Shown here: positions 1 to 64,000 of the stretch, piece after piece
How positions within the stretch are numbered: the stretch's first letter is position 1
Layout of the letters: every line of letters begins with the position of its first letter
Assembly (NCBI GenBank): GCA_017484005.1
Contig: JAFUTY010000043.1
Coordinates: forward strand, 1 to 64,000
From: Selenomonadaceae bacterium
GTDB lineage: Bacteria; Bacillota; Negativicutes; Selenomonadales; Selenomonadaceae
Direction: 5' to 3'
DNA: 64,000 bases
Notes under the pieces: generated by a model
Seen by the model: only the letters and a program-made list of their open reading frames with translations
What the model was told of the DNA's origin: nothing
The model's database searches: none
Program-made: the position numbers and the translations under genes

Positions 1-470
1 AACATACAGCGGTCGAGGATCATCGTCTAAAAATAATTGTTTCAAAAATTCCGAGCCGTCTGTAATTTGATCCATCTCGCCAACGTTTGAAATGTTTCCG
101 ATGTGAGTCACACTTCGAAGATAATCAGCCGTCGGATAATTTGGATCGTGTCGAATCAGATTTGGATAGACTTTGCCATAATCGTCGAGATATCGATAGA
201 TCCAATCAGTGCCTGTCCATCTGAACGGCGCAATTCCATTCGCAGGATCGCCGGCGTAGTGATAAGTCGAGCTAGTTATCACGATTCCAGCGATATCCAT
301 TTCGTTTGAGTATAACAGCGCACGAATCACTGAATTCATGTCGTCACTCCGCCATCGGTCGTGATAACTGTGCGTGGAAGTTCCGAGCGATCAATCAATT
401 CTGGAGCAGCTTGAGAGATATTCGTGGATAACATTGTGACCGCTGACAATAATAGGAACGATTTTTTCAT
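1..470 (-). pseudogene. DUF1593 / nucleoside hydrolase-like secreted protein, frameshifted and partial
   Basis: The ATG at 470 follows an AGGAGGTG ribosome binding site and opens a signal peptide (MKKSFLLLSAVTML...SQA). The product then reads PRTVITTDGG and hits TGA at 336-338. In another frame, starting at the ATG at 340, the sequence continues with MNSVIRALLYSNEMDIAGIV, then WIYRYLDDYGKVYPNL, and runs open to the window edge with LDDDPRPLYV. In the DUF1593 (nucleoside-hydrolase-like) family the join normally reads like TTDGEVDDMNS. Here GT-GAC-GAC-ATG shows that one base is missing from a GTn codon near 345-349. The gene is therefore broken by a single deletion, or the assembly is wrong there. 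The end lies outside the window. Family assignment rests on remembered motifs. Confidence 0.72.
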
Positions 471-481
471 TGATACACCTC

Positions 482-898
482 CTAAAGATAAATTTTTATG
501 AGGATAACGATCAAAATTAGAAGTGAAATCGATGAACAAACTAGCGCGATGCTTCCGATTGTTCGAGATTCTTTCAGATGTCCATCGATCTCGATTGGAT
601 CAAAAAATTCGTTGCGAGATTGAATCGATTCGCGAATCAATTTGACTTCAGATTGAACGAGCGCGAGAAATTCTTCCATTCGACGATTCTGCTCCATCAA
701 AATTTCTGCAAGATCCCGCGTATTGTTTTGAGTGATTCGAGCTATCAAGCCGCGATCTTTGATTTGCGCAATTTCATCCCGCTGACGCTCGAGCTCCTTT
801 GTCAAATTTACAAGCTGAGCATCGATTCTAGCCGCCCGCTCGACCAATTCTTCGCGAGTGATTAGATCATTGGAAGATTTCCGTTCCGAGACGAGCAT
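482..898 (-). CDS. Hypothetical coiled-coil membrane protein
   Basis: This 138-residue protein is not a family I can name. Residues from about 15 to 100 are highly charged and helical (Glu/Arg/Gln rich, with heptad-like spacing), which suggests a coiled coil. A single hydrophobic segment (SIALVCSSISLLILIVILIKIYL) closes the C-terminus, so it is probably a tail-anchored membrane protein with the coiled coil in the cytoplasm. Its ATG overlaps the stop of leuD as TGATG, so it is translationally coupled to leuCD. No enzymatic motif is visible, and a role in leucine synthesis is not implied beyond the operon position. Confidence 0.72.
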   Translation of the reverse strand: MLVSERKSSNDLITREELVERAARIDAQLVNLTKELERQRDEIAQIKDRGLIARITQNNTRDLAEILMEQNRRMEEFLALVQSEVKLIRESIQSRNEFFDPIEIDGHLKESRTIGSIALVCSSISLLILIVILIKIYL

Positions 899-1395
899 CA
901 GCCGAGAGTTCCATGGTCACGGACATAATTCACAAGCCCGCCAGATTTTGCGATTTCCTGCACAAAATCCGGAAGTGGATGGGCGTGAAAAGTGTCTCCC
1001 GTTGTCAAATTTTCAATCGTTCCAGTTGCAGTATCAATTTTCAAACGATCATTCGCATGGATTTTTTCAACGTCATCGCCAATTTCTAAAAGCGGCAGAC
1101 CGATGTTGATTCCATTTCGATAAAAAATTCGCGCGAAACTCGATGCAATTACAACTGGAATTCCTGACGCCGCAATTGCAACTGGAGCATGCTCGCGGCT
1201 CGAGCCGCAGCCGAAATTTTTTCCGCCGACCATGATATCGCCCGCTTGAACTTCCTTCGCAAAAGTTTCATCGATGTCAACCATGCAATGCTTCGCCAAT
1301 TCCTTCGGATCGAAAGTGTTCAAATATCGCGCGGGAATGATGACATCTGTATCGATGTTGTCACCATATCGCCAAACTTTTCCTTCGACTTGCAT
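898..1395 (-). CDS. leuD: 3-isopropylmalate dehydratase small subunit
   Basis: LeuD is the small subunit of isopropylmalate isomerase, which interconverts 2- and 3-isopropylmalate in leucine biosynthesis in complex with LeuC. The 165-residue length fits the short (archaeal/Firmicutes) type. [16 protein letters not shown] lies at residues 10-25 and the substrate-loop motif [14 protein letters not shown] at 57-70. It lies 18 bp downstream of leuC and overlaps the next gene by one base. The ATG at 1395 is preceded by an AGAGGAGAGG-like ribosome binding site. Confidence 0.95.
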
Positions 1396-1413
1396 TCTAC
1401 CTCTCCTCTCTGA

Positions 1414-2679
1414 TTAATCATCCAATTCTGCCGGCGTAGCAATTCTTCCGAGAATCGCACTCGCCGCGGCGACATATGGACTTGCCAGATAAACTTCGCT
1501 ATCGACATGCCCCATTCTTCCGCGGAAATTTCGATTCGTCGTCGATACACATCGCTCACCAGCCGCCAAAATTCCCATATATCCACCGAGACATGGTCCG
1601 CATGTTGGAGTTGAAACGACACATCCCGCATCGATGAAAGTTTCAATCCATCCATTCGACATCGCAGCTCGATAGACTTCGCGACTTCCAGGAATAACGA
1701 TGCAACGAACATTTTTATTGATCGATCTTCCGCGCAAAATTTTCTCGGCGATTTGCAAATCCTCGAGCCTTCCATTTGTACAAGAGCCGAGGACAACTTG
1801 ATCGATTTGAATCGGCTCGGCGATATCCTCGACAGCTTTTACATTTTCCGGAAGATGCGGGAATGCTACAACTGGTTTCAAAGTCGAAAGATCGATCTCG
1901 ACCGTCGCGGAATATTTTGCATCGGGATCTGGATTCACTGGATGAAATTCCTTTTTGACTCGAGTTTCGACATATTTTTTCATCGTTTCATCGAATGGGA
2001 AAATTCCAGCTTTCGCACCAGCTTCAATCGCCATGTTCGAAATCGTGAGACGATCTGTCATTGTCAGAGATTCAACGCCGTCGCCAGTGAATTCAAGAAC
2101 TTTATACAGTGCGCCATCGACTCCGATTTTACCGATCAAAGTCAGAATGACATCTTTGCCGCATGTATATTTCGCTTTTTTGCCGGTGAGATGAACATTG
2201 ATAACTTCTGGAACTTTGAACCATGCCTTTCCAGTCGCCATTCCAACCGCGAGATCAGTTGTCCCGACGCCTGTCGAGAATCCATTGACCGCGCCATATG
2301 TACATGTGTGAGAGTCTGCACCGATTATCAACATTCCAGGTGCAACGATTCCCTTCTCTGGAAGAATGACATGCTCGATTCCAACTCGCCCCTGTTCGAA
2401 ATAATGAACGATCTGATTTTTCCGAGCGAAATCACGCATGATTTTTGCGAGCTCTGCACTCTTGATATCTTTAGCCGGCTGAAAATGATCTGGAACGAGC
2501 GCGATTTTCTCTCGATCGAAAACCTCTTTGCCCATCGATTCGAAAATTTTGATCGCTGGAGGACCAGTCACATCATTCGCCATCACCAAATCCAAATCGC
2601 AAATCACAAGCTCGCCAGGCTCAACATGATCCCGTCCGGAATGACTTGCGAGAATTTTTTCGCTCATATTCATGCCCAT
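1414..2679 (-). CDS. leuC: 3-isopropylmalate dehydratase large subunit
   Basis: LeuC carries the [4Fe-4S] cluster of isopropylmalate isomerase (leucine pathway, cytoplasm). The 421-residue length is right for the shorter LeuC class. The three cluster cysteines are visible: Cys300 in GSCTNGR, and Cys360 and Cys363 in TCGPC. The ATG at 2679 is chosen because AGGAGGG lies 7 bases upstream; ATG codons 3 and 5 codons later (MNMSEK) are alternatives. It forms an operon with leuD. leuA and leuB are not in the window. Confidence 0.95.
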
Positions 2680-2703
2680 TCGAATCCCTCCTAAAAAATC
2701 TGA

Positions 2704-3651
2704 TTATGAAACTTTATCGCCGCAATCGATGCTGAATCCATCGCGTCCTTGAGACTTGACGAGATAGACTGAATCATCTGCCGCCTTGAAAATCTCTGCA
2801 TAATCTTTTTGTTCCGTGACAATCGTGATTCCAACGCTTGCCGTGATATCTGGATATTTTCCATCGATTGAAAGATCCCGCGCCGATCTCAAAATTTCAT
2901 GTGCCTTGAGTCGAATGATATCCTCGCTCGGAATATCACGCATCAGCACGACGAATTCATCACTTCCAAATCGCCCGATATAGTCTGTCGATCTGAAATT
3001 GCTCCGGAGTGAATCGGCGAATTCCTGTAAAATTTTATCGCCAAATTCCTGTCCATAAGTTTCATTTGCCTCTTTGAAATTGTCCAGATCGATTACAAAA
3101 TACGCCGCGATCCATTGCGAATCAAAATCAGAAAAATATTTTGTGCAGAGTGTTTCGATTCGCGATTTGTTATAAAGTCCAGTGAGTTCATCGATTTCAG
3201 ATTCGCGGTTGAATCGATCTCTCGATAATGTTGAGATTCGATTTTGCTCCTCGAGACGAGCATTGATCTTTTTCAAATCGAGAGTCACGACGTGGAGATT
3301 CATCAGTTCGGTGATATCGTCAATCAAAATTGTAATCGCCATGCCGCTTGATTGAATCGGTGAGATTTTTAAATATAAATATCGCGTCACAAGCCCATCG
3401 AAATATTCCACGATTTTTTCGATTGGATTTTGCGGATCATAAATCGCGTCGAGAATCGTTTGATCGAATTGCTCATTCTGCCCAAAAAATATTTCCGCGA
3501 AAAATCGATTTTCGAGATCCTCTTCCGGTTTTGCGAGAATCTGCGACGCCATTGGATTTAGATAGATAATTTTGCCGTCTTCAATACACATCACGCCGCC
3601 GGAAACATTTTGCAAAATTTGTTCATGGATAATTCGTCTGTCAAGTTTCAT
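2704..3651 (-). CDS. PAS-GGDEF diguanylate cyclase with a variant GSDEF site
   Basis: This 315-residue cytoplasmic protein has no membrane segment. A PAS-like sensor domain spans roughly residues 8-125, with GGVMCIEDGKIIYLNPMA as its start. A coiled linker at about 120-148 leads into a GGDEF domain (SEIDELTGLYNKSR onward). The active-site motif reads RFGSDEF at 227-233, so the second glycine of GGDEF is serine. An RxxD inhibitory site (RSTD, 220-223) stands exactly five residues before it. The protein probably makes or senses cyclic di-GMP. Whether the Ser variant is catalytically active cannot be read. Its start overlaps the end of the methylase gene upstream (TGA/ATG overlap), so the two are co-transcribed. 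Confidence 0.85.
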   Translation of the reverse strand: MKLDRRIIHEQILQNVSGGVMCIEDGKIIYLNPMASQILAKPEEDLENRFFAEIFFGQNEQFDQTILDAIYDPQNPIEKIVEYFDGLVTRYLYLKISPIQSSGMAITILIDDITELMNLHVVTLDLKKINARLEEQNRISTLSRDRFNRESEIDELTGLYNKSRIETLCTKYFSDFDSQWIAAYFVIDLDNFKEANETYGQEFGDKILQEFADSLRSNFRSTDYIGRFGSDEFVVLMRDIPSEDIIRLKAHEILRSARDLSIDGKYPDITASVGITIVTEQKDYAEIFKAADDSVYLVKSQGRDGFSIDCGDKVS

Positions 3652-4442
3652 TCATCTTTCTCCTTAAAAATATCAGAATTAATCAATCGCAATTTTGAAA
3701 GCTCGATGAATTCTGAATTGCTGTCGATTCCAATGTATTTTCGATTCAAGATCTTGCATGCAACTCCAGTTGTCGAAGAGCCGCAGAATGGATCTAATAC
3801 CAAATCATTTTCAACTGTCGATGCTTCAACGATTCGCTTCAATAAATACAGCGGTTTTTGAGTTGGATGTTTGCCGAATTTTTTTTCCTTTGTAGTTATC
3901 AGCGATCCAGTCCAAACATCTTTCATCTGTTTTCCGCCATTCAATTCTTTCATTCGATCGTAATTGAAACAATGCCGAGCCGATCGATCATTCTTTCGCG
4001 CCCATAGAATTGTCTCGGTGCTGTGAGTGAAATATCTGCATGCTAGATTTGGCGGTGGATTTGTTTTTTGCCATGTAATATTGTTGAGAATCTTGAATCC
4101 TTCCTGCTCCAATGCCATGCCAACTGAATAGATGTTGTGAAGTGTCCCGCTGATCCAAATCGTTCCGTTCGGTTTCAAAATTTTTTTCGAAAGCCGAATC
4201 CATTGCCGATTGAATTCATGTTTTTGCTCGAGCGTCTCAAATCGATCCCAATTTCCCTTGTTGACTGAAACCATTTTGCCGCTGCTGCATGAAATTCCAT
4301 CATTCGACAAAAAATATGGAGGATCAGCGAAAATCATATCGACAGATTCAGACTGCAATTTTTCCAGAATCTCGAAAGTGTCTGCAAGAATCAATGCGGA
4401 ATTTTCATCCTCGTAGAATGGATCGATATTTTCAAAATGCAT
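3648..4442 (-). CDS. DpnA-like adenine-specific DNA methyltransferase (GATC)
   Basis: A 264-residue beta-class N6-adenine methylase, with the catalytic DPPY motif (40-43) before the AdoMet-binding DPFCGSSTTG (217-226). The central segments ISGTLHNIYSVGMALEQEGF and NITWQKTNPPPNL, and the HPTQKP motif, closely match remembered DpnA (M2.DpnII) of Streptococcus. That enzyme methylates GATC and accepts single-stranded DNA. The ATG at 4442 with upstream GAGGGAG is preferred. A longer in-frame start at 4571 lies inside the neighbouring IS200/IS605 end. No DpnM-like methylase and no DpnII-like nuclease is adjacent, so it looks like an orphan. It overlaps the downstream GGDEF gene. Confidence 0.88.
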   Translation of the reverse strand: MHFENIDPFYEDENSALILADTFEILEKLQSESVDMIFADPPYFLSNDGISCSSGKMVSVNKGNWDRFETLEQKHEFNRQWIRLSKKILKPNGTIWISGTLHNIYSVGMALEQEGFKILNNITWQKTNPPPNLACRYFTHSTETILWARKNDRSARHCFNYDRMKELNGGKQMKDVWTGSLITTKEKKFGKHPTQKPLYLLKRIVEASTVENDLVLDPFCGSSTTGVACKILNRKYIGIDSNSEFIELSKLRLINSDIFKEKDE

Positions 4443-4459
4443 TGATTTTCTCCCTCGTT

Positions 4460-5445
4460 TGAACTTCTCACCACCTATAGAGGCGGGAGATTTTTGAAAA
4501 GTTTGCTGTTTAAGTTTCCTCCGTTTCAGGATAGCCTTATTCTCAAAGGGCTCGCCAACAGCCCCGAACACAGTTCTTCAAAATCAAAGTTCTGCTTACT
4601 TTTTCTCAAAATATTAGCCGCACCGTTTATATCGGCATTGATTAACCTGCCATTTTTTGAACGATACAAACCGCGGCTAATTCTTCTACCGCTGAATTTC
4701 CCATGTTTTTCAGAATCAAAAATCGGTATTTCATCCAAATCCAAAAAACTCGCTTTGCTCGTGTAACTTTCTTCCTGTTCAATGTATTGCATTCCATAAC
4801 GCTTGCAAAGAGTTTTTAATTGACTGCGAAATTTTCCAAAACTTATTTGCGTGAAATTTTGATTTGTTTTCCTGCCGAGATTTATTTCACGCTTAAAGCC
4901 GGAATTATATCCGCAAATCTTTGAAATATTTACCGCCATAGCATGGAAGTATTTTTACTTCGTTAATTTTTTTGCCGACAAGTCTTTCGGGAAATTTGAT
5001 TCTAATTTTGTGATCATTCAAAATGCCAGAGTAAGTTCGGCTTGCAGGAATTGTTAAAAAACCGTCTTTAATACTGATTGAGTTTCCTGAGATTGTGATC
5101 TGATACACGCCGCCTTTTTCTCTGTACCTTGGCGGTCGAGATTTTTTCACTTTATCTTTTGCGCCGAAAAAAGATTCAAAAGCCTCATGGACATCCTTCA
5201 GAGTTTGTTCTGCCATATTTGCCTGCAGTAGTTTATAGTTTTCGTTTTGTTTGCAAGCGTGATAATTTTTTGTGTATGACAGAAATGTTTTATCTTGAAA
5301 AAATCTTTGCCGCACATTATACAAGCCGACATTGTACAAACAGTTACTGAAAAAGCAAAGTTCACGAAGTTGAAAATATTCTTTCTTGGTCAATTTGCGA
5401 ATCACATTCATTTGTGTAAGTTGCATTTCCCACCTCCTCTATTTC
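4460..5445 (-). mobile_element. IS200/IS605-family (IS1341-type) remnant
   Basis: A decayed tnpB with no tnpA beside it. Downstream of tnpB on the minus strand, the right-end sequence CCCGCCTCTATAGGTGGTGAG (about 4469-4489) resembles the conserved right ends of IS605-type elements. It sits immediately upstream of the DpnA-like gene. The left end is placed near 5445 only by the tnpB ribosome binding site, so both borders are approximate. A guide (omega) RNA would be expected across the tnpB 3' end and right end, but I cannot delimit it. Confidence 0.7.
4526..5426 (-). pseudogene. tnpB: TnpB (RNA-guided nuclease of IS605 family), internally deleted and frameshifted
   Basis: The N-terminal part (5426 to about 4905) carries the TnpB start MQLTQMNVIRKLTKKEYF and ends in ILPCYGGKYFKDLRI. 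The C-terminal part (4939 to 4526) resumes in another frame with YNSGFKREINLGRKTNQNF, then YIEQEESYTSKASFLD (RuvC-II region) and NADINGAANILRKS (RuvC-III region). Intact TnpB has over 100 residues between these points, including the GIDLG RuvC-I aspartate. That block is missing at about 4905-4925. The nuclease must be dead. The remaining ends are well preserved, so the deletion looks recent. Confidence 0.88.
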
Positions 5446-5453
5446 TTTCAGAT

Positions 5454-5496
5454 AAAAAAGCGGAAGCAAGGATCTGATCCTCACTTCCGCTTTTTT
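5454..5496 (-). terminator. Rho-independent terminator of ilvC
   Basis: A GCGGAAG / CTTCCGC stem with an inner AGGATC/GATCCT extension. It is flanked by A6 on the left and T6 on the right, so it can work in both directions. It lies about 50 bases past the ilvC stop. Confidence 0.88.
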
Positions 5497-5548
5497 GTTC
5501 GGATTTTTAAATTCAGAGATCGATTTTCAAATCAATCTTAGATCGAGA

Positions 5549-7072
<1,524 letters not shown>

Positions 7073-7076
<4 letters not shown>

Positions 7077-7456
7077 TTTGCAGTGAAAACATTCGCCGCG
7101 ATAATCGATTGAACTTGATAAACATCGGAATCGCTTCCGAATTTTTCTTCCATCGGTTTATCATCGCCGGCAACCCAGATTTTGAGCGTTGCGTTGAGAT
7201 CGAAAGTTCCCTTTGATTCAACCGCAAATTTGACAATCGATCTGTATGGGAATGAAACATAATCGACTTCAGAACCAGTGAGACCTTTGACATCGATGAA
7301 AATCATTCTTCCGTTTGTGAAAAGAATTGTGTCGCGCATCAATTTATACGCATTCATGATCTTTTCGCCAGGAGCGAGCAGTCTCTGAAAATCCTGCGCT
7401 GCCTGATTGAGATCGATAGCGGAATTGCTTCCGGTGAGAGTATTGACAATTCCCAC
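7073..7456 (-). CDS. Bacterial PH-domain protein (bPH type)
   Basis: This 127-residue cytoplasmic protein resembles the bacterial pleckstrin-homology family PF08000. Typical segments are AYKLMRDTILFTNGRMIFIDVKG, split here as LMRDTILFTNGRMIF and VKGLTGSEVDYVSFPYRS, and then TFDLNATLKIWVAG. Members form ring-like oligomers of unknown role, often as stand-alone small proteins. The ATG at 7456 has GGAGAAATTTTTG just upstream. It overlaps ilvN by 4 bases, so it is co-transcribed with the branched-chain genes, but no functional link is evident. Confidence 0.85.
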
Positions 7457-7542
7457 AAAAATTTCTCCTCTCGAGTTGGATTTGGAAAACCTCGAAAAAG
7501 TTTCTCGAGTTTTGAAAAAATTCCTGCTTTCTGGAAAAAATT

Positions 7543-9114
7543 CTAATTGAGTTCATGTTTGTTGGCATTGTAAATTTGAAATGCAGATTGCCAATCTTCC
7601 ATGACAAAATCTATATCTTCAGGCTTTAACTCGTATGAATGTGAAATCAAATTGCGATTAAGGATTCCAATCATTCCATCGAGAACAGATTTAGACATGA
7701 TTGATAGAAAATTGAGCATGGTTTTTCCATCGCCGAGAATCGATTTCAGCCAATTCGAATTGAGGATGAATTCGCGACGATAAAAGATGTTGGAAATATC
7801 GAGATTAAAATTGCGTCTTTGATATAAAAATAATTCCATGACTCGCGTCGAATATTGGTAAACAAAATCTTTAAAATTGAAAATTCCGAATGACTTTGCA
7901 TCTGATTCAGAAATTGAAATTACACATCGAATAAAATCTTGCGGCTCAATGATACTCATAAATTCCTCGATCGTTTCCGGTGCTAAAATATCTCCAGCTG
8001 GAACGAATTGAATATATTTGCCGTGAGATTTCGAAAGATCCTCTATCACAAAATCTTTGAACGGCTCGAGATTTTCTGTCGAAATTGGAAGTATAAAAAT
8101 TTCGAGAGGATCGTAAGTCTGATTTGATAAACTCTCGAGCGTTTTCAGAGTTGCATTTGAATCGCCATGATGTAGTACAAAAATCGAGACTGGAATTCTT
8201 CGCAATAGAATTTCTTGACGACAAAATTGATCCGCTAAATCTTCCGCAAATCGATATAAATTTTTCCATGGATTTATCGTGTTGTCAGTGAATTTCAACT
8301 CACATTCATCGCGATACTTCGACAGATCGATCGGTTTTGAATTTGAATTCGCGGAAACTGAAAATTTTTCACCATCAAGAATTCTTTCCGCAATTGATTT
8401 ATGATTCTCAACATGAAAAGTTCTCCGAGAAAACAGCACGACATGAGTCAACCACGTCAACAGATATTTCGATTCAAATTGCTCCCGACTTCGAAATGGA
8501 ATATGCAGACTCAACAGATTTTCATCGAGCGGAATTTCAAAACAGTGAAACATCAGATTTCCATACAATTGATCTCTTTTTACCACGTGATGATTTCCTC
8601 TGAAAATATAGAGATCATTCTGCAAAATCGATTCACGCCCGACAATCACTTTATGCTCTGGATTTGGACGATCGAATGCAAGTTGTCGCGATAAAGCAAA
8701 TCGATTTTGATCTTTTGTCGGCTCAATAAATTTATAATCATCCCATTGAATCCAATATGACTCGCGAGGATCGAGATTTTGAAAGATTTTCCCAACATCT
8801 TTCACATCGCCATCGAGCTTTATAAAAAATTCATCAGCATCCATCGGCAAAACAATATCAGCTCCCATTTCGAAAGCTTGATACATCATTCGATTGATCT
8901 CTCGCGCTTGAAGTTGTCCAAGTTCATGCAAAAATTGAATCTCGATCGGTAGTCCCTCGTCGATTAATGACTGCAAAATCTCAACTGTTCGATCTTTGCT
9001 GTCATGATCAGTCACGATCAAAAAATCTGCGATTTGTAAAATATGCCGCGCAAATGACTCAATGATATCCGATTCATTTTTCACCATCACGACCGCGCCG
9101 ATTCGATTCGCCAT
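7543..9114 (-). CDS. Large glycosyltransferase family 2-like protein
   Basis: A 523-residue protein. Residues 1 to about 250 form a GT-A-like domain of the Glyco_tranf_2_4 kind: AVVMVKNESDIIESFARHIL at 7-26, TDHDSKDRTVEIL (sugar-nucleotide region), and the metal-binding DADEF at 92-96. The C-terminal half includes a second GT2-like start (PVSIFVLHHGDSNATLKTLE) and a degenerate core, so it may be a two-domain enzyme with one inactive half. There is no signal peptide. AAGGAG precedes the ATG at 9114. The acceptor is unknown. Modification of surface polysaccharide or flagellin is plausible in this genome, but this is inference only. Confidence 0.8.
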   Translation of the reverse strand: MANRIGAVVMVKNESDIIESFARHILQIADFLIVTDHDSKDRTVEILQSLIDEGLPIEIQFLHELGQLQAREINRMMYQAFEMGADIVLPMDADEFFIKLDGDVKDVGKIFQNLDPRESYWIQWDDYKFIEPTKDQNRFALSRQLAFDRPNPEHKVIVGRESILQNDLYIFRGNHHVVKRDQLYGNLMFHCFEIPLDENLLSLHIPFRSREQFESKYLLTWLTHVVLFSRRTFHVENHKSIAERILDGEKFSVSANSNSKPIDLSKYRDECELKFTDNTINPWKNLYRFAEDLADQFCRQEILLRRIPVSIFVLHHGDSNATLKTLESLSNQTYDPLEIFILPISTENLEPFKDFVIEDLSKSHGKYIQFVPAGDILAPETIEEFMSIIEPQDFIRCVISISESDAKSFGIFNFKDFVYQYSTRVMELFLYQRRNFNLDISNIFYRREFILNSNWLKSILGDGKTMLNFLSIMSKSVLDGMIGILNRNLISHSYELKPEDIDFVMEDWQSAFQIYNANKHELN

Positions 9115-9200
9115 TTAATCAACTCCTTAGAAATCTTCTATCTTTTTTCCACGAGAATATTTTATACTCGCAGCTGAAATTGAAACTTGGAGGGATTCAA

Positions 9201-9737
9201 TTGCGAAGAATTTTTCTGCTGACGATGATCTTTTCCCTGCTTGCGACGCTGACAGTTTTCGCGGCAAAAACTCCAGAAGTCTCTCAAGAATTTTTGGATT
9301 ATCTTACACCGGATCGAACGACTTGGCACAGGTTCAATCGCGACGTGAATTTCACTGATTTCTACGTCGATACCGAATCGGTCGAACAGACTGGAGATTA
9401 TGAATTCAAAGCGATTTTCAAAAAACAGTATGATACCGATGCGACAAATACGCAGCACATGATCGAACTGGCTCAGCGGAAAGGTGTTGCGATTGAAGTT
9501 TTCCTCGTGACTTTTAAATTGACGGAAGAGGGCGGATTCTATCACGTCGATCAATTGGCTGGATTGTCTTTCAGTAAAAAATTGATCACTGCATTTGAAG
9601 AATCGAAAGAGGAATTCAAGCCAATCAAACGCGACGCAAAAAATGGATTCAAGGCGGCTGTGAAATATCTCCCGCGCGATGTTAGAACTGAATTTCTTGA
9701 ATATGAAAAGGCACATAATCCAAATCGGAAGAAGTGA
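9201..9737 (+). CDS. Exported protein of unknown function
   Basis: A 178-residue protein that starts with TTG at 9201, chosen because GGAGGG lies 6 bases upstream; the in-frame ATG at 9180 lacks a site. The N-terminus (LRRIFLLTMIFSLLATLTVFA) is a signal peptide. The mature part has a short beta-rich region resembling the small domain in which Veillonella-type lipoproteins report surface properties (TTWHRFNRDVNFTDFYVDTES), but I cannot name a family. It is the first gene of a three-gene plus-strand unit with the TPR protein and a further small protein. The gene is divergent from the glycosyltransferase. Confidence 0.75.
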   Translation: MRRIFLLTMIFSLLATLTVFAAKTPEVSQEFLDYLTPDRTTWHRFNRDVNFTDFYVDTESVEQTGDYEFKAIFKKQYDTDATNTQHMIELAQRKGVAIEVFLVTFKLTEEGGFYHVDQLAGLSFSKKLITAFEESKEEFKPIKRDAKNGFKAAVKYLPRDVRTEFLEYEKAHNPNRKK

Positions 9738-9743
9738 TTCACG

Positions 9744-10388
9744 ATGAAAAATCTGATTTTGATTCTGACAATGCTCCTCGCGATGAATTTTTCAACGGCG
9801 AGCGCAGAGGAATTCGATGAAGAGGAGATCATTGGCGCGATTTTTTATCTCGATACAGAACTCGAAAAAAATCCGAATGATGTTGATAAACTCAAACTTC
9901 GCGGCAAGATGTATGCAATGCTCGATGACTGGGAATCAGCGATTGACAGCTATTCGCGAGCGATTGAAATAGATCCCAATGATCTCGATGCATATGTTTC
10001 CAGAGCGGGAATGAATTTGATGCGCGAACAATTCGATGCAGTTATCGAGGACAGTTCAAAAGCGTTGCAGATCAATCCGAATTACCTGCCGGCCTATTCA
10101 ACTCGAGCGTCGGGATATTCCAAGCTCGGACAATTCGATCTTGCACTTTCAGACTGCAATACAATGATTGAAATGCAGCCGAACGATCCTCATGTTTACG
10201 CGTCGCGAGCGATGATTTTTGCCGATATGAATGAGCTCAAGCGGGCATTGGATGATATGAATCAAGCAATCAAAATCGATTCGAAAGATCCGAGTTTGTA
10301 TGAGGCGCGATCCTACATTCATGAATTGATGGGAAATGAAAAAGCCGCTCAAAAAGATCTCAAAAAAGCTGAGAATCTGTATCGGTGA
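9744..10388 (+). CDS. Exported TPR-repeat protein
   Basis: A 214-residue protein with a clear signal peptide (MKNLILILTMLLAMNFSTASA). At least four tetratricopeptide repeats follow from about residue 38 to the end. Each has the W-LG-Y-A-F-A-P pattern, for example SAIDSYSRAIEIDPNDLDAY and ALDDMNQAIKIDSKDPSLYE. Such proteins are periplasmic scaffolds for protein contacts; the partner is unknown. It begins six bases after the preceding exported protein and its stop overlaps the next GTG start. Confidence 0.85.
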   Translation: MKNLILILTMLLAMNFSTASAEEFDEEEIIGAIFYLDTELEKNPNDVDKLKLRGKMYAMLDDWESAIDSYSRAIEIDPNDLDAYVSRAGMNLMREQFDAVIEDSSKALQINPNYLPAYSTRASGYSKLGQFDLALSDCNTMIEMQPNDPHVYASRAMIFADMNELKRALDDMNQAIKIDSKDPSLYEARSYIHELMGNEKAAQKDLKKAENLYR

Positions 10389-10630
10389 AAATTTTACAGA
10401 TTTTGATTGTCGCGAATCTGATTTTCCCAATTCCATTTGAATTTAGACTGCAGGAAATTCATGAATCGAATCGCTTTGAATTGAAAATCGATGACAGTGA
10501 ATATGAATTGATCCTCGCACCGAATCAATCTCCAGCGTTTTATTATCCAGCGTCGCCGAGCTGTGTATGGATTGGCGGGCTCGATTATTTTTTCGAAATT
10601 GGATTTTTGACGTTCACAAAGATGATTTAA
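10385..10630 (+). CDS. Small protein of unknown function
   Basis: An 81-residue ORF that starts at GTG 10385, overlapping the TPR stop (GGTGA), and ends just before a terminator. The first 20 residues are hydrophobic (KILQILIVANLIFPIPF) and may be a signal peptide. The rest contains PNQSPAFYYPASPSCVWIGG and no known motif. Support comes from tight coupling and the terminator position only. Confidence 0.5.
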   Translation: MKILQILIVANLIFPIPFEFRLQEIHESNRFELKIDDSEYELILAPNQSPAFYYPASPSCVWIGGLDYFFEIGFLTFTKMI

Positions 10631-10631
10631 T

Positions 10632-10667
10632 GCATCGGTCAAAATTGATCGGTGCTATTTTTTTTGA
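10632..10667 (+). terminator. Rho-independent terminator of the TPR gene unit
   Basis: A GCATCGGTCA / TGATCGGTGC stem (with two G-T wobbles) and an AATT-type loop, followed by a T8 run. It directly follows the small ORF. Confidence 0.88.
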
Positions 10668-10724
10668 AGGAAAGATAATCAATCGAATCGAAATCTTTTA
10701 AAAACTCGGAAGGAGGAATTTTTC

Positions 10725-12413
10725 ATGGCGGTCAAACTTTTCGCAACGGATCTCGACGAAACATTGCTGCATTCAGGACATCCAGTCTCGCAAAGAAATA
10801 TCGATGCAGTTCAAAAAATGATCGATGCGGGAGTAATATTCACAATTGCAACTGGAAGAATGTATCGAGCAGCTTTATCAGTCGTCAAGGAATTACAGCT
10901 CAATGACGATTCGATAATCATTTCATACAACGGCGCGTCAATTCGAACTGTCGGCGGTGAAAAAATCTATGAAACGTTTTTCGATTCTCAACTTGTGCGT
11001 GAATTGATCGAATTTTTTCATGAACAAAATTGGCATGTTCAGCTTTATACTGGCGATGAATTTTTTTACGAATCCAAAAACGAATTTTCAGATCTTTATG
11101 AGGGATTGTTGAAAGTCAAGGGACAGGCAGTTGGATTCGAGGGAATGCTCAATCGATCTTCCGGAGTTTTCAAATTGCTCACGATTGGAAAAGATCATGA
11201 TGAAATGATCGATCGGGCGGAAATCATAAAATCTCGATTCAAAGGGCGAGTCGATGCATATCCCTCTGGACCTCGATATTGCGAAATCGTTTTGCCTGGA
11301 ATTTCAAAATCCTCGGCGATAAAAATTTTGGCTGATAAATTCAAAATCGATCGATCGGAAATTTTGGCGATCGGAGATTCCGAAAATGATTTGGAAATGA
11401 TTCGCGACGCTGGAATTGGAGTTGCGCCGTCGAATGCAACTGAAGCAGTCAAAAAAGTCGCGGATCAAATTGTCGCGTCATGTATTGAAGATGGATTCGC
11501 CGAAGCTGTTGATAAATTTGTCTTCGATGAAAAATCTCGATTGATAATTGTCACGGGGATGTCTGGCGGTGGAAAGACTCAAGCCTCGCGATGTTTGGAG
11601 GATCTCGGCTATTTTTGCGTCGATAATCTGCCGCCGATTTTCATTCCGAAATTTGTTGAACTCAGCTCGCATGTCGGTGGGCATGTGAGTAAAGTTGTCC
11701 TCGTTGTTGACACTCGATCCCGCGAATTTTTCGACATGTTTGTAAAAGTTTTGGAGCAGATGGATCGCAATCAGCAAAATTACGAGATGCTTTTTATGGA
11801 TGCAAGCGATGAAGTGATCATTCGCCGCTACAAAGAGACTCGAAGAACTCATCCGCTCGCACCAACGTCTAGAATTTCCGAAGGAGTTTTGCGAGAGAGA
11901 GAATTGCTCGAATCGGTCAGATCCAAAGCGAAATTCATTATTGACACTTCGAATCTGTCGAAAAATGATCTCAAGGGAAAAATTTTGAAACTCTTTGGAT
12001 CTCCGGAAGGCAATCAGATGAATATCGATATCATGTCTTTCGGTTTCAAATTTGGAATGCCGCTCGATGCAGATATCGTGCTCGATGTTAGATTTCTGCC
12101 GAATCCTTTCTACGTCGAAAATCTCAAGCATAAAAGCGGTGCAGTTCCAGAAGTCGCCAAATATATCGAAGAAAAATCGGTGACTCAGGAATTTAAAAAG
12201 AAACTCGATCCGTTAATCGATTTTCTAATTCCGCAGTATGTTAAGGAAGGAAAATCTCAATTGGTGATCGCGATTGGCTGCACGGGAGGCATGCATCGAA
12301 GTGTTTATATTGCGCGGCATCTGTTTCGACTGCTTGCGAAAAAGGGATATTCAGTGAAACTTGAGCATCGCGATTTGTTGAAAAATGATGTGCGTGAGCA
12401 TGTTGAGACGTGA
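10725..12413 (+). CDS. rapZ: Fusion of a Cof-type HAD phosphatase and RapZ nucleotide-binding protein
   Basis: A 562-residue protein with two complete parts. Residues 1 to about 265 are a HAD IIB (Cof) phosphatase: motif I DLDET at 9-13, Lys/Gly region PGISKSSAI, and motif IV GDSEND at 217-222. Residues 270-562 are RapZ/YvcJ: Walker A GMSGGGKT at 278-285, FCVDNLPP, and the C-terminal IGCTGGMHRSVYIA signature. RapZ binds nucleotides and, in Enterobacteria, directs small-RNA decay controlling amino-sugar synthesis. The reading frame through the join is continuous. AAGGAGGA precedes the ATG at 10725. It is followed by yvcK, the normal rapZ partner. Confidence 0.93.
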   Translation: MAVKLFATDLDETLLHSGHPVSQRNIDAVQKMIDAGVIFTIATGRMYRAALSVVKELQLNDDSIIISYNGASIRTVGGEKIYETFFDSQLVRELIEFFHEQNWHVQLYTGDEFFYESKNEFSDLYEGLLKVKGQAVGFEGMLNRSSGVFKLLTIGKDHDEMIDRAEIIKSRFKGRVDAYPSGPRYCEIVLPGISKSSAIKILADKFKIDRSEILAIGDSENDLEMIRDAGIGVAPSNATEAVKKVADQIVASCIEDGFAEAVDKFVFDEKSRLIIVTGMSGGGKTQASRCLEDLGYFCVDNLPPIFIPKFVELSSHVGGHVSKVVLVVDTRSREFFDMFVKVLEQMDRNQQNYEMLFMDASDEVIIRRYKETRRTHPLAPTSRISEGVLRERELLESVRSKAKFIIDTSNLSKNDLKGKILKLFGSPEGNQMNIDIMSFGFKFGMPLDADIVLDVRFLPNPFYVENLKHKSGAVPEVAKYIEEKSVTQEFKKKLDPLIDFLIPQYVKEGKSQLVIAIGCTGGMHRSVYIARHLFRLLAKKGYSVKLEHRDLLKNDVREHVET

Positions 12414-12425
12414 CGAGGTTTCAAA

Positions 12426-13727
12426 ATGGAACATCTTTTGAAATGGCTTTATCCCGGGATGAAAATGAAACGATGGCTATTCCTTTTCGCGCTGGGAGTC
12501 ATGTTTTGCACGCTCGGACTTGCGCTCGCGAGCAATTACAAATATTTTGACGCGATTGAAGAAAAAATTTTCATGATCGTCTACACACATTTCGGGAGTT
12601 ATAATCTCGCAATCACGACGTTCGTTGGAATTTTTATCATTTTGATCGGAATTTTTTTGATACTGTATGCAATCCGGCAAATCATTCGATCGATTATCGC
12701 AGTTTTAGTTCCGAATCCAACTGAAGCACTGGTTGACATGATTTTTGAGAATCGAAAACTTCGCCGCGGCGCAAATATCACAGTTATCGGCGGGGGGCAT
12801 GGATTATCAGTTTTGCTTCGAGGTTTGAAAATGTCGACGAGCAATTTGTCAGCCGTCGTTACAGTTGCAGACGATGGAGGATCATCGGGGCGGCTTCGCG
12901 AGGAATTGGGAATCATTCCGCCTGGCGATCTTCGAAATTGTCTGGTTGCATTAGCTGACACTGAACCGCTTATGGAAAAATTATTTCAATATCGATTCGA
13001 GGGAGAATCAGATCTCGCGGGACACTCATTCGGAAATCTTTTCATCGCGGCAATGCATGAAGTCACTGGAGACATGGAAACAGCATTGCGAGAATCGTCG
13101 CGAGTTTTAGCAGTCAAGGGGCGAGTCATTCCTGCGAGCAAAGAATATGTGCGGCTCGATGCAGTTATGGAAGATGGCTCGATTGTCAAAGGTGAATCTC
13201 AAATTCCAGAAGCGCGGAAGAGAATCAAACGAGTCAAGCTGTTCCCTCGATTTGTCTCACCAGTTCCTGCCGCGATTGACGCGATTCGATCTGCCGATGC
13301 GATAATTCTAGGTCCAGGATCTCTTTACACGAGCATCATGCCGAATCTTTTAGTCGATGGAATTGCCGATGCAATTCGAAAATCAAAAGCATTGAAAATT
13401 TATATCTGCAACGTCATGACTCAGCCTGGCGAGACAGATGGTTATTCAGTTTCAGATCATGCGCGAGCGATAATCGATCACGCCGGCGAAGGAGTTATCG
13501 ATTATGTTTTGGTGAATTCGACGCCGATATCTGACGCGATGAAAGATCATTATGCTCACGAGGGAGCTTTTCCAGTTGAAATTGACGAGGAGAAAATTCA
13601 TGCGCTGGGATTGGGATTCGTTCAATCTGATATAATCAATGAAACCGATGTGATTCGACACGATCCGAGTAAATTGGCAAATGCAGTGATGAAAATGATT
13701 GACGATCTCGAAGATAAAAAATCTTGA
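12426..13727 (+). CDS. yvcK: YvcK-type gluconeogenesis factor with two membrane segments
   Basis: A 433-residue protein. Two N-terminal membrane helices (about 17-37 and 62-82) precede a YvcK/CofD-like UDP-sugar-binding domain, with GGGHG at 122-126, DDGGSSGRLRE at 149-159 and GPGSLYTSIMPNLL. In Bacillus, YvcK is needed for growth on gluconeogenic carbon and affects cell wall synthesis. The membrane-anchored form is known from several Firmicutes. It starts 12 bases after the HAD-RapZ gene. whiA, which commonly follows in this cluster, is absent. Confidence 0.93.
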   Translation: MEHLLKWLYPGMKMKRWLFLFALGVMFCTLGLALASNYKYFDAIEEKIFMIVYTHFGSYNLAITTFVGIFIILIGIFLILYAIRQIIRSIIAVLVPNPTEALVDMIFENRKLRRGANITVIGGGHGLSVLLRGLKMSTSNLSAVVTVADDGGSSGRLREELGIIPPGDLRNCLVALADTEPLMEKLFQYRFEGESDLAGHSFGNLFIAAMHEVTGDMETALRESSRVLAVKGRVIPASKEYVRLDAVMEDGSIVKGESQIPEARKRIKRVKLFPRFVSPVPAAIDAIRSADAIILGPGSLYTSIMPNLLVDGIADAIRKSKALKIYICNVMTQPGETDGYSVSDHARAIIDHAGEGVIDYVLVNSTPISDAMKDHYAHEGAFPVEIDEEKIHALGLGFVQSDIINETDVIRHDPSKLANAVMKMIDDLEDKKS

Positions 13728-13777
13728 AATTTATACTCGATCTCGATTTTGAGTATAAATTTTGGAGGAGGATGTTT

Positions 13778-14107
13778 ATGAGTATCACGGTGAATATTTA
13801 TTACACTGGAAAAAATGGAAATGCTAAAAAATTCGCGGAAGAAATGAAATCGAGCGGTGTGGTTGATTCGATTCGGGCGGAAGATGGAAATTTGCGTTAT
13901 GAATATTTCATGCCGATTGACGATCCAGAAACGATTTTGCTAGTCGACAGCTGGAAGGATCAAAAATCGATCGATGTACATCACGCGACGCCGATGATGG
14001 ATCAAATCACGAAGCTAAGGGAAAAATACGATCTTCATATGAAGGTCGAGCGATTCGTTTCAGATGATTCAATGCCCGAGTCAGATCAAAAATTCCTCCG
14101 GAAATGA
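13778..14107 (+). CDS. Antibiotic biosynthesis monooxygenase (ABM/YgiN-like) protein
   Basis: A 109-residue ferredoxin-like dimeric protein. The ATG at 13778 is chosen for GGAGGAGG at 13764-13771; the longer frame from 13724 has no site. The ABM-type features are the N-terminal strand SITVNIYYTGKNGNAKKFAEEM, split here as NIYYTGKNGNAKKFAEEM, then RYEYFMPIDDPETILLVDSW and the HHATPMM motif that precedes the last helix. Family members include quinol monooxygenases and heme-degrading enzymes. The substrate is unknown. It stands where whiA would normally follow yvcK and ends at a bidirectional terminator. Confidence 0.82.
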   Translation: MSITVNIYYTGKNGNAKKFAEEMKSSGVVDSIRAEDGNLRYEYFMPIDDPETILLVDSWKDQKSIDVHHATPMMDQITKLREKYDLHMKVERFVSDDSMPESDQKFLRK

Positions 14108-14177
14108 AAACAAGCGTGACGCTTGACCCATTTTTGTGGCTGCGATTCTCACCGTTTGCGAACTTATCTCACAAAAT

Positions 14178-14225
14178 AAAAAGATCCTCGACAGATCAAA
14201 CGATCTATCGGGGATCTTTTTTTTG
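14178..14225. terminator. Bidirectional terminator between the monooxygenase-like gene and flagellinolysin
   Basis: An AAGATCC...GGATCTT stem with inner CGA/TCG and AGATC/GATCT pairs. It is flanked by an A-rich left side and a T8 run, and sits between convergent genes. Confidence 0.88.
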
Positions 14226-14238
14226 TTCGGAATTGAAA

Positions 14239-15999
14239 TTATTGTAACAAACTCAAAACTGCCGATGAATTTTGATTCGCTTGAGCGAGCATTGATTGAG
14301 ACGCTTGAAGTAAAACATTGTTCTTCGTGTATTCAGTCATTTCTTTTGCCATATCAGCATCGCGGATTGTCGATTCTGAATATGAAGTATTTTCTGAAGA
14401 AGTGGTTAGATTCGACGAAGTGTAATCGAGTCTTGCACGAATTGCTCCGATTCGAGTCTGCTGTTCCAATGCATAATCCAACGCCGCATCTAAAACTGCA
14501 ATTGCCGCCTCAGCTTTTCCGCGAGATTCGAGACTCACATTTGCATTTCCATCTTGCATTCGAAGTCCTAACGCCTTGGCACGCATATCGCCGAGTGAAA
14601 CTGAAGTCATTTGTTGACTCTTTGCGCCTGCATGAAATTTCAACATCGGTGAAGAATCTGCAGGAGCGGCATCCGGCCATGTCACAGTCAATCCATAGAA
14701 CGAGCTCGAGCTATTTGGATAAGTCCAGCCGGAATAAGTTCCTCCAGTTGGAACGGTCGTCTCCTTGTTTCGATAAGCATTCGCATTTGCATCCCAACCA
14801 AGAATCGCGCCGGTATCATCATTGCCAAGAACTATCCCGCATTTTTGTCTCAAGAATTCATCGTTTCCCATAGCATTTTTGTCAGCTTGTAGTTGTGCCA
14901 ATAGATCTGCAAATGAAGTATATCCTCCATGAGTTGCCCCAGATAACGCGATAGCTTGTCCTGCAGTATCTCCTCCATTTCGAGATAATCCTTGCATTAA
15001 AGTTTTGACTGCGCTTTGTCCATTCTCAGAAAAATTATGCTCGAGATATCGCATGAAAACGAATCCACCAGCATACATTGCATCGCTGACAGGATTTCCT
15101 GTTTCAAAAGTATAACTGCCGGCACTCAGATGATTATAGCGATTATCATCGACACCATGAATCAATTCCGCACTACCTTCGATGAAATAACCAGGAAGAG
15201 CACTCATATTTTTTATGTTTGCCGCCATAGTCGCGTGAGTCATCTCGTGAGCGATCGTTCGATCAAGCATTTTGGCAAAATTCGTTCCAGTTGAACCGTT
15301 TGGATCTTGAAGATTTATAGCGTCGTAATCATCCATGTCCACTGTAAGAGTCAGTTCATTTGTAACACCATTCACGCTTGATGTGGAAACATATGCCAAT
15401 ACGCCTCCTTCGCCATCTTCATCATGAGAAAGGACAACGTTCATAGTATTGACCGAGACGTTTCCATCCTCAAAACTCAATCCATATGCATCGCGAATCA
15501 TCGACAACGAATTTTTGATCCATTGACTGTTTAATCCTTTGAGAATCGCAGTTTCCGGAGAATCAATCGCGGCGTAAGATCCTTCATTGAGAATTTTGCC
15601 GTTGTAAGTGACTCCAGCGTTGTCATCGAGTTGATCCAAAAATTGATTGAGCTCTTTCTGAATCATTTGGCGATCCGATTCATCATTGTTAGTATCATTG
15701 GCGGCATTGATCGCTTTTTCTTTGAGCGTTCTGAGAATATCGATTGACGATTGAATCGCGCCTTCCGCTGTATTGAGCAGAGCATTTCCATTTTGAGTAT
15801 TTTGATTCGCTTGATCCAAAGATCGAATTTGAACTCTCATTCGTTCAGAAATCGAGTACTCGGATGCACCGTCGACTGCTGAATTGATCTTCATTCCACT
15901 TGAAACTTTTTGCAACGATTTAGATAGTGCATTCGAATTTTGATTCAATTTGTTGAGAGTTTGAATCGCGTCCATGTTATTTTTGACTTGCATCGCCAT
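14239..15999 (-). CDS. Flagellin with inserted zinc metalloprotease domain (flagellinolysin type)
   Basis: A 586-residue flagellin. Residues 1 to about 145 (MAMQVKNNMDAIQTLNKLNQ, KVSSGMKINSAVDGASEYSI) and the last 95 or so (RIGAIRARLDYTSSNL, IRDADMAKEMTEYTKNN, SLLQ at the end) are the D0/D1 filament domains. The variable region contains HEMTH at 251-255 and, about 20 residues later, YFIEGSAELIHG with Glu274/Glu278. This is the gluzincin zinc site of the described flagellinolysin family, whose members assemble proteolytic flagella. The ATG at 15999 has CGAGGAGGA upstream; the 16029 start is rejected. A sigma-28-like promoter lies at 16034-16060. Confidence 0.93.
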   Translation of the reverse strand: MAMQVKNNMDAIQTLNKLNQNSNALSKSLQKVSSGMKINSAVDGASEYSISERMRVQIRSLDQANQNTQNGNALLNTAEGAIQSSIDILRTLKEKAINAANDTNNDESDRQMIQKELNQFLDQLDDNAGVTYNGKILNEGSYAAIDSPETAILKGLNSQWIKNSLSMIRDAYGLSFEDGNVSVNTMNVVLSHDEDGEGGVLAYVSTSSVNGVTNELTLTVDMDDYDAINLQDPNGSTGTNFAKMLDRTIAHEMTHATMAANIKNMSALPGYFIEGSAELIHGVDDNRYNHLSAGSYTFETGNPVSDAMYAGGFVFMRYLEHNFSENGQSAVKTLMQGLSRNGGDTAGQAIALSGATHGGYTSFADLLAQLQADKNAMGNDEFLRQKCGIVLGNDDTGAILGWDANANAYRNKETTVPTGGTYSGWTYPNSSSSFYGLTVTWPDAAPADSSPMLKFHAGAKSQQMTSVSLGDMRAKALGLRMQDGNANVSLESRGKAEAAIAVLDAALDYALEQQTRIGAIRARLDYTSSNLTTSSENTSYSESTIRDADMAKEMTEYTKNNVLLQASQSMLAQANQNSSAVLSLLQ

Positions 16000-16033
16000 A
16001 AAAATTCCTCCTCGAAAAAAATCCGCCAAGGAT

Positions 16034-16060
16034 TTATCGCATGAATCGTTTTGAAAATTA
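16034..16060 (-). promoter_or_regulatory. Sigma-28-like promoter of the flagellinolysin gene
   Basis: On the minus strand, TAAT (16060-16057), a 15-base spacer, then TGCGATAA (16041-16034). This compares with the flagellar consensus TAAA-N15-GCCGATAA. It lies 35 bases before the ATG. Confidence 0.6.
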
Positions 16061-16062
16061 AG

Positions 16063-16287
16063 TCAGAAAAAATCTCCACGCTTAAGTTGTCTATAAATCG
16101 AGTAAAAAGCGATTGGAAATGCACAAAATATTCCGATCAATTTTCCACGCCCATCGAGATTTAAAAATTCATCGACGAGATTTCCGAGATAAAGACAAAT
16201 CAGAATCACGACAGCAATATAAATTCCGACGCCGGATAAAATTGCAAATGCTCGAATCATGTGACGGAATGAATTTTGATCTTTCAC
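16063..16287 (-). CDS. AtpZ/AtpI-like F0F1-ATPase accessory membrane protein
   Basis: A 74-residue protein with two membrane helices (about 14-37 and 48-63), the spacing DEFLNLDGRGKLIGIFCAF, and a basic tail (RQLKRGDFF). This is the pattern of the small AtpZ/gene-1 proteins often encoded at the front of atp operons and linked to cation/magnesium handling or c-ring assembly. Here it is more than 18 kb from the atp operon, between the flagellinolysin gene and the SLH porin. GAGGAGGAA precedes the ATG at 16287. Confidence 0.72.
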   Translation of the reverse strand: MKDQNSFRHMIRAFAILSGVGIYIAVVILICLYLGNLVDEFLNLDGRGKLIGIFCAFPIAFYSIYRQLKRGDFF

Positions 16288-16306
16288 AAAAATTCCTCCT
16301 CAACGT

Positions 16307-16348
16307 AAAAAATCCCCCGACCGATTTTACTCGATCGAGGGATTTTTT
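16307..16348 (-). terminator. Terminator of the SLH porin gene
   Basis: AATCCC(C)CGA...TCGAGGGATT stem with a T-run on the minus strand (the A-run at 16307-16312). It lies 30 bases beyond the porin stop and matches the terminator at 55803-55838. Confidence 0.85.
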
Positions 16349-16379
16349 GTTATTCAGTTTCGAAATTCGGGATCAGATC

Positions 16380-17855
16380 TTAGAAGAAGAGCTCAACACG
16401 ACCGAAGAGTTTCTCGAGATCGTTTCCGGAAGTGATCATTTCGCCATTACCATATTTGAGAACGACACCGATATTTTTGAATGGTGCCCATGCGCCGCCG
16501 ACAAACCAGCCTTTCGAGCCGAGATAGATATCATCCTCAGCCGTTCCAGCGAGAGTGGTATTTGCGCCAAAGCGGCGATATCCAGCCCAGAGACTCCATT
16601 GACCTTTCTCAGATGCTGCTGCGTAGTTACCATAATCGAATTCTGCCTGCCATGAATAATCTTCGATGTCAGCCTCGGTGTTGCCTGCATAAGATCCCCA
16701 GAGTTTTGCTTTATTACCAAATTTATAACCGAGGTTTGCAGACCAGATCTTTGCTTCATCTTCAGTTCTTTTACCATCTTCGGTATATCCTTGATGGTAA
16801 TTGCCATTTGCATCATAGTAGAAGGAACTCTTGAAATCATCATCCTTCACTTGATAGTATCCCGCACCGCCGTAGAGACCTTTATCGCCTGGATCGATTT
16901 GAACATTGACGCCCCAGACATTGGAATAGTCGTTAGCGTTCGAAAGAATAGCTGCACCATTACCATCAGCTACACCATCAAGATTAAGATCGAGACTATC
17001 TAAATAATTCTTTTTAGCGTTGTAACCAGTGTAATTCGTGTGAGTCTTGTAAGCAGTATTGACGATGCTATCATTCAAACCAACAACAGTTCCCTTACCA
17101 AGACGTCCGCCCATCGCAGTGAATTTCACTTTGCTACCGAAAGTCATCTGAGCACCGGAGAGTTCAGTATCCCAAACCAATCCAGTTTCATTGGTGTAGA
17201 ACTCGAATTTACCAGCTTTGAGTTGGAATTTGTCATAATCAGCTTGAGCCCAGACACGCTTTCCAGCTGCATCTTTGATTGAATCATCTTTAAAATCGCC
17301 GTTGACATCGATACGAGCGCGTGCTGTCCAGTGATCATTCACTTCTGCAACTGGCTCGAGACGGAAGACATAACCATTGCCGTTAGTCTTGTTCTTCACT
17401 TTGTAAATATCTTCGACGCGTTTGCTTCCGTAGGTATACTCGATTTTGCCATGCCAGACAATTTTGTCGGAATATTTTTCGAGGTTGGAAACTCTGACGC
17501 CGAGAGAATTGAGTTCATCTGCGAATTCAGCTGCAAGTCTGTCGAGCATTGCTTTATCTGCACCGACGTTTTGAACAACTGGTTTCTGACCAGAAAGACC
17601 TTTGACCTGCTGATCAAATTGATCCATTGCACGAGCGATCATTTGAGCCATTTCATAACGGGTGATCGTGCGTTCGCCGCGATAAGTGCCATCGCCGTAA
17701 CCTTCGATGACTCCATCCTGGCGAAGCTGCTCGACTGCGTCATAAGCCCAGTGTCCGCGAGGAACATCGGTGAAAGGATTCGACGCTGCAAAGCTAGTTC
17801 CAGTCACGCCAAGAAGAAGTGCACCAGTGAGACCTGCCATCAAAGCTTTCTTCAT
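16380..17855 (-). CDS. SLH-domain outer membrane porin (OmpM type)
   Basis: A 491-residue protein. A signal peptide (MKKALMAGLTGALLLGVTGTSFA) is followed by one SLH domain at about 25-85 (NPFTDVPRGHWAYDAVEQL, ITRYEMAQMIARAMDQF), a short coiled coil (about 105-128), and a long beta-barrel ending in GRVELFF with a terminal Phe. In Negativicutes such proteins tie the outer membrane to polyaminated peptidoglycan through the SLH domain and act as the main porins. The TAGGGGGAG site precedes the ATG at 17855. It has its own promoter (17992-18020) and terminator, as expected of an abundant protein. Codon choice is more GC-rich and uniform than in its neighbours, consistent with high expression. Confidence 0.95.
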   Translation of the reverse strand: MKKALMAGLTGALLLGVTGTSFAASNPFTDVPRGHWAYDAVEQLRQDGVIEGYGDGTYRGERTITRYEMAQMIARAMDQFDQQVKGLSGQKPVVQNVGADKAMLDRLAAEFADELNSLGVRVSNLEKYSDKIVWHGKIEYTYGSKRVEDIYKVKNKTNGNGYVFRLEPVAEVNDHWTARARIDVNGDFKDDSIKDAAGKRVWAQADYDKFQLKAGKFEFYTNETGLVWDTELSGAQMTFGSKVKFTAMGGRLGKGTVVGLNDSIVNTAYKTHTNYTGYNAKKNYLDSLDLNLDGVADGNGAAILSNANDYSNVWGVNVQIDPGDKGLYGGAGYYQVKDDDFKSSFYYDANGNYHQGYTEDGKRTEDEAKIWSANLGYKFGNKAKLWGSYAGNTEADIEDYSWQAEFDYGNYAAASEKGQWSLWAGYRRFGANTTLAGTAEDDIYLGSKGWFVGGAWAPFKNIGVVLKYGNGEMITSGNDLEKLFGRVELFF

Positions 17856-17991
17856 AGAAAACTCCCCCTAAAAATTTTTTCGATCCTTGGGAAGTTTTTC
17901 TCGAAATCGAAATTGCGTTTGAAGAAGTGTCCACGTTTCCTTTTCCAATTGCAAATCCGATAATCGATATCACTCCCGCGGCTCGAGCAAG

Positions 17992-18020
17992 AATCTAACA
18001 CCTCAAAATTTCAATGTCAA
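17992..18020 (-). promoter_or_regulatory. Sigma-70 promoter of the SLH porin
   Basis: On the minus strand, TTGACA (18020-18015), a 17-base spacer, then TAGATT (17997-17992). The -35 box is perfect and the -10 box matches four of six. It lies about 135 bases before the porin ATG. Confidence 0.72.
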
Positions 18021-18149
18021 CAAATTTTCGGTGAGAGTTTGAATTGAAAATATTTAGATCAATTTGGAATTTCGATTAAAAACAATCCCAAACAATTAAT
18101 TGAGCTCCTCAATCATATGAAAGTTTTCATAAATATATCATTCAATTCT

Positions 18150-18176
18150 TAAGATTTTGAGACTTGAACGCGATTG
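18150..18176 (+). promoter_or_regulatory. Sigma-28-like promoter of the dockerin-repeat gene
   Basis: TAAG (18150-18153), a 15-base spacer, then CGCGATTG (18169-18176), with ATTT directly after TAAG as in TAAAGTTT-N11-GCCGATAA. It lies 47 bases before the ATG at 18223. Confidence 0.45.
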
Positions 18177-18222
18177 ATCGGCGAGGTTTACGGAAAATAT
18201 TTCAGAAAGGCGGTTATTGTTT

Positions 18223-19627
18223 ATGGCAAATGAAACTGGCAATTTCTCCGTGTCCAATTCCAATTTGACGCAGATCGGAAATTCCAAAAATACTTCTCGA
18301 TCCGCTTCATCAGTCGGCAACAATGCTACAACATCTTATCGTGACATGCTGTCGTCAATGATGCAGGATCAAAATCGTCAATCGACAAACCAAAATCGAA
18401 CTCGAAATCTTTCATTGGGAGATATCAATTGAGATGGAAAATTTTCATTGACTGATCTTGCTAGATTGGATGCTCATGTCAATGGATATGGTACAAAACT
18501 CACTGGTACAGCGTTGGAAAATGCAGATGTCAATCAAGATGGAGTCGTGGATCAAAAAGATGTTGATGAATTAGAATCGAAATATCTCAGAGGTGAAAGA
18601 ACTCTAACTCGAGTCACCGTGAAAGATTTTGTCTTGGGAGATCTGAATCGAGATGGCAAGGTTGATGTTGTTGACGCCTCAATGATGCAAGATGCGGTTC
18701 ATCGAGGAAATTTCAACAGTCTTACATCTGAATCGAAAGTGAATGCCGATCTCAATCAAGACGGAATTATTGATCAAGCCGATTTAAATTTGTTGAGAAG
18801 AAAGATTGTCGGTTTCAATGATACTCCCGATAAAGTGACTCTGACTGATTTGAATGGCGACGGATCTATCGATGTCAAAGATTTGCGCGAAAAAGTTTTT
18901 CCGAAAAAAACTCTTTCATTGGGAGATTTTGACGACGATGGCAAAATTTCTTGGAAAGATCTGATGAAACTGTATGAGCATGTGGGCGGTGGGCAAAAAC
19001 TTATCGGTGAAATGTTGAAAAAGGCTGATATCGATCAAAATGGTGTTGTGGATTGGGACGATCTGATTGCATTGGAATCGAATCTGGATAAGACTCCAAC
19101 TCAAATTACCGTTCAAGGCAAAATGGAAAAAACGTTCTTATTGGGAGATGTCAATCAAGATGGAAGTTTTGATATCGTTGATATTTCCCAAATGCTAGAT
19201 ATAGTTTATCGAGGAGGTCATACCAATCTTTCACCTGAGGCAATGGTGAATGCTGATCTCAATCAAGATGGAGTCGTGGATCAAACAGATTTAACTCTGA
19301 TGAGAAGAAAGATGGTCGGTTTCAATGATACTCCCGATAAAGTGACTCTGACTGATGTCAATGGCGACGACACCATCGATATCAAAGATGTGTATTGGGC
19401 TAAAAAAAATGAGCACAAATCAAAGAGCAGTCCGTACAGTTCAAGCTTACAGCGATTCTTCACTCACGAGCCAAGTGGGATTCTATGAACGCGTTTATTC
19501 TGGCGATAGTTTCAAGATTTTGGAAGTTAATGGAACACGGAATTCCTTGAAAGTTGAATATCCAGCAGGTAACATCAAAAAAATTCGCTGGGTGAGCATG
19601 GATATACTAGTTCCTTTTTCCAGATAA
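18223..19627 (+). pseudogene. Dockerin-repeat protein interrupted by TGA and by a poly-A frameshift
   Basis: The ATG at 18223 has AAAGGCGG upstream. There is no signal peptide; the N-terminus is Ser/Asn/Thr rich and contains TTSYRDMLSSMM. From about residue 65 there are at least seven dockerin-like calcium loops (GDLNRDGKVDVVDASMM, ADLNQDGVVDQTDLTLM), arranged as two near-identical larger repeats (about 18640-18890 and 19140-19400). The frame is continuous from 18223 to 19488 except for a TGA at 18430-18432 inside the first loop (GDIN-stop-DGKFSLTD), where CGA would be expected. At A8 (19401-19408) the frame shifts. The continuation, to TAA at 19625-19627, encodes an SH3-like tail (YSDSSLTSQVGFYERVYSGD...WVSMDILVP). 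It is either a decayed gene or one read through by recoding. Confidence 0.78.
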
Positions 19628-19646
19628 TTAGAACAGGAACATCGAA

Positions 19647-19688
19647 TAAAAAAGATCCTCGATCGAAAATCGGTCGGGGATCTTTTTT
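19647..19688 (+). terminator. Terminator of the dockerin-repeat gene
   Basis: AAAAAAGATCC(T)CGATCG...TCGGTCGGGGATCTTTTTT hairpin, 20 bases after the final stop. Same family as 48183-48222. Confidence 0.88.
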
Positions 19689-19756
19689 ATGTTGTCACGT
19701 TTATTTGTTGGGATTATCATGCCGGAATATCGATACACGCAGAGGAGATATTGCAA

Positions 19757-20467
19757 TTGGACGACACGCTATATATAGTCATTCCAGCATACAACGAAGC
19801 AGAAAATATTCGACAAGTGATTTGCGATTGGTATCCAATCATCGAAAAATTTGGCGATGAAAAGTCGCGGCTCGTGATATTCGACGACGGGAGTCAAGAT
19901 GAAACATTTTCAATAATGCTCGAAGAGGCAAAATCTCGATCGTTATTTGAGCCGATAACAAAATCTAACAGCGGACATGGCGCGACAGTATTGAACGCGT
20001 ATAAATATGCAATCAATCACGGCGCGAAATTCATCTTTCAAACCGATTCAGATGGGCAGACAATTCCGAGCGATTTTGAGAAATTTTGGCGAATCAGAAA
20101 ATCGTTCGATATGATTATCGGAAATCGAAGCGAGCGGCAGGATGGATTCGATCGAAAAATAGTTTCTTGGATTCTAAAAATCGTTTTGAGAATCATATTT
20201 GGAGTAAAAATCGTCGATCCAAACACTCCATTTCGATTAATGAATGCCGAAACGCTCAAAAAATACATCAATAAGAGTCCGTCCGATTATAATTTGCCGA
20301 ATATCTTGGTATCTGTGATATATTTCAAGTATAAATTGAGCGTGAAATTTCTGCCGATAACATTCAAATCCCGCGTTGGAGGAGTAAATTTTATCAATCT
20401 GCGCCGGATTTTTGCGATTGGTTTTCAAGCGTTGAAAGATTTCAGAAATTTATCGAAGACAATCTGA
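19757..20467 (+). CDS. Glycosyltransferase family 2 (dolichyl-phosphate mannose synthase-like)
   Basis: A protein of about 236 residues with the GT-A fold: IVIPAYNEAENIRQVICDWY near the start, FDDGSQDET, and the QTDSDGQTIPSDF metal site. Membrane segments are short or absent, but VSWILKIVLRIIFGVKIVDPN matches the polyprenyl-phosphate sugar synthase group. A TTG start at 19757 (MDDTLY) suits AGAGGAG at 19741-19747; TTG 19751 is an alternative but is too close. The next gene is a GT39-like membrane enzyme that would use a lipid-linked sugar, so the two probably act in one pathway: synthesis of a polyprenyl-phosphate sugar and its transfer outside the membrane. Confidence 0.88.
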   Translation: MDDTLYIVIPAYNEAENIRQVICDWYPIIEKFGDEKSRLVIFDDGSQDETFSIMLEEAKSRSLFEPITKSNSGHGATVLNAYKYAINHGAKFIFQTDSDGQTIPSDFEKFWRIRKSFDMIIGNRSERQDGFDRKIVSWILKIVLRIIFGVKIVDPNTPFRLMNAETLKKYINKSPSDYNLPNILVSVIYFKYKLSVKFLPITFKSRVGGVNFINLRRIFAIGFQALKDFRNLSKTI

Positions 20468-20480
20468 AAGGAAATCGAAA

Positions 20481-21986
20481 TTGATTCATATAGTATTAAT
20501 TCTGCTGAGTTTTGCATTTATATTGATCTTTTCAATCTCGACGAGTATTTTATATCCATTTTATGGAAGTGATTCTGCAGTTTTTCAAGTTTTGGGGAAA
20601 TATTGGCTGGATGGAATTCTGCCATATAAAGATCTCTTTGATCACAAAGGCGCGCTGTTATTTCTGATAAACTCAATCGGCTATGCAATTCATCCACGAA
20701 CCGGAATCATGATCCCTCAAATAATCTTCATGTATATATCGCTTTTAATGATTTGGAAGATGTTTGAGCTATATTTTGATTCAATTAAGCACAAAATCTG
20801 TTTCTTTATACTCACATTAATCTATTTTATATCTCATTATTGGGAAGGAAACAATGCGAGCGAATATACTATAGCATTTATTGCAATATCAGCATACTGT
20901 TTCATGCGATTTATGAGATTTTCTGAATATAAATCGATCTACAGTTTCATCTATGGATTTGGATTTGGCGCATGTGTATTATTGCGAGCGACGAATGGTA
21001 TGCCGATCTGCTGTTTTGCGATTCTATCAGCGATATTTTTGATTCGAGATCGGAAATTCAAAACACTTTGGAATAATATTTTGATATTTTTTACGGGATT
21101 TATCGCGATAATTCTGCCATTTGTGATATATTTTGCATGGAATGACGCGTTATATGATGCAACTTATGGAACTGTGCTATTTAATATCAAATATGCAGTA
21201 AATGGATCGTTTCATGCGAAAGATGTAGAGTATTTTGCACTAATTGCAGTGAGCGAGTTTCCAATGATTTTAATGATCGCTGCGAGTATTTTAAACATTG
21301 GATTTGATCGAAAAGACAAAATTTCTTGGAGTGGATTGTTTTCCGGAATCATACTTTTAGCGATGTTGATGAAACTTCGGCAATATTTTCATTATTGTTT
21401 AATGCTTGTGCCGATATTTCCATTAATGTTTGCAGTATTGAGAAATTCCGTTCAAAATTTGAAACATATTTGGCAGATTGAAGGATTTTCGATAAAAAGA
21501 TTCATCTGTAAAATATTTTTAGCGTTTTTTATAGTATATTTTGGGATCTGTTTGAGCATTTATTGGACGCATATTCACATACCATCTGACGAAGAAAAAT
21601 CGAGTTATATTGAAGAATCTATACAAATCAAAAAATTATCTGAATTGATTCCGCCCGACGAACGAAATTCTCTAATGATGTGGGGAATTGATAAGCTAAT
21701 GGCGCGATGGATTTTGGAATCTGGAATTCTTCCGCGATACAAATTTTTCTATAATCAATCGATGTTTGCGGCGTTTGATTCTGAAATTCGAACTGCTTGG
21801 TTTAAAAATGTTCGCGAAAATTATCCATTATGGATACTCTACGGCGGCGAGTTGAAAATCGAGCTTTATGAATTTTTTCCGCCGTTTGACGATGCGGAAC
21901 TTGAAAAACTCATCGAGGAAAAATATATATTCAAAGGTGAAGTTTCACTGACTGCACAAGATTTGAAACTCTATCGATTGAAATAA
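20481..21986 (+). CDS. GT39/ArnT-like integral membrane glycosyltransferase
   Basis: A 501-residue polytopic protein with about 10-11 hydrophobic segments. A GT-C type first outer loop reads YPFYGSDSAVFQVLGKYWLDG and then PYKDLFDHKGALLF. The Asp in GSDS and the Asp/His pair in DLFDHKG are the usual catalytic and substrate-binding positions. A soluble C-terminal domain (from about 390) ends in LTAQDLKLYRLK. It starts with TTG at 20481 after AAAGGAAATCGAAA. The gene is unusually AT-rich, with ATA and TTA codons, compared with the flanking genes. The substrate is unknown. Confidence 0.82.
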   Translation: MIHIVLILLSFAFILIFSISTSILYPFYGSDSAVFQVLGKYWLDGILPYKDLFDHKGALLFLINSIGYAIHPRTGIMIPQIIFMYISLLMIWKMFELYFDSIKHKICFFILTLIYFISHYWEGNNASEYTIAFIAISAYCFMRFMRFSEYKSIYSFIYGFGFGACVLLRATNGMPICCFAILSAIFLIRDRKFKTLWNNILIFFTGFIAIILPFVIYFAWNDALYDATYGTVLFNIKYAVNGSFHAKDVEYFALIAVSEFPMILMIAASILNIGFDRKDKISWSGLFSGIILLAMLMKLRQYFHYCLMLVPIFPLMFAVLRNSVQNLKHIWQIEGFSIKRFICKIFLAFFIVYFGICLSIYWTHIHIPSDEEKSSYIEESIQIKKLSELIPPDERNSLMMWGIDKLMARWILESGILPRYKFFYNQSMFAAFDSEIRTAWFKNVRENYPLWILYGGELKIELYEFFPPFDDAELEKLIEEKYIFKGEVSLTAQDLKLYRLK

Positions 21987-22029
21987 AACACGTGACGTCT
22001 TTGTTGATTGTTATTCGCACTGTGCGGCT

Positions 22030-22055
22030 TAAGTTTTTCTGCATTTTTCCGATGT
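22030..22055 (+). promoter_or_regulatory. Sigma-28-like promoter before the unknown 22098 gene
   Basis: TAAGTTTT (22030-22037) and TCCGATGT (22048-22055), with 14 bases between TAAG and the -10 element. The spacer is one base short of the flagellar consensus. It lies 43 bases before the ATG. Confidence 0.4.
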
Positions 22056-22097
22056 GTAAAGCGATGATTAGGAAGTTTTACCAGAAGGAGAATGAGT

Positions 22098-22811
22098 ATG
22101 AATAACACAGTCCATATAAGTGGTATGCATGGCTTGGAGAATCTTACAGCCAGCTCACAGAAGAAAACCGTCAGCAAGTTATCCTACAAGGATATATTGG
22201 CAGATCTGCAGGCGGACAGCTCTTCCAAAACTGATTCCGTGAAATCTACCGCCGATATGACAATGGATGAATTTCAAACCTACATTTGGAAAAGAATCGA
22301 ATCCTTCCCATTCAGCCCTACCCGCCCCTTTGATGAACAAACCATCAAAATTTCCGATAAATGCTGGGAACGAATGAAAAGCGATCCTGAGTACGAAGAA
22401 AAAATGATGAACATCATCAAGGACGGGCGAATGTATCCTGATCCCTTCTTTGGCACAGGCATGGACACGGGCGGCGTGTATTGGGTTTTGGAATTTGACG
22501 GTGGTGAGGGATGCTGGTCTCACGGATTCAGTAAAAATTTTGGTGGAAGCAGGGAGTCTGTCGAAAGTCAATTTGATAGAGAATCGGAAGGCGGCTTTTG
22601 GAGTACACGGATCAAAAGGAAGAAACAACAGACTGAAATGGAAGAAATTCTGTTTGCAAAACGCAAAATGATGAAGGAAATCAGTGATGAAATAGCATAT
22701 AATCGTCATATGAATCTGCAGGCAGCGGCGATTGGAGAAAAATCAGAATATCTTATCAGCGGTGTACCTGCCGAATTTTTACTCTCAGGCTTGATGGTAA
22801 CTGTCTTTTAA
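22098..22811 (+). CDS. Unknown protein with no signal peptide and atypical composition
   Basis: A 237-residue protein. The ATG at 22098 sits 7 bases after GAAGGAG; the ATG at 22092 is too close. The N-terminus is Ser/Thr rich and contains LSYKDILADLQAD (residues 28-40), similar to SYRDMLSSM in the dockerin-repeat protein. The middle (KISDKCWERMKSDPEYEEKM) resembles a group of Firmicutes proteins of unknown function whose members also lack signal peptides. This is followed by YWVLEFDGGEGCWSHGFSKN. The DNA is GC-richer and poor in the GATC/TCGA words that fill its neighbours, which suggests recent acquisition. Function not recognised. Confidence 0.75.
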   Translation: MNNTVHISGMHGLENLTASSQKKTVSKLSYKDILADLQADSSSKTDSVKSTADMTMDEFQTYIWKRIESFPFSPTRPFDEQTIKISDKCWERMKSDPEYEEKMMNIIKDGRMYPDPFFGTGMDTGGVYWVLEFDGGEGCWSHGFSKNFGGSRESVESQFDRESEGGFWSTRIKRKKQQTEMEEILFAKRKMMKEISDEIAYNRHMNLQAAAIGEKSEYLISGVPAEFLLSGLMVTVF

Positions 22812-22829
22812 TGAACAAAATATTGAAAT

Positions 22830-22872
22830 AAAAAACTCCCGAGGATCAAAATAGATCTTCGGGAGTCTTTTT
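22830..22872. terminator. Bidirectional terminator between the 22098 gene and the RiPP exporter
   Basis: AAAAAACTCCCGAGGATC...GATCTTCGGGAGTCTTTTTT hairpin between convergent genes. It is nearly identical to the hairpin at 25960-26003. Confidence 0.9.
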
Positions 22873-22879
22873 TATTCGG

Positions 22880-24349
22880 TTAGAAAAATATAGTTTCATC
22901 CGCAATTTTCAAAATTCGATCGTCGTGAGAAATGATTATCGTGATTCTATTTTCCTTTTTATGAACAATCGCCGCGATTAGATCATCGATTGCTCTAACA
23001 TCTAAATTATTATCCGGCTCATCCATAATCAAGACATCTGCAGATTTTTTCAATGCTGAATCGATCAAAACTTTCCGACGTTCACCTCCAGAAAGTTTGT
23101 CATTTCTAACAAAATCTTTCTGTTCGACAACAGAGATCAAATGTTTCCGAGCGTAAATCATATCGAGTTCAGACAATGATATTCCATTGAAATAAATTTT
23201 TCCATCGATCGGATGAATCATTCCGCAAATTAGATTTAACAGTGTTGATTTTCCAGATCCATTTTTTCCAACGATACAATAAATCTTTCCACGTTTAAAA
23301 TTCATGCTGAAGTCTGTCAAAAATTTTCTATCGCCAAAACTGAAATCCAAATTCCTAACTTCAATACGTTCAATTCGATCCAAAATTTTCGATCCGTTCA
23401 ATTCAATCGGCAAATTTTGGATTTCCATGATTCTGTTATATGCACTTCGAGCATTTTGATAATCTTGCCCAACATTCATAAAATATGAAACGCTCTGCAT
23501 CGCAAAAAGATAATATCCATTTAGTGCGACAAAATTTCCAATGCTCAAATTTCCATCTAAAACATCGATGCCGCCGAGTAAGAATATCAATACCGTGAAA
23601 ATCTTGGTCTCATTGCTTCTTCCATATGCAAACCAAAATCTGATTTTTGCCTCGCTGATGCTCGCATCAAAAAATTTATCAAAAGAATTTCTGAATGACG
23701 TCAAAAATTCTTCATACATCGCGTGTAATTTAATCGAATATACATAGAAAAAATTATCGGAAAAACTCGTGAAGTATCTCGATTCTGTCTCACGAACTTC
23801 CTTTGAAATTTGGAAGAGTCTTTCTCTCAGAACAGCAAATATTCCAGCATGAATCGCTGCGACGATCAAAAAAATTGAGATCCACTTTATCCCAATCGAT
23901 TGTAAGAGATAAATTGCCATGATTAACATAGCTGACTGAATCGAAACATCAATGATGCTTCCGAGGATAAATGCAATTAGATCGTCGGAGTCTGTGCTGA
24001 TTCTTTTTGACAGGTAAATCATATCAGTTTCAATTAGGAATTCACTCTTCAATTTTTGAACACGTCGCATTAAATTTTCAGCAACATTATTCGTCAGCTT
24101 AGCACGTATGATTGTTGATCGTATAACGAAGAACCAATTTGATATCACAGCAAGGATATTTATCAGAATTAACATCACCACAAAAAAATAAAGCCCCTCG
24201 ACATTCCGAGTGACTAGAACTTCATCGATGAATTTTGAACTCAAATACGGCATTGACAAATCTGCTATCGAATTCATCATCGCACAAAAAACTATCAGAG
24301 AAAATTCAAATTTATAACCGTCAAGATATTTCAAAACGAATTTTATCAT
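22880..24349 (-). CDS. ABC exporter (membrane plus ATPase) of the RiPP-like locus
   Basis: A 489-residue half-transporter. There are about five to six N-terminal membrane helices (FEFSLIVFCAMMNSIADLSM, LINILAVISNWFFVI), then an ATPase domain with Walker A GKNGSGKST, signature LSGGERRK, Walker B VLIMDEPD and the switch His in IIISHDD. It has no C39 peptidase domain, so leader removal must be done by another enzyme. The ATPase is short: the Q-loop glutamine (SVVEQKDFV) is only about ten residues before LSGGE, where some 45 are usual. Its ATG lies one base after the radical SAM stop (TGA-A-ATG), so it is tightly coupled. It likely exports the modified peptide. Confidence 0.9.
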   Translation of the reverse strand: MIKFVLKYLDGYKFEFSLIVFCAMMNSIADLSMPYLSSKFIDEVLVTRNVEGLYFFVVMLILINILAVISNWFFVIRSTIIRAKLTNNVAENLMRRVQKLKSEFLIETDMIYLSKRISTDSDDLIAFILGSIIDVSIQSAMLIMAIYLLQSIGIKWISIFLIVAAIHAGIFAVLRERLFQISKEVRETESRYFTSFSDNFFYVYSIKLHAMYEEFLTSFRNSFDKFFDASISEAKIRFWFAYGRSNETKIFTVLIFLLGGIDVLDGNLSIGNFVALNGYYLFAMQSVSYFMNVGQDYQNARSAYNRIMEIQNLPIELNGSKILDRIERIEVRNLDFSFGDRKFLTDFSMNFKRGKIYCIVGKNGSGKSTLLNLICGMIHPIDGKIYFNGISLSELDMIYARKHLISVVEQKDFVRNDKLSGGERRKVLIDSALKKSADVLIMDEPDNNLDVRAIDDLIAAIVHKKENRITIIISHDDRILKIADETIFF

Positions 24350-24350
24350 T

Positions 24351-25619
24351 TCACACCAATTGCAACGTCGCCGAGTTTATCAAGCCATCTATGATACCAT
24401 TACGTTCATATTCGCAAAAATCTCCCGCATTATCGAGACTCCCAGTTTCGCTAAAATGTCGAGCTTGGCAAGCTCCTCCGCAAAGCAATTTTAAATTGCA
24501 GTCTTTGCATTTCTCGATGCAATCGACGGTGTGCATTTTAAATTTCTCCATTTTTTCGGAATTGTAGATTTCATCGAAAGAATTCATTTTTACATTTCCG
24601 ACTTTAAAGAGATCAAAATGCAAAAGCTGACAAGGATAAACATCTCCAGAACTCGAGATACTAATTTCTGCGTCACCGATAGCGCATTTAAGGACAGTTT
24701 GATTAATCTTGTGAGATTGAATCATACCGTTCAAATCCATGAATGGAACAACTCCCGCAGATTTTAGAGCATCAAAATACTCCTGCCCAGATAAGTATAG
24801 ATCGTCATTTTGCTTTGCGCTACCTAGATGAAACAGTGGTTGGAAGATCAAACGATTTCCAAATTTTTTAGACATCGCAAGAATATCGGAAATATTTTTT
24901 CGAGTGACAACCATTGCCAGCGAAATATCAATTCCAAATTTATCCAGAAGTTCAATCGCTCGAATTGTTCGATCAAAACTTCCGCTGCCTCTGAAAAAAT
25001 CATGTTTTTCAGACGAGCTGCCGTCCAAACTTATTTTCACTGAATCAAAGACTCGGACTATTTGTTCGACATTCTTTTCATTGATCAAAGTTCCGTTTGT
25101 CATCAATTTATTTGTAAATCCGATCTTCTTGGAATATTCAGCAACTGGAACTGTCAAATTGGAAATTAATGGCTCGCCGCCCGTGAAAATGATTTCAGCT
25201 TGAGAATTGTAATTTTTAATGCTATCCAAAACTTTTTTGTAATCATTGAATTCCATTTTAAAATTACTTTCTTTTCGTTCAGAAGCAAAACAATAAATGC
25301 AATTCAAATTACAACTCGAAGTCATATTCAAATAGATCGCGCGGAGTTGATATGGTTTATGAATAAAAGGCGCGGCTGGAACAGCAAAAATTCCTTCGCC
25401 GCGCACTTTATTCAAGAATTTCTCTACGCTTTGAACGGGAACATTATTTGAAAACTCATTCAGTGTTTCGATAGTCTTCTCAATGGTTTGACTTTCGATA
25501 TAAATTTTCAAGAGTAACACGCCATTCAAATTAGTAACAATCCATGATGGAATCAGAGGATTCAGCACGAGATACTTCTCATCGCGTTGGTAAACTTTCA
25601 AACAATCCTCGAGTTTCAA
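24351..25619 (-). CDS. Radical SAM-SPASM peptide maturase
   Basis: A 422-residue protein. An N-terminal precursor-recognition-like region (about 1-80) is followed by the radical SAM core with CNLNCIYC (Cys103, Cys107, Cys110) and FTGGEPLISN. The C-terminal SPASM domain has the cysteines PCQLLHF, CIEKCKDCNLKLLCGGACQ and DFCEYE, for two further iron-sulfur clusters. Such enzymes install thioether or carbon-carbon crosslinks in ribosomal peptides. A TTG start at 25619 has GAGGCGGG upstream. It is 21 bases downstream of the Cys/Trp-rich repeat peptide gene, its probable substrate. Confidence 0.93.
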   Translation of the reverse strand: MKLEDCLKVYQRDEKYLVLNPLIPSWIVTNLNGVLLLKIYIESQTIEKTIETLNEFSNNVPVQSVEKFLNKVRGEGIFAVPAAPFIHKPYQLRAIYLNMTSSCNLNCIYCFASERKESNFKMEFNDYKKVLDSIKNYNSQAEIIFTGGEPLISNLTVPVAEYSKKIGFTNKLMTNGTLINEKNVEQIVRVFDSVKISLDGSSSEKHDFFRGSGSFDRTIRAIELLDKFGIDISLAMVVTRKNISDILAMSKKFGNRLIFQPLFHLGSAKQNDDLYLSGQEYFDALKSAGVVPFMDLNGMIQSHKINQTVLKCAIGDAEISISSSGDVYPCQLLHFDLFKVGNVKMNSFDEIYNSEKMEKFKMHTVDCIEKCKDCNLKLLCGGACQARHFSETGSLDNAGDFCEYERNGIIDGLINSATLQLV

Positions 25620-25640
25620 GATGATCCCGCCTCAAAAAAT

Positions 25641-25856
25641 TCAACTTCCGGAGCAATTCCAACTTGATCCACATCTTCCGCCACCACCAGTGCAATTCCA
25701 ACTCGATCCACATCTTCCGCCACCACCAGTGCAATTCCATCCACTGCCGCACACTCCATGAACTTTCGATTGGCTATCGTCCGATTTGGAAAATTCCCCA
25801 AGCGATAAACCTTTCGAAAAATCGATTGCAGAGATCTTAAAATCTTTAAGCGACAT
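25641..25856 (-). CDS. Candidate RiPP precursor with 13-residue core repeats
   Basis: A 71-residue peptide. The ATG at 25856 is preceded by GGAGGTG with ideal spacing. Residues 1-35 look like a leader (MSLKDFKISAIDFSKGLSLG). The remainder contains three CGSxWNC units (Cys36-Cys42, Cys49-Cys55, Cys62-Cys68) joined by TGGGGR. The 13-residue repeat WNCTGGGGRCGSS is an almost exact tandem 39-base repeat in DNA. Every unit has two Cys around Gly-Ser-x-Trp-Asn. The gene lies first in a unit with a radical SAM-SPASM enzyme and an exporter. I do not recognise it as a named RiPP class. Possible products are thioether (Cys to alpha-carbon) or Trp-centred cyclophane crosslinks. Confidence 0.85.
   Translation of the reverse strand: MSLKDFKISAIDFSKGLSLGEFSKSDDSQSKVHGVCGSGWNCTGGGGRCGSSWNCTGGGGRCGSSWNCSGS
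25664..25740. repeat. Tandem 39-base repeat inside the RiPP precursor gene
   Basis: Two copies of a 39-base unit containing CCACATCTTCCGCCACCACC, followed by a partial third copy. The length is a multiple of three, so copy-number change would keep the frame and add or remove one 13-residue core unit. Confidence 0.9.
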
Positions 25857-25959
25857 AATGAACACCTCCAAAATTTAAACACCGAAAAATGAGTTGATAC
25901 ATAATAAAAAAAAAAACGATATCGTCAAGTGATTTTTGCATAAATTTTTTCTAGTGAAT

Positions 25960-26003
25960 AAAAAAACTCCCGAGGATCTTTTTGATCTTCGGGAGTCTTT
26001 TTT
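25960..26003 (-). terminator. Terminator of the HD-GYP gene
   Basis: AAAAAACTCCCGAGGATC...GATCTTCGGGAGTCTTTTTT hairpin, 43 bases past the HD-GYP stop. It insulates the HD-GYP gene from the RiPP precursor promoter. Confidence 0.88.
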
Positions 26004-26045
26004 GTTCGGAAATTTATACTGATTGAATCAATTTAGTACAATATT

Positions 26046-27131
26046 TCAAGGATTATATTCGACAACTTGCAATTCCGGATGTTGATTCAGATCTACAGTC
26101 GATTCATATCCTTCCGGAATTCCTTCTAATTCGATAACCGGCTGTGCGAGGATATCTTTGGCAAAATAGACAATCCGCCCGATTTGTCCAGTGTTCAATA
26201 AAACTGGAGAGCCGAGCAGTGAATCGCGAATTCGAGTCAACAATGGAACGCAGACATTCGGATCAAGTCCTCGATACATTTCCTGCTTGAAAAATTCCAC
26301 TGCCGCGAATGGAGTCTGTTTCACATAACCTTGACGCTCTGAAGTGATGTTGTCATATAAATCTGCCACTGCAACAATTCGAGCATAAAGATGAATCGTG
26401 TTTGCCTTTCGATGATTCGGAAATCCAGTTCCATCCATTCGCTCGTGATGCTGCAATACTGCAAGCTTGACATCGGTTGAAATATCCCGCGACTTCATCA
26501 AAATTCCATAGCCGTCTTGAGGATGCATTTGATATTTTTTCAGATCGTCGCCTTTGAGCATCTCGATTTTCTTTCCGCGCAATCGAGCATCAAATTTTGT
26601 CTTTCCAATATCATGCAAAAACGCTGCTAATACAACTTCACGCATAACTCGAGGCGACATATACATCCATTTCGCGATTAATCCCGCCACAATTGCAACG
26701 CGAATCGAATGAGTATAGATATCGTTGTCTAGATTTTTCATTTCATACAGATAATCGACTGCCGCTGAATTCTTCGACATCGGCACAACTTCATGGCGCA
26801 CGACGAGTTTCGTTCGATCCACTGTATCTTTATCAACTTTGCCCGCGGAAATATCTTTGAAAATCTCCTCGATTTCCTTCTTCGATTCTTCATAATTCTG
26901 CTGAAACGCGATTTTCTTTTTGAACGATGGAAATTCCTCTTGAGCTTTCTCCGCCGCTCGATCTGCCTCGTCGCGAATAAAAACTTGATCGACGTTCAAA
27001 AATCGAAGTCGAATCAGATGCGCATGAGTCAAAACTGTTCCGGCTGACAAAACTACGACGAGATCATCGTTGAAAAGCGATCGAGCCAAGATCATTCCAG
27101 GCTGAAGATGATCTATCGAAACTGCATGCAT
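26046..27131 (-). CDS. HD-GYP domain phosphodiesterase (cyclic di-GMP type)
   Basis: A 361-residue protein starting at ATG 27131 (MHAVSIDHLQPGMILARSLF, typical of the family). The 27164 start is TTG without a clear site. The first 120 residues or so form the usual unannotated N-domain. The HD site is HDIGKTKF at 173-180, with HPQDGYGIL, HHERMDG (228-234) and GTGFP (234-238), the place of the GYP motif. It probably hydrolyses cyclic di-GMP and so opposes the two GGDEF proteins in this window. Confidence 0.9.
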   Translation of the reverse strand: MHAVSIDHLQPGMILARSLFNDDLVVVLSAGTVLTHAHLIRLRFLNVDQVFIRDEADRAAEKAQEEFPSFKKKIAFQQNYEESKKEIEEIFKDISAGKVDKDTVDRTKLVVRHEVVPMSKNSAAVDYLYEMKNLDNDIYTHSIRVAIVAGLIAKWMYMSPRVMREVVLAAFLHDIGKTKFDARLRGKKIEMLKGDDLKKYQMHPQDGYGILMKSRDISTDVKLAVLQHHERMDGTGFPNHRKANTIHLYARIVAVADLYDNITSERQGYVKQTPFAAVEFFKQEMYRGLDPNVCVPLLTRIRDSLLGSPVLLNTGQIGRIVYFAKDILAQPVIELEGIPEGYESTVDLNQHPELQVVEYNP

Positions 27132-27313
27132 GGCGAATCTCACATCCTTGTGAATAAATCTCAACGCGAAAATTCTATACAGACTCGCAAAATCCTTTCA
27201 TCGAATCAGATTGTAATTTCTTGCGAGCGATTTTTTCATGATGTATACTTTCTGAAAGTTTGCGGGAAAGATTTCCGTGAACTGAATTTTATTCGAAGGG
27301 ATGAATTTTTTTG

Positions 27314-28135
27314 ATGAATTGGAAAAAGGTTTTAATTGCGAGTTTGACTCTCGTTTCGACGATGTCATTATTCACCGGCTGCGGACAAGATCAAAACGCC
27401 GCTGGAAATTCTGACACATCGAAAAAAATCGTGATCGGTCTCGATGATAACTATCCACCGATGGGATTCAAAGACGACAAAAATGAAATCGTCGGCTTCG
27501 ATGTCGATCTCGCAAAGGAAACTGTTAAGCGTCTGAATCGCGAAGTTGAATTCAAAGCGATTGACTGGTCAAGCAAAGAGGCTGAATTATCGAGCAAGCG
27601 CGTCGATATTTTGTGGAATGGACTTGATATCACTGACGAACGCAAGAAAAACATGCTTTTCTCAAATCCATATATGAACAATCGCCAAATCATTTTCGTC
27701 AAAAAAGGAACGACTGGAATCACTGACGAGGCAAGTTTAGCTGGAAAAATCGTCGGAACTCAAAGTGCATCGACTGCTGAAGAATATTTTGAGGCAAATG
27801 AATCAGTCAAAAATTCTCTCTCTGAACTTCGAACATATTCAGATTATTTGACAGCATTCATGGATTTGGAAAATGGACGCGTCGATGCAATTGTCTGCGA
27901 CGAGATTGTCGGAAGATATTATGCAAGCAAACATCAAGAAGCGATCGATGTGATTGATTCTACAGTTGGCGCGACAAGTCAATTTGGAATCGCCTTCCGC
28001 AAGGATGACACTGCATTGCAGACTGAGATTCAAAAAGCATTCGATGAAGTTGTCAAAGACGGAACTGGCGAAAAAATTTCCGAGCAATGGTTCGGAACGA
28101 ATCTGTTACTTCCAGTCGAATCCGCGAATCAGTGA
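27314..28135 (+). CDS. Amino-acid ABC transporter substrate-binding lipoprotein
   Basis: A 273-residue family-3 periplasmic binding protein. The lipoprotein signal is MNWKKVLIASLTLVSTMSLF with Cys23 in LFTGC. The mature part shows IGLDDNYPPMGFKDDKNEI, FDVDLAKE, and the second lobe GKIVGTQSASTAEEYFEAN. It likely binds a polar amino acid. The permease follows 12 bases after the stop. No ATPase gene is nearby. Confidence 0.93.
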   Translation: MNWKKVLIASLTLVSTMSLFTGCGQDQNAAGNSDTSKKIVIGLDDNYPPMGFKDDKNEIVGFDVDLAKETVKRLNREVEFKAIDWSSKEAELSSKRVDILWNGLDITDERKKNMLFSNPYMNNRQIIFVKKGTTGITDEASLAGKIVGTQSASTAEEYFEANESVKNSLSELRTYSDYLTAFMDLENGRVDAIVCDEIVGRYYASKHQEAIDVIDSTVGATSQFGIAFRKDDTALQTEIQKAFDEVVKDGTGEKISEQWFGTNLLLPVESANQ

Positions 28136-28147
28136 TTTAGAAGTCGC

Positions 28148-28801
28148 ATGGAGAATTTGTCAAATACAATCCTCTTAATGCTCGAAGGCTCAAAAGTCAC
28201 GCTCGAGATTTTTTTCATCACGATATTTCTGTCATTGCCGATTGGAATGCTTGCAGGACTCGGCAGACTTTCGTCAATCAAAATCGTGAGTCTGTTTTTC
28301 GAATTCTATGTTTGGATAATGCGCGGAACTCCACTGATGCTGCAGCTGCTGTTTGTATATTTTGCACTGCCGGCAGTTGGAATTCTGCTGCCTGATATCG
28401 CGGCGGCACTTTTAGCATTTACATTGAATTACGCTGCATATTTCGCCGAAATTTTCAGAGCAGGAATTCAAGCAGTTCCGAAAGGTCAATATGAGGCGGC
28501 TCAAGCTCTCGGAATGACTTATTGGCAGATGATGCGATTTGTCATTCTTCCGCAGGTTATCAAAATCGTTCTGCCGCCGATTAGCAATGAAACAATCAAT
28601 CTAGTCAAGGATACATCGCTGATTTACATTCTCGCAATGAATGATCTTTTGAGAGTCGCTCGAACAATCGTTCAACGCGAATTCGATATGACTCCATTTG
28701 TTGTTGCGGCGATTTTTTATCTCGCAATGACTGCAGTTTTGACCTGGATTTTCAAGAAACTCGAAGCGAAATTCGGTGCATATTCCAAGGAGCTCGCGTG
28801 A
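28148..28801 (+). CDS. Amino-acid ABC transporter permease (HisM/GlnP type)
   Basis: A 217-residue polar amino acid permease with about five membrane helices. The EAA loop reads EAAQALGMTYWQMMRFVILPQ, split here as AAQALGMTYWQMMRF and ILPQVIKIVLPP. MRGTPLMLQLLFVYFALP is the typical early helix. It forms a transporter with the preceding binding protein; the ATPase must be encoded elsewhere. Its stop overlaps the amidase start (GTGATG). Confidence 0.94.
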   Translation: MENLSNTILLMLEGSKVTLEIFFITIFLSLPIGMLAGLGRLSSIKIVSLFFEFYVWIMRGTPLMLQLLFVYFALPAVGILLPDIAAALLAFTLNYAAYFAEIFRAGIQAVPKGQYEAAQALGMTYWQMMRFVILPQVIKIVLPPISNETINLVKDTSLIYILAMNDLLRVARTIVQREFDMTPFVVAAIFYLAMTAVLTWIFKKLEAKFGAYSKELA

Positions 28802-30174
28802 TGAAATCGAGATTGATTCTTCTAATCCTAACTTTGATTTTGAGTATCAGTTTTCCAGTTTTTGCAGAATCGGAAAATGATTCGGAATCGGAAGTTTCGG
28901 AAAATGTTTCCGAAGAAATTCCGACGAAGGAAAATTTCTCGTCGAAAGTCGCAAACATGTCTGAAGTTCTCGGGATTCGATATGCCGCGAATCAAGACAA
29001 AATTCGAATCGTTGTTGATACATCTAGCCCAACAGAATTCAAAACGATGTGGATTCAAAATCCTGGACGGCTGATAATCGATCTCGATAATTCATGGATT
29101 AGTTCAACTGCAAATCGCGAAATGACTTTCAATTCGGATTTCGCCACAAAACTTCGATTGGCGCAATTTGATCCTCAAACCGTTCGAATTGTTATCGAAA
29201 CAGAAATGACTGAATCCGACAGCAACATTTTTGCATTGCCGGGCGGGAGATCCGATGGCAGAGTTGTCATTGATATTGGAAGGAAAATCGAAGAACCGGT
29301 TCAAGATACAAAGCAAGATCCGGATTCGCCTGGAGAATTCAAGCCGAAGGAAAAAGATGAATCGCCGGAAGAAATTCGTCAAACAGTTCCGCCTGAACCA
29401 GATGCTCCGGATGAAAAACCTCGAAAAAAATCCAAAGATGATAAATCGAAGGATAAAGATTCTGAGGATAAAAAATCGAAGGATCAAAAATCGGACGATG
29501 ATTCGAAGAAAACTGAAACTCCCTCGAAACCTTCCAAACCTCCGCGTCAAAGAATCGATCTATCAACAATTCCGCCCGAAGTTTTGATCGAGAAACCATT
29601 GATCGGGAAATTAATCGCGATAGATCCAGGGCATGGAGGATCTGACGCCGGCGCGATTGGTCCATCGGGATTAATGGAAAAGACTGTCACGCTCAATATT
29701 TCATTGGCACTTCGCGAATTGCTCGAGTCTCAAGGCGCGGAAGTCATAATGACTCGCGACACAGATATCGAAGTTCATGAAAAAGGATCTCGAGCGACAG
29801 CGAATGAGGAACTTCAAGCGCGATGCGACGTTGCAAATGACGCTGAAGCAGATATTTTTATCTCGGTACACATCGATTCATTCACGAACAGCACAGCTCA
29901 TGGCACGACAACATATTACGACGCAGATTCGAAATTGGGATTCAAGCTCGCCGATAAAATTCGCGCGAATTTGATTGACGAAATCGAAACTGCAAGCCGT
30001 GGAACTCAGCGATGCAATTTCTACGTTGTCAACAAAACTGATATGCCTGCAACTCTCATCGAAGTCGCTTTCATTTCTAACACCGACGAAGAAAAAATGC
30101 TCGGCAGTGAAGAGGGAATCATGAAAGCGGCTGTTGGAATTGCAGAGGGAATCAAAATTTATTTCGAAGAATGA
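28801..30174 (+). CDS. N-acetylmuramoyl-L-alanine amidase with AMIN domain
   Basis: A 457-residue exported amidase. A signal peptide at 1-22 is followed by an AMIN-type localisation domain at about 50-162 ([17 protein letters not shown]), a Lys/Asp/Ser-rich flexible linker at about 165-250, and an Amidase_3 zinc domain at 268-455. The zinc ligands are His278 in DPGHGG, Glu293 in LMEK and the His in [18 protein letters not shown] carries the catalytic Glu. It cuts the stem peptide from peptidoglycan during cell division. AAGGAG precedes the ATG. The charged linker is unusually long. Confidence 0.94.
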
Positions 30175-30175
30175 T

Positions 30176-30206
30176 TGGAGGCGAGCGATCGTCTCCATTT
30201 TTTTTA
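30176..30206 (+). terminator. Terminator overlapping the amidase-trpS junction
   Basis: A TGGAG-G-CGA / TCG-T-CTCCA hairpin followed directly by T8. It begins two bases after the amidase stop. Confidence 0.8.
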
Positions 30207-30221
30207 TTAAGGAGGATTTTT

Positions 30222-31268
30222 TTGAAAAAGATAATTTTGACAGGAGATCGCCCGACTGGAAGATTGCACATCGGACATTTTGTCGGATCACTGCGCGGTC
30301 GAGTCGAATTGCAAAATTCCGGTGAGTATGAAAAAATTTTTGTAATGATCGCCGATGCTCAAGCTCTCACAGACAATTTTGAGCATCCGGAAAAAGTTCG
30401 CGACAACATCCTCGAAGTCGCAATGGATTATTTGTCAGTTGGATTAGATCCTCAAAAAACGACAATTCTGATTCAGTCGCAAATTCCAGAGCTCACGGAA
30501 TTAACTTTCTATTACATGAATCTCGTGACAGTTTCGAGGCTGCAGCGAAATCCAACTGTGAAATCAGAAATTCAAATGAGAAATTTCGAGGCGAGCATTC
30601 CAGTCGGCTTTTTCTGTTATCCAATCAGTCAAGCGGCAGATATCACAATTTTCAACGCGACAACAGTTCCAGTCGGCGAGGATCAAATTCCAATGCTCGA
30701 GCAGACAAAGGAAATCGTTCGAAAGTTCAATGCAACTTATGGAGAAACAATCGTCGAGCCGGATATTTTACTGCCGAAAAATTCAGCATGCCTGCGGCTT
30801 CCAGGAATCGATGGCAAGGCAAAAATGAGCAAATCGCTGGGAAATTGCATTTATCTTTCCGATTCGAAGGATGAAATCGCGGAAAAAGTTCGAAACATGT
30901 ATACAGATCCGAATCACATTCACGTAAAAGATCCGGGGCAGGTCGAGGGCAATACAGTTTTCACATATCTCGATGCATTTTCGACGCCGGAGCATTTTTC
31001 AAGATATCTGCCGGAATATGAAAATCTCGACGCGTTGAAAGATCATTACAAGCGTGGAGGATTAGGCGATGTAAAAATCAAAAAATTCCTCACCGCGATT
31101 TTGGAAGAGACTCTCGAGCCGATTAGATCTCGGCGTTCTGAATTGGAAAAAGATCCAGAATATGTTCGAAAAATTTTATTGGATGGAACGAATCTCGCTC
31201 GAGAAACTGCATCTGAAACAATTTCCAAAGTTCGCCGCGCGATGAAGATCAACTATTTTGAGAATTGA
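30222..31268 (+). CDS. trpS: Tryptophanyl-tRNA synthetase
   Basis: A 348-residue class I synthetase charging tRNA-Trp. [13 protein letters not shown] (HIGH site) is near the start, [10 protein letters not shown] in the middle, and [10 protein letters not shown] (KMSKS loop). It starts with TTG at 30222, chosen for AAGGAGG at 30209-30215; the 30171 ATG lies before the terminator. No T-box leader is visible in the short gap. Confidence 0.95.
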
Positions 31269-31325
31269 TTTTCTAATTTCGACATGATAGAATCGCGCCA
31301 TCTCGTTTGAAGGGAGTGAATATGT

Positions 31326-31601
31326 TTGCCAAATATCAAAGCCTCGATTCTGTCGGTGAAAAAAGATGCAAAGCGTCGTGCACGCAACATCGCTGAGAAA
31401 ACCAAAGTCAAGAAGGCAATTCGCCAGGTCGCAGACGCAATTAAAGCGGGCAATGCTGATGAAGCTCAAAAACTCTTCGTCGCAGCGCAGAAGGCAATTG
31501 ATCAGGCTGCAGCGAATCGCGTTTATCACAAAAATAACGCGGCGCGCAAAAAGTCTCGTCTTGCGAAAAAAATCAAATCGCTCACCGAAGCGGCAGAATA
31601 A
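31326..31601 (+). CDS. rpsT: Ribosomal protein S20
   Basis: A 91-residue basic protein, PNIKASILSVKKDAKRRARN at the start, with the three-helix pattern and Lys/Arg/Ala richness of S20. It binds 16S rRNA in the small subunit. It uses a TTG start at 31326 with AAGGGAGTG upstream. It is monocistronic, ending in its own terminator, and next to lepA as in many Firmicutes. Confidence 0.95.
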   Translation: MPNIKASILSVKKDAKRRARNIAEKTKVKKAIRQVADAIKAGNADEAQKLFVAAQKAIDQAAANRVYHKNNAARKKSRLAKKIKSLTEAAE

Positions 31602-31610
31602 TCTCGAAAC

Positions 31611-31646
31611 GAAAGGCACTGCTCGATTTGAGCGGTGTCTTTTTTA
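31611..31646 (+). terminator. Terminator of rpsT
   Basis: AGGCAC(T)GCTC...GAGC(G)GTGTCT hairpin followed by T6, ten bases after the stop. Confidence 0.87.
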
Positions 31647-31662
31647 TGTTGAGGAGTAAAAA

Positions 31663-33459
31663 ATGGATCAAAAACACATTCGAAATTTTTCAATCATCGC
31701 GCACATCGATCATGGCAAATCGACAATTGCGGATCGATTAATCGAAATCACGGGGACAATGCAAAAGCGTGACATGGAGGCGCAGGTTCTCGACAATATG
31801 GAACTCGAGCGGGAGCGGGGAATCACAATCAAGGCTCAAACGGTGCGTCTGAATTACAAATCGCGCGATGGTGAGATGTATCAGCTCAATCTAATCGATA
31901 CGCCGGGACATGTCGATTTCAATTACGAAGTCTCGCGATCTTTAGCGGCATGCGAGGGAGCATTGTTAGTTGTCGATGCAGCGCAGGGAGTCGAGGCACA
32001 AACTCTCGCAAATGTATACCTCGCGCTGGATCATGATTTGACGATTCTGCCGGTGATAAACAAAATCGATTTGCCGAGCGCAGATCCAGATCGCGTGAAA
32101 AAAGAAATCGAGGATGGAATTGGACTCGATGCATCCGATGCGATTTTGACTTCCGCAAAAACTGGCGAGGGAATCGATGAAATTCTTGAAAAAATCGTCG
32201 AAGAAATTCCAGCTCCCGAGGGCGATGAAAATTCACCATTGCAAGCATTGATCTTCGATTCATATTTCGATCCGTACAAAGGTGCAGTCGCGCGAATTCG
32301 ATTGATGTCTGGAAAAATCGAAAAGGGCGATCGATTGAAAATGATGGCGACTGGAAAAATTTTCGAAGTCACTGAACTTGGATGTTTTTCACCGAATCTG
32401 ATGCCGCTCGATGAACTTTCAACCGGCGAGGTTGGATATGTCTGCGGCTCACTGAAAGATGTTCGCGATATTCGAGTTGGAGACACAATCACATCGGAAA
32501 AAAATCCAGCGTCTGAACCACTGCCTGGATATCGCGGCGTGACCTCGATGGTTTACTGCGGCTTGTATCCAGTTGACAGCGCGGATTATGACAATCTGAA
32601 AGAGGCTCTGGAGAAATTGCAGCTCAATGACGCGGCATTGAAATTCGAGCCGGAGACTAGTGCAGCTTTGGGATTTGGATTTCGATGCGGATTTTTAGGA
32701 CTTCTTCACATGGATGTAATTCAAGAGCGTCTCGAGCGGGAGTATAATCTGAAACTTATCACGACTGCGCCGTCAGTAATTTATCGCGTGAATAAAACTG
32801 ATGGCGAAATTTTGATGATTGACAATCCTGCCAAACTTCCAAAGACGACAGAAATTGCATCGATCGCTGAGCCATATGTCAAGGCGACAGTTATCGTTCC
32901 GAAGGATTACGTCGGCAGTGTCATGGAAGTTTCTCAAGACAAGCGCGGCGAGTATCAATCAATGGATTATCTCGACACGAATCGCGTCATGATCACGTAT
33001 CAAATTCCGTTGAGTGAGATCATCTACGATTATTTCGACCGTCTGAAATCAACAACGCGTGGATATGCATCGCTCGATTATGAACTGTCAGATTATCGCG
33101 AGGCAGATCTGGTGAAACTCGATATTTTATTGAATGGCGATGTTGTCGATGCGCTTTCGTCAATCGTGCACAAGGATCGAGCAGTTCCAAGAGGTCGCCA
33201 GCTTGCATTGAAACTCAAGCGAATCATTCCGCAGCAGATGTTTGATATTCCAGTTCAAGCGGCAGTTGGCGGGAGAATCATTGCGCGGGAGGATGTCAAG
33301 GCTCGGCGGAAGGATGTTTTGGCGAAATGTTATGGCGGTGATGTTTCGCGAAAGAAAAAACTTCTCGAAAAGCAGAAGGAAGGTAAAAAGCGCATGAAAG
33401 CAGTTGGAAGTGTTGATCTTCCTCAAGAAGCGTTCATGGCGATTCTCTCAGATGATTGA
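31663..33459 (+). CDS. lepA: Elongation factor 4 (LepA) back-translocating GTPase
   Basis: A 598-residue translational GTPase. The G1 motif is [10 protein letters not shown]3 is DTPGHVDF and G4 is NKIDLP. The LepA-specific C-terminal domain ends in [20 protein letters not shown]. LepA assists ribosome function and assembly under stress. The gene overlaps hemW by 8 bases, a common Firmicutes arrangement. Confidence 0.97.
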
Positions 33460-34567
33460 CGAATTCGAAATCTATATTCATATCCCATTCTGCCGGCAAA
33501 AATGTTTTTATTGCGATTTCCCCTCGATATCTGGAGGGGATTTTTTGTTCGGACGATATACTTCGGCGATTTGCCGCGAGATCGAATTGCGCGAAATTCC
33601 CTCGGAAAAAATTCGATCGATCTATTTTGGCGGAGGGACTCCCTCGATTCTTCCGATTGAAATGATCGAAAAAATTTTCAATTCGATTCCGAATAAAAAA
33701 AGCAGTCCCGAGATCACCATCGAGGCGAATCCTGGGACTGTTGATAAAAAATATTTGCGAGATTTAAGACGAATTGGATTCAATCGAATTTCATTTGGAG
33801 TTCAAAGTTTCAACGATCGAATTTTGAAATCGATCGGAAGAATTCATACATCTCGCGACGCGCTCGATTCAATCGATTCAGCTCGACTCGCTGGATTCAA
33901 GAATATCAACATCGATTTGATCTATGCTCTTCCGAATCAAACGATCGAGGATCTTCAAAACGATCTCGATATAATTGCAGCGCTCGATATTCAACACGTT
34001 TCGATTTATGGATTGCAGATTGAAGAAGGAACTCGATTTTCGCAGATGAAACTCGATTTGCCGAGCGATGAAATCACTGAATCGATGTATGATTTGATCG
34101 TTTCAGAATTGCCGCGGCTTGGATTTCATCGATACGAGATTTCGAATTATGCTAAAGATGGATTTGAATCGCGGCAGAATCTCGGCTATTGGTCAGATAT
34201 TCCATACATTGGATTTGGTTCGGCAGCTCATTCATACCTCAACGATGATCGAATTGAAAATTTCTCGAACGTCGAAGAGTATATCGATGCAATTGAATCT
34301 GGAAAAATTTTTTATCGGGCGGAAGATCCAAATCGAAATCGGAATGATCTTATCAGTGAATTTTGTTTCCTTGGACTTCGAAAAACTTCTGGAATCGATC
34401 GATCTCAATTCAAAAATAAATTTGGAGATCCAATCGAGAAATATTTTCAGCGTGAGATCGATCGACTCATTTCGAAAAATCTTCTGGAAGTTGATGAAAA
34501 ATCGATTCGATTAACTCCGCTCGGCATGAAATTTGGAAATTTAGCATTCGAAGAATTTTTACTATGA
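33452..34567 (+). CDS. hemW: HemW-type radical SAM heme chaperone
   Basis: A 371-residue protein. The radical SAM cluster motif [10 protein letters not shown] is at about 15-24, followed by FGGGTPS and the HemN-like core and C-terminal domain. HemW lacks the coproporphyrinogen oxidase features and is known as a heme-binding chaperone. The ATG at 33452 overlaps the lepA end; the more upstream frame is rejected because it lies in lepA. A bidirectional terminator follows. Confidence 0.92.
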
Positions 34568-34576
34568 TCACAAATT

Positions 34577-34622
34577 AAAAAATTCCCGAGAGATCGTCAA
34601 TGATCCCTCGGGAGTTTTTTTG
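34577..34622. terminator. Bidirectional terminator between hemW and atpC
   Basis: ATTCCCGAG...CTCGGGAGT hairpin with an inner GATC pair, flanked by A6 and T7, between convergent genes. Confidence 0.88.
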
Positions 34623-34653
34623 TTCCTCAACAATGGGTCAAGCGTCACGCTTG

Positions 34654-35082
34654 TCAGTTGAAACTTGTACCAGTTGCAAGAAGTCGAGCTTTAGCTCTCG
34701 CAAGTGCAAGTTCAGCGCGATCGATGTCAATATCTTCATGTTCTTTCGGTGCGCGTTTAAATTCTTCGATTCGAGCTTTTGCTCTCGAATATGCTTGCTG
34801 CGCTCGATTCACATCGATATTTCCAGATTCTTCCGCGGCATTCGCTAACACTGTGATTTTTTTCGGCGTGACTTCCATGAATCCGCCGGCACAAGCGATC
34901 AATTCTTCTTGATTTTGAACTTTGACTCGCATCGCGTGAGGAACGAGTCCAGTGATTAGAGGAGCATGTCTGGGCAAAATTCCAAGTTCTCCGCCCGTCG
35001 ATCGAACGATGAGCATTGAAATATCTTTCGCGCAGACTGCTCCATTTGGAGAAACAACTTCAAGTAGGATGCTGCTCGCCAT
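34654..35082 (-). CDS. atpC: ATP synthase epsilon subunit
   Basis: A 142-residue F1 subunit. The beta-sandwich domain begins SSILLEVVSPNGAVCAKDIS and the helical C-domain is AQQAYSRAKARIEEFKRA. It regulates and couples rotation. The ATG at 35082 has AAGGAGG upstream; TTG 35091 is too close to it. It is the last gene of the atp operon. Confidence 0.95.
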   Translation of the reverse strand: MASSILLEVVSPNGAVCAKDISMLIVRSTGGELGILPRHAPLITGLVPHAMRVKVQNQEELIACAGGFMEVTPKKITVLANAAEESGNIDVNRAQQAYSRAKARIEEFKRAPKEHEDIDIDRAELALARAKARLLATGTSFN

Positions 35083-35087
35083 CGCAA

Positions 35088-36506
<1,419 letters not shown>

Positions 36507-36533
36507 TTAGCGAGGATTTTTACTAATTCAAAT

Positions 36534-37400
36534 TTACTTGAGAGCTTCAGCACCACCGACGATTTCAGTGATTTCGTTGGTGATTTTAGCTTGACGAACT
36601 TTGTTGTAATGGAGATTCAGAGTTTCGATCAATTCGCCCGCGTTATCAGTTGCGTTGCTCATTGCATTCATTCGAGACGAGAGTTCAGACGCCGCAGATT
36701 GTAACATCGCTGCATAAATGACAGTGACTAAATATTGCGGAAGAAGATGGCTCAAAACTGCTTCAGCTGATGGCTCGTAGATGTATTCAGCTTTCAAGCC
36801 GGATGATTCTTCAGATTTCTCGTCAGATTTTTCTGCAGTGAATGGAAGAAGTTTGACGACTTCCGGAACGCAATTGATCGCTGAGACAAATCGAGTATAA
36901 AGCATTTCGATTTCTTTGACTCCGCCTTCAGTGAATCGATCCATCAAATATCGCGCAATCATTTGAGCATGCTCATATTTTGGACGCTCACTCATGCCGG
37001 TATAATCTTTCACGATATCATAATTGCGATGTTTGAAAAAAACTCGAGATTTTCTTCCGACTGTCACGAGTTCAGTGTTTGATTTATCCTCGACTTGATT
37101 CATTGCCGCTTTGCAGACGTTCGAGGAATATGCACCAGCTAATCCTTTGTCTGACGCGATAACGAGGATCAATTTTTTACCGGATTCATGAATTTCGAGG
37201 AGAGGATGTGAAAAATCTGTAGCATTTGACGCGATCTCTCGAACGACTTCCGCAGTTTTATCAGCATACGGCTTATTCGATGTCGCAGCTTCTTTAGCTC
37301 TACGAAGTCTGGAAGTTGCAACCATGTTCATCGCGCTGGTGATTTTTTGAGTGCTTTTAACTGATCGAATTCGACGGCGAATATCCTGCAAACTTGCCAT
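36534..37400 (-). CDS. atpG: ATP synthase gamma subunit
   Basis: A 288-residue central rotor shaft. The N-terminal helix is MASLQDIRRRIRSVKSTQKI and the C-terminal signature SRMNAMSNATDNAGELIETL. An acidic insert (ESSGLKAEYIYEPSAEAVL) lies near residue 200. AAGGCGGTGAG precedes the ATG at 37400. Confidence 0.97.
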   Translation of the reverse strand: MASLQDIRRRIRSVKSTQKITSAMNMVATSRLRRAKEAATSNKPYADKTAEVVREIASNATDFSHPLLEIHESGKKLILVIASDKGLAGAYSSNVCKAAMNQVEDKSNTELVTVGRKSRVFFKHRNYDIVKDYTGMSERPKYEHAQMIARYLMDRFTEGGVKEIEMLYTRFVSAINCVPEVVKLLPFTAEKSDEKSEESSGLKAEYIYEPSAEAVLSHLLPQYLVTVIYAAMLQSAASELSSRMNAMSNATDNAGELIETLNLHYNKVRQAKITNEITEIVGGAEALK

Positions 37401-37414
37401 GGAATCTCACCGCC

Positions 37415-38956
37415 TTAGCTTTCGACCGATTTGTAATTGATCGTCTCTTTGAATTCTTTGATCGCGTTTGAAATTTCCGCTTCCAAAGCGTCATCGAGTT
37501 TTTTCTGATCCGCGATTTTCTGTCCGACTTCAGGATGCTGCGAATGCATGAATTTAATGAGATCGGAATGGAATTGAACGACTTTTTCAACAGGAATATC
37601 AGTCAAAAATCCACGAACTGCCGAGAAGATCGAGATAACTTGATCTTGAACTGACAGCGGAGAATATTGAGCCTGTTTCAGAGTCTCAACCATTCGAGCA
37701 CCGCGATCGAGCTGAGCTTTCGTCGTTTTATCGAGATCCGATGCGAATTGAGCGAATGCTGCGAGCTCACGATATTGCGCGAGATCGAGACGCATTGTTC
37801 CAGCGACTTGTTTCATCGCTTTGATTTGCGCAGATCCACCGACACGGGAGACTGAAAGTCCAACGCTGATAGCTGGGCGAATTCCAGAATAGAAAGCATC
37901 AGTTTCGAGCATGATTTGTCCGTCAGTGATTGAGATAACGTTCGTCGGAATGTATGCAGAAACGTCGCCTGCTTGAGTTTCGATGACCGGCAGAGCTGTG
38001 ATAGATCCTGCACCGAGATCGTCTGAAAGTTTTGCCGCGCGTTCGAGAAGTCTTGAATGCAAATAGAAAACGTCGCCAGGATAAGCTTCACGCCCTGGAG
38101 GACGTCTCAAGAGCAATGACATTGCACGATAAGCCGCTGCATGTTTAGTCAAATCGTCGTAGATGCAGAGACAGTGACCGCCCTGCCCTTTATCATTCTT
38201 TTTATACATGAAATATTCCGCCATCGCGACTCCGGAATATGGAGCGAGATATTGGAGAGGAGCAGAATCTGCCGCAGTTGCTGCAACGATGATCGTATAT
38301 TCCATCGCGCCATGATCTTCGAGAGTTTTCACGACTCGAGCAACTGTCGATGCTTTCTGACCAATTGCAACATAAACACAGATACAGTTTTGTCCCTTTT
38401 GATTGATGATCGTATCAACCGCGATAGCTGATTTTCCAGTTCCGCGGTCACCGATAATCAACTCACGCTGTCCGCGGCCGATTGGGACTAGCGCATCGAT
38501 AGCTTTCAATCCAGTCTGCAGAGGCTCATGGACTGATTTTCTATCTGCAATACCTGGTGCGCGATATTCAACCGGACGAGTTTCAGTCGTTTTGATTGGA
38601 CCTTTGCCATCGATTGGACGTCCCAAGGCATCAACAACGCGGCCGATCATATTTTCGCCGACTGGAACCTGCATGATTCGACCGGTGCGCTTGACTGTGT
38701 CTCCCTCTTTGATTTCAGTATCGCCGCCGAGAACAACTGCACCGACGTTATCCTGCTCGAGGTTCAAAACGAGTCCATAAACATCATTTCCAAAATCGAG
38801 GAGCTCTCCAGCCATTGCTTTATCGAGTCCATGAACGTGAGCGATTCCGTCGCCGACAGTGATAACCGTGCCAACATCATCGACATTCAGATCCACGTTG
38901 TAATTTTTGATCTGATCCTTAATGATGGCAGTGATTTCTTCCGGATTCATCTTCAT
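37415..38956 (-). CDS. atpA: ATP synthase alpha subunit
   Basis: A 513-residue F1 subunit. The N-terminus [19 protein letters not shown] leads to the P-loop GDRGTGKSA and the [20 protein letters not shown] region. The non-catalytic site subunit alternates with beta. It starts 25 bases downstream of atpH. Confidence 0.98.
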
Positions 38957-38981
38957 GTTTTAGCCTCACCTCTTTCTAAGC

Positions 38982-39524
38982 TTACGCGCTTGCGAGGAGC
39001 TCTCGTCTGAGGGCTTGAAGTTTCCCTGCAACGCTGCCATCTATCCTTTTATCTCCAATTTTGACAATGATTCCGCCGAGAATTTTTTTGTCGTGATGGA
39101 GACGGAGCTGAATTTTTTTACCAGTGAGAGTTGATAATTTTTTCTGCAGCTGCGTCTGCTGCGTTTTAGTCAATGCGCCGACTGAAATCACATCGGCAAT
39201 CAGAATTCCGCGAGCCTCATTCGACAATGCACGGAATTCTGATTCAATTGCCGAAAAGATTCCGATGCGGCGTTTATCAACAAGCAGAAGCAGAAAATTC
39301 ATGATCGTTTCTGAAACTTCACCTTTGAAACATTTGGTGAGAAGTTCCTTTTTCGATTTTGCATCGATTTGAGGATTTGAGAAAAATGCAACGGCTTGAT
39401 CATTCGAAAAAAGATCCTTATTAATGGAAGCTAACTCGTCGCCATATTTCTCGAGTTTCTTTTCTTCCTCGGCGATTTCGAAGATTGCGCGTGCATATTT
39501 TCTAGCGAGCTGGATGTTCAGCAT
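38982..39524 (-). CDS. atpH: ATP synthase delta subunit
   Basis: A 180-residue stalk subunit. The N-domain is LARKYARAIFEIAEEEKKLE and the C-terminal stretch HHDKKILGGIIVKIGDKRID is the family signature. It overlaps atpF by 7 bases. It joins F1 to the peripheral stalk. Confidence 0.95.
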   Translation of the reverse strand: MLNIQLARKYARAIFEIAEEEKKLEKYGDELASINKDLFSNDQAVAFFSNPQIDAKSKKELLTKCFKGEVSETIMNFLLLLVDKRRIGIFSAIESEFRALSNEARGILIADVISVGALTKTQQTQLQKKLSTLTGKKIQLRLHHDKKILGGIIVKIGDKRIDGSVAGKLQALRRELLASA

Positions 39525-40021
39525 GAGAGATCACCCAAATTCTTCTTATCGAGCTTACTGATGAATTCGCTGATAATCGCGTCATTTGATTTGCTGTCGA
39601 GATTCTTCTCGATGATCTTTTCAGCCGCGGCTAAAGATAGAGCAACGACTTCACCTTTGAGCTGCGATACAGCCTGTTCTCTCTCGCGAGCGATTTCATC
39701 TTGAGCATTCTTTTTCATCTGCTCGATTTCACGCTTAGTTTCTTGAACGCTAGCGGCATGTTCATCACGCGCGCGAGCTTCTGCCTTATCGACGATCTCC
39801 TGAGCTTTCGATTGAGCGTCCTGCAGCTGCTGTTGATATTTTTTGAGAGTATCTTCAGCGGCTTTTGCATCGGCGTCAGCTTTATCGATGCTCGCGGCAA
39901 TTCTATCGGAGCGTTCTTGAAGTAATTTCATGATTGGTTTATACGCAAGCGCACGCAGTAAAATCACGAGAATCAGAAAGTTGATAATCTGCGCGATGAT
40001 TGTTGCGTTAATTTCGATCAA
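39518..40021 (-). CDS. atpF: ATP synthase b subunit
   Basis: A 167-residue peripheral stalk subunit with one N-terminal membrane helix (IIAQIINFLILVILLRALAY) and then a long coiled coil rich in Ala, Glu, Lys and Arg to about residue 130. The ATG at 40021 is preceded by AAAGGAGGAGG. Confidence 0.95.
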   Translation of the reverse strand: MIEINATIIAQIINFLILVILLRALAYKPIMKLLQERSDRIAASIDKADADAKAAEDTLKKYQQQLQDAQSKAQEIVDKAEARARDEHAASVQETKREIEQMKKNAQDEIAREREQAVSQLKGEVVALSLAAAEKIIEKNLDSKSNDAIISEFISKLDKKNLGDLSC

Positions 40022-40077
40022 CGCACCCTCCTCCTTTCATTAGAGAAGTGGAATTCATTTTGAATTTCGACTTGGAA

Positions 40078-40332
40078 TTATTGGACGAGGGAAGTCAATG
40101 GGTTTGCATAGAGCATGATGAGCGCGACAACTGTTGCGATGATCGCCATAGCTTCGATCAAACCGACGGAGATAAGAGTGTTGGTGAAGAGAGTTCCTTG
40201 AGCTTCCGGTTGACGAGTGAGACCTTCGATGAATTTGCTTGTGACGAGACCATCGCCGACGCCTGCGCCGATAGCTGCGAGTCCCATCGTAATTCCTGCG
40301 CCAAGAAGTGCCGCTGCAACAACGATATTCAT
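40078..40332 (-). CDS. atpE: ATP synthase c subunit
   Basis: An 84-residue hairpin of two membrane helices joined by the RQPEAQG loop. The ion-binding carboxylate is Glu in GLIEAMAIIATVVALIM of helix 2. There is no Gln/Glu/Ser set that would clearly indicate a sodium-specific ring, so proton use is more likely, but I cannot settle it. Confidence 0.96.
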   Translation of the reverse strand: MNIVVAAALLGAGITMGLAAIGAGVGDGLVTSKFIEGLTRQPEAQGTLFTNTLISVGLIEAMAIIATVVALIMLYANPLTSLVQ

Positions 40333-40398
40333 TAAAAATTCCTCCTTGAAATTGAAACTGAGATTGAAATTTGGAAATTGGAAACTGGATCAAAAAAG

Positions 40399-41073
40399 TT
40401 ATTCATGCGATTCGGTTTCTTTCACTGCATTCGCAAGATATGCTGTCGAAAGCATCGTGAAGATAACCGCTTGAACTCCGCCGATGAAAATACTGAACGC
40501 CAGCCATAGAACTGAGGGGATTGGCATCCAAATCGGCATGAGTTTCAACAAAACGATGATGAGAATTTCGCCCGCGAGGATGTTTCCGAATAGACGGAAG
40601 GCGAGCGTGATTGGCTTTGCGATTTCCTCAATCATATTAATCACGACGAAAACTGGTGTCGGCTGGAAGAAGTGCGCGATATAATGTCCGCCTTTCATGT
40701 ATAGACCGAGAAAATGAACCATGCAGATGACGAGGAGCGCAAGTCCGAGAGTTGTATTGAGATCATTTGTCGGCGATGCCATTTGAGGAATCAAGCCGAG
40801 CATGTTCGATGTGAAAATGAATAGGAACAGCGAAACGATGAATGGTGCGAGGAATTTTCCGCGTTTGCCCATCATTCCATCGACTTGAGAGTTGAGCCAA
40901 TTGACAACGATCTCGATAACATTTTGCCAGCCTTGAGGAACGAGTCTGAGACGACGAGTTGCCAGCGTTGCGATGATAATCACGACAGCCATTGCAATCC
41001 ACGTCATGATGATTGTCTCGGAATTGAAGGTGAGACCGGCGATATGAACTGGACCACGATGAACGACTTCCAT
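40399..41073 (-). CDS. atpB: ATP synthase a subunit
   Basis: A 224-residue polytopic F0 subunit. EEIAKPITLAFRLFGNILAG contains the essential Arg of helix 4 facing the c ring. About five or six membrane helices are present. GGGGGTGA precedes the ATG at 41073. Confidence 0.95.
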   Translation of the reverse strand: MEVVHRGPVHIAGLTFNSETIIMTWIAMAVVIIIATLATRRLRLVPQGWQNVIEIVVNWLNSQVDGMMGKRGKFLAPFIVSLFLFIFTSNMLGLIPQMASPTNDLNTTLGLALLVICMVHFLGLYMKGGHYIAHFFQPTPVFVVINMIEEIAKPITLAFRLFGNILAGEILIIVLLKLMPIWMPIPSVLWLAFSIFIGGVQAVIFTMLSTAYLANAVKETESHE

Positions 41074-41079
41074 AAAAAT

Positions 41080-41499
41080 TCACCCCCTTCCGATTCGAGA
41101 CTCAAGAGAAATTTTGCATAGGAAAAACATGCCAATCACAAATACGACGAGGAATCCAGTCACTGCCGCGAAAAAGATCTTTGTCGAAAGTTTGATCGTG
41201 AGCATCAGACAAATGAAAATCATCACGAGCCGGAGTAAAAGTCCAAAGATCATTTCACGTTTTGCCCGCGCGATAATTGCTTGACGCCCGACAGATCTCA
41301 CCAGATTCATGATTCGCTCGAGTCTTCCAGTCAGCGATATGAAATAAAATCCACCGAGAAGATATCCAATTAAAACACTTCCGAATAGATTCAATTCATG
41401 CTGCGCCCAGAGCGAGATGAGGATCATTATCGAGACAGCGGCTAAAGTTTTCCATCCTCGAAGTGCGAGGAGTTTCAAAATTTCTCTCATATTCATCAT
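41080..41499 (-). CDS. atpI: ATP synthase subunit I-like protein
   Basis: A 139-residue protein with four hydrophobic helices and a basic loop (RSVGRQAIIARAKRE) after the second. It is the first gene of the atp operon and ends just before atpB. It resembles the AtpI family (c-ring assembly/ion handling), which is weakly conserved. No clear ribosome binding site precedes the ATG at 41499; the ATGs at 41496 and 41490 are alternatives. Confidence 0.75.
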   Translation of the reverse strand: MMNMREILKLLALRGWKTLAAVSIMILISLWAQHELNLFGSVLIGYLLGGFYFISLTGRLERIMNLVRSVGRQAIIARAKREMIFGLLLRLVMIFICLMLTIKLSTKIFFAAVTGFLVVFVIGMFFLCKISLESRIGRG

Positions 41500-41550
41500 G
41501 ATTGAAAATTTTTCGACATCATGTCAAAAATCCCTTTCGATTGAAAAACA

Positions 41551-41594
41551 AAAAAAGACTCCCGAAGATCTTTTCGATCCTCGAGAGTCTTTTT
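41551..41594 (-). terminator. Terminator of the Cache-GGDEF gene
   Basis: AGACTCCCGA(A)GATC...GATCCTCGAGAGTCT hairpin with A7 on the left and T7 on the right. It directly abuts the stop codon at 41595 and also insulates the atp operon start. Confidence 0.85.
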
Positions 41595-43376
41595 TTAATG
41601 TTCGGAAGAAATATCGAGCTCGCGAGCCTCCAATTCCATCTGCTCTTGATTCGGCTTTTCCATTTCATGCTTATCGGAACTCTGCTGATCCATTCCCTCG
41701 TGATAGAGATTGTATTGATCTCTTCCATTGCCTTTCGAAACATACAGCGCGGCATCAGCTTTCTTCAATAAACCATCGACGCTATCGGCATCATATGGAT
41801 ACATCGCGACACCAACGCTCGCTGAAAGATAGAATGAATTTCCGCTGATTTCAAAAACCTTCCGCATCCTTTCGACTAACGCCTGGCAAATCGCTTCAGT
41901 ATCATCGCGATTCATTCCAGTCAAAAACATGATGAATTCATCGCCGCCATATCGGCAGACCGATTCTTTATCGCCGGCGATTTCTGCAATTCGATTTCCA
42001 AATTCGATTAAGAGTCCATCGCCAACCGCATGCCCATAAGTATCGTTGACGCCTTTGAATTTATCAACATCGACGAAAAACAGCGATGCAAATTCCGCCC
42101 GCGGCAGAGATTCCGTAAAAATTTTTCTGACATGGACAAGGAAATGATTTCGATTCGGCAATCCAGTCAGCGCGTCGTGATATGCAATATCGCGAATTCG
42201 ATCTTCCGCGGCTTGACGTTTTTCATTACTGATTTTCAATCCTTGAATCATGTGATTGATGTTATCCGCCAAAACTCCCAATTCATCCTGCGATTGAATC
42301 TGCAGTTTGCCGGAAAGATCTCCGGATCTGACTCGATTCGCCATACTCACGATTTCAAAAATCGGCTGAGTGATTCGTTTCGAGAATAGAACAATTCCAA
42401 ACGATGCAAGCAGAGCTATCAAAACGCCGCCCATTGCAGCGCGTCGATAAAGTCCATTCAATGAATCGATAATCGTGTCTGAAGATCGAATTATCACGAG
42501 CGTCCATTTTGAATTGTTGACTGGCAGATAAATTGTCTGATACGTGCAGAAAAATGTTTCATCTTGATAATCATACGTAAAACTGCCGGATTCATTTTCC
42601 AACGCGCGGCGCATGACCTGCTCTTTTCCAGTTGGTGCGGCGAATGGTTCTTTTTTGAGAACTAATTCGTTTCGAGAATTTTTGACTGCCTTACCTTGAT
42701 CATCCCAAACAATCGATGTGCGTTCCATGGTTTTATAATTGAAAATTCCATCTCCCGCCTCATCAGGTTGTGCAATCGTGTTTCCATATTGATCAAGAAG
42801 ATAAGCTGAACATTCGCTCGTCCCGTTGAATCGATGAATAAAGTGCTGAATCGTTTGCATATTGACATCGGCGCGAATAAATCCAGCGAGATTCAGTCCG
42901 GAAAAAACTCCCTGCGTCATTGTGATAATCATATCCTGCGTCGTGTCTGAAAAATATACCGGCGAAATGAATCCAGAGGGAGCTTTCATGAATTCCTTGA
43001 AAAATGGATTCCGCGATTGATCTTGATTTGCGCCGACGTTTCGAGTTACCTGTTCGCCGTTGAGATTGACAATCGCGAGGAGCTCATATGAAGTTTCTTC
43101 ACGCCGCATTCGCTGAATTAAAGTTCGCTGCTGCTCGATTGAAATGTTCATTAAATCGGGATAAGTTGTTATCGCACGTTCAAATGCAAATGCTTTTTCG
43201 ATTGACTGTCTGATATTTCGCGCGAGCATTTGAGTGACTTGCGCATCACTTTCGCGAGTGAATCGTTCATAATCTTCGACTAAGACATATCGAACGATAG
43301 CGAAGAATGCAACGAACGATATAAAAATGACCGTGCAAATGATACTCACCATCTGCCAGCGGATAGACAATTTCAT
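41595..43376 (-). CDS. Membrane diguanylate cyclase, Cache-HAMP-GGDEF
   Basis: A 593-residue sensor. The first membrane helix is MVSIICTVIFISFVAFFAIV, then a dCache-type extracytoplasmic sensor (about 35-300), a second helix (MGGVLIALLASFGIVLF), HAMP (about 325-380), and a GGDEF domain with DALTGLPNR and CRYGGDEF. The catalytic site is canonical. No RxxD inhibitory site precedes it (GDKE stands at that place). It likely makes cyclic di-GMP in response to a small ligand. The C-terminal tail (MDQQSSDKHEMEKPNQEQME) is charged and disordered. Confidence 0.93.
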   Translation of the reverse strand: MKLSIRWQMVSIICTVIFISFVAFFAIVRYVLVEDYERFTRESDAQVTQMLARNIRQSIEKAFAFERAITTYPDLMNISIEQQRTLIQRMRREETSYELLAIVNLNGEQVTRNVGANQDQSRNPFFKEFMKAPSGFISPVYFSDTTQDMIITMTQGVFSGLNLAGFIRADVNMQTIQHFIHRFNGTSECSAYLLDQYGNTIAQPDEAGDGIFNYKTMERTSIVWDDQGKAVKNSRNELVLKKEPFAAPTGKEQVMRRALENESGSFTYDYQDETFFCTYQTIYLPVNNSKWTLVIIRSSDTIIDSLNGLYRRAAMGGVLIALLASFGIVLFSKRITQPIFEIVSMANRVRSGDLSGKLQIQSQDELGVLADNINHMIQGLKISNEKRQAAEDRIRDIAYHDALTGLPNRNHFLVHVRKIFTESLPRAEFASLFFVDVDKFKGVNDTYGHAVGDGLLIEFGNRIAEIAGDKESVCRYGGDEFIMFLTGMNRDDTEAICQALVERMRKVFEISGNSFYLSASVGVAMYPYDADSVDGLLKKADAALYVSKGNGRDQYNLYHEGMDQQSSDKHEMEKPNQEQMELEARELDISSEH

Positions 43377-43464
43377 TCTCGCGATCCCCTTCCAAAAATC
43401 ACGAGATTGAATTCGTCGCGAGAATCAATATTCCTGCAATTTTGAGATTCGGATCGAGATTTGA

Positions 43465-43998
43465 TCAATGGATTCTTTTCTGCATTCGAACTGCTAAAAA
43501 TGCTGCGAAGAAACATTTCAATGAGTCACCAATAATGTAGGGAAGTGCTCCAATCATGAAAGCTTTGAAAAAATCGATCTCCATAAAAATCACGAGCGAG
43601 ATCATTCCGCCGAGATAAGTGATTGGCATCGAGCAAATGATATCGATCAAAGTATATTTTTTGACGTCGGGATGTTTGCCTTTGAATTTTGAAACGAGTG
43701 GATAAGCAATCAGCCATGCAAAATAAAATCCTCCAGTTGCACCGATTAATCGACTCGTCCCCGATGCTCCTCCCGCAAAAACTGGAAGACCAATCGCGCC
43801 GAGCAATATGTAGACCAGAATCACGATGAAAGTTTGTTTTGGAGTTAATAGAAATGCTGTCACGCTCATTGCAATTGTCACTGCTGTCACCATTCCTGGA
43901 GTGAATGGAAGAGGGAATGAAATGTATGCAGTCACGCAGCAGAATGCAACACAAATCGCCATCATTGTCAGCTCTCGAGTTTTTAAATTGGAATTCAA
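43465..43998 (-). CDS. bioY: Biotin transporter BioY
   Basis: A 177-residue membrane S-component with six helices. Typical segments are CVTAYISFPLPFTPGMVTAV, YILLGAIGLPVFAGGASG and GATGGFYFAWLIAYPL. It may work with the shared ECF module (the ecfA1-ecfA2-ecfT genes at 60124-62572 are candidates) or alone. No biotin-synthesis gene is adjacent, and I could not identify a BirA operator. GGAGTGATCC precedes the ATG. Confidence 0.9.
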   Translation of the reverse strand: MNSNLKTRELTMMAICVAFCCVTAYISFPLPFTPGMVTAVTIAMSVTAFLLTPKQTFIVILVYILLGAIGLPVFAGGASGTSRLIGATGGFYFAWLIAYPLVSKFKGKHPDVKKYTLIDIICSMPITYLGGMISLVIFMEIDFFKAFMIGALPYIIGDSLKCFFAAFLAVRMQKRIH

Positions 43999-44201
43999 AA
44001 TGGATCACTCCTCGAAGAATTTTCCATGATTCTAAATTTGAATCTCGTCAACGTCAACTTCAAGGAGTTTATATAGAAAACAGAAAATCAAATCGAGATC
44101 AAAAATCTTCAATTGCAGGAAAAAATCTAACTGCGTTGAAAATTTTCCGCGTGGTGATTTGAACGAATTTTTCCAACAAAAAATTTTAGGAGGGGTTTCA
44201 C

Positions 44202-45290
44202 ATGCAACAGAGGGAAACTCTTTGGGAAGCATACCTTCGTCGAGGATTGAGCCGCCGCTCATTTCTCAAAGGATGCTTCGCGCTCACGGCAATGATGGGA
44301 TTATCTCTCGACAAATTCAATGATGTTGTCGAAGCGGCATCTGGACGTCCATTGCCAGTTGTCATTTGGATTCATGGACATGAATGCACCGGCTGCGATG
44401 AATCTTTTATTAGATCAGCATCGCCGCTTGCATCGGATCTCGTTTTGAATGAAATCGCGCTTGAATATGATCATCTCTTGAGCGCGGCATGTGGTGAGCC
44501 GTTCGAGGCACATCTCGATCAAACGATTCAAAATTATTACGGAAATTATATCCTCGCAGTTGAAGGTGCAGTTGCGACGAAAATGAATGGCGCGTATTGC
44601 ATGAGTGGAGGACATACTTTTACATCGTTACTTCAAAAAGCTGCCGCTGGAGCTGCTGCAATTATCGCTTATGGATCCTGCTCGAGCTATGGAGGAATTC
44701 AAGCTGCAAATCCAAATCCAACAGGTTCGGCAGGAATCGAAATGTTTGTCGGCGGAAAACCAGTTATCAAAGTTCCAGGATGTCCTCCAATTCCTGAAGT
44801 TATGACTGGAGTCGTCATGCATGTTGCACTCTTTGGAAATCTTCCGGATCTTGATAGCGATGGAAGACCGAAACAATTCTTCGGAAATCGAATTCATGAC
44901 ACATGTTATCGACGTCCATTCTTCGATGCAGGACTTTTCGCCGAGACTTTCGATGACGCTGGAGCTAAAGCTGGATGGTGTCTTTATAAATTAGGATGCA
45001 GAGGTCCAGAGACTTATTCTTCATGCGGAAATTTGCGCTGGTATCAAGGAATGAGCTATCCAATTCAATCCGGCGCGCCATGTATCGGCTGTGCGAATGC
45101 TCATTTCTGGGATGAAGAGCCTTTCACAGATCGTTTGCCAAAATATGGGAAGATCGGTGACGCGGATAAAATTGGAATTGGATTGGGAGTCATGGCGACA
45201 GCGGGAGTTGCAGCACATGCAGTTGCAAGTGTGATTCAGCGCAATTCTCGAGATAAAGTTGCGGAAGAGAATCGTCACGACGAAGATTAA
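44202..45290 (+). CDS. hyaA: Uptake [NiFe] hydrogenase small subunit
   Basis: A 362-residue iron-sulfur subunit. The Tat signal LSRRSFLKG is at residues 16-24. The proximal-cluster cysteines are in HGHECTGCDES; YKLGCRGPETYSSCG and CIGCANAHFWD supply further cluster ligands. A C-terminal membrane helix (IGIGLGVMATAGVAAHAVAS) anchors it outside the membrane, facing cytochrome b. The ATG at 44202 has AGGAGGGG upstream. It is exported by Tat together with the large subunit. Confidence 0.95.
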   Translation: MQQRETLWEAYLRRGLSRRSFLKGCFALTAMMGLSLDKFNDVVEAASGRPLPVVIWIHGHECTGCDESFIRSASPLASDLVLNEIALEYDHLLSAACGEPFEAHLDQTIQNYYGNYILAVEGAVATKMNGAYCMSGGHTFTSLLQKAAAGAAAIIAYGSCSSYGGIQAANPNPTGSAGIEMFVGGKPVIKVPGCPPIPEVMTGVVMHVALFGNLPDLDSDGRPKQFFGNRIHDTCYRRPFFDAGLFAETFDDAGAKAGWCLYKLGCRGPETYSSCGNLRWYQGMSYPIQSGAPCIGCANAHFWDEEPFTDRLPKYGKIGDADKIGIGLGVMATAGVAAHAVASVIQRNSRDKVAEENRHDED

Positions 45291-45311
45291 TTTTAAAAGG
45301 AAGTGAATTAA

Positions 45312-47222
45312 ATGCCACATGTCGTAGTTGATCCAATTACGAGAATTGAGGGACATCTGCGCGTTGAAGTTGAAATCAATGGAAATCAAGTGACTGATGC
45401 AATTTCGAGCGGAACAGCTTGGCGCGGATTGGAACTCGTCATGAAAGATCGAGATCCTCGCGATGCTTGGGCTTATATTCAAAGAATCTGCGGAGTTTGT
45501 ACAACTGCTCATGCGTTGGCGTCAGTTCGAGCGGTGGAGGATGCATTGGGAATCAAAATTCCTAAAAATGCAAACTACATTCGAAATATCATGGCGGCAA
45601 CATTGACAGTTCAAGATCATATTGTCCACTTCTATCATTTACATGCATTGGATTGGGTGTCTCCAGTCGAAGCACTTTCAGCGAATCCAGATGCAACAGC
45701 GAATCTCCAGCGCGATTTGTTGAATGCATATCGATTGAATTTCACAACTCCGACAACTGGACAAACTCTTCAATCGATGTCAACCGAGGCAGTTCCTCAT
45801 GATTTTCCCGCGGCAACTCCTCAATATTTCGCGGCGATTCAAGCTAAAGTCAGAACGATTGTCGAGAGTGGACAGCTCGGAATCTTCTCGGCGCAATGGT
45901 GGGATCATCCAGATTATAAAATTCTCCCGCCCGAAGTTCATCTTTTAGCGGTCGCACATTATATTGAAATGCTCGATAAACAGCGCGAATTGGTCACTCC
46001 TCACGTTATATTCGGCGGCAAAAATCCTCATCCTCATTATGTCGTCGGAGGAATGCCATGCTCGATTTCTCTCAAAGATGGAAATGCTCCAGTGAATACC
46101 GCTCGATTGGCAATTGTCGATCGCGCTATCAACATGGGACGAACGCTCGTCAATAATTATTACATTCCAGATCTCGTCGCGATTGGAAATCTCTATGTCA
46201 AAGCGGGAAAAGTTGATGGCGGTGGATTAGCTAAAACTCGAGTTTTAGGATTCGGCGCGTATCCAATTGAAAATTATTCCGGAACGTCGAATGGATCTTT
46301 CTTCAGTAACATGTTGATTCGATGCAACGGCGTCGTCGAGAATTTTGGTGCTGGAGTTGCAAATGCTGCATTCCATGAATTAACTGCAGACGATCTCAAA
46401 GCGGAAGATGGATTCACCGAGGGAGTTCAGCATGCATGGTATGAATATCCCGAGAATTCAAATCCAGATTTGCATCCATGGGAAGGAATCACTAAAGACA
46501 AGTTTACTGAACCGAAAGTTGGAACTGAAACAGTTTGGCAGCAATTGAACGAGCAGGGAAAATATTCATGGCTCAAGACTCCAAAATGGAAAGGTCAGCT
46601 CTGTGAAGTTGGACCACTCGCTCGATACATCATTATCTACACTCGCGCACAGAAAGGAATGCTTCCAAATCCAACTTGGGCAGAACAAATGATGCTCGAA
46701 CAAATCAATGCAGTCTCTGGAGTGTTGGGATTGACTCCGGAAGTCTGGCTGCCAACGATGGTTGGAAGAACTGCCGCTCGAGCTCTCGATTGCCAGCTCA
46801 ATGCAGAAATCAATCGATTCTTCTTCGACAAATTGATCGCAAATCTCAAAACTGGAGATACTACAGTCGTCGACAATTCGAAATGGTTCCCTGAAGTCTG
46901 GGATCAAAAATGTCATGGCGTTGGATTGTATGAAGCTCCTCGCGGTGGATTGAGTCACTGGGTTTCGATTGAGGATTCCAAAATCTCGAATTATCAATGC
47001 ATCGTTCCGACAACTTGGAATGCATGTCCCCGCGACGATTCAGCAGGTCATGGAGCATTCGAGGCGGCGATGATTGATACTGCAGTTCAAATTCCTGACA
47101 AACCTATCGAAATCGCTCGAGTGATTCGCTCGTTCGATCCATGCATGGCCTGCGCGACTCACATGTTCGATGCATCCGGCAAAGAAATCGCAGCTGTGAC
47201 AACCGATCCCAATTTCCGATGA
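45312..47222 (+). CDS. hyaB: Uptake [NiFe] hydrogenase large subunit
   Basis: A 636-residue catalytic subunit. The nickel ligands are Cys60 and Cys63 in RICGVC and Cys611 and Cys614 in DPCMACATH. After His617 a 19-residue tail (MFDASGKEIAAVTTDPNFR) must be cut off by a maturation protease once nickel is inserted. It belongs to group 1 membrane-bound H2-uptake enzymes by its cytochrome b partner. AAGGAAGTG precedes the ATG. Confidence 0.96.
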   Translation: MPHVVVDPITRIEGHLRVEVEINGNQVTDAISSGTAWRGLELVMKDRDPRDAWAYIQRICGVCTTAHALASVRAVEDALGIKIPKNANYIRNIMAATLTVQDHIVHFYHLHALDWVSPVEALSANPDATANLQRDLLNAYRLNFTTPTTGQTLQSMSTEAVPHDFPAATPQYFAAIQAKVRTIVESGQLGIFSAQWWDHPDYKILPPEVHLLAVAHYIEMLDKQRELVTPHVIFGGKNPHPHYVVGGMPCSISLKDGNAPVNTARLAIVDRAINMGRTLVNNYYIPDLVAIGNLYVKAGKVDGGGLAKTRVLGFGAYPIENYSGTSNGSFFSNMLIRCNGVVENFGAGVANAAFHELTADDLKAEDGFTEGVQHAWYEYPENSNPDLHPWEGITKDKFTEPKVGTETVWQQLNEQGKYSWLKTPKWKGQLCEVGPLARYIIIYTRAQKGMLPNPTWAEQMMLEQINAVSGVLGLTPEVWLPTMVGRTAARALDCQLNAEINRFFFDKLIANLKTGDTTVVDNSKWFPEVWDQKCHGVGLYEAPRGGLSHWVSIEDSKISNYQCIVPTTWNACPRDDSAGHGAFEAAMIDTAVQIPDKPIEIARVIRSFDPCMACATHMFDASGKEIAAVTTDPNFR

Positions 47223-47238
47223 GAGGAGGGATCTCACG

Positions 47239-47922
47239 ATGAAAGAAGTCAAGCGGAAGGAATTTTATTTATTCAGCCCATTCCTTCGAATTTTTCACTG
47301 GATCATGGTCACAATGATTCTGATTCTCTTCGCGACTGGAATTTTGATCGCTAAACCGCTGCAAGTGATGACTCCCGAACCATTTTTGACAATCACTTCG
47401 ATGGATCTTGTGCGTGATATTCATTTTGTCGCGGCATTCATCCTCTGCGCGTCATTGATTCTTCGAGTCTATGGATTCGCAATCAATCGCGGCGATCGAC
47501 TTTTCCCAAGATTTTGGGAGGGACATTTTTATTCCGAGACTGTTGACGTTGCACTTCACTACATGTTATTGAAGAAAGAACATGCATCTTATTTGAGAAA
47601 TCCCATGGCAAGGGCATCTTACGCAATGCTATATGTTTTACTCGCGATTGAAATTTTCACTGGATTCGCGATGTATTTCATGAATAAACCGAATGGAACT
47701 GGCGCGGCTCTATTTGGATGGGTCAACACGATTCTCGGAAGCGAAATGATGACTCACCTGGTACATCATTACGTCGCATGGTTTATCATTCTATTCGCAA
47801 TTGGACATCTTTATATGGTTGTGCGGGCGGAATTCATGGAGGGCGAATCGGAAGTCTCGAGCATGTTCTCCGGCAGCAAAATTCTCGCGCATAATCCTAA
47901 AGATGCAAACGAGGTGGATTAA
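47239..47922 (+). CDS. hyaC: Hydrogenase cytochrome b subunit
   Basis: A 227-residue protein with four membrane helices: FHWIMVTMILILFATGILI, IHFVAAFILCASLILRVYGF, the segment after ASYAMLYVLLAIEIFTGFAM, and HHYVAWFIILFAIGHLYMVV. Several His residues in the helices are heme ligands. It passes electrons from H2 to the quinone pool. It begins 17 bases after hyaB. Confidence 0.93.
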   Translation: MKEVKRKEFYLFSPFLRIFHWIMVTMILILFATGILIAKPLQVMTPEPFLTITSMDLVRDIHFVAAFILCASLILRVYGFAINRGDRLFPRFWEGHFYSETVDVALHYMLLKKEHASYLRNPMARASYAMLYVLLAIEIFTGFAMYFMNKPNGTGAALFGWVNTILGSEMMTHLVHHYVAWFIILFAIGHLYMVVRAEFMEGESEVSSMFSGSKILAHNPKDANEVD

Positions 47923-47925
47923 TCG

Positions 47926-48168
47926 ATGTGCAAAGAATGTGGCTGCGGAGATACAAATGGTGCAACTCGACTTCAATTTTTTGCAAAGGGATACACTGAA
48001 TCGAATGCTCAGGAAATTGAAAATGATCTCACCGCGCTGCCTGGAGTGATGTTTGTTCATATTCATTCTCACGACGGCGAAACGGTGATCGATTACATTC
48101 CAGAGAAAACAAAACTCTCAAAAATCTTGAGCGTCTTTGAAAATCATGAAGTTGACGCCAATCTTTGA
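47926..48168 (+). CDS. Small HypB-N-terminus-like CxxCGC protein with HMA-like fold
   Basis: An 80-residue protein directly after hyaC (3-base gap; its ATG is within TTAATCG-ATG). The N-terminus MCKECGCGDTNG has the CxxCGC pattern used by HypB for high-affinity nickel binding. The remainder (LQFFAKGYTESNAQEIENDL, then VMFVHIHSHDGETVIDYIPE) has the beta-alpha-beta pattern of heavy-metal-associated domains, but without a CxxC of its own. I do not recognise a named family. A nickel-handling role for the hydrogenase is inferred. The operon closes with the terminator at 48183. Confidence 0.78.
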   Translation: MCKECGCGDTNGATRLQFFAKGYTESNAQEIENDLTALPGVMFVHIHSHDGETVIDYIPEKTKLSKILSVFENHEVDANL

Positions 48169-48182
48169 AAATTTTTCCGAAT

Positions 48183-48222
48183 AAAAAAAGAGATCCTCGA
48201 TCAAATCGGTCGAGGATCTTTT
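48183..48222 (+). terminator. Terminator of the hydrogenase operon
   Basis: AAGAGATCCTCGATC...(G)GTCGAGGATCTT hairpin with flanking A7 and TTTTATATTT, 15 bases after the last gene. Confidence 0.85.
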
Positions 48223-48241
48223 ATATTTCCGCCAAAACTTT

Positions 48242-48247
48242 CGAAAT
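48242..48247 (+). promoter_or_regulatory. Possible flagellar -10 element of the first beta-helix flagellin
   Basis: CGAAAT at 48242-48247, 26 bases before the ATG. It matches the hexamer before the other beta-helix flagellins and the 50150 gene. No good -35 (TAAG) is found at the expected distance, so support is weak. Confidence 0.3.
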
Positions 48248-48272
48248 AATGTTGAGCGGGGAGGAATTTCGA

Positions 48273-50063
48273 ATGGCAATGACTTTGAATAACACTGCAT
48301 CGATGGTTGCTCTCGGAAATCTCAATAAAAATGTTAAAAAAGTTGGAACGACTCTCGCAAAAATCGCATCGGGAGATCGAATTCCATCCGCAAAATATGA
48401 TTCGGCAGGGCTTGCGATGTCTGAAATTCTTCGTGAGCAATTGAGATCGTTGCATCAGGATCAGCAGAACGTTCAAAATGGATCTTCATTATTCAAAACT
48501 GCATCGGGCGGAATCGATGACATAATCTCAAACATCCGACGGATCAAAGAATTAACGATCAATGCAGCTAATGATTCGAATTCTGATATTGATCGCGCGA
48601 CAATTCAAAAAGAGGTTGATGCAAGTTTAGCGACGATTGAAGATATCGCTGTCGGAACTGAATATAATGGAATCAAATTACTCGATGGTACACTGGCTCG
48701 ATCTGTCAATAATTCGCATGCACTTGCAGATCCTCATTCAGAACCGACTGGAACTCCAACGATGATAACTGGATCAATGACAATTTCAAGCGATGGAGTC
48801 TATCAACTCGATGAAAGCCTTGGAACGGCAACAATCACTGTCACTGCATCGAATGTGAAAATTATCGGTGCAAGTTCAGCTAAAGATGCCTCGATTGTTG
48901 TAAAAAATCCAGCGAGTTTGTGGCTAGAAAACTATAAAGCGACTGTAACTTCAGATAAAAATTTGATCGATTTTCAAACTGGCGATAATTTTCTCCATTT
49001 GAAAGGAACAAATACTCTAACAAACGCTGGAACTTATAGTTTTGCGACACCTGCTAAAGCTGGAATATGTACAGGAGGCAATTTGACGATATTAGGCGAG
49101 GAAACCACTGGCACTGCCGGAACTTTGAAAATCGATTTGGCGGAATGTATAATGGGCGCATGTATTGGCTCGAATGGCAGTCGCACGAGTGATCTTGGAA
49201 ATCATTCGAACATCAATATCTTGAGCGGAACTTTCGATCTCACTCACCGCGGACATAGCGGTGCGGCAATTGGAAGTGGATGCGGAGCATCTATTGGAGA
49301 TATCACGATTTATGATGGTAAAATTGACATGAATGTTTACAATTGCGACGTCACAATCGGTGCAGATGGCGGAACGAGTTCAATTCGTCCAAGTGTTGGA
49401 AGAATTGTTGTCAATGGCGGTGATATCAATGCAATTATGAGTAGCAATACTCTTACTGATGCAACAATATCTGATTATGCATTTGGGCATGGAGATTATG
49501 CTATCGTTGATACAATTGAATTTAATGGCGGAAAAATTCATGTTGAGAATCAAGGAAACGGAACTGCAATAAAGCCTGGATATAATTTGCCAGGGACTTT
49601 TAGTAATAATGACAAAATTTATGATCAAGATTTACCGAACGTTGGAGGCAGTTCAACTAGTGCTGAAGAAAATCCTCTAGCGATTCATCATGGAACAAAA
49701 TCGAATCAGATGGATCTCTTTTCAATTGAATCAATGCGCCCAAAAGCCATGAAACTTGACAAACTCGATGTGACAACTCGAGATAAAGCTGAATCTGCAA
49801 TTGCAACGATCGAATCAGCTCTGGAATATGCTCTCGATGTTGCAACTGATGTTGGATCATATATGGAACGTCTCGAGCATACTGAATCTAATTTGGAAAT
49901 CAAAGCAGAAAATACTGCTCTATCAGATTCAGTTTTACGCGATGCTGATATGGCAAAAGAGATGACTGAATACACGAAATTCAATGTTTTAACTCAATCG
50001 GCTCAAGCGATGCTGGCGCAGGCAGGACAGAATCAATCTCAAGTTTTAAGTCTGTTGCAATAA
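48273..50063 (+). CDS. Flagellin with beta-helix-like insert (copy 1)
   Basis: A 596-residue flagellin. The D0/D1 ends are MAMTLNNTASMVALGNLNKN, KIASGDRIPSAKYDSAGLAM and, at the C-terminus, SVLRDADMAKEMTEYTKFNV and SLLQ. The middle (about 170-490) has repeats of a strand-and-turn pattern: ITVTASNVKIIGASSAKDAS, GGNLTILGEETTGTAGTLKI, INILSGTFDLTHRGHSGAAI, DITIYDGKIDMNVYNCDVTI, GRIVVNGGDIN. This looks like a right-handed beta helix of the kind seen in carbohydrate-binding surface proteins. The start at ATG 48273 has GGGGAGGA upstream. It probably forms filaments with an adhesive or shielding surface. Confidence 0.9.
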   Translation: MAMTLNNTASMVALGNLNKNVKKVGTTLAKIASGDRIPSAKYDSAGLAMSEILREQLRSLHQDQQNVQNGSSLFKTASGGIDDIISNIRRIKELTINAANDSNSDIDRATIQKEVDASLATIEDIAVGTEYNGIKLLDGTLARSVNNSHALADPHSEPTGTPTMITGSMTISSDGVYQLDESLGTATITVTASNVKIIGASSAKDASIVVKNPASLWLENYKATVTSDKNLIDFQTGDNFLHLKGTNTLTNAGTYSFATPAKAGICTGGNLTILGEETTGTAGTLKIDLAECIMGACIGSNGSRTSDLGNHSNINILSGTFDLTHRGHSGAAIGSGCGASIGDITIYDGKIDMNVYNCDVTIGADGGTSSIRPSVGRIVVNGGDINAIMSSNTLTDATISDYAFGHGDYAIVDTIEFNGGKIHVENQGNGTAIKPGYNLPGTFSNNDKIYDQDLPNVGGSSTSAEENPLAIHHGTKSNQMDLFSIESMRPKAMKLDKLDVTTRDKAESAIATIESALEYALDVATDVGSYMERLEHTESNLEIKAENTALSDSVLRDADMAKEMTEYTKFNVLTQSAQAMLAQAGQNQSQVLSLLQ

Positions 50064-50065
50064 AA

Positions 50066-50107
50066 AAGAGATCCATCGATCGAAAAATGATCGGTGGATC
50101 TTTTCTA
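50066..50107 (+). terminator. Terminator of flagellin copy 1
   Basis: AGATCCATCGATC...GATCGGTGGATCT hairpin, A6 on the left, TTTTCTATTT on the right, directly after the stop. Confidence 0.85.
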
Positions 50108-50149
50108 TTTCAGTAAAAATTTCGAAATAGATTCTAAGGAGGGATTCAA

Positions 50150-50434
50150 ATGTTAATGGTTAGAAACATGAATGATTTTCTGAATCAGATGATGGGCGTG
50201 CCGATTCATAGTAAAGCCGGCTCGAAACGAATCGAGGATGCTGGAATCGATACAAACAGCAAAGCTTATCAAGTCGTGATTTCAGACATGGAATCGCGTG
50301 CTGGAAGTGGAATCGCTTATACAAATCCCGAAGCGATCAAAAATCGAATGGCTCAATATGATTCCGACGGAAACTGGATCAATCCTGCGTTGAAATATGG
50401 CGCAAAATCCAATGGCAAAGTCTTTTTTGGATGA
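50150..50434 (+). CDS. Small conserved-type protein, DUF3879/DUF6033-like C-terminus
   Basis: A 94-residue protein. The ATG at 50150 has AAGGAGGG with ideal spacing, and a terminator follows. The segment SKRIEDAGIDTNSKAYQVVI and then GIAYTNPEAIKNRMAQYDSDG resembles a motif found in signal-peptide-less Firmicutes proteins of unknown function that are common near flagellar genes. I name no function. CGAAAT stands at 50123-50128, as before the flagellins. Confidence 0.7.
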   Translation: MLMVRNMNDFLNQMMGVPIHSKAGSKRIEDAGIDTNSKAYQVVISDMESRAGSGIAYTNPEAIKNRMAQYDSDGNWINPALKYGAKSNGKVFFG

Positions 50435-50439
50435 TTCGA

Positions 50440-50482
50440 AAAATCCTCGATCGAAACAAAATCGGTCGAGGATCTTTTTTTG
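50440..50482 (+). terminator. Terminator of the 50150 gene
   Basis: AATCCTCGATCG...CGGTCGAGGATC hairpin followed by T7, four bases after the stop. The sequence is nearly the same as at 48183-48222. Confidence 0.87.
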
Positions 50483-50546
50483 CTTGAAAGAATTTCTTCA
50501 AACGTATATTCTCGCAAATCGAAGTCACAATTAAGGAGGTTAGAAA

Positions 50547-51482
50547 ATGTTTTGCAGAAGCTGCGGCGCAAAAATTCCAGATGATTCGAGATTCTGTCCT
50601 CAATGCGGTGAGAAAGTTGTAACGATTTCAGATTCAGATCAATCAGAACGAAAATCTCAACAATCTCGACAAAATCAACAATCAAAAAAATCAGCTGGAA
50701 AAACTCTCACAATTCTTGGAAAATATCAAGTCAGCGTCAGTCCAAATCTCGAAAAATATGTCGTCGTGCGAAGAGTTTTGGAACAATATGCATCGATTCA
50801 GCAGAAACGAGCGTATGATTTTGCCATGGAAAATGTCTACAATTTCGACGATGTCTATAAAATCATGATGCCCGGCTGTTTAAAATTGATGCATGATTAT
50901 GCAGAATTCGCAGCGGATCTTTTCAAGCGGATAGGATTGGATGCAGTCGATGCGGCAGTGCTTATCAAAAAATCAATCACTGAAGAATCTTACAATGCGG
51001 AGTTTCCAAATATCAATCTAGCCATGGATAAATTCGAGGCTTTTATGGATACTCCAAAAACAAAATCGGTAATCGATGAAGCAAAAAGCGAGCTGTATGA
51101 TGAACTGGATGTCGAAGCCGAATGTGCTGGAGGAATCTATAATATCTGCTGCAAAATCATGGATACCGCAATTGATCTATTCATCGCGGCGGGATTAATT
51201 CCAGATGTTCAATTCGATTCAAAAACTGCACGAGATAATTACAAATCAATAGTGCGGGCGTTTGAGAATTCGAGAATCACAGAATCAGAAGCGATCGATC
51301 ATTTGTGTCAGTGCATCGAGCTCGAGCCCTATCACCTTTGGTTTCCAGCTTACATTTTCAAAATCAATCCACAAAGCGAGCGGGATATTCTCGCGCTTTG
51401 CGATTATTTTGGAATCAAGGAACAGATTGAAACGTGGATTGAATCGATTAAACGAAATCCGGATGAAATTCCAGGATTTTAA
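50547..51482 (+). CDS. Zinc-ribbon protein of unknown function
   Basis: A 311-residue protein. An N-terminal zinc ribbon (MFCRSCGAKI...FCPQCGEKV, Cys3, Cys6, Cys17, Cys20) is followed by a Gln/Ser/Lys-rich linker (about 35-55), a domain with KTLTILGKYQVSVSPNLEKY, and a mostly helical C-terminal domain. No membrane helix is seen. AAGGAGG precedes the ATG. It is 15 bases upstream of leuS and therefore co-transcribed, but no link with leucine charging is evident. Confidence 0.82.
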   Translation: MFCRSCGAKIPDDSRFCPQCGEKVVTISDSDQSERKSQQSRQNQQSKKSAGKTLTILGKYQVSVSPNLEKYVVVRRVLEQYASIQQKRAYDFAMENVYNFDDVYKIMMPGCLKLMHDYAEFAADLFKRIGLDAVDAAVLIKKSITEESYNAEFPNINLAMDKFEAFMDTPKTKSVIDEAKSELYDELDVEAECAGGIYNICCKIMDTAIDLFIAAGLIPDVQFDSKTARDNYKSIVRAFENSRITESEAIDHLCQCIELEPYHLWFPAYIFKINPQSERDILALCDYFGIKEQIETWIESIKRNPDEIPGF

Positions 51483-51497
51483 GAGGAGGAAATTTTT

Positions 51498-53960
51498 TTG
51501 GACAAATATATTCCGCAGGAAATCGAGAAAAAGTGGCAGGATCAATGGGAATCGGCGAATTCATTTCACACTGACGAAGATCCATCGAAGAAAAAATATT
51601 ACGCGCTCGAGATGTTTCCATATCCTTCGGGGAATCTTCACATGGGACACGTGCGCAATTATTCAATCGGCGATGTTGTTGCGCGATTCAAAAAGATGCG
51701 CGGCTTCAATGTTCTGCATCCGATGGGATTCGATGCGTTTGGAATGCCTGCTGAAAATGCAGCGATCGAGCATGGAATTCATCCGCGTGATTGGACACTC
51801 AAAAACATCGAAAATATGATCCGTCAGCAGAAATCGATGGGACTCTCGTACGATTGGAATCGAAAAGTTGAAACATGTCAGCCGGATTATTATCGATGGA
51901 CTCAATGGCTGTTTGAACTTTTTTATGAACGTGGCTTGGCTTATAAAAAGGAAGCATCGGTCAACTGGTGCGATAATTGCGGAACTGTTTTGGCGAATGA
52001 GCAGGTTATCGATGGAAGATGCTGGCGCTGCGATGGTGAAGTTCATAAAAAAAATCTCGCGCAATGGTTTTTCAAAATCACTGATTACGCGGAAGAACTT
52101 TTGGCGGATCTCTCAAAACTCGATGGATGGCCTGAACGCGTCAAAACGATGCAGGAAAATTGGATTGGAAAATCTGAAGGCTGTGAATTCCATTTCGATA
52201 TCGAGGGATTCGATGAAAAACTTTCGGTTTATACAACGCGTCCAGATACTGCATTCGGAATCACATTTGTAGTTTTAGCCGCGGAACATCCACTGGTTGA
52301 AAAATTGATCGCTGGACGTGAAAATGAATCAGAAATTCGAGCATTCATCTCTGAAACTCTCAAAATGTCTGAAATGGAAAGAACTTCTGCCGCATCGGAG
52401 AAAAAAGGAATATTCACTGGAGCATTTGCGATTTCTCCATTCACCGGCAAAAAAATTCCGATCTGGATTTCAAATTACGTTCTATATAATTACGGAACTG
52501 GTGCAGTCATGGGAGTTCCAGCGCATGACGAGCGCGATTGGATGTTCGCCTCGAAATATGGAATCGATAAAATTATCGTCATCGATCGTCCCGAAAAATC
52601 TTTGAAACTCGATGAAATGGATAATGCATACATCGAGCCTGGAGTTTTGATAAATTCCGGAGAGTTCAATGGAATTCCGAATGAAGATGCAAAATCGAAA
52701 ATCGTTGACTGGCTCGAATCGAAAAATCTCGGCTCGCGAAAAATCAATTACAAACTTCGCGATTGGCTGATTTCGCGTCAAAGATATTGGGGCGCACCGA
52801 TTCCAGTGATTTATTGCGATAAATGCGGCGAGCAGCTCGTTCCGAAAGATCAATTGCCAGTTTTACTGCCGGATGATGTCGAATTTAAGCAGGGAGCATT
52901 GAGTCCTCTCGCAACATCGAAAACTTTTTCAGATTGCAAATGTCCAAAATGCGGAGGTCATGCGCGTCGCGAGACTGATACAATGGACACATTCATCTGC
53001 TCGAGCTGGTATTATCTGCGTTATGCCGATCCGAAAAATTCCAGCGAGCCGTTTGAAAAATCGAAAGTGAATTATTGGAATCCAGTCGATCAATACATCG
53101 GCGGAATTGAACATGCGATTCTTCATCTGCTCTATTCGCGATTCTTCACCAAAGTTCTCCGCGATGCAAAATTGCTCGATTTTGATGAGCCGTTCACGAA
53201 TCTTTTGACGCAGGGAATGGTTATCAAAGACGGCGCAAAGATGTCAAAGTCGAAGGGAAATGTTGTCTCGCCGGAAGAGATTATCGAGAAATATGGAGCT
53301 GATACCGCTCGACTTTTCATTCTATTCGCCGCGCCGGTTGAAAGAGATCTCGATTGGAGCGATCAAGGAGTCGAGGGAGCATCGAGATTTTTGAATCGAG
53401 TTTGGAGAATTTTGCTGCAGTTCGAAGATCAAATCAAAACTGCGCAGGATTCTTATGATGTTTCGACTCTCAATAAAGATGAAATCGATCTTCGTCGAAT
53501 TCTTCATCGAACGATCAAAAAAGTCACGGAAGATATCAGCGATCGATTCATGTTCAACACAGCGATCTCGTCGCTGATGGAATTGACAAATGCAATTTAT
53601 GGATTCCAGGATAAACCGCTGAATCCAAATCTCGCGCGAGAAGTTGCTCGAAATCTGTTGATCATGCTCGCGCCATTCGTTCCACATATTTCATCTGAAC
53701 TTTGGTCGAGAATTTTTGCGAATGAAAAAGATGTTCACGAACAAAATTGGTGCGAATTTGATCCGTCGGCGATTGTTGAAGATGAAATCGAGATTGTTTT
53801 GCAGATCAATGGCAAGGTTAGAGATCGAATCAAAATTCCTGCGACGCTTGATAAAGATGGAATGGAAAAGATCGCTAGAGAATCGAAATTCGTCGAGAAT
53901 AAAACTATCGTCAAGATCATTTGCGTTCCGAAAAAATTGATCAATGTTGTCGTGAAATAA
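51498..53960 (+). CDS. leuS: Leucyl-tRNA synthetase
   Basis: An 820-residue class I synthetase. [20 protein letters not shown] (HIGH site) is near residue 40, followed by a CP1 editing domain ([26 protein letters not shown]), a zinc region ([19 protein letters not shown]) and KMSKSKGN. The C-terminal anticodon-binding domain ends in [15 protein letters not shown]. It has a TTG start at 51498 with GAGGAGGA upstream. Confidence 0.97.
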
Positions 53961-53971
53961 TTTTTCACAAA

Positions 53972-54020
53972 TAAAAAAGAGATCCCCGATAGATCAAATG
54001 ATCTGTCGGGGATCTTTTTT
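53972..54020. terminator. Bidirectional terminator between leuS and flagellin copy 2
   Basis: AAGAGATCCCCGA(TA)GATC...GATC(TG)TCGGGGATCTTTTTT hairpin between convergent genes. Confidence 0.88.
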
Positions 54021-55743
54021 ATTGCAACAAACTCAAAACTTGAGATTGATTTTGTCCAGCTTGAGCTAACATCGCTTGAGCCGATTGAGTTAAAACATTG
54101 AACTTGGTATATTCAGTCATTTCTTTCGCCATATCAGCATCTCTCAACACTGAATCTGATAGCGCAGTATTTTCAGATTTGATTTCCAAATTCGATTCGG
54201 TATGCTCGAGACGTTCCATGTAAGATCCCACATCAGTTGCAACATCGAGAGCATATTCCAAAGCCGATTCGATTGTCGCAATTGCAGATTCAGCTTTCTC
54301 TCGAGTTGTTACATCCAATTTTTCGAGATCCATCGCTTTAGGACGCATTGAATTGATGTAAAATAGATCCATCTGATTCGATTTTGTTCCGTGATGAATC
54401 GCTAAGGGATTAAAATCAATTCCGCCGCCGATTGGAATGTTTGGAAGATCTTGATCATAAATTCGATTTCCCTCACTAAAAGTCCCTGGCAAATTGTAAT
54501 TAGGATCGACTGTAGTTCCTCCATTGGCGTTTTGAAGATGAATTTTTCCGCCTGGAAATTGAATCGATGAAACATTGCCGCCGACAACATTTGCATCGCC
54601 GCCCCAGCTTGCCCATCGATTCGCTGTAATATCGCCGCCGTAAACCGTGATAGAGTTTGGACTGCCGTGATTATTTCCAATCGCTGAACTGCCTTGCCCA
54701 GATCCCACATTGAAACTGCCATCATAAATTGTAATGTCGCCAATTGATCCGGATCTGCTCGCGCCAATCGATGCACCAATTTGAGGACTTGCGAGATCAA
54801 AAGTCCCACTGAGAATCGTGATATTCGATTGATTATCAGTCTCTCCATTATTCGAACCGATCATCGCGCCGTAAGTGAATTCATGCATTGTAATTTTCAA
54901 ACTTCCATTCGTACCAGAATTTTCTTCACCGGAGACCGTCAAATTTCCGCCCGCATGAATCACTGCGCTCGATGTATTTCTGCCAGCGTCGCAATCGATT
55001 GAATTCGTTCCTTTGAGATGTAGAAAATTATTTGCGCCTTGAAAATCGATCATGTTTTTATCTTCGCCGGAACTCGATTTAAAATTTTCAAGCCACAGAC
55101 TCGATGAATTTTGCATGATTATTGAAACATCTTTAGCTGAACTTGCACCGATAATTTTAACATTCGACGCGGTGACTGTGATTGTTGCCGTTCCGAGATT
55201 TTCATCGAGTTGATAGACTGAATTTTCGTCTGAAATTGTAATCGATCCGGTTATCATCGTCGGAGATCCAGTCGGTTCAGATCGTTTATCGAAAAGATCA
55301 TTATCAGATCCAGATTTTGCGAAAGTTCCGTCTAAAAGTTTGATTCCGTTATATTCAGTTCCTACAGCTATATCTTCAATTGTTGCTAAACTTGCATCGA
55401 CTTCTTTTTGAATTGTAACTCGATCGATATCAGAATTCGAATCATTTGCGGAATTGATAGCTAATTCTTTCAACCTCCGGATGTTTTGAATGATATCATC
55501 GATTCCGCCTGCTGCAGTTTTGAATAATGAAGATCCATTTTGAACATTCTGCTGATCCTGGTGCAAAGATCTCAACTGCTCACGCATGATTTCAGACATC
55601 GCAAGTCCTGCTGAATCATATTTCGCCGAAGGAATTCGATCTCCCGATGCAATTTTTGCGAGAGTTGTGCCAACTTTTTTTACGTTTTTATTGAGAGTTC
55701 CCAATGCAACCATCGATGCGGAATTATTAAGAGTCATTGTCAT
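54019..55743 (-). CDS. Flagellin with beta-helix-like insert (copy 2)
   Basis: A 574-residue paralogue of copy 1. The filament domains are nearly identical (VKKVGTTLAKIASGDRIPSA, IASGDRIPSAKYDSAGLAMS, C-terminal AQAMLAQAGQNQSQVLSLLQ). The insert (about 170-470) has the same blocks: ITVTASNVKIIGASSAKDVS, GGNLTVSGEENSGTNGSLKI, NITILSGTFDLASPQIGASI, DITIYDGSFNVGSGQGSSAI. The ends are conserved while the inserts vary, which suggests diversification of the exposed domain. The ATG at 55743 has a GGGAG site 10 bases upstream, with a sigma-28-like promoter at 55777-55803. Confidence 0.9.
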   Translation of the reverse strand: MTMTLNNSASMVALGTLNKNVKKVGTTLAKIASGDRIPSAKYDSAGLAMSEIMREQLRSLHQDQQNVQNGSSLFKTAAGGIDDIIQNIRRLKELAINSANDSNSDIDRVTIQKEVDASLATIEDIAVGTEYNGIKLLDGTFAKSGSDNDLFDKRSEPTGSPTMITGSITISDENSVYQLDENLGTATITVTASNVKIIGASSAKDVSIIMQNSSSLWLENFKSSSGEDKNMIDFQGANNFLHLKGTNSIDCDAGRNTSSAVIHAGGNLTVSGEENSGTNGSLKITMHEFTYGAMIGSNNGETDNQSNITILSGTFDLASPQIGASIGASRSGSIGDITIYDGSFNVGSGQGSSAIGNNHGSPNSITVYGGDITANRWASWGGDANVVGGNVSSIQFPGGKIHLQNANGGTTVDPNYNLPGTFSEGNRIYDQDLPNIPIGGGIDFNPLAIHHGTKSNQMDLFYINSMRPKAMDLEKLDVTTREKAESAIATIESALEYALDVATDVGSYMERLEHTESNLEIKSENTALSDSVLRDADMAKEMTEYTKFNVLTQSAQAMLAQAGQNQSQVLSLLQ

Positions 55744-55776
55744 TTCGAATCATCTCCCGATTAAATCCTCTCAGGC

Positions 55777-55803
55777 ATTTCGATTAATTTTATACTCAAC
55801 TTA
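55777..55803 (-). promoter_or_regulatory. Sigma-28-like promoter of flagellin copy 2
   Basis: On the minus strand, TAAG, a 15-base spacer, then ATCGAAAT (ending at 55777). It lies 34 bases before the ATG. The architecture matches the promoters at 16034-16060 and 18150-18176. Confidence 0.55.
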
Positions 55804-55838
55804 AAAATCCCCCGACCGTTTTTTAATCGAGGGATTTT
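55803..55838 (-). terminator. Terminator of flagellin copy 3
   Basis: AAAATCCC(C)CGA...TCGAGGGATTTT hairpin just past the copy 3 stop. It is the same sequence type as 16307-16348. It overlaps the upstream edge of the copy 2 promoter. Confidence 0.82.
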
Positions 55839-55842
55839 ACTT

Positions 55843-57570
55843 TTATTGCAACAAGCTCAAAACTTGAGATTGATTCTGATTTGCTTGAGCTAGCATCGAT
55901 TGCGAGACTTGCAACAATATATTCGATTTTGTATATTCAGTCATTTCCCGAGCCATATCAGCGTCTCTCAACACTGAATTTGATAATGCAGTATTTTCAG
56001 CTTTGATTTGGATATTTGATTCGGTAAATTCAAGCCGTTCCATGCTTGCACCGACATCCGCAGCAACATCGAGTGCATATTCGACTGCAGCATTGATTCT
56101 TCCAATTGCCGATAAAGCTTTTTCTTGAGTTGTTACGTCAAGAGCATCAATGCCAAGCGCATCTGGACGCATTGACTCTATCGATAACAAATTCATCTGA
56201 CTCGATTTTGTTCCGGTATGAATTGCAAAAGGTTTAACAATGTAAATAGAATCATCAAATTTTGCATTGTTAAGGTCTTGATCATACACGCGATGGTAGT
56301 CGCTAAATATTCCTGGCAAATTGTATGAGGGCTCAACTGCCACTCCATAAATACTGTCGTATTTAACATTTTCAATATGAATTTTGCCGCCAGTAAATTG
56401 AATTGATGACGTATTTCCGCCGACGACGTACGCATCATCCCCACGTTCCGCCAAACGAGTCGCAGTAATATCTCCACCATAAACTTTAATCACATTAGGA
56501 GTGCCTTGATTGTTTCCGAGAGCCGCGCTCCCCTGCCCAGATCCTAGATTGAAAGTTCCATCGTAAATGGTAATGTCACCAATCGAGGCAGATCCACCCG
56601 CACCGATAGCCGCGGCAGTTTGAGATCCAGTCAGATTAAACGTTCCGCTGAGAATCGTGATATTGGATGAATTGCTATACTCACCGTCATTTGAACCAAT
56701 CATCGCGCCACGTGTACCTCCGCTTCGCGTTATAGTCAAACTTCCATTATCGCCAGTGTTTTCTTCGCCGCAAATTGTAAGATTTCCGCCCGCATGAATT
56801 GTTGCAGTGCTGTTATTGTTCGAATTCGTGATTGAGTTCGTCCCTAAAAGATGCAAAAAATTTTTATCACCGCGAAAATCGATTATACTTTTATCGCTAG
56901 AGGAACTTGCCATGAAATTTTCAAGCCACAAACTTCCAGAATTTTGCATGACGATTGAAACATCTTGCGCCGAATCTGAACCGATAATCTTTACGTTGTT
57001 TGCCGCGATAGTGATTGTGCATATACCAACACTATCATCGATTTCATAGACGGAATTTTCTTCATAAATCGTTATTGAATTTGTAATGGTTGATCTAATA
57101 CCATCCGGTTCAGAGTGCGTATCTAAAAGGACATCCATGATTCTAACTTTTGCCAGAGTTCCATCGAGTAATTTGATTCCGTTATATTCAGTCCCGACTG
57201 CAATATCTTCAATCGCCAATAAACTCGCATCGACTTCTTTTTGAATCGTTTTTCGATCCGTGTCTGTATTTGAATCGTTAGCAGAATTGATAGCGAGTTC
57301 TTTTATTCGACGAACGTTTTGAATAATTGTATCGATTCCGCCTTCTGCAACGCGAAACAAAGAAGAGCCATTTTGAACGTTTTGCTGATCTTGTTGCAAT
57401 GCTCTCAATTGTTCGCGCATTCTTGTGCTAATCGCGAAAACGGAGGCATCGAATTTTGCGGCGGGAATTCTAAAGCCACTGCTAATTTTGGTGAGGCTCG
57501 CGCTGGCATTTTTGGCGTTGTTGTTTAGATTTCGAGTTATCGATCTAGAATCGTTCAGAGTTACCGCCAT
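55843..57570 (-). CDS. Flagellin with beta-helix-like insert (copy 3)
   Basis: A 575-residue paralogue, more diverged at the N-terminus (MAVTLNDSRSITRNLNNNAK, LTKISSGFRIPAAKFDASVF) but with the same middle (DNVKIIGSDSAQDVS-like, GGNLTICGEENTGDNGSLTI, NITILSGTFNLTGSQTAAAI, DITIYDGTFNLGSGQGSAAL) and the C-terminal SLLQ. Its filament domain resembles the flagellinolysin more than copies 1 and 2 do (RDADMAREMTEYTKSNILLQ). The ATG at 57570 has GAGGTGA upstream. TGAG-N15-AACGAAAT at 57592-57618 may be its promoter. Confidence 0.9.
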   Translation of the reverse strand: MAVTLNDSRSITRNLNNNAKNASASLTKISSGFRIPAAKFDASVFAISTRMREQLRALQQDQQNVQNGSSLFRVAEGGIDTIIQNVRRIKELAINSANDSNTDTDRKTIQKEVDASLLAIEDIAVGTEYNGIKLLDGTLAKVRIMDVLLDTHSEPDGIRSTITNSITIYEENSVYEIDDSVGICTITIAANNVKIIGSDSAQDVSIVMQNSGSLWLENFMASSSSDKSIIDFRGDKNFLHLLGTNSITNSNNNSTATIHAGGNLTICGEENTGDNGSLTITRSGGTRGAMIGSNDGEYSNSSNITILSGTFNLTGSQTAAAIGAGGSASIGDITIYDGTFNLGSGQGSAALGNNQGTPNVIKVYGGDITATRLAERGDDAYVVGGNTSSIQFTGGKIHIENVKYDSIYGVAVEPSYNLPGIFSDYHRVYDQDLNNAKFDDSIYIVKPFAIHTGTKSSQMNLLSIESMRPDALGIDALDVTTQEKALSAIGRINAAVEYALDVAADVGASMERLEFTESNIQIKAENTALSNSVLRDADMAREMTEYTKSNILLQVSQSMLAQANQNQSQVLSLLQ

Positions 57571-57591
57571 CTCGAATCACCTCACTCGATT

Positions 57592-57618
57592 GTATTTCGT
57601 TGATTTTCAGAGGAAACT
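57592..57618 (-). promoter_or_regulatory. Possible sigma-28-like promoter of flagellin copy 3
   Basis: On the minus strand, TGAG, a 15-base spacer, then AACGAAAT ending at about 57594. It lies about 23 bases before the ATG. Weaker than the copy 2 promoter. Confidence 0.4.
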
Positions 57619-57668
57619 CAATAACATTCATTAAATTGATTTTTGTAATTGTAAAATAATCCACAAAT

Positions 57669-57714
57669 GAAAAAAAGATCCACCGATCGAAATTTTGATC
57701 GATGGATCTTTTTT
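57669..57714 (-). terminator. Terminator of the 57713 membrane protein gene
   Basis: AAAAAAGATCCACCGATCG...CGATGGATCTTTTTT hairpin that overlaps the stop codon region at 57713. It lies between the flagellin copy 3 promoter region and the 57713 gene. Confidence 0.85.
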
Positions 57715-58129
57715 AATTTCTCTCGCGTCGAAATCTTTTCTCGAGATGTTTTCGAGCGAATTGGAAAATCGCGCTGTTCTCATTGAATTTCATATCATCC
57801 TTCACGAAGAAAGATCGAATGTATAGAGCTACTGAAATCGGTGCGAGAAACCATCCAAACGCTAAAAGAAAAATGATCTGAATCAAAGTCGTTTGAAACA
57901 TTCTTCTAAACCATGTCTTTGTATTTTGAACGAGCCCTTCATCCTCGCGAGCCTCTGGATTGATTGAATCCCAAACCTGCAGCAAAAATTCGCCGATCAT
58001 ATCTTCCAAATATGTCACTGCTCGCCAGCAGATGAAAAGATATAGCAGAAACAAAAATAGAATCGTTCCGATGACTGTGAAAAATTCCCAGCCGAGATGA
58101 AATCCATGTCCAAAAATCGAAAAATCCAT
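57713..58129 (-). CDS. Small membrane protein of unknown function
   Basis: A 138-residue protein with two membrane helices (about 17-40, ITVIGTILFLFLLYLFICWR-like, and about 80-103, IQIIFLLAFGWFLAPISVAL). A cytoplasmic or periplasmic loop with many acidic residues separates them, and the C-terminal tail is basic (RKHLEKRFRRERN). No family recognised. It starts 4 bases after the end of the LysR remnant and is probably co-transcribed with it. Confidence 0.7.
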   Translation of the reverse strand: MDFSIFGHGFHLGWEFFTVIGTILFLFLLYLFICWRAVTYLEDMIGEFLLQVWDSINPEAREDEGLVQNTKTWFRRMFQTTLIQIIFLLAFGWFLAPISVALYIRSFFVKDDMKFNENSAIFQFARKHLEKRFRRERN

Positions 58130-58133
58130 AAAA

Positions 58134-58959
58134 TCACCTCGATTTGAAAAGTTTCTCGAAAAATTTCTTGAACTCGATTCGACAGCAGAGAAAATATTCC
58201 ACCGATGCAGATGAATCTTCGATCGGAATTGCGACTCGATTCAATGGAATTCCATCGCGATCGATCGTTTTATTCGATGTGAATGCTAGCAAATTAGATT
58301 CAGAAATCAATTCGGAAAATTTATCACGCTCATTTTGCTCGATGAATTTTGATCTCGGCATCAAATCTCTCACGAATTTCCAAAATCCAATCGGTGAAAA
58401 GATCAAAATCGATTCGCCATCGAGATCTGAAAATCTCAAACTCGATTTTTCAGCGAGCGCATGATCTTTCGGAATCAAAAAATATAATCGCTCGAAATCC
58501 CATGACTTTGAAAAAAATTTAGAATCATCGATTCTCGTTGAAAGAATTCTGATCTGATAATTTGAATTGAAAAAATTTTTACTCGTCGATTAATTCTGTT
58601 GAAATAATTTGATCTGGAAAGAGTCGATTCAACGTCGGGATTAGATCAATCATTGGCGCGGGAGCGATTGAGCCGATTGAAATTGTTCGGCGGCTTCTAT
58701 CGAATGCGCGAATCTGCTCGATCATTTCTTTTGAATCCTCGAGAATTTTTTCGGCGAATTTCAATGCGAGCCCGCCATTTTCATTGAGTTCGACGCGATT
58801 TCTGTTTCGATTGAAAATCTTGACTTGTAAATCCTCCTCGAGCCGCTGAATTGCGCGAGATATTGCCGGCTGAGACACATGCAAAATTTCTGCCGCTTTA
58901 GAAATTGTCCCGCATTCCGCGACTGTTTTCAGATAAATTAACTGTTGCAGATCGATCAT
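58134..58959 (-). pseudogene. LysR-family transcriptional regulator, frameshifted
   Basis: From ATG 58959: MIDLQQLIYLKTVAECGTIS and the helix-turn-helix AEILHVSQPAISRAIQRLEE, then IGSIAPAPMIDLIP, ending at TELIDE-stop (58579). In the next frame, without a start, the sequence continues SKNFFNSNYQIRILSTRIDD and SWDFERLYFLIPKDHALAEK, the effector-binding domain, to a normal end at 58134. A single base (one extra, or two missing) near 58581-58590 separates the halves. The joined length of about 275 residues is normal for LysR. It may be a decayed gene, a sequencing error next to an A5T6 run, or a phase-variable switch. It is divergent from the secreted hydrolase that follows. Confidence 0.85.
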
Positions 58960-59045
58960 AAATTCTCACCAGTTTTCAAAATCAACATTGTACTTTCGAA
59001 AAATTTATCGATACAATTTTCGCAAATTTTCGAGGAGGATTCGAG

Positions 59046-60119
59046 ATGAAAAATTTTTTACTCACGACAATCGCGCTGAATTTTTTAGCATCGACTTCGT
59101 TTGCATTCAATAATCCCGTCACGATTCAAGATCAAGGATCATTTTTCGCCGGCGGAAAGATGATTCAAACTCCAGGCGTCGCAAATTTTTCCGAACCGAG
59201 AAATCCAGCTGGTCAAACTCTTCACGGAGATTCCGCTTATGTATTCTATCAAATTCCAGTCAACGCGCGGAAGATCCCTCTGATTTTTCTTCATGGATAT
59301 GGACAATCTGGAAAATCATGGGAGACAACTCCAGATGGGCGCGATGGATTTCAAAATATTTTCCTCGAACGTCGATTCAAAGTTTACATCGTCGATCAGC
59401 CGAGACGAGGTCGAGCTGGAAATTCAACGACAGGCACAACAATCAATCCAACAACGATGGATCAATTATGGGCGACGAATTTTCGAATCTCCGATTTTCA
59501 GAACAATTTGTTCCCCGGCGTTCAATTTCCAGAGGGAGATTATGCACGCGATCAATTTTTTAAGCAAATGACTCCAGACACCGGCTCGTATGATAACAAA
59601 GTCATAACTGATTCGATGTCCGCGCTGTTTGGTACAATCGGCGATGGAATTCTAATTACACATTCCGCGGGAGGAGATCCTGGATGGATGACGGCGATGC
59701 AGAATTCGAACGTTCGAGCAGTTGTCGCGTATGAACCTGGCGGTGGATTTGCATTTCCAATCGGTGAAGAGCCGGCTGAAATGGAATCGTCGAGTCCCTT
59801 TGGAAATTTGAAGCCGAATGTTTACAGCGTTGAGCAATTCGAGCGGCTCACAAAAATTCCGATTATTTTATATTTCGGCGACAACATTCCGAGCGGCGAT
59901 AAACCTCTCGAGCGTTGGGAACTCGATAATTGGCGCGTGAGATTGAACATGGCTCGATTGTTTGTTGACGCGGTGAATCGTCATGGCGGAAATGCGACGT
60001 TGATTCATCTGCCGGAGGTAGGAATTTATGGCAACGATCATTTCTTATTCGCTGATCGAAATAATGTTGAGCTTGCTGATTTGTTGTCAGATTGGCTGCG
60101 CGAGAATCAACTCGATTGA
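59046..60119 (+). CDS. Secreted alpha/beta hydrolase (esterase/lipase-like)
   Basis: A 357-residue protein. A signal peptide (MKNFLLTTIALNFLASTSFA) is followed by an alpha/beta hydrolase fold: the oxyanion region FLHGYGQSGKSW at 81-92, the nucleophile Ser207 in THSAGG, and the His332 site in YGNDHFLF. Likely a periplasmic or secreted esterase; the substrate is unknown. It is divergently transcribed from the LysR remnant, an arrangement typical for a regulator and its target. GAGGAGGA precedes the ATG. It ends 4 bases from the convergent ecfT. Confidence 0.88.
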   Translation: MKNFLLTTIALNFLASTSFAFNNPVTIQDQGSFFAGGKMIQTPGVANFSEPRNPAGQTLHGDSAYVFYQIPVNARKIPLIFLHGYGQSGKSWETTPDGRDGFQNIFLERRFKVYIVDQPRRGRAGNSTTGTTINPTTMDQLWATNFRISDFQNNLFPGVQFPEGDYARDQFFKQMTPDTGSYDNKVITDSMSALFGTIGDGILITHSAGGDPGWMTAMQNSNVRAVVAYEPGGGFAFPIGEEPAEMESSSPFGNLKPNVYSVEQFERLTKIPIILYFGDNIPSGDKPLERWELDNWRVRLNMARLFVDAVNRHGGNATLIHLPEVGIYGNDHFLFADRNNVELADLLSDWLRENQLD

Positions 60120-60123
60120 AAGA

Positions 60124-60918
60124 TCAAATTCGCCAATAGATCACAACGACAGATAAAATTCCAACGATCAAAACTGCCCAAAGATCTCGACGCTCGATTT
60201 TCAAAGATTTCATCTGAGTTCTGCCGATTCCGCCGCGATATCCTCGAGCTTCCATTGCCAGCGCGAGATCGTCTGCACGTCTGAACGCTGATAAAAACAA
60301 TGGAACTAATATCGGGACAATCGATTTCAATCGTCGAAAAATATTTCCAGTCGTGAAATCTGCTCCGCGAGCCTGCTGAGCCTTCATGATTTTATCTGTT
60401 TCCTCGATTAGAGTTGGTATGAATCGAATTGCGATTGTCATCATCATCGCTAACTCATGGCTTGGAACTCCAAATCGTCGCAATGGTGATAGAATTCTTT
60501 CCATCGCGTCAGTCAATTTCAGCGGGCTCGTTGTGAATGTTAAAAGCGAAGATAGAATCAGTAATAGAATCAGTCGCGTTGTCAAAATCAATCCTTCTCG
60601 AATTCCCTCGCGAGTTATGTCAAAAATCCAAATCGAGCACACAATTTCTCCGGGATGTGAGACGAGATGAATTGCGAATGTAAAAATCAAAATCCATGCG
60701 AGAGGCTTGAGCGATTTTAAAATGATTCGAATTGAAACTCGCGATATCAAAATCAAAGTCACTGTGAATGTTATCAGAATTCCATAACCGATTCCGGAAC
60801 GCGTAAAAAATATCACGATAAACAAAAAAAATAGCAACCCGATCTTCACACGCGGGTCGAGCCGGTGAAGAATCGAGTCGCCTGGGAAAAATTGTCCGAG
60901 CGTTATATCCTGCAGCAT
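60124..60918 (-). CDS. ecfT: ECF transporter T component
   Basis: A 264-residue membrane protein with about five helices and the conserved coupling sequences AMEARGYRGG and AQQARGADF (two xxARG motifs that contact the ATPases). It pairs two EcfA ATPases with a vitamin- or metal-specific S component. It shares one base with the ecfA2 end. It is the last gene of the cbi-ecf operon. Confidence 0.93.
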   Translation of the reverse strand: MLQDITLGQFFPGDSILHRLDPRVKIGLLFFLFIVIFFTRSGIGYGILITFTVTLILISRVSIRIILKSLKPLAWILIFTFAIHLVSHPGEIVCSIWIFDITREGIREGLILTTRLILLLILSSLLTFTTSPLKLTDAMERILSPLRRFGVPSHELAMMMTIAIRFIPTLIEETDKIMKAQQARGADFTTGNIFRRLKSIVPILVPLFLSAFRRADDLALAMEARGYRGGIGRTQMKSLKIERRDLWAVLIVGILSVVVIYWRI

Positions 60919-61757
60919 TATCTTCGTCCCTTCGTTTTGAGAATCGCGTCGATACCTTCGTCAATCGTTATCGCGTCTGAATCGATTCCAATTTTTTCGA
61001 GCAATTGAGAGATCCTCGGTCGAGCTAAACCTGCTTGATCGAGGATTTTTTTATTTCCGAAAATTGTTCGGGGAGATCCATCGCCGACGAGTTTTCCATG
61101 ACTCAAGACAATCAATCTATCGGCGAGCGTCGCGATATCATCCATTGAATGCGAAATCAGAATGATCGTCGAATTTTTCTTCCGATGCAATTTCGAAATT
61201 TCATCGAGCATCGATTTGCGGGCGGAAGGATCGAGTCCTGCTGTCGGTTCATCGAGAATCAAATATTTCGGTTTGAGAGCTAACACTCCAGCGATTGCGA
61301 CGCGACGTCTTTGCCCACCGGATAATTCGAGCGGCGCGAGATTCCGAAATTTTTCAAAATCCAATCCGACCAATGACATCGATTCTTTGACTCTCGATAA
61401 AGTTTCAACTTCATCGCAGCCAAAATTTTTCGCACCGAATGCAATATCGAGCTCGACAGTCTCCTCGAATAATTGATGTTCTGGATATTGAAAAACCATT
61501 CCTATTTTTCGACGAGCATCGCGAGCTTTGATTCGATCTTTTGTCGCGAGATCAATTTCATCAACGAAAATTTTTCCAGATGTTGGATCGATTAATCCCG
61601 AAATCATTTGAACGAGTGAGGATTTTCCAGATCCAGTATGTCCAGCGATTGCTGTGAATGATCCTTCGTCGATTTTCAGTGATAAATCGTCAATCGCGCG
61701 GCGTTCGAATGGAGTTTTTCGAGCGTAAATCAATGAGACGTTTTGCAATTCGATCAA
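60918..61757 (-). CDS. ecfA2: ECF transporter ATPase (A2)
   Basis: A 279-residue ABC ATPase. Walker A GHTGSGKSS, Q-loop FQYPEHQLF, signature LSGGQRRR and Walker B YLILDEPTAGLD. The C-terminal extension from about 225 is the EcfA helical domain. It overlaps ecfA1 by 4 bases (ATGA). Confidence 0.94.
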   Translation of the reverse strand: MIELQNVSLIYARKTPFERRAIDDLSLKIDEGSFTAIAGHTGSGKSSLVQMISGLIDPTSGKIFVDEIDLATKDRIKARDARRKIGMVFQYPEHQLFEETVELDIAFGAKNFGCDEVETLSRVKESMSLVGLDFEKFRNLAPLELSGGQRRRVAIAGVLALKPKYLILDEPTAGLDPSARKSMLDEISKLHRKKNSTIILISHSMDDIATLADRLIVLSHGKLVGDGSPRTIFGNKKILDQAGLARPRISQLLEKIGIDSDAITIDEGIDAILKTKGRR

Positions 61758-62572
61758 ATTTTCAACGCCTCCACCAATTCCGATTCAGTCAAAATGTTTC
61801 GAGGAATTTTGATTTTCTTTCGAAGTCGATTTGCAATTTCAACGGCGAATGGCAATTCCAATCCAAAATTTCGAATCGATGTCGCGTCTGAAAAAATCTC
61901 GCGAGGAGTTTCAATTCGAGCGATTTCTCCGCGATTCAAAATCAAAATTCGATCTGCAGTGATTGTCTCTTCCATGAAATGAGTGATTAAAATGACTGTG
62001 ATTCCCTGCGAATTCAATTTTCGAATCGTTTCCAAAACTTCAGATCTGCCGATTGGATCGAGCATTGCTGTCGGCTCATCGAAAACTATCGCGCGAGTTT
62101 TCATCGCAAGCACCCCAGCTATCGCGACTCGCTGTTTCTGTCCTCCGGATAATTTATGCGGCGCGAAATTTTTGAACTCGAGCATTTTCACCGATTCGAG
62201 CGATTCATCAACTCTCCGACGAATTTCGAGAGGATCGATTCCGAGATTCTCACATCCAAACGCCACATCATCTTCAACAATCGCCGCGATTATCTGATTG
62301 TCAGGATTCTGAAAAACCATCCCGACACGCTGCCGAATTTTCCAAAGTTCATCCTCGAGCTTTGTATCGATTCCATCGACAAGAATTTTTCCTGATGTTG
62401 GGATTAGCAATGCATTGAACAATTTTGCGAGCGTTGATTTTCCAGAGCCATTCGTTCCGAGAATAGCGAAAAACTCACCATCATGAATTTCGAGCGAGAT
62501 ATTTTTCAGCGCAGATTTTGAATTTCCATCGACGTCAACATAATCAAAAGATACATTTTCAACTGAGATCAT
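61754..62572 (-). CDS. ecfA1: ECF transporter ATPase (A1)
   Basis: A 272-residue ABC ATPase. Walker A GTNGSGKST, Q-loop FQNPDNQI, signature LSGGQKQR and Walker B AIVFDEPTAMLD. It pairs with EcfA2. It starts directly after cbiE. Confidence 0.94.
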   Translation of the reverse strand: MISVENVSFDYVDVDGNSKSALKNISLEIHDGEFFAILGTNGSGKSTLAKLFNALLIPTSGKILVDGIDTKLEDELWKIRQRVGMVFQNPDNQIIAAIVEDDVAFGCENLGIDPLEIRRRVDESLESVKMLEFKNFAPHKLSGGQKQRVAIAGVLAMKTRAIVFDEPTAMLDPIGRSEVLETIRKLNSQGITVILITHFMEETITADRILILNRGEIARIETPREIFSDATSIRNFGLELPFAVEIANRLRKKIKIPRNILTESELVEALKI

Positions 62573-63178
62573 TTAATACCCCACAATCAAGATTCCATGC
62601 GAGATCGGTTCAGAATTTGCTGCAGTCTGTAAATTTGTTTCGATTATCAATTCATCAGGATAAGACAGTCTCGATAAAATTGCGATTCGAGTTCCAGAAT
62701 TCCAGCCGCGATCGATCAAAATTTTTGAGATCGTTTTGGAATTATATTCGCTGTCAGTCAAAATTCCGAGCATTTTTCCAGGCTCAAGATCTTTTGGGGT
62801 TCTTCCATGGAAACTGATTAATCGCGCGTCATGCCATGGCAGATTCAATCGAGCGAAGGCGAGCTGCATTGATGAAATTCCTGGAATCGTTTCGAGATTT
62901 TCAAAATGCTTCCTTAATAGTGGGAGCAGTGAATAAAATCCTGGATCGCCGGAAACCATTACGACGATTTCATTTCGATCGATTTCCTGCCGAATGAATT
63001 CGAGCACTGCATCGAGATTTCCAGTTATCGCAAAAGTTTTTTGATCTGATTTTGCAAATGTCTCGAGCGATCTTCTTCCACCGATCAAAACGCGAGCGGA
63101 ATCGATTTTTCTTTTAGCGATTGGAAGAATGTAATCTGGATCTCCCGCACCGATTCCGACGATGTAAATTTTATTCAT
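62573..63178 (-). CDS. cbiE: Cobalt-precorrin-7 C5-methyltransferase CbiE
   Basis: A 201-residue SAM-dependent tetrapyrrole methylase. The N-terminal motif IYIVGIGAGDPDYILPIAKR and the central VVMVSGDPGFYSLLPLL are the family signatures. The matching decarboxylase domain (CbiT) is not fused to it. It overlaps cbiD by 8 bases. Anaerobic (cobalt-early) cobalamin pathway. Confidence 0.93.
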   Translation of the reverse strand: MNKIYIVGIGAGDPDYILPIAKRKIDSARVLIGGRRSLETFAKSDQKTFAITGNLDAVLEFIRQEIDRNEIVVMVSGDPGFYSLLPLLRKHFENLETIPGISSMQLAFARLNLPWHDARLISFHGRTPKDLEPGKMLGILTDSEYNSKTISKILIDRGWNSGTRIAILSRLSYPDELIIETNLQTAANSEPISHGILIVGY

Positions 63179-64000
63179 GAAGTTCCTCCATCAATTTTTT
63201 CGCAACTGAATCGATTCCTAAAATCTCGCCTGCAAAATTCGACATGCATGTTCCGATTTCAATCTTTCCAAAAACATATCGAGACGCTCGAAGACTCGCT
63301 CGACTTGCAATTGAATCGAAAATTTTTTCCAATTTGTAACTTCGAACGATTTCAACTGCATCCTCGGTCGTGTTGGATTCTAAAATTTTTTGAACTCCAA
63401 TCGAATCCATTCCGCCCACCGCTGAATATGCTGCGATTGTCTCGAGCCGTCCATCTGCAACGCGATTGTGAGTCTGAAACGATCCCGATGCAACTTTGGC
63501 GAGTTTTCCAATATGTCCAAGCAATAAAATTTTTTCGACTCCCAAATCAACGGCAGAATCAAGCATGAAGCCGATGAAATTGCTCGTCTCGACGACTGAA
63601 TCCATTTTCAATTGATACTTCCGCGCCAAATTTTCACCGATTTTTCCTGGAACAAAAATTTGAGTTTTGAATCCAGCGGCTAAGGCGATTGAAATTTTTG
63701 GAACGAGAGAATTTTTGAAAGCATCTTCAGACATCGGTCGCAAAACTCCAGTCGTTCCAAGAATCGATAATCCCCCCTCGATTCCGAGAGTATGATTCAA
63801 AGTTTTTTTCGACAACTCAACTCCATCAGGAATTTCGACAGTGATTTCGAGATCCGATTCGTCGAATTCATAAGCCACTTTTCGAATCAACTCACGAGGC
63901 TTGGGATTGATAGCTGGCTCACCGACTGGAATTTGAAGTCCTGCGCGAGTCACAATTCCAACTCCAACTCCCGCTTTGAATTGAATTCCAGATCCAGGCG
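63171..64000 (-). CDS. cbiD: Cobalt-precorrin-5B C1-methyltransferase CbiD, 5'-truncated by the window
   Basis: At least 276 residues, open to the window edge. The frame beyond the GTG at 63953 reads GSGIQFKAGVGVGIVTRAG, so the real start lies outside. The signatures are GEPAINPKPR, GTTGVLRPMSEDA (with ILGTTG before it) and LLLGHIGKLAKVASGSFQTH. It acts in anaerobic cobalamin ring synthesis. It is the first visible gene of the operon with cbiE and the ECF module. Confidence 0.95.
   Translation of the reverse strand, partial: PGSGIQFKAGVGVGIVTRAGLQIPVGEPAINPKPRELIRKVAYEFDESDLEITVEIPDGVELSKKTLNHTLGIEGGLSILGTTGVLRPMSEDAFKNSLVPKISIALAAGFKTQIFVPGKIGENLARKYQLKMDSVVETSNFIGFMLDSAVDLGVEKILLLGHIGKLAKVASGSFQTHNRVADGRLETIAAYSAVGGMDSIGVQKILESNTTEDAVEIVRSYKLEKIFDSIASRASLRASRYVFGKIEIGTCMSNFAGEILGIDSVAKKLMEELHE

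Follow-up and report, generated by a model that had tools for sequence, protein, structure and literature searches.

A three-gene radical SAM locus of Selenomonadaceae probably encodes a tandem-repeat variant of the thioether-ringed sactipeptides

What does a compact radical SAM (rSAM) cassette of a Selenomonadaceae bacterium make from a short peptide composed of repeated Cys-containing units, and does the product belong to a described class of RiPP? An initial annotation of the window, by which we mean the entire 64,000-nucleotide stretch of contig JAFUTY010000043.1 analyzed here, recognized a minus-strand RiPP locus of three tightly linked genes and proposed that its product, if new, would constitute a class with multiply repeated rings. 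The locus is almost certainly an rSAM RiPP locus. Judging from the sequences of the cassette and its relatives, its product shares the layout of the two-ring antibiotic streptosactin and is probably a new variant of the sactipeptides, the thioether-ringed class, with modules in tandem, generated by an enzyme of a lineage other than that of the streptosactin synthase.

The cassette consists, on the minus strand, of a 71-residue precursor peptide (P0001; 25641..25856, defined by its open reading frame and by alignment with 10 homologous precursors), a 422-residue radical SAM/SPASM peptide maturase with a TTG start (P0002; 24351..25619, from Pfam and the homologue alignment), and a 489-residue ABC exporter (22880..24349, from Pfam). 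The three genes form one tight transcription unit, with gaps of 21 bases between the precursor and rSAM genes and of 1 base between the rSAM and exporter genes, and thus the compact arrangement originally proposed is borne out by the open reading frames, the Pfam matches and the spacing. The upstream limit assigned to the locus, 25882, has to be moved, as this position marks the start of another open reading frame on the same strand, whereas the precursor begins with an ATG at 25856. Ribosome-binding sites are recognizable by sequence in the cassette DNA, and the best promoter candidate upstream of the precursor is a sigma-70-like element on the minus strand (TTGACG-16-TATTAT, 25901..25928), identified by consensus scan only, with 10 of 12 positions matching. 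In a sequence scan, an intrinsic-terminator-like stem-loop of 13 pairs with a T-tract (22835..22866) closes the cassette, and a second, near-identical terminator-like stem-loop on the opposite flank (25966..25996) separates it from an HD-GYP-like gene (26046-27164). The cassette, present as one copy in the window genome, contains neither a protease gene nor an immunity gene, no Rgg/SHP regulator of the streptosactin kind was noted next to it, and Rfam yielded no matches in the window or in the related locus L020. Elsewhere in the window, on the plus strand, an open reading frame at 18448-19488 carries repeated EF-hand/dockerin-like calcium-binding motifs (DxNxDGxxD).

The precursor begins with MSLKDF and continues to VHGVCGSGWNCTGGGGRCGSSWNCTGGGGRCGSSWNCSGS, a 35-residue leader being followed by a GGGG-linked core of three C-x5-C-x3 units (CGSGWNCTGGGGRCGSSWNCTGGGGRCGSSWNCSGS). 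As first described, the peptide contains three CGSxWNC units joined by two TGGGGR linkers, which is confirmed by the translation and by a 39-bp tandem repeat at 25653-25739 (2.2 copies, 97% match; Tandem Repeats Finder). Unit 1 (CGSGWNCTGGGGR) occupies 25713..25751, unit 2 (CGSSWNCTGGGGR) 25674..25712, and unit 3 (CGSSWNCSGS) 25644..25673, all on the minus strand. No Pfam family matched the precursor, and a heterocycloanthracin match (E 0.02) was rejected as one of composition only.

The rSAM enzyme is present in 11 further genomes of the same genus as the window genome. The carriers, at the thresholds used, are 12 of the 189 genomes of the family and 12 of the 381 of the class, all from one genus, in a set that holds one, often incomplete, genome per species; no relative was found outside the genus at E 1e-70 among these 381 genomes. 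Intact or decayed relatives of the cassette occur in 11 more species, with between one and three units per precursor. Viral contigs contained no relatives, plasmids contained distant rSAM matches only and no precursor, and a scan of named genomes returned, among the matches listed, one decayed Selenomonadaceae copy (L026), the rest being distant rSAM proteins. Across 55 genomes of the genus, matches to the unit pattern were confined to these cassettes, and a reversed control pattern gave 0 matches. The dN/dS ratio of the rSAM gene is approximately 0.08-0.18, and the enzyme and exporter pairs tested overall span approximately 0.08-0.20, reflecting purifying selection. The recurrence of the cassette and of its two-Cys unit within the genus, the low dN/dS ratios, and the specificity of the pattern search together argue that the locus is not a product of chance.

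The neighborhoods of several of the relatives' cassettes differ from one another. Two cassettes (L024:5372-6388, minus strand, and L026:3719-5567) are decayed, their rSAM genes bearing internal deletions and frame breaks, and these copies point to gain and loss of the cassette within the genus. At another locus, from genome G110 (L020:6950-7800, minus strand), the rSAM gene stops at approximately residue 111, just past the CxxxCxxC motif, and adjoins an HNH-type endonuclease open reading frame; within the 14 kb retrieved, the 5' part of the broken gene is absent, and Rfam gave no intron match. L026 belongs to an uncultured red deer Selenomonadaceae and is up to 94% identical over 125 amino acids to the L022 copy, suggesting that the window organism is probably a rumen Selenomonadaceae. 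The best reading of the distribution is a family of sactipeptide-like RiPPs restricted to one genus. The literature searched contained no paper on this family, which may nevertheless already be listed in an rSAM RiPP atlas.

Precursors encoded upstream of intact enzymes share the leader MSLKDF...LG and possess cores of two kinds. GGGG-linked cores contain three units in the window and in L014 (two copies of CGAGGGCSGGGGM followed by CGAGGGCSGG) and two units in L015, L016, L018 and L019, the last of which has a divergent N-terminus. Single-unit cores (CSHNRTCSAYRR, CNSARSCTLGFR, CATSRGCTSYSK, CSHNRTCSAFRK and CSTARSCTSYRK) are found in L021-L023; L022 and L023 each encode two precursors, paired paralogues (L022:7276-7606, L023:7016-7333) with similar leaders and different cores. 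CGSxWNC, which the initial annotation took as the motif, gives way among the relatives to C-x5-C-x3, since none of Trp, Asn and the first Ser is constant (for example CGAGGGCSGG, CGYGLRCAGG and CSHNRTCSAY). The two Cys, spaced i,i+6 in all 19 unit-like pairs of the 11 precursors, are the only residues invariant across all units. Among the 14 GGGG-linked units, the residue following the first Cys is Gly in 13 and Ser in one, and the residue at +3 is Gly in 11 and Ser in three; after the second Cys, +2 is Gly in 14/14 and +3 is Gly in 12, otherwise Ser or Asn. Position i+3 of a Cys is therefore Gly, Ser or, once, Asn at 28/28 Cys positions of the GGGG-linked members, the sole Asn being the last position of L019, and every multi-unit chain terminates exactly at i+3 of its final Cys. 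At the DNA level, units are 80% identical within one precursor versus 58% between precursors, which indicates either tandem duplication of units or their homogenization within a gene. The number of modules evolves as copies of the 39-bp unit are duplicated or lost.

These alignments bear directly on a Trp-centered cyclophane, which the initial annotation had allowed beside a thioether. Each of the three window units has both Trp and Asn, as does L016, but Trp is found in 5/14 GGGG-linked units and is missing from most relatives, whose enzymes are 48-70% identical, including every unit of the nearest relative, L014. The corresponding position is occupied by W, G, Y, T, V, I or L in multi-unit members and by R in five of five single-unit members, and there is no conserved aromatic residue of the kind that membership in the Trp cyclophane RiPPs would require. 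The Trp-free sister CGAGGGCSGGGG leaves the Cys as the only functional side chains in common. Because Trp is not conserved, a cyclophane centered on it is very improbable.

The maturase matched the Pfam families Radical_SAM (E 9.9e-24) and SPASM (E 1.1e-13). It possesses a CxxxCxxC motif at residues 103-110 and seven SPASM Cys (312, 330, 371, 374, 380, 384 and 402), and none of the ten cluster-binding Cys (three rSAM, seven SPASM) varies among 10 homologues. In an AlphaFold model (pLDDT 81), approximately residues 1-75 form an RRE-like domain of three strands followed by three helices (bbb-aaa). Foldseek ranked CteB (5why/5wgg) first, with SkfB (6efn) and TigE (8vpo, fifth) also among the best structural matches, so that Pfam, the modeled fold and the top match all support the earlier assignment of an rSAM-SPASM enzyme with a possible recognition domain. 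Sequence searches agreed with the structural matches, and the solved structures matched include the thioether-forming CteB and SkfB. The nearest curated family was NF045574 (StsB-type sactipeptide maturase), aligned over its full length (E 3.1e-59); the score, 201 bits, falls far short of the family cut-off (625). The PapB and SCIFF models each scored 96 bits, below their cut-offs of 340 and 425, respectively, and TIGR04340 (ACGX) scored far under its own. A Cys-rich precursor beside an rSAM/SPASM enzyme whose nearest family is StsB, though below cut-off, is the arrangement of a sactipeptide locus, and we consider it likely that the chemistry is a Cys-alpha-thioether, whatever its register. 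A ranthipeptide-like, non-alpha thioether, or a different rSAM modification of the repeat (epimerization or cyclopropanation, for example), would accord with the fold matches to CteB and TigE and with the PapB model match, whose E value of 2e-27 corresponds to a score far under the cut-off. The units, however, conserve neither PapB-like Asp/Glu acceptors nor TigE-like Ile/Val, and where i+3 is Gly there is no beta carbon for a crosslink; we regard this class of modification as improbable.

If alpha-thioethers are formed, the spacing of the units suggests which residues they join. Mature streptosactin is NASCGPSHSCGGGR, with a mass change of -4.03 Da (PMC12445099), and its two unnested rings, precursor Cys25-Ser28 and Cys31-Gly34, are formed in the C to N direction (PMC8172795). 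All three window units have the streptosactin core layout of Cys at i,i+6 with Ser or Gly at i+3, as does every unit of the GGGG-linked members apart from the terminal Asn of L019; in single-unit relatives the residue three positions past the second Cys is mostly a bulky one (Tyr, Phe). In a permutation test that allows for composition, letter identity to the streptosactin core reached p 0.0025 in the best two units and 0.007-0.2 in the others (most at 0.02-0.1 or weaker), which is modest evidence, so that the weight of the comparison falls on the spacing, the class of acceptor and the point at which the chain ends. By analogy with streptosactin, the predicted rings are C36-G39 and C42-G45 in unit 1, C49-S52 and C55-G58 in unit 2, and C62-S65 and C68-S71 in unit 3, where S71 is the C-terminal residue. 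A sactipeptide of the same donor Cys could instead adopt another register, for example with Cys joined to its immediate neighbor, to position i+2 or to the GGGG linker, or with hairpin pairs within a unit. The sactipeptide class does admit other small rings, since those of suisactin enclose a single residue and enteropeptin joins Cys to its neighbor; Gly is plentiful around each Cys, and Cys are clustered in the StsB-like, Paenibacillaceae-type relatives. Against such registers stand the spacing, identical to that of streptosactin, and the chain end: since multi-unit chains stop at i+3 of the last Cys, that Cys cannot use a downstream GGGG linker in any multi-unit member. We judge a different register to be unlikely.

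Membership in the streptosactin (GGG) family was assessed against genuine GggA-GggB-GggC loci recovered from Streptococcus genomes, in which GggA reads MDNLKIIDLEELL...CGPSHSCGGGR/G and true GggB scores 790 bits against NF050038. That model is absent from the 25 best NCBIfam matches of the window enzyme. BLAST aligned the window enzyme with GggB at 31-33% identity over 142-162 amino acids, covering the rSAM core only, and in a 62-sequence tree the window enzyme family forms its own clade (100/100) apart from GggB. The partial alignment and the separate clade rule out the window enzyme as a GggB orthologue. The motif layout, which the initial annotation matched to no sactipeptide, SCIFF, streptide or Xye-type triceptide pattern, does fit streptosactin, a system left off its list, although the window enzyme is no orthologue of the streptosactin synthase. 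As the enzyme is not GggB and lies elsewhere in the tree, convergence or coincidence may account for the common register. We also considered NCBIfam StsB as the enzyme of S. thermophilus streptosactin and rejected it, none of the searched Streptococcus genomes matching at 1e-50, while many Streptococcus genomes yielded GggC in a search with the exporter model.

The exporter matched ABC_membrane and ABC_tran in Pfam and no C39 peptidase model, in agreement with the earlier description. Its Walker A, signature, Walker B and H-loop His are intact, but in 10 of 11 aligned exporter homologues 42 residues are missing from the stretch that runs from the Q-loop (VVEQKDF) to the signature (LSGGE), L019 alone retaining the full helical region. 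Walker A and the signature are 58 residues apart in the window exporter versus 92 in GggC, and an AlphaFold model of moderate confidence (69.5) contains only a short turn in the gap region. From alignment and model, this exporter family looks to have lost most of the ABC-alpha helical subdomain.

The explanation that we favor, at somewhat better than even odds for the full statement, is an exported tandem array of streptosactin-like two-ring modules. The N-terminal domain of the maturase would bind the conserved leader MSLKDF...LG, and the enzyme would abstract the alpha hydrogen from the Gly or Ser three positions past each Cys, allowing the Cys sulfur to add to that alpha carbon and close a four-residue Cys-S-C-alpha ring. 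Six unnested rings would thus be distributed over three repeats separated by flexible GGGG linkers; a housekeeping protease from outside the cassette may trim the leader before the first Cys, and the ABC exporter would remove the product from the cell. Gene content, conservation, the architecture of the units, the class of the enzyme and tandem evolution are shown by the data, and leader recognition, the chemistry and register of the rings, the cleavage site, export and activity are inferred from them. Alternatively, the array may be cut into separate two-ring 10-13-mers instead of one six-ring chain. The unit is about as long as streptosactin, a 14-mer ending in Arg after CGGG, and units within one chain are near identical, but the residue preceding each next Cys is Arg, Met or Gln depending on the species, so no cleavage site is conserved, and no protease accompanies the cassette. 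Such cutting, which we hold to be possible though doubtful, concerns processing and is compatible with the tandem-module explanation. By analogy with streptosactin, the product of the array probably acts in the same way, from a locus outside the GggB family, and its likely role would be that of a narrow-spectrum growth inhibitor of close relatives.

Reviews describe sactipeptides as single chains that generally contain one to four thioethers. The proposed new class of multiply repeated rings retains its repeated modules, and loses its novelty of layout to streptosactin, an unnested sactipeptide already described. A more far-reaching proposal, which we put forward only tentatively, is that one separately evolved enzyme iteratively builds two, four or six four-residue rings like beads on a string in diderm rumen Bacillota, with an exporter ATPase that has no helical subdomain and a register convergent with streptosactin. 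The natural series of one, two and three modules, each with a closely related enzyme, would allow a direct test of how such a maturase keeps count of its modules and advances along the substrate (the rings of streptosactin are made in order, C to N), and would supply a scaffold of rigid rings that can be extended. With this family, a core resembling that of streptosactin is placed in Selenomonadaceae. In a rumen survey, where the clusters were mostly higher in less feed-efficient steers, all differentially expressed Selenomonas clusters were of the sactipeptide type (n=7; PMC8241843).

Among known systems, the StsB-type maturases (NF045574) are the closest curated enzyme family, with an alignment that includes the N-terminal domain; we know of no product structure for them. 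The StsB-like homologues of Bacilli differ in that their upstream peptides have clustered Cys (e.g., DSCQCGAKNGAGA and SCGCGCAFSVGGGYGSSC). Those at L116 and L123-L129, at least one from Saccharibacillus, have as neighbors short peptides whose Cys are clustered and whose tails are rich in Gly, and apparently represent a separate, undescribed sactipeptide-like group. CteB and PapB, maturases of SCIFF peptides and ranthipeptides, share the overall fold of N-terminal recognition domain, rSAM and SPASM, and differ in the Cys spacing and acceptor residues of their substrates. TigE, GrrM/OscB and the ACGX system resemble the window enzyme in general SPASM similarity and in substrates with shown or supposed repeated motifs, whereas the repeat motifs and, where known, the chemistry are different. 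Streptosactin of Streptococcus thermophilus shares the gene order precursor-rSAM/SPASM-ABC exporter and the Gly-rich register C-G-x-[S/G]-x-x-C-x-G-[G/S]. It differs in having a single unit where the window has tandem units, in a GggA leader (MDNLKIIDLEELL) unlike MSLKDF...LG, in a GggB of another rSAM lineage with a short N-terminal part, and in a GggC with a normal helical subdomain, of which the window exporter lacks approximately 42 residues.
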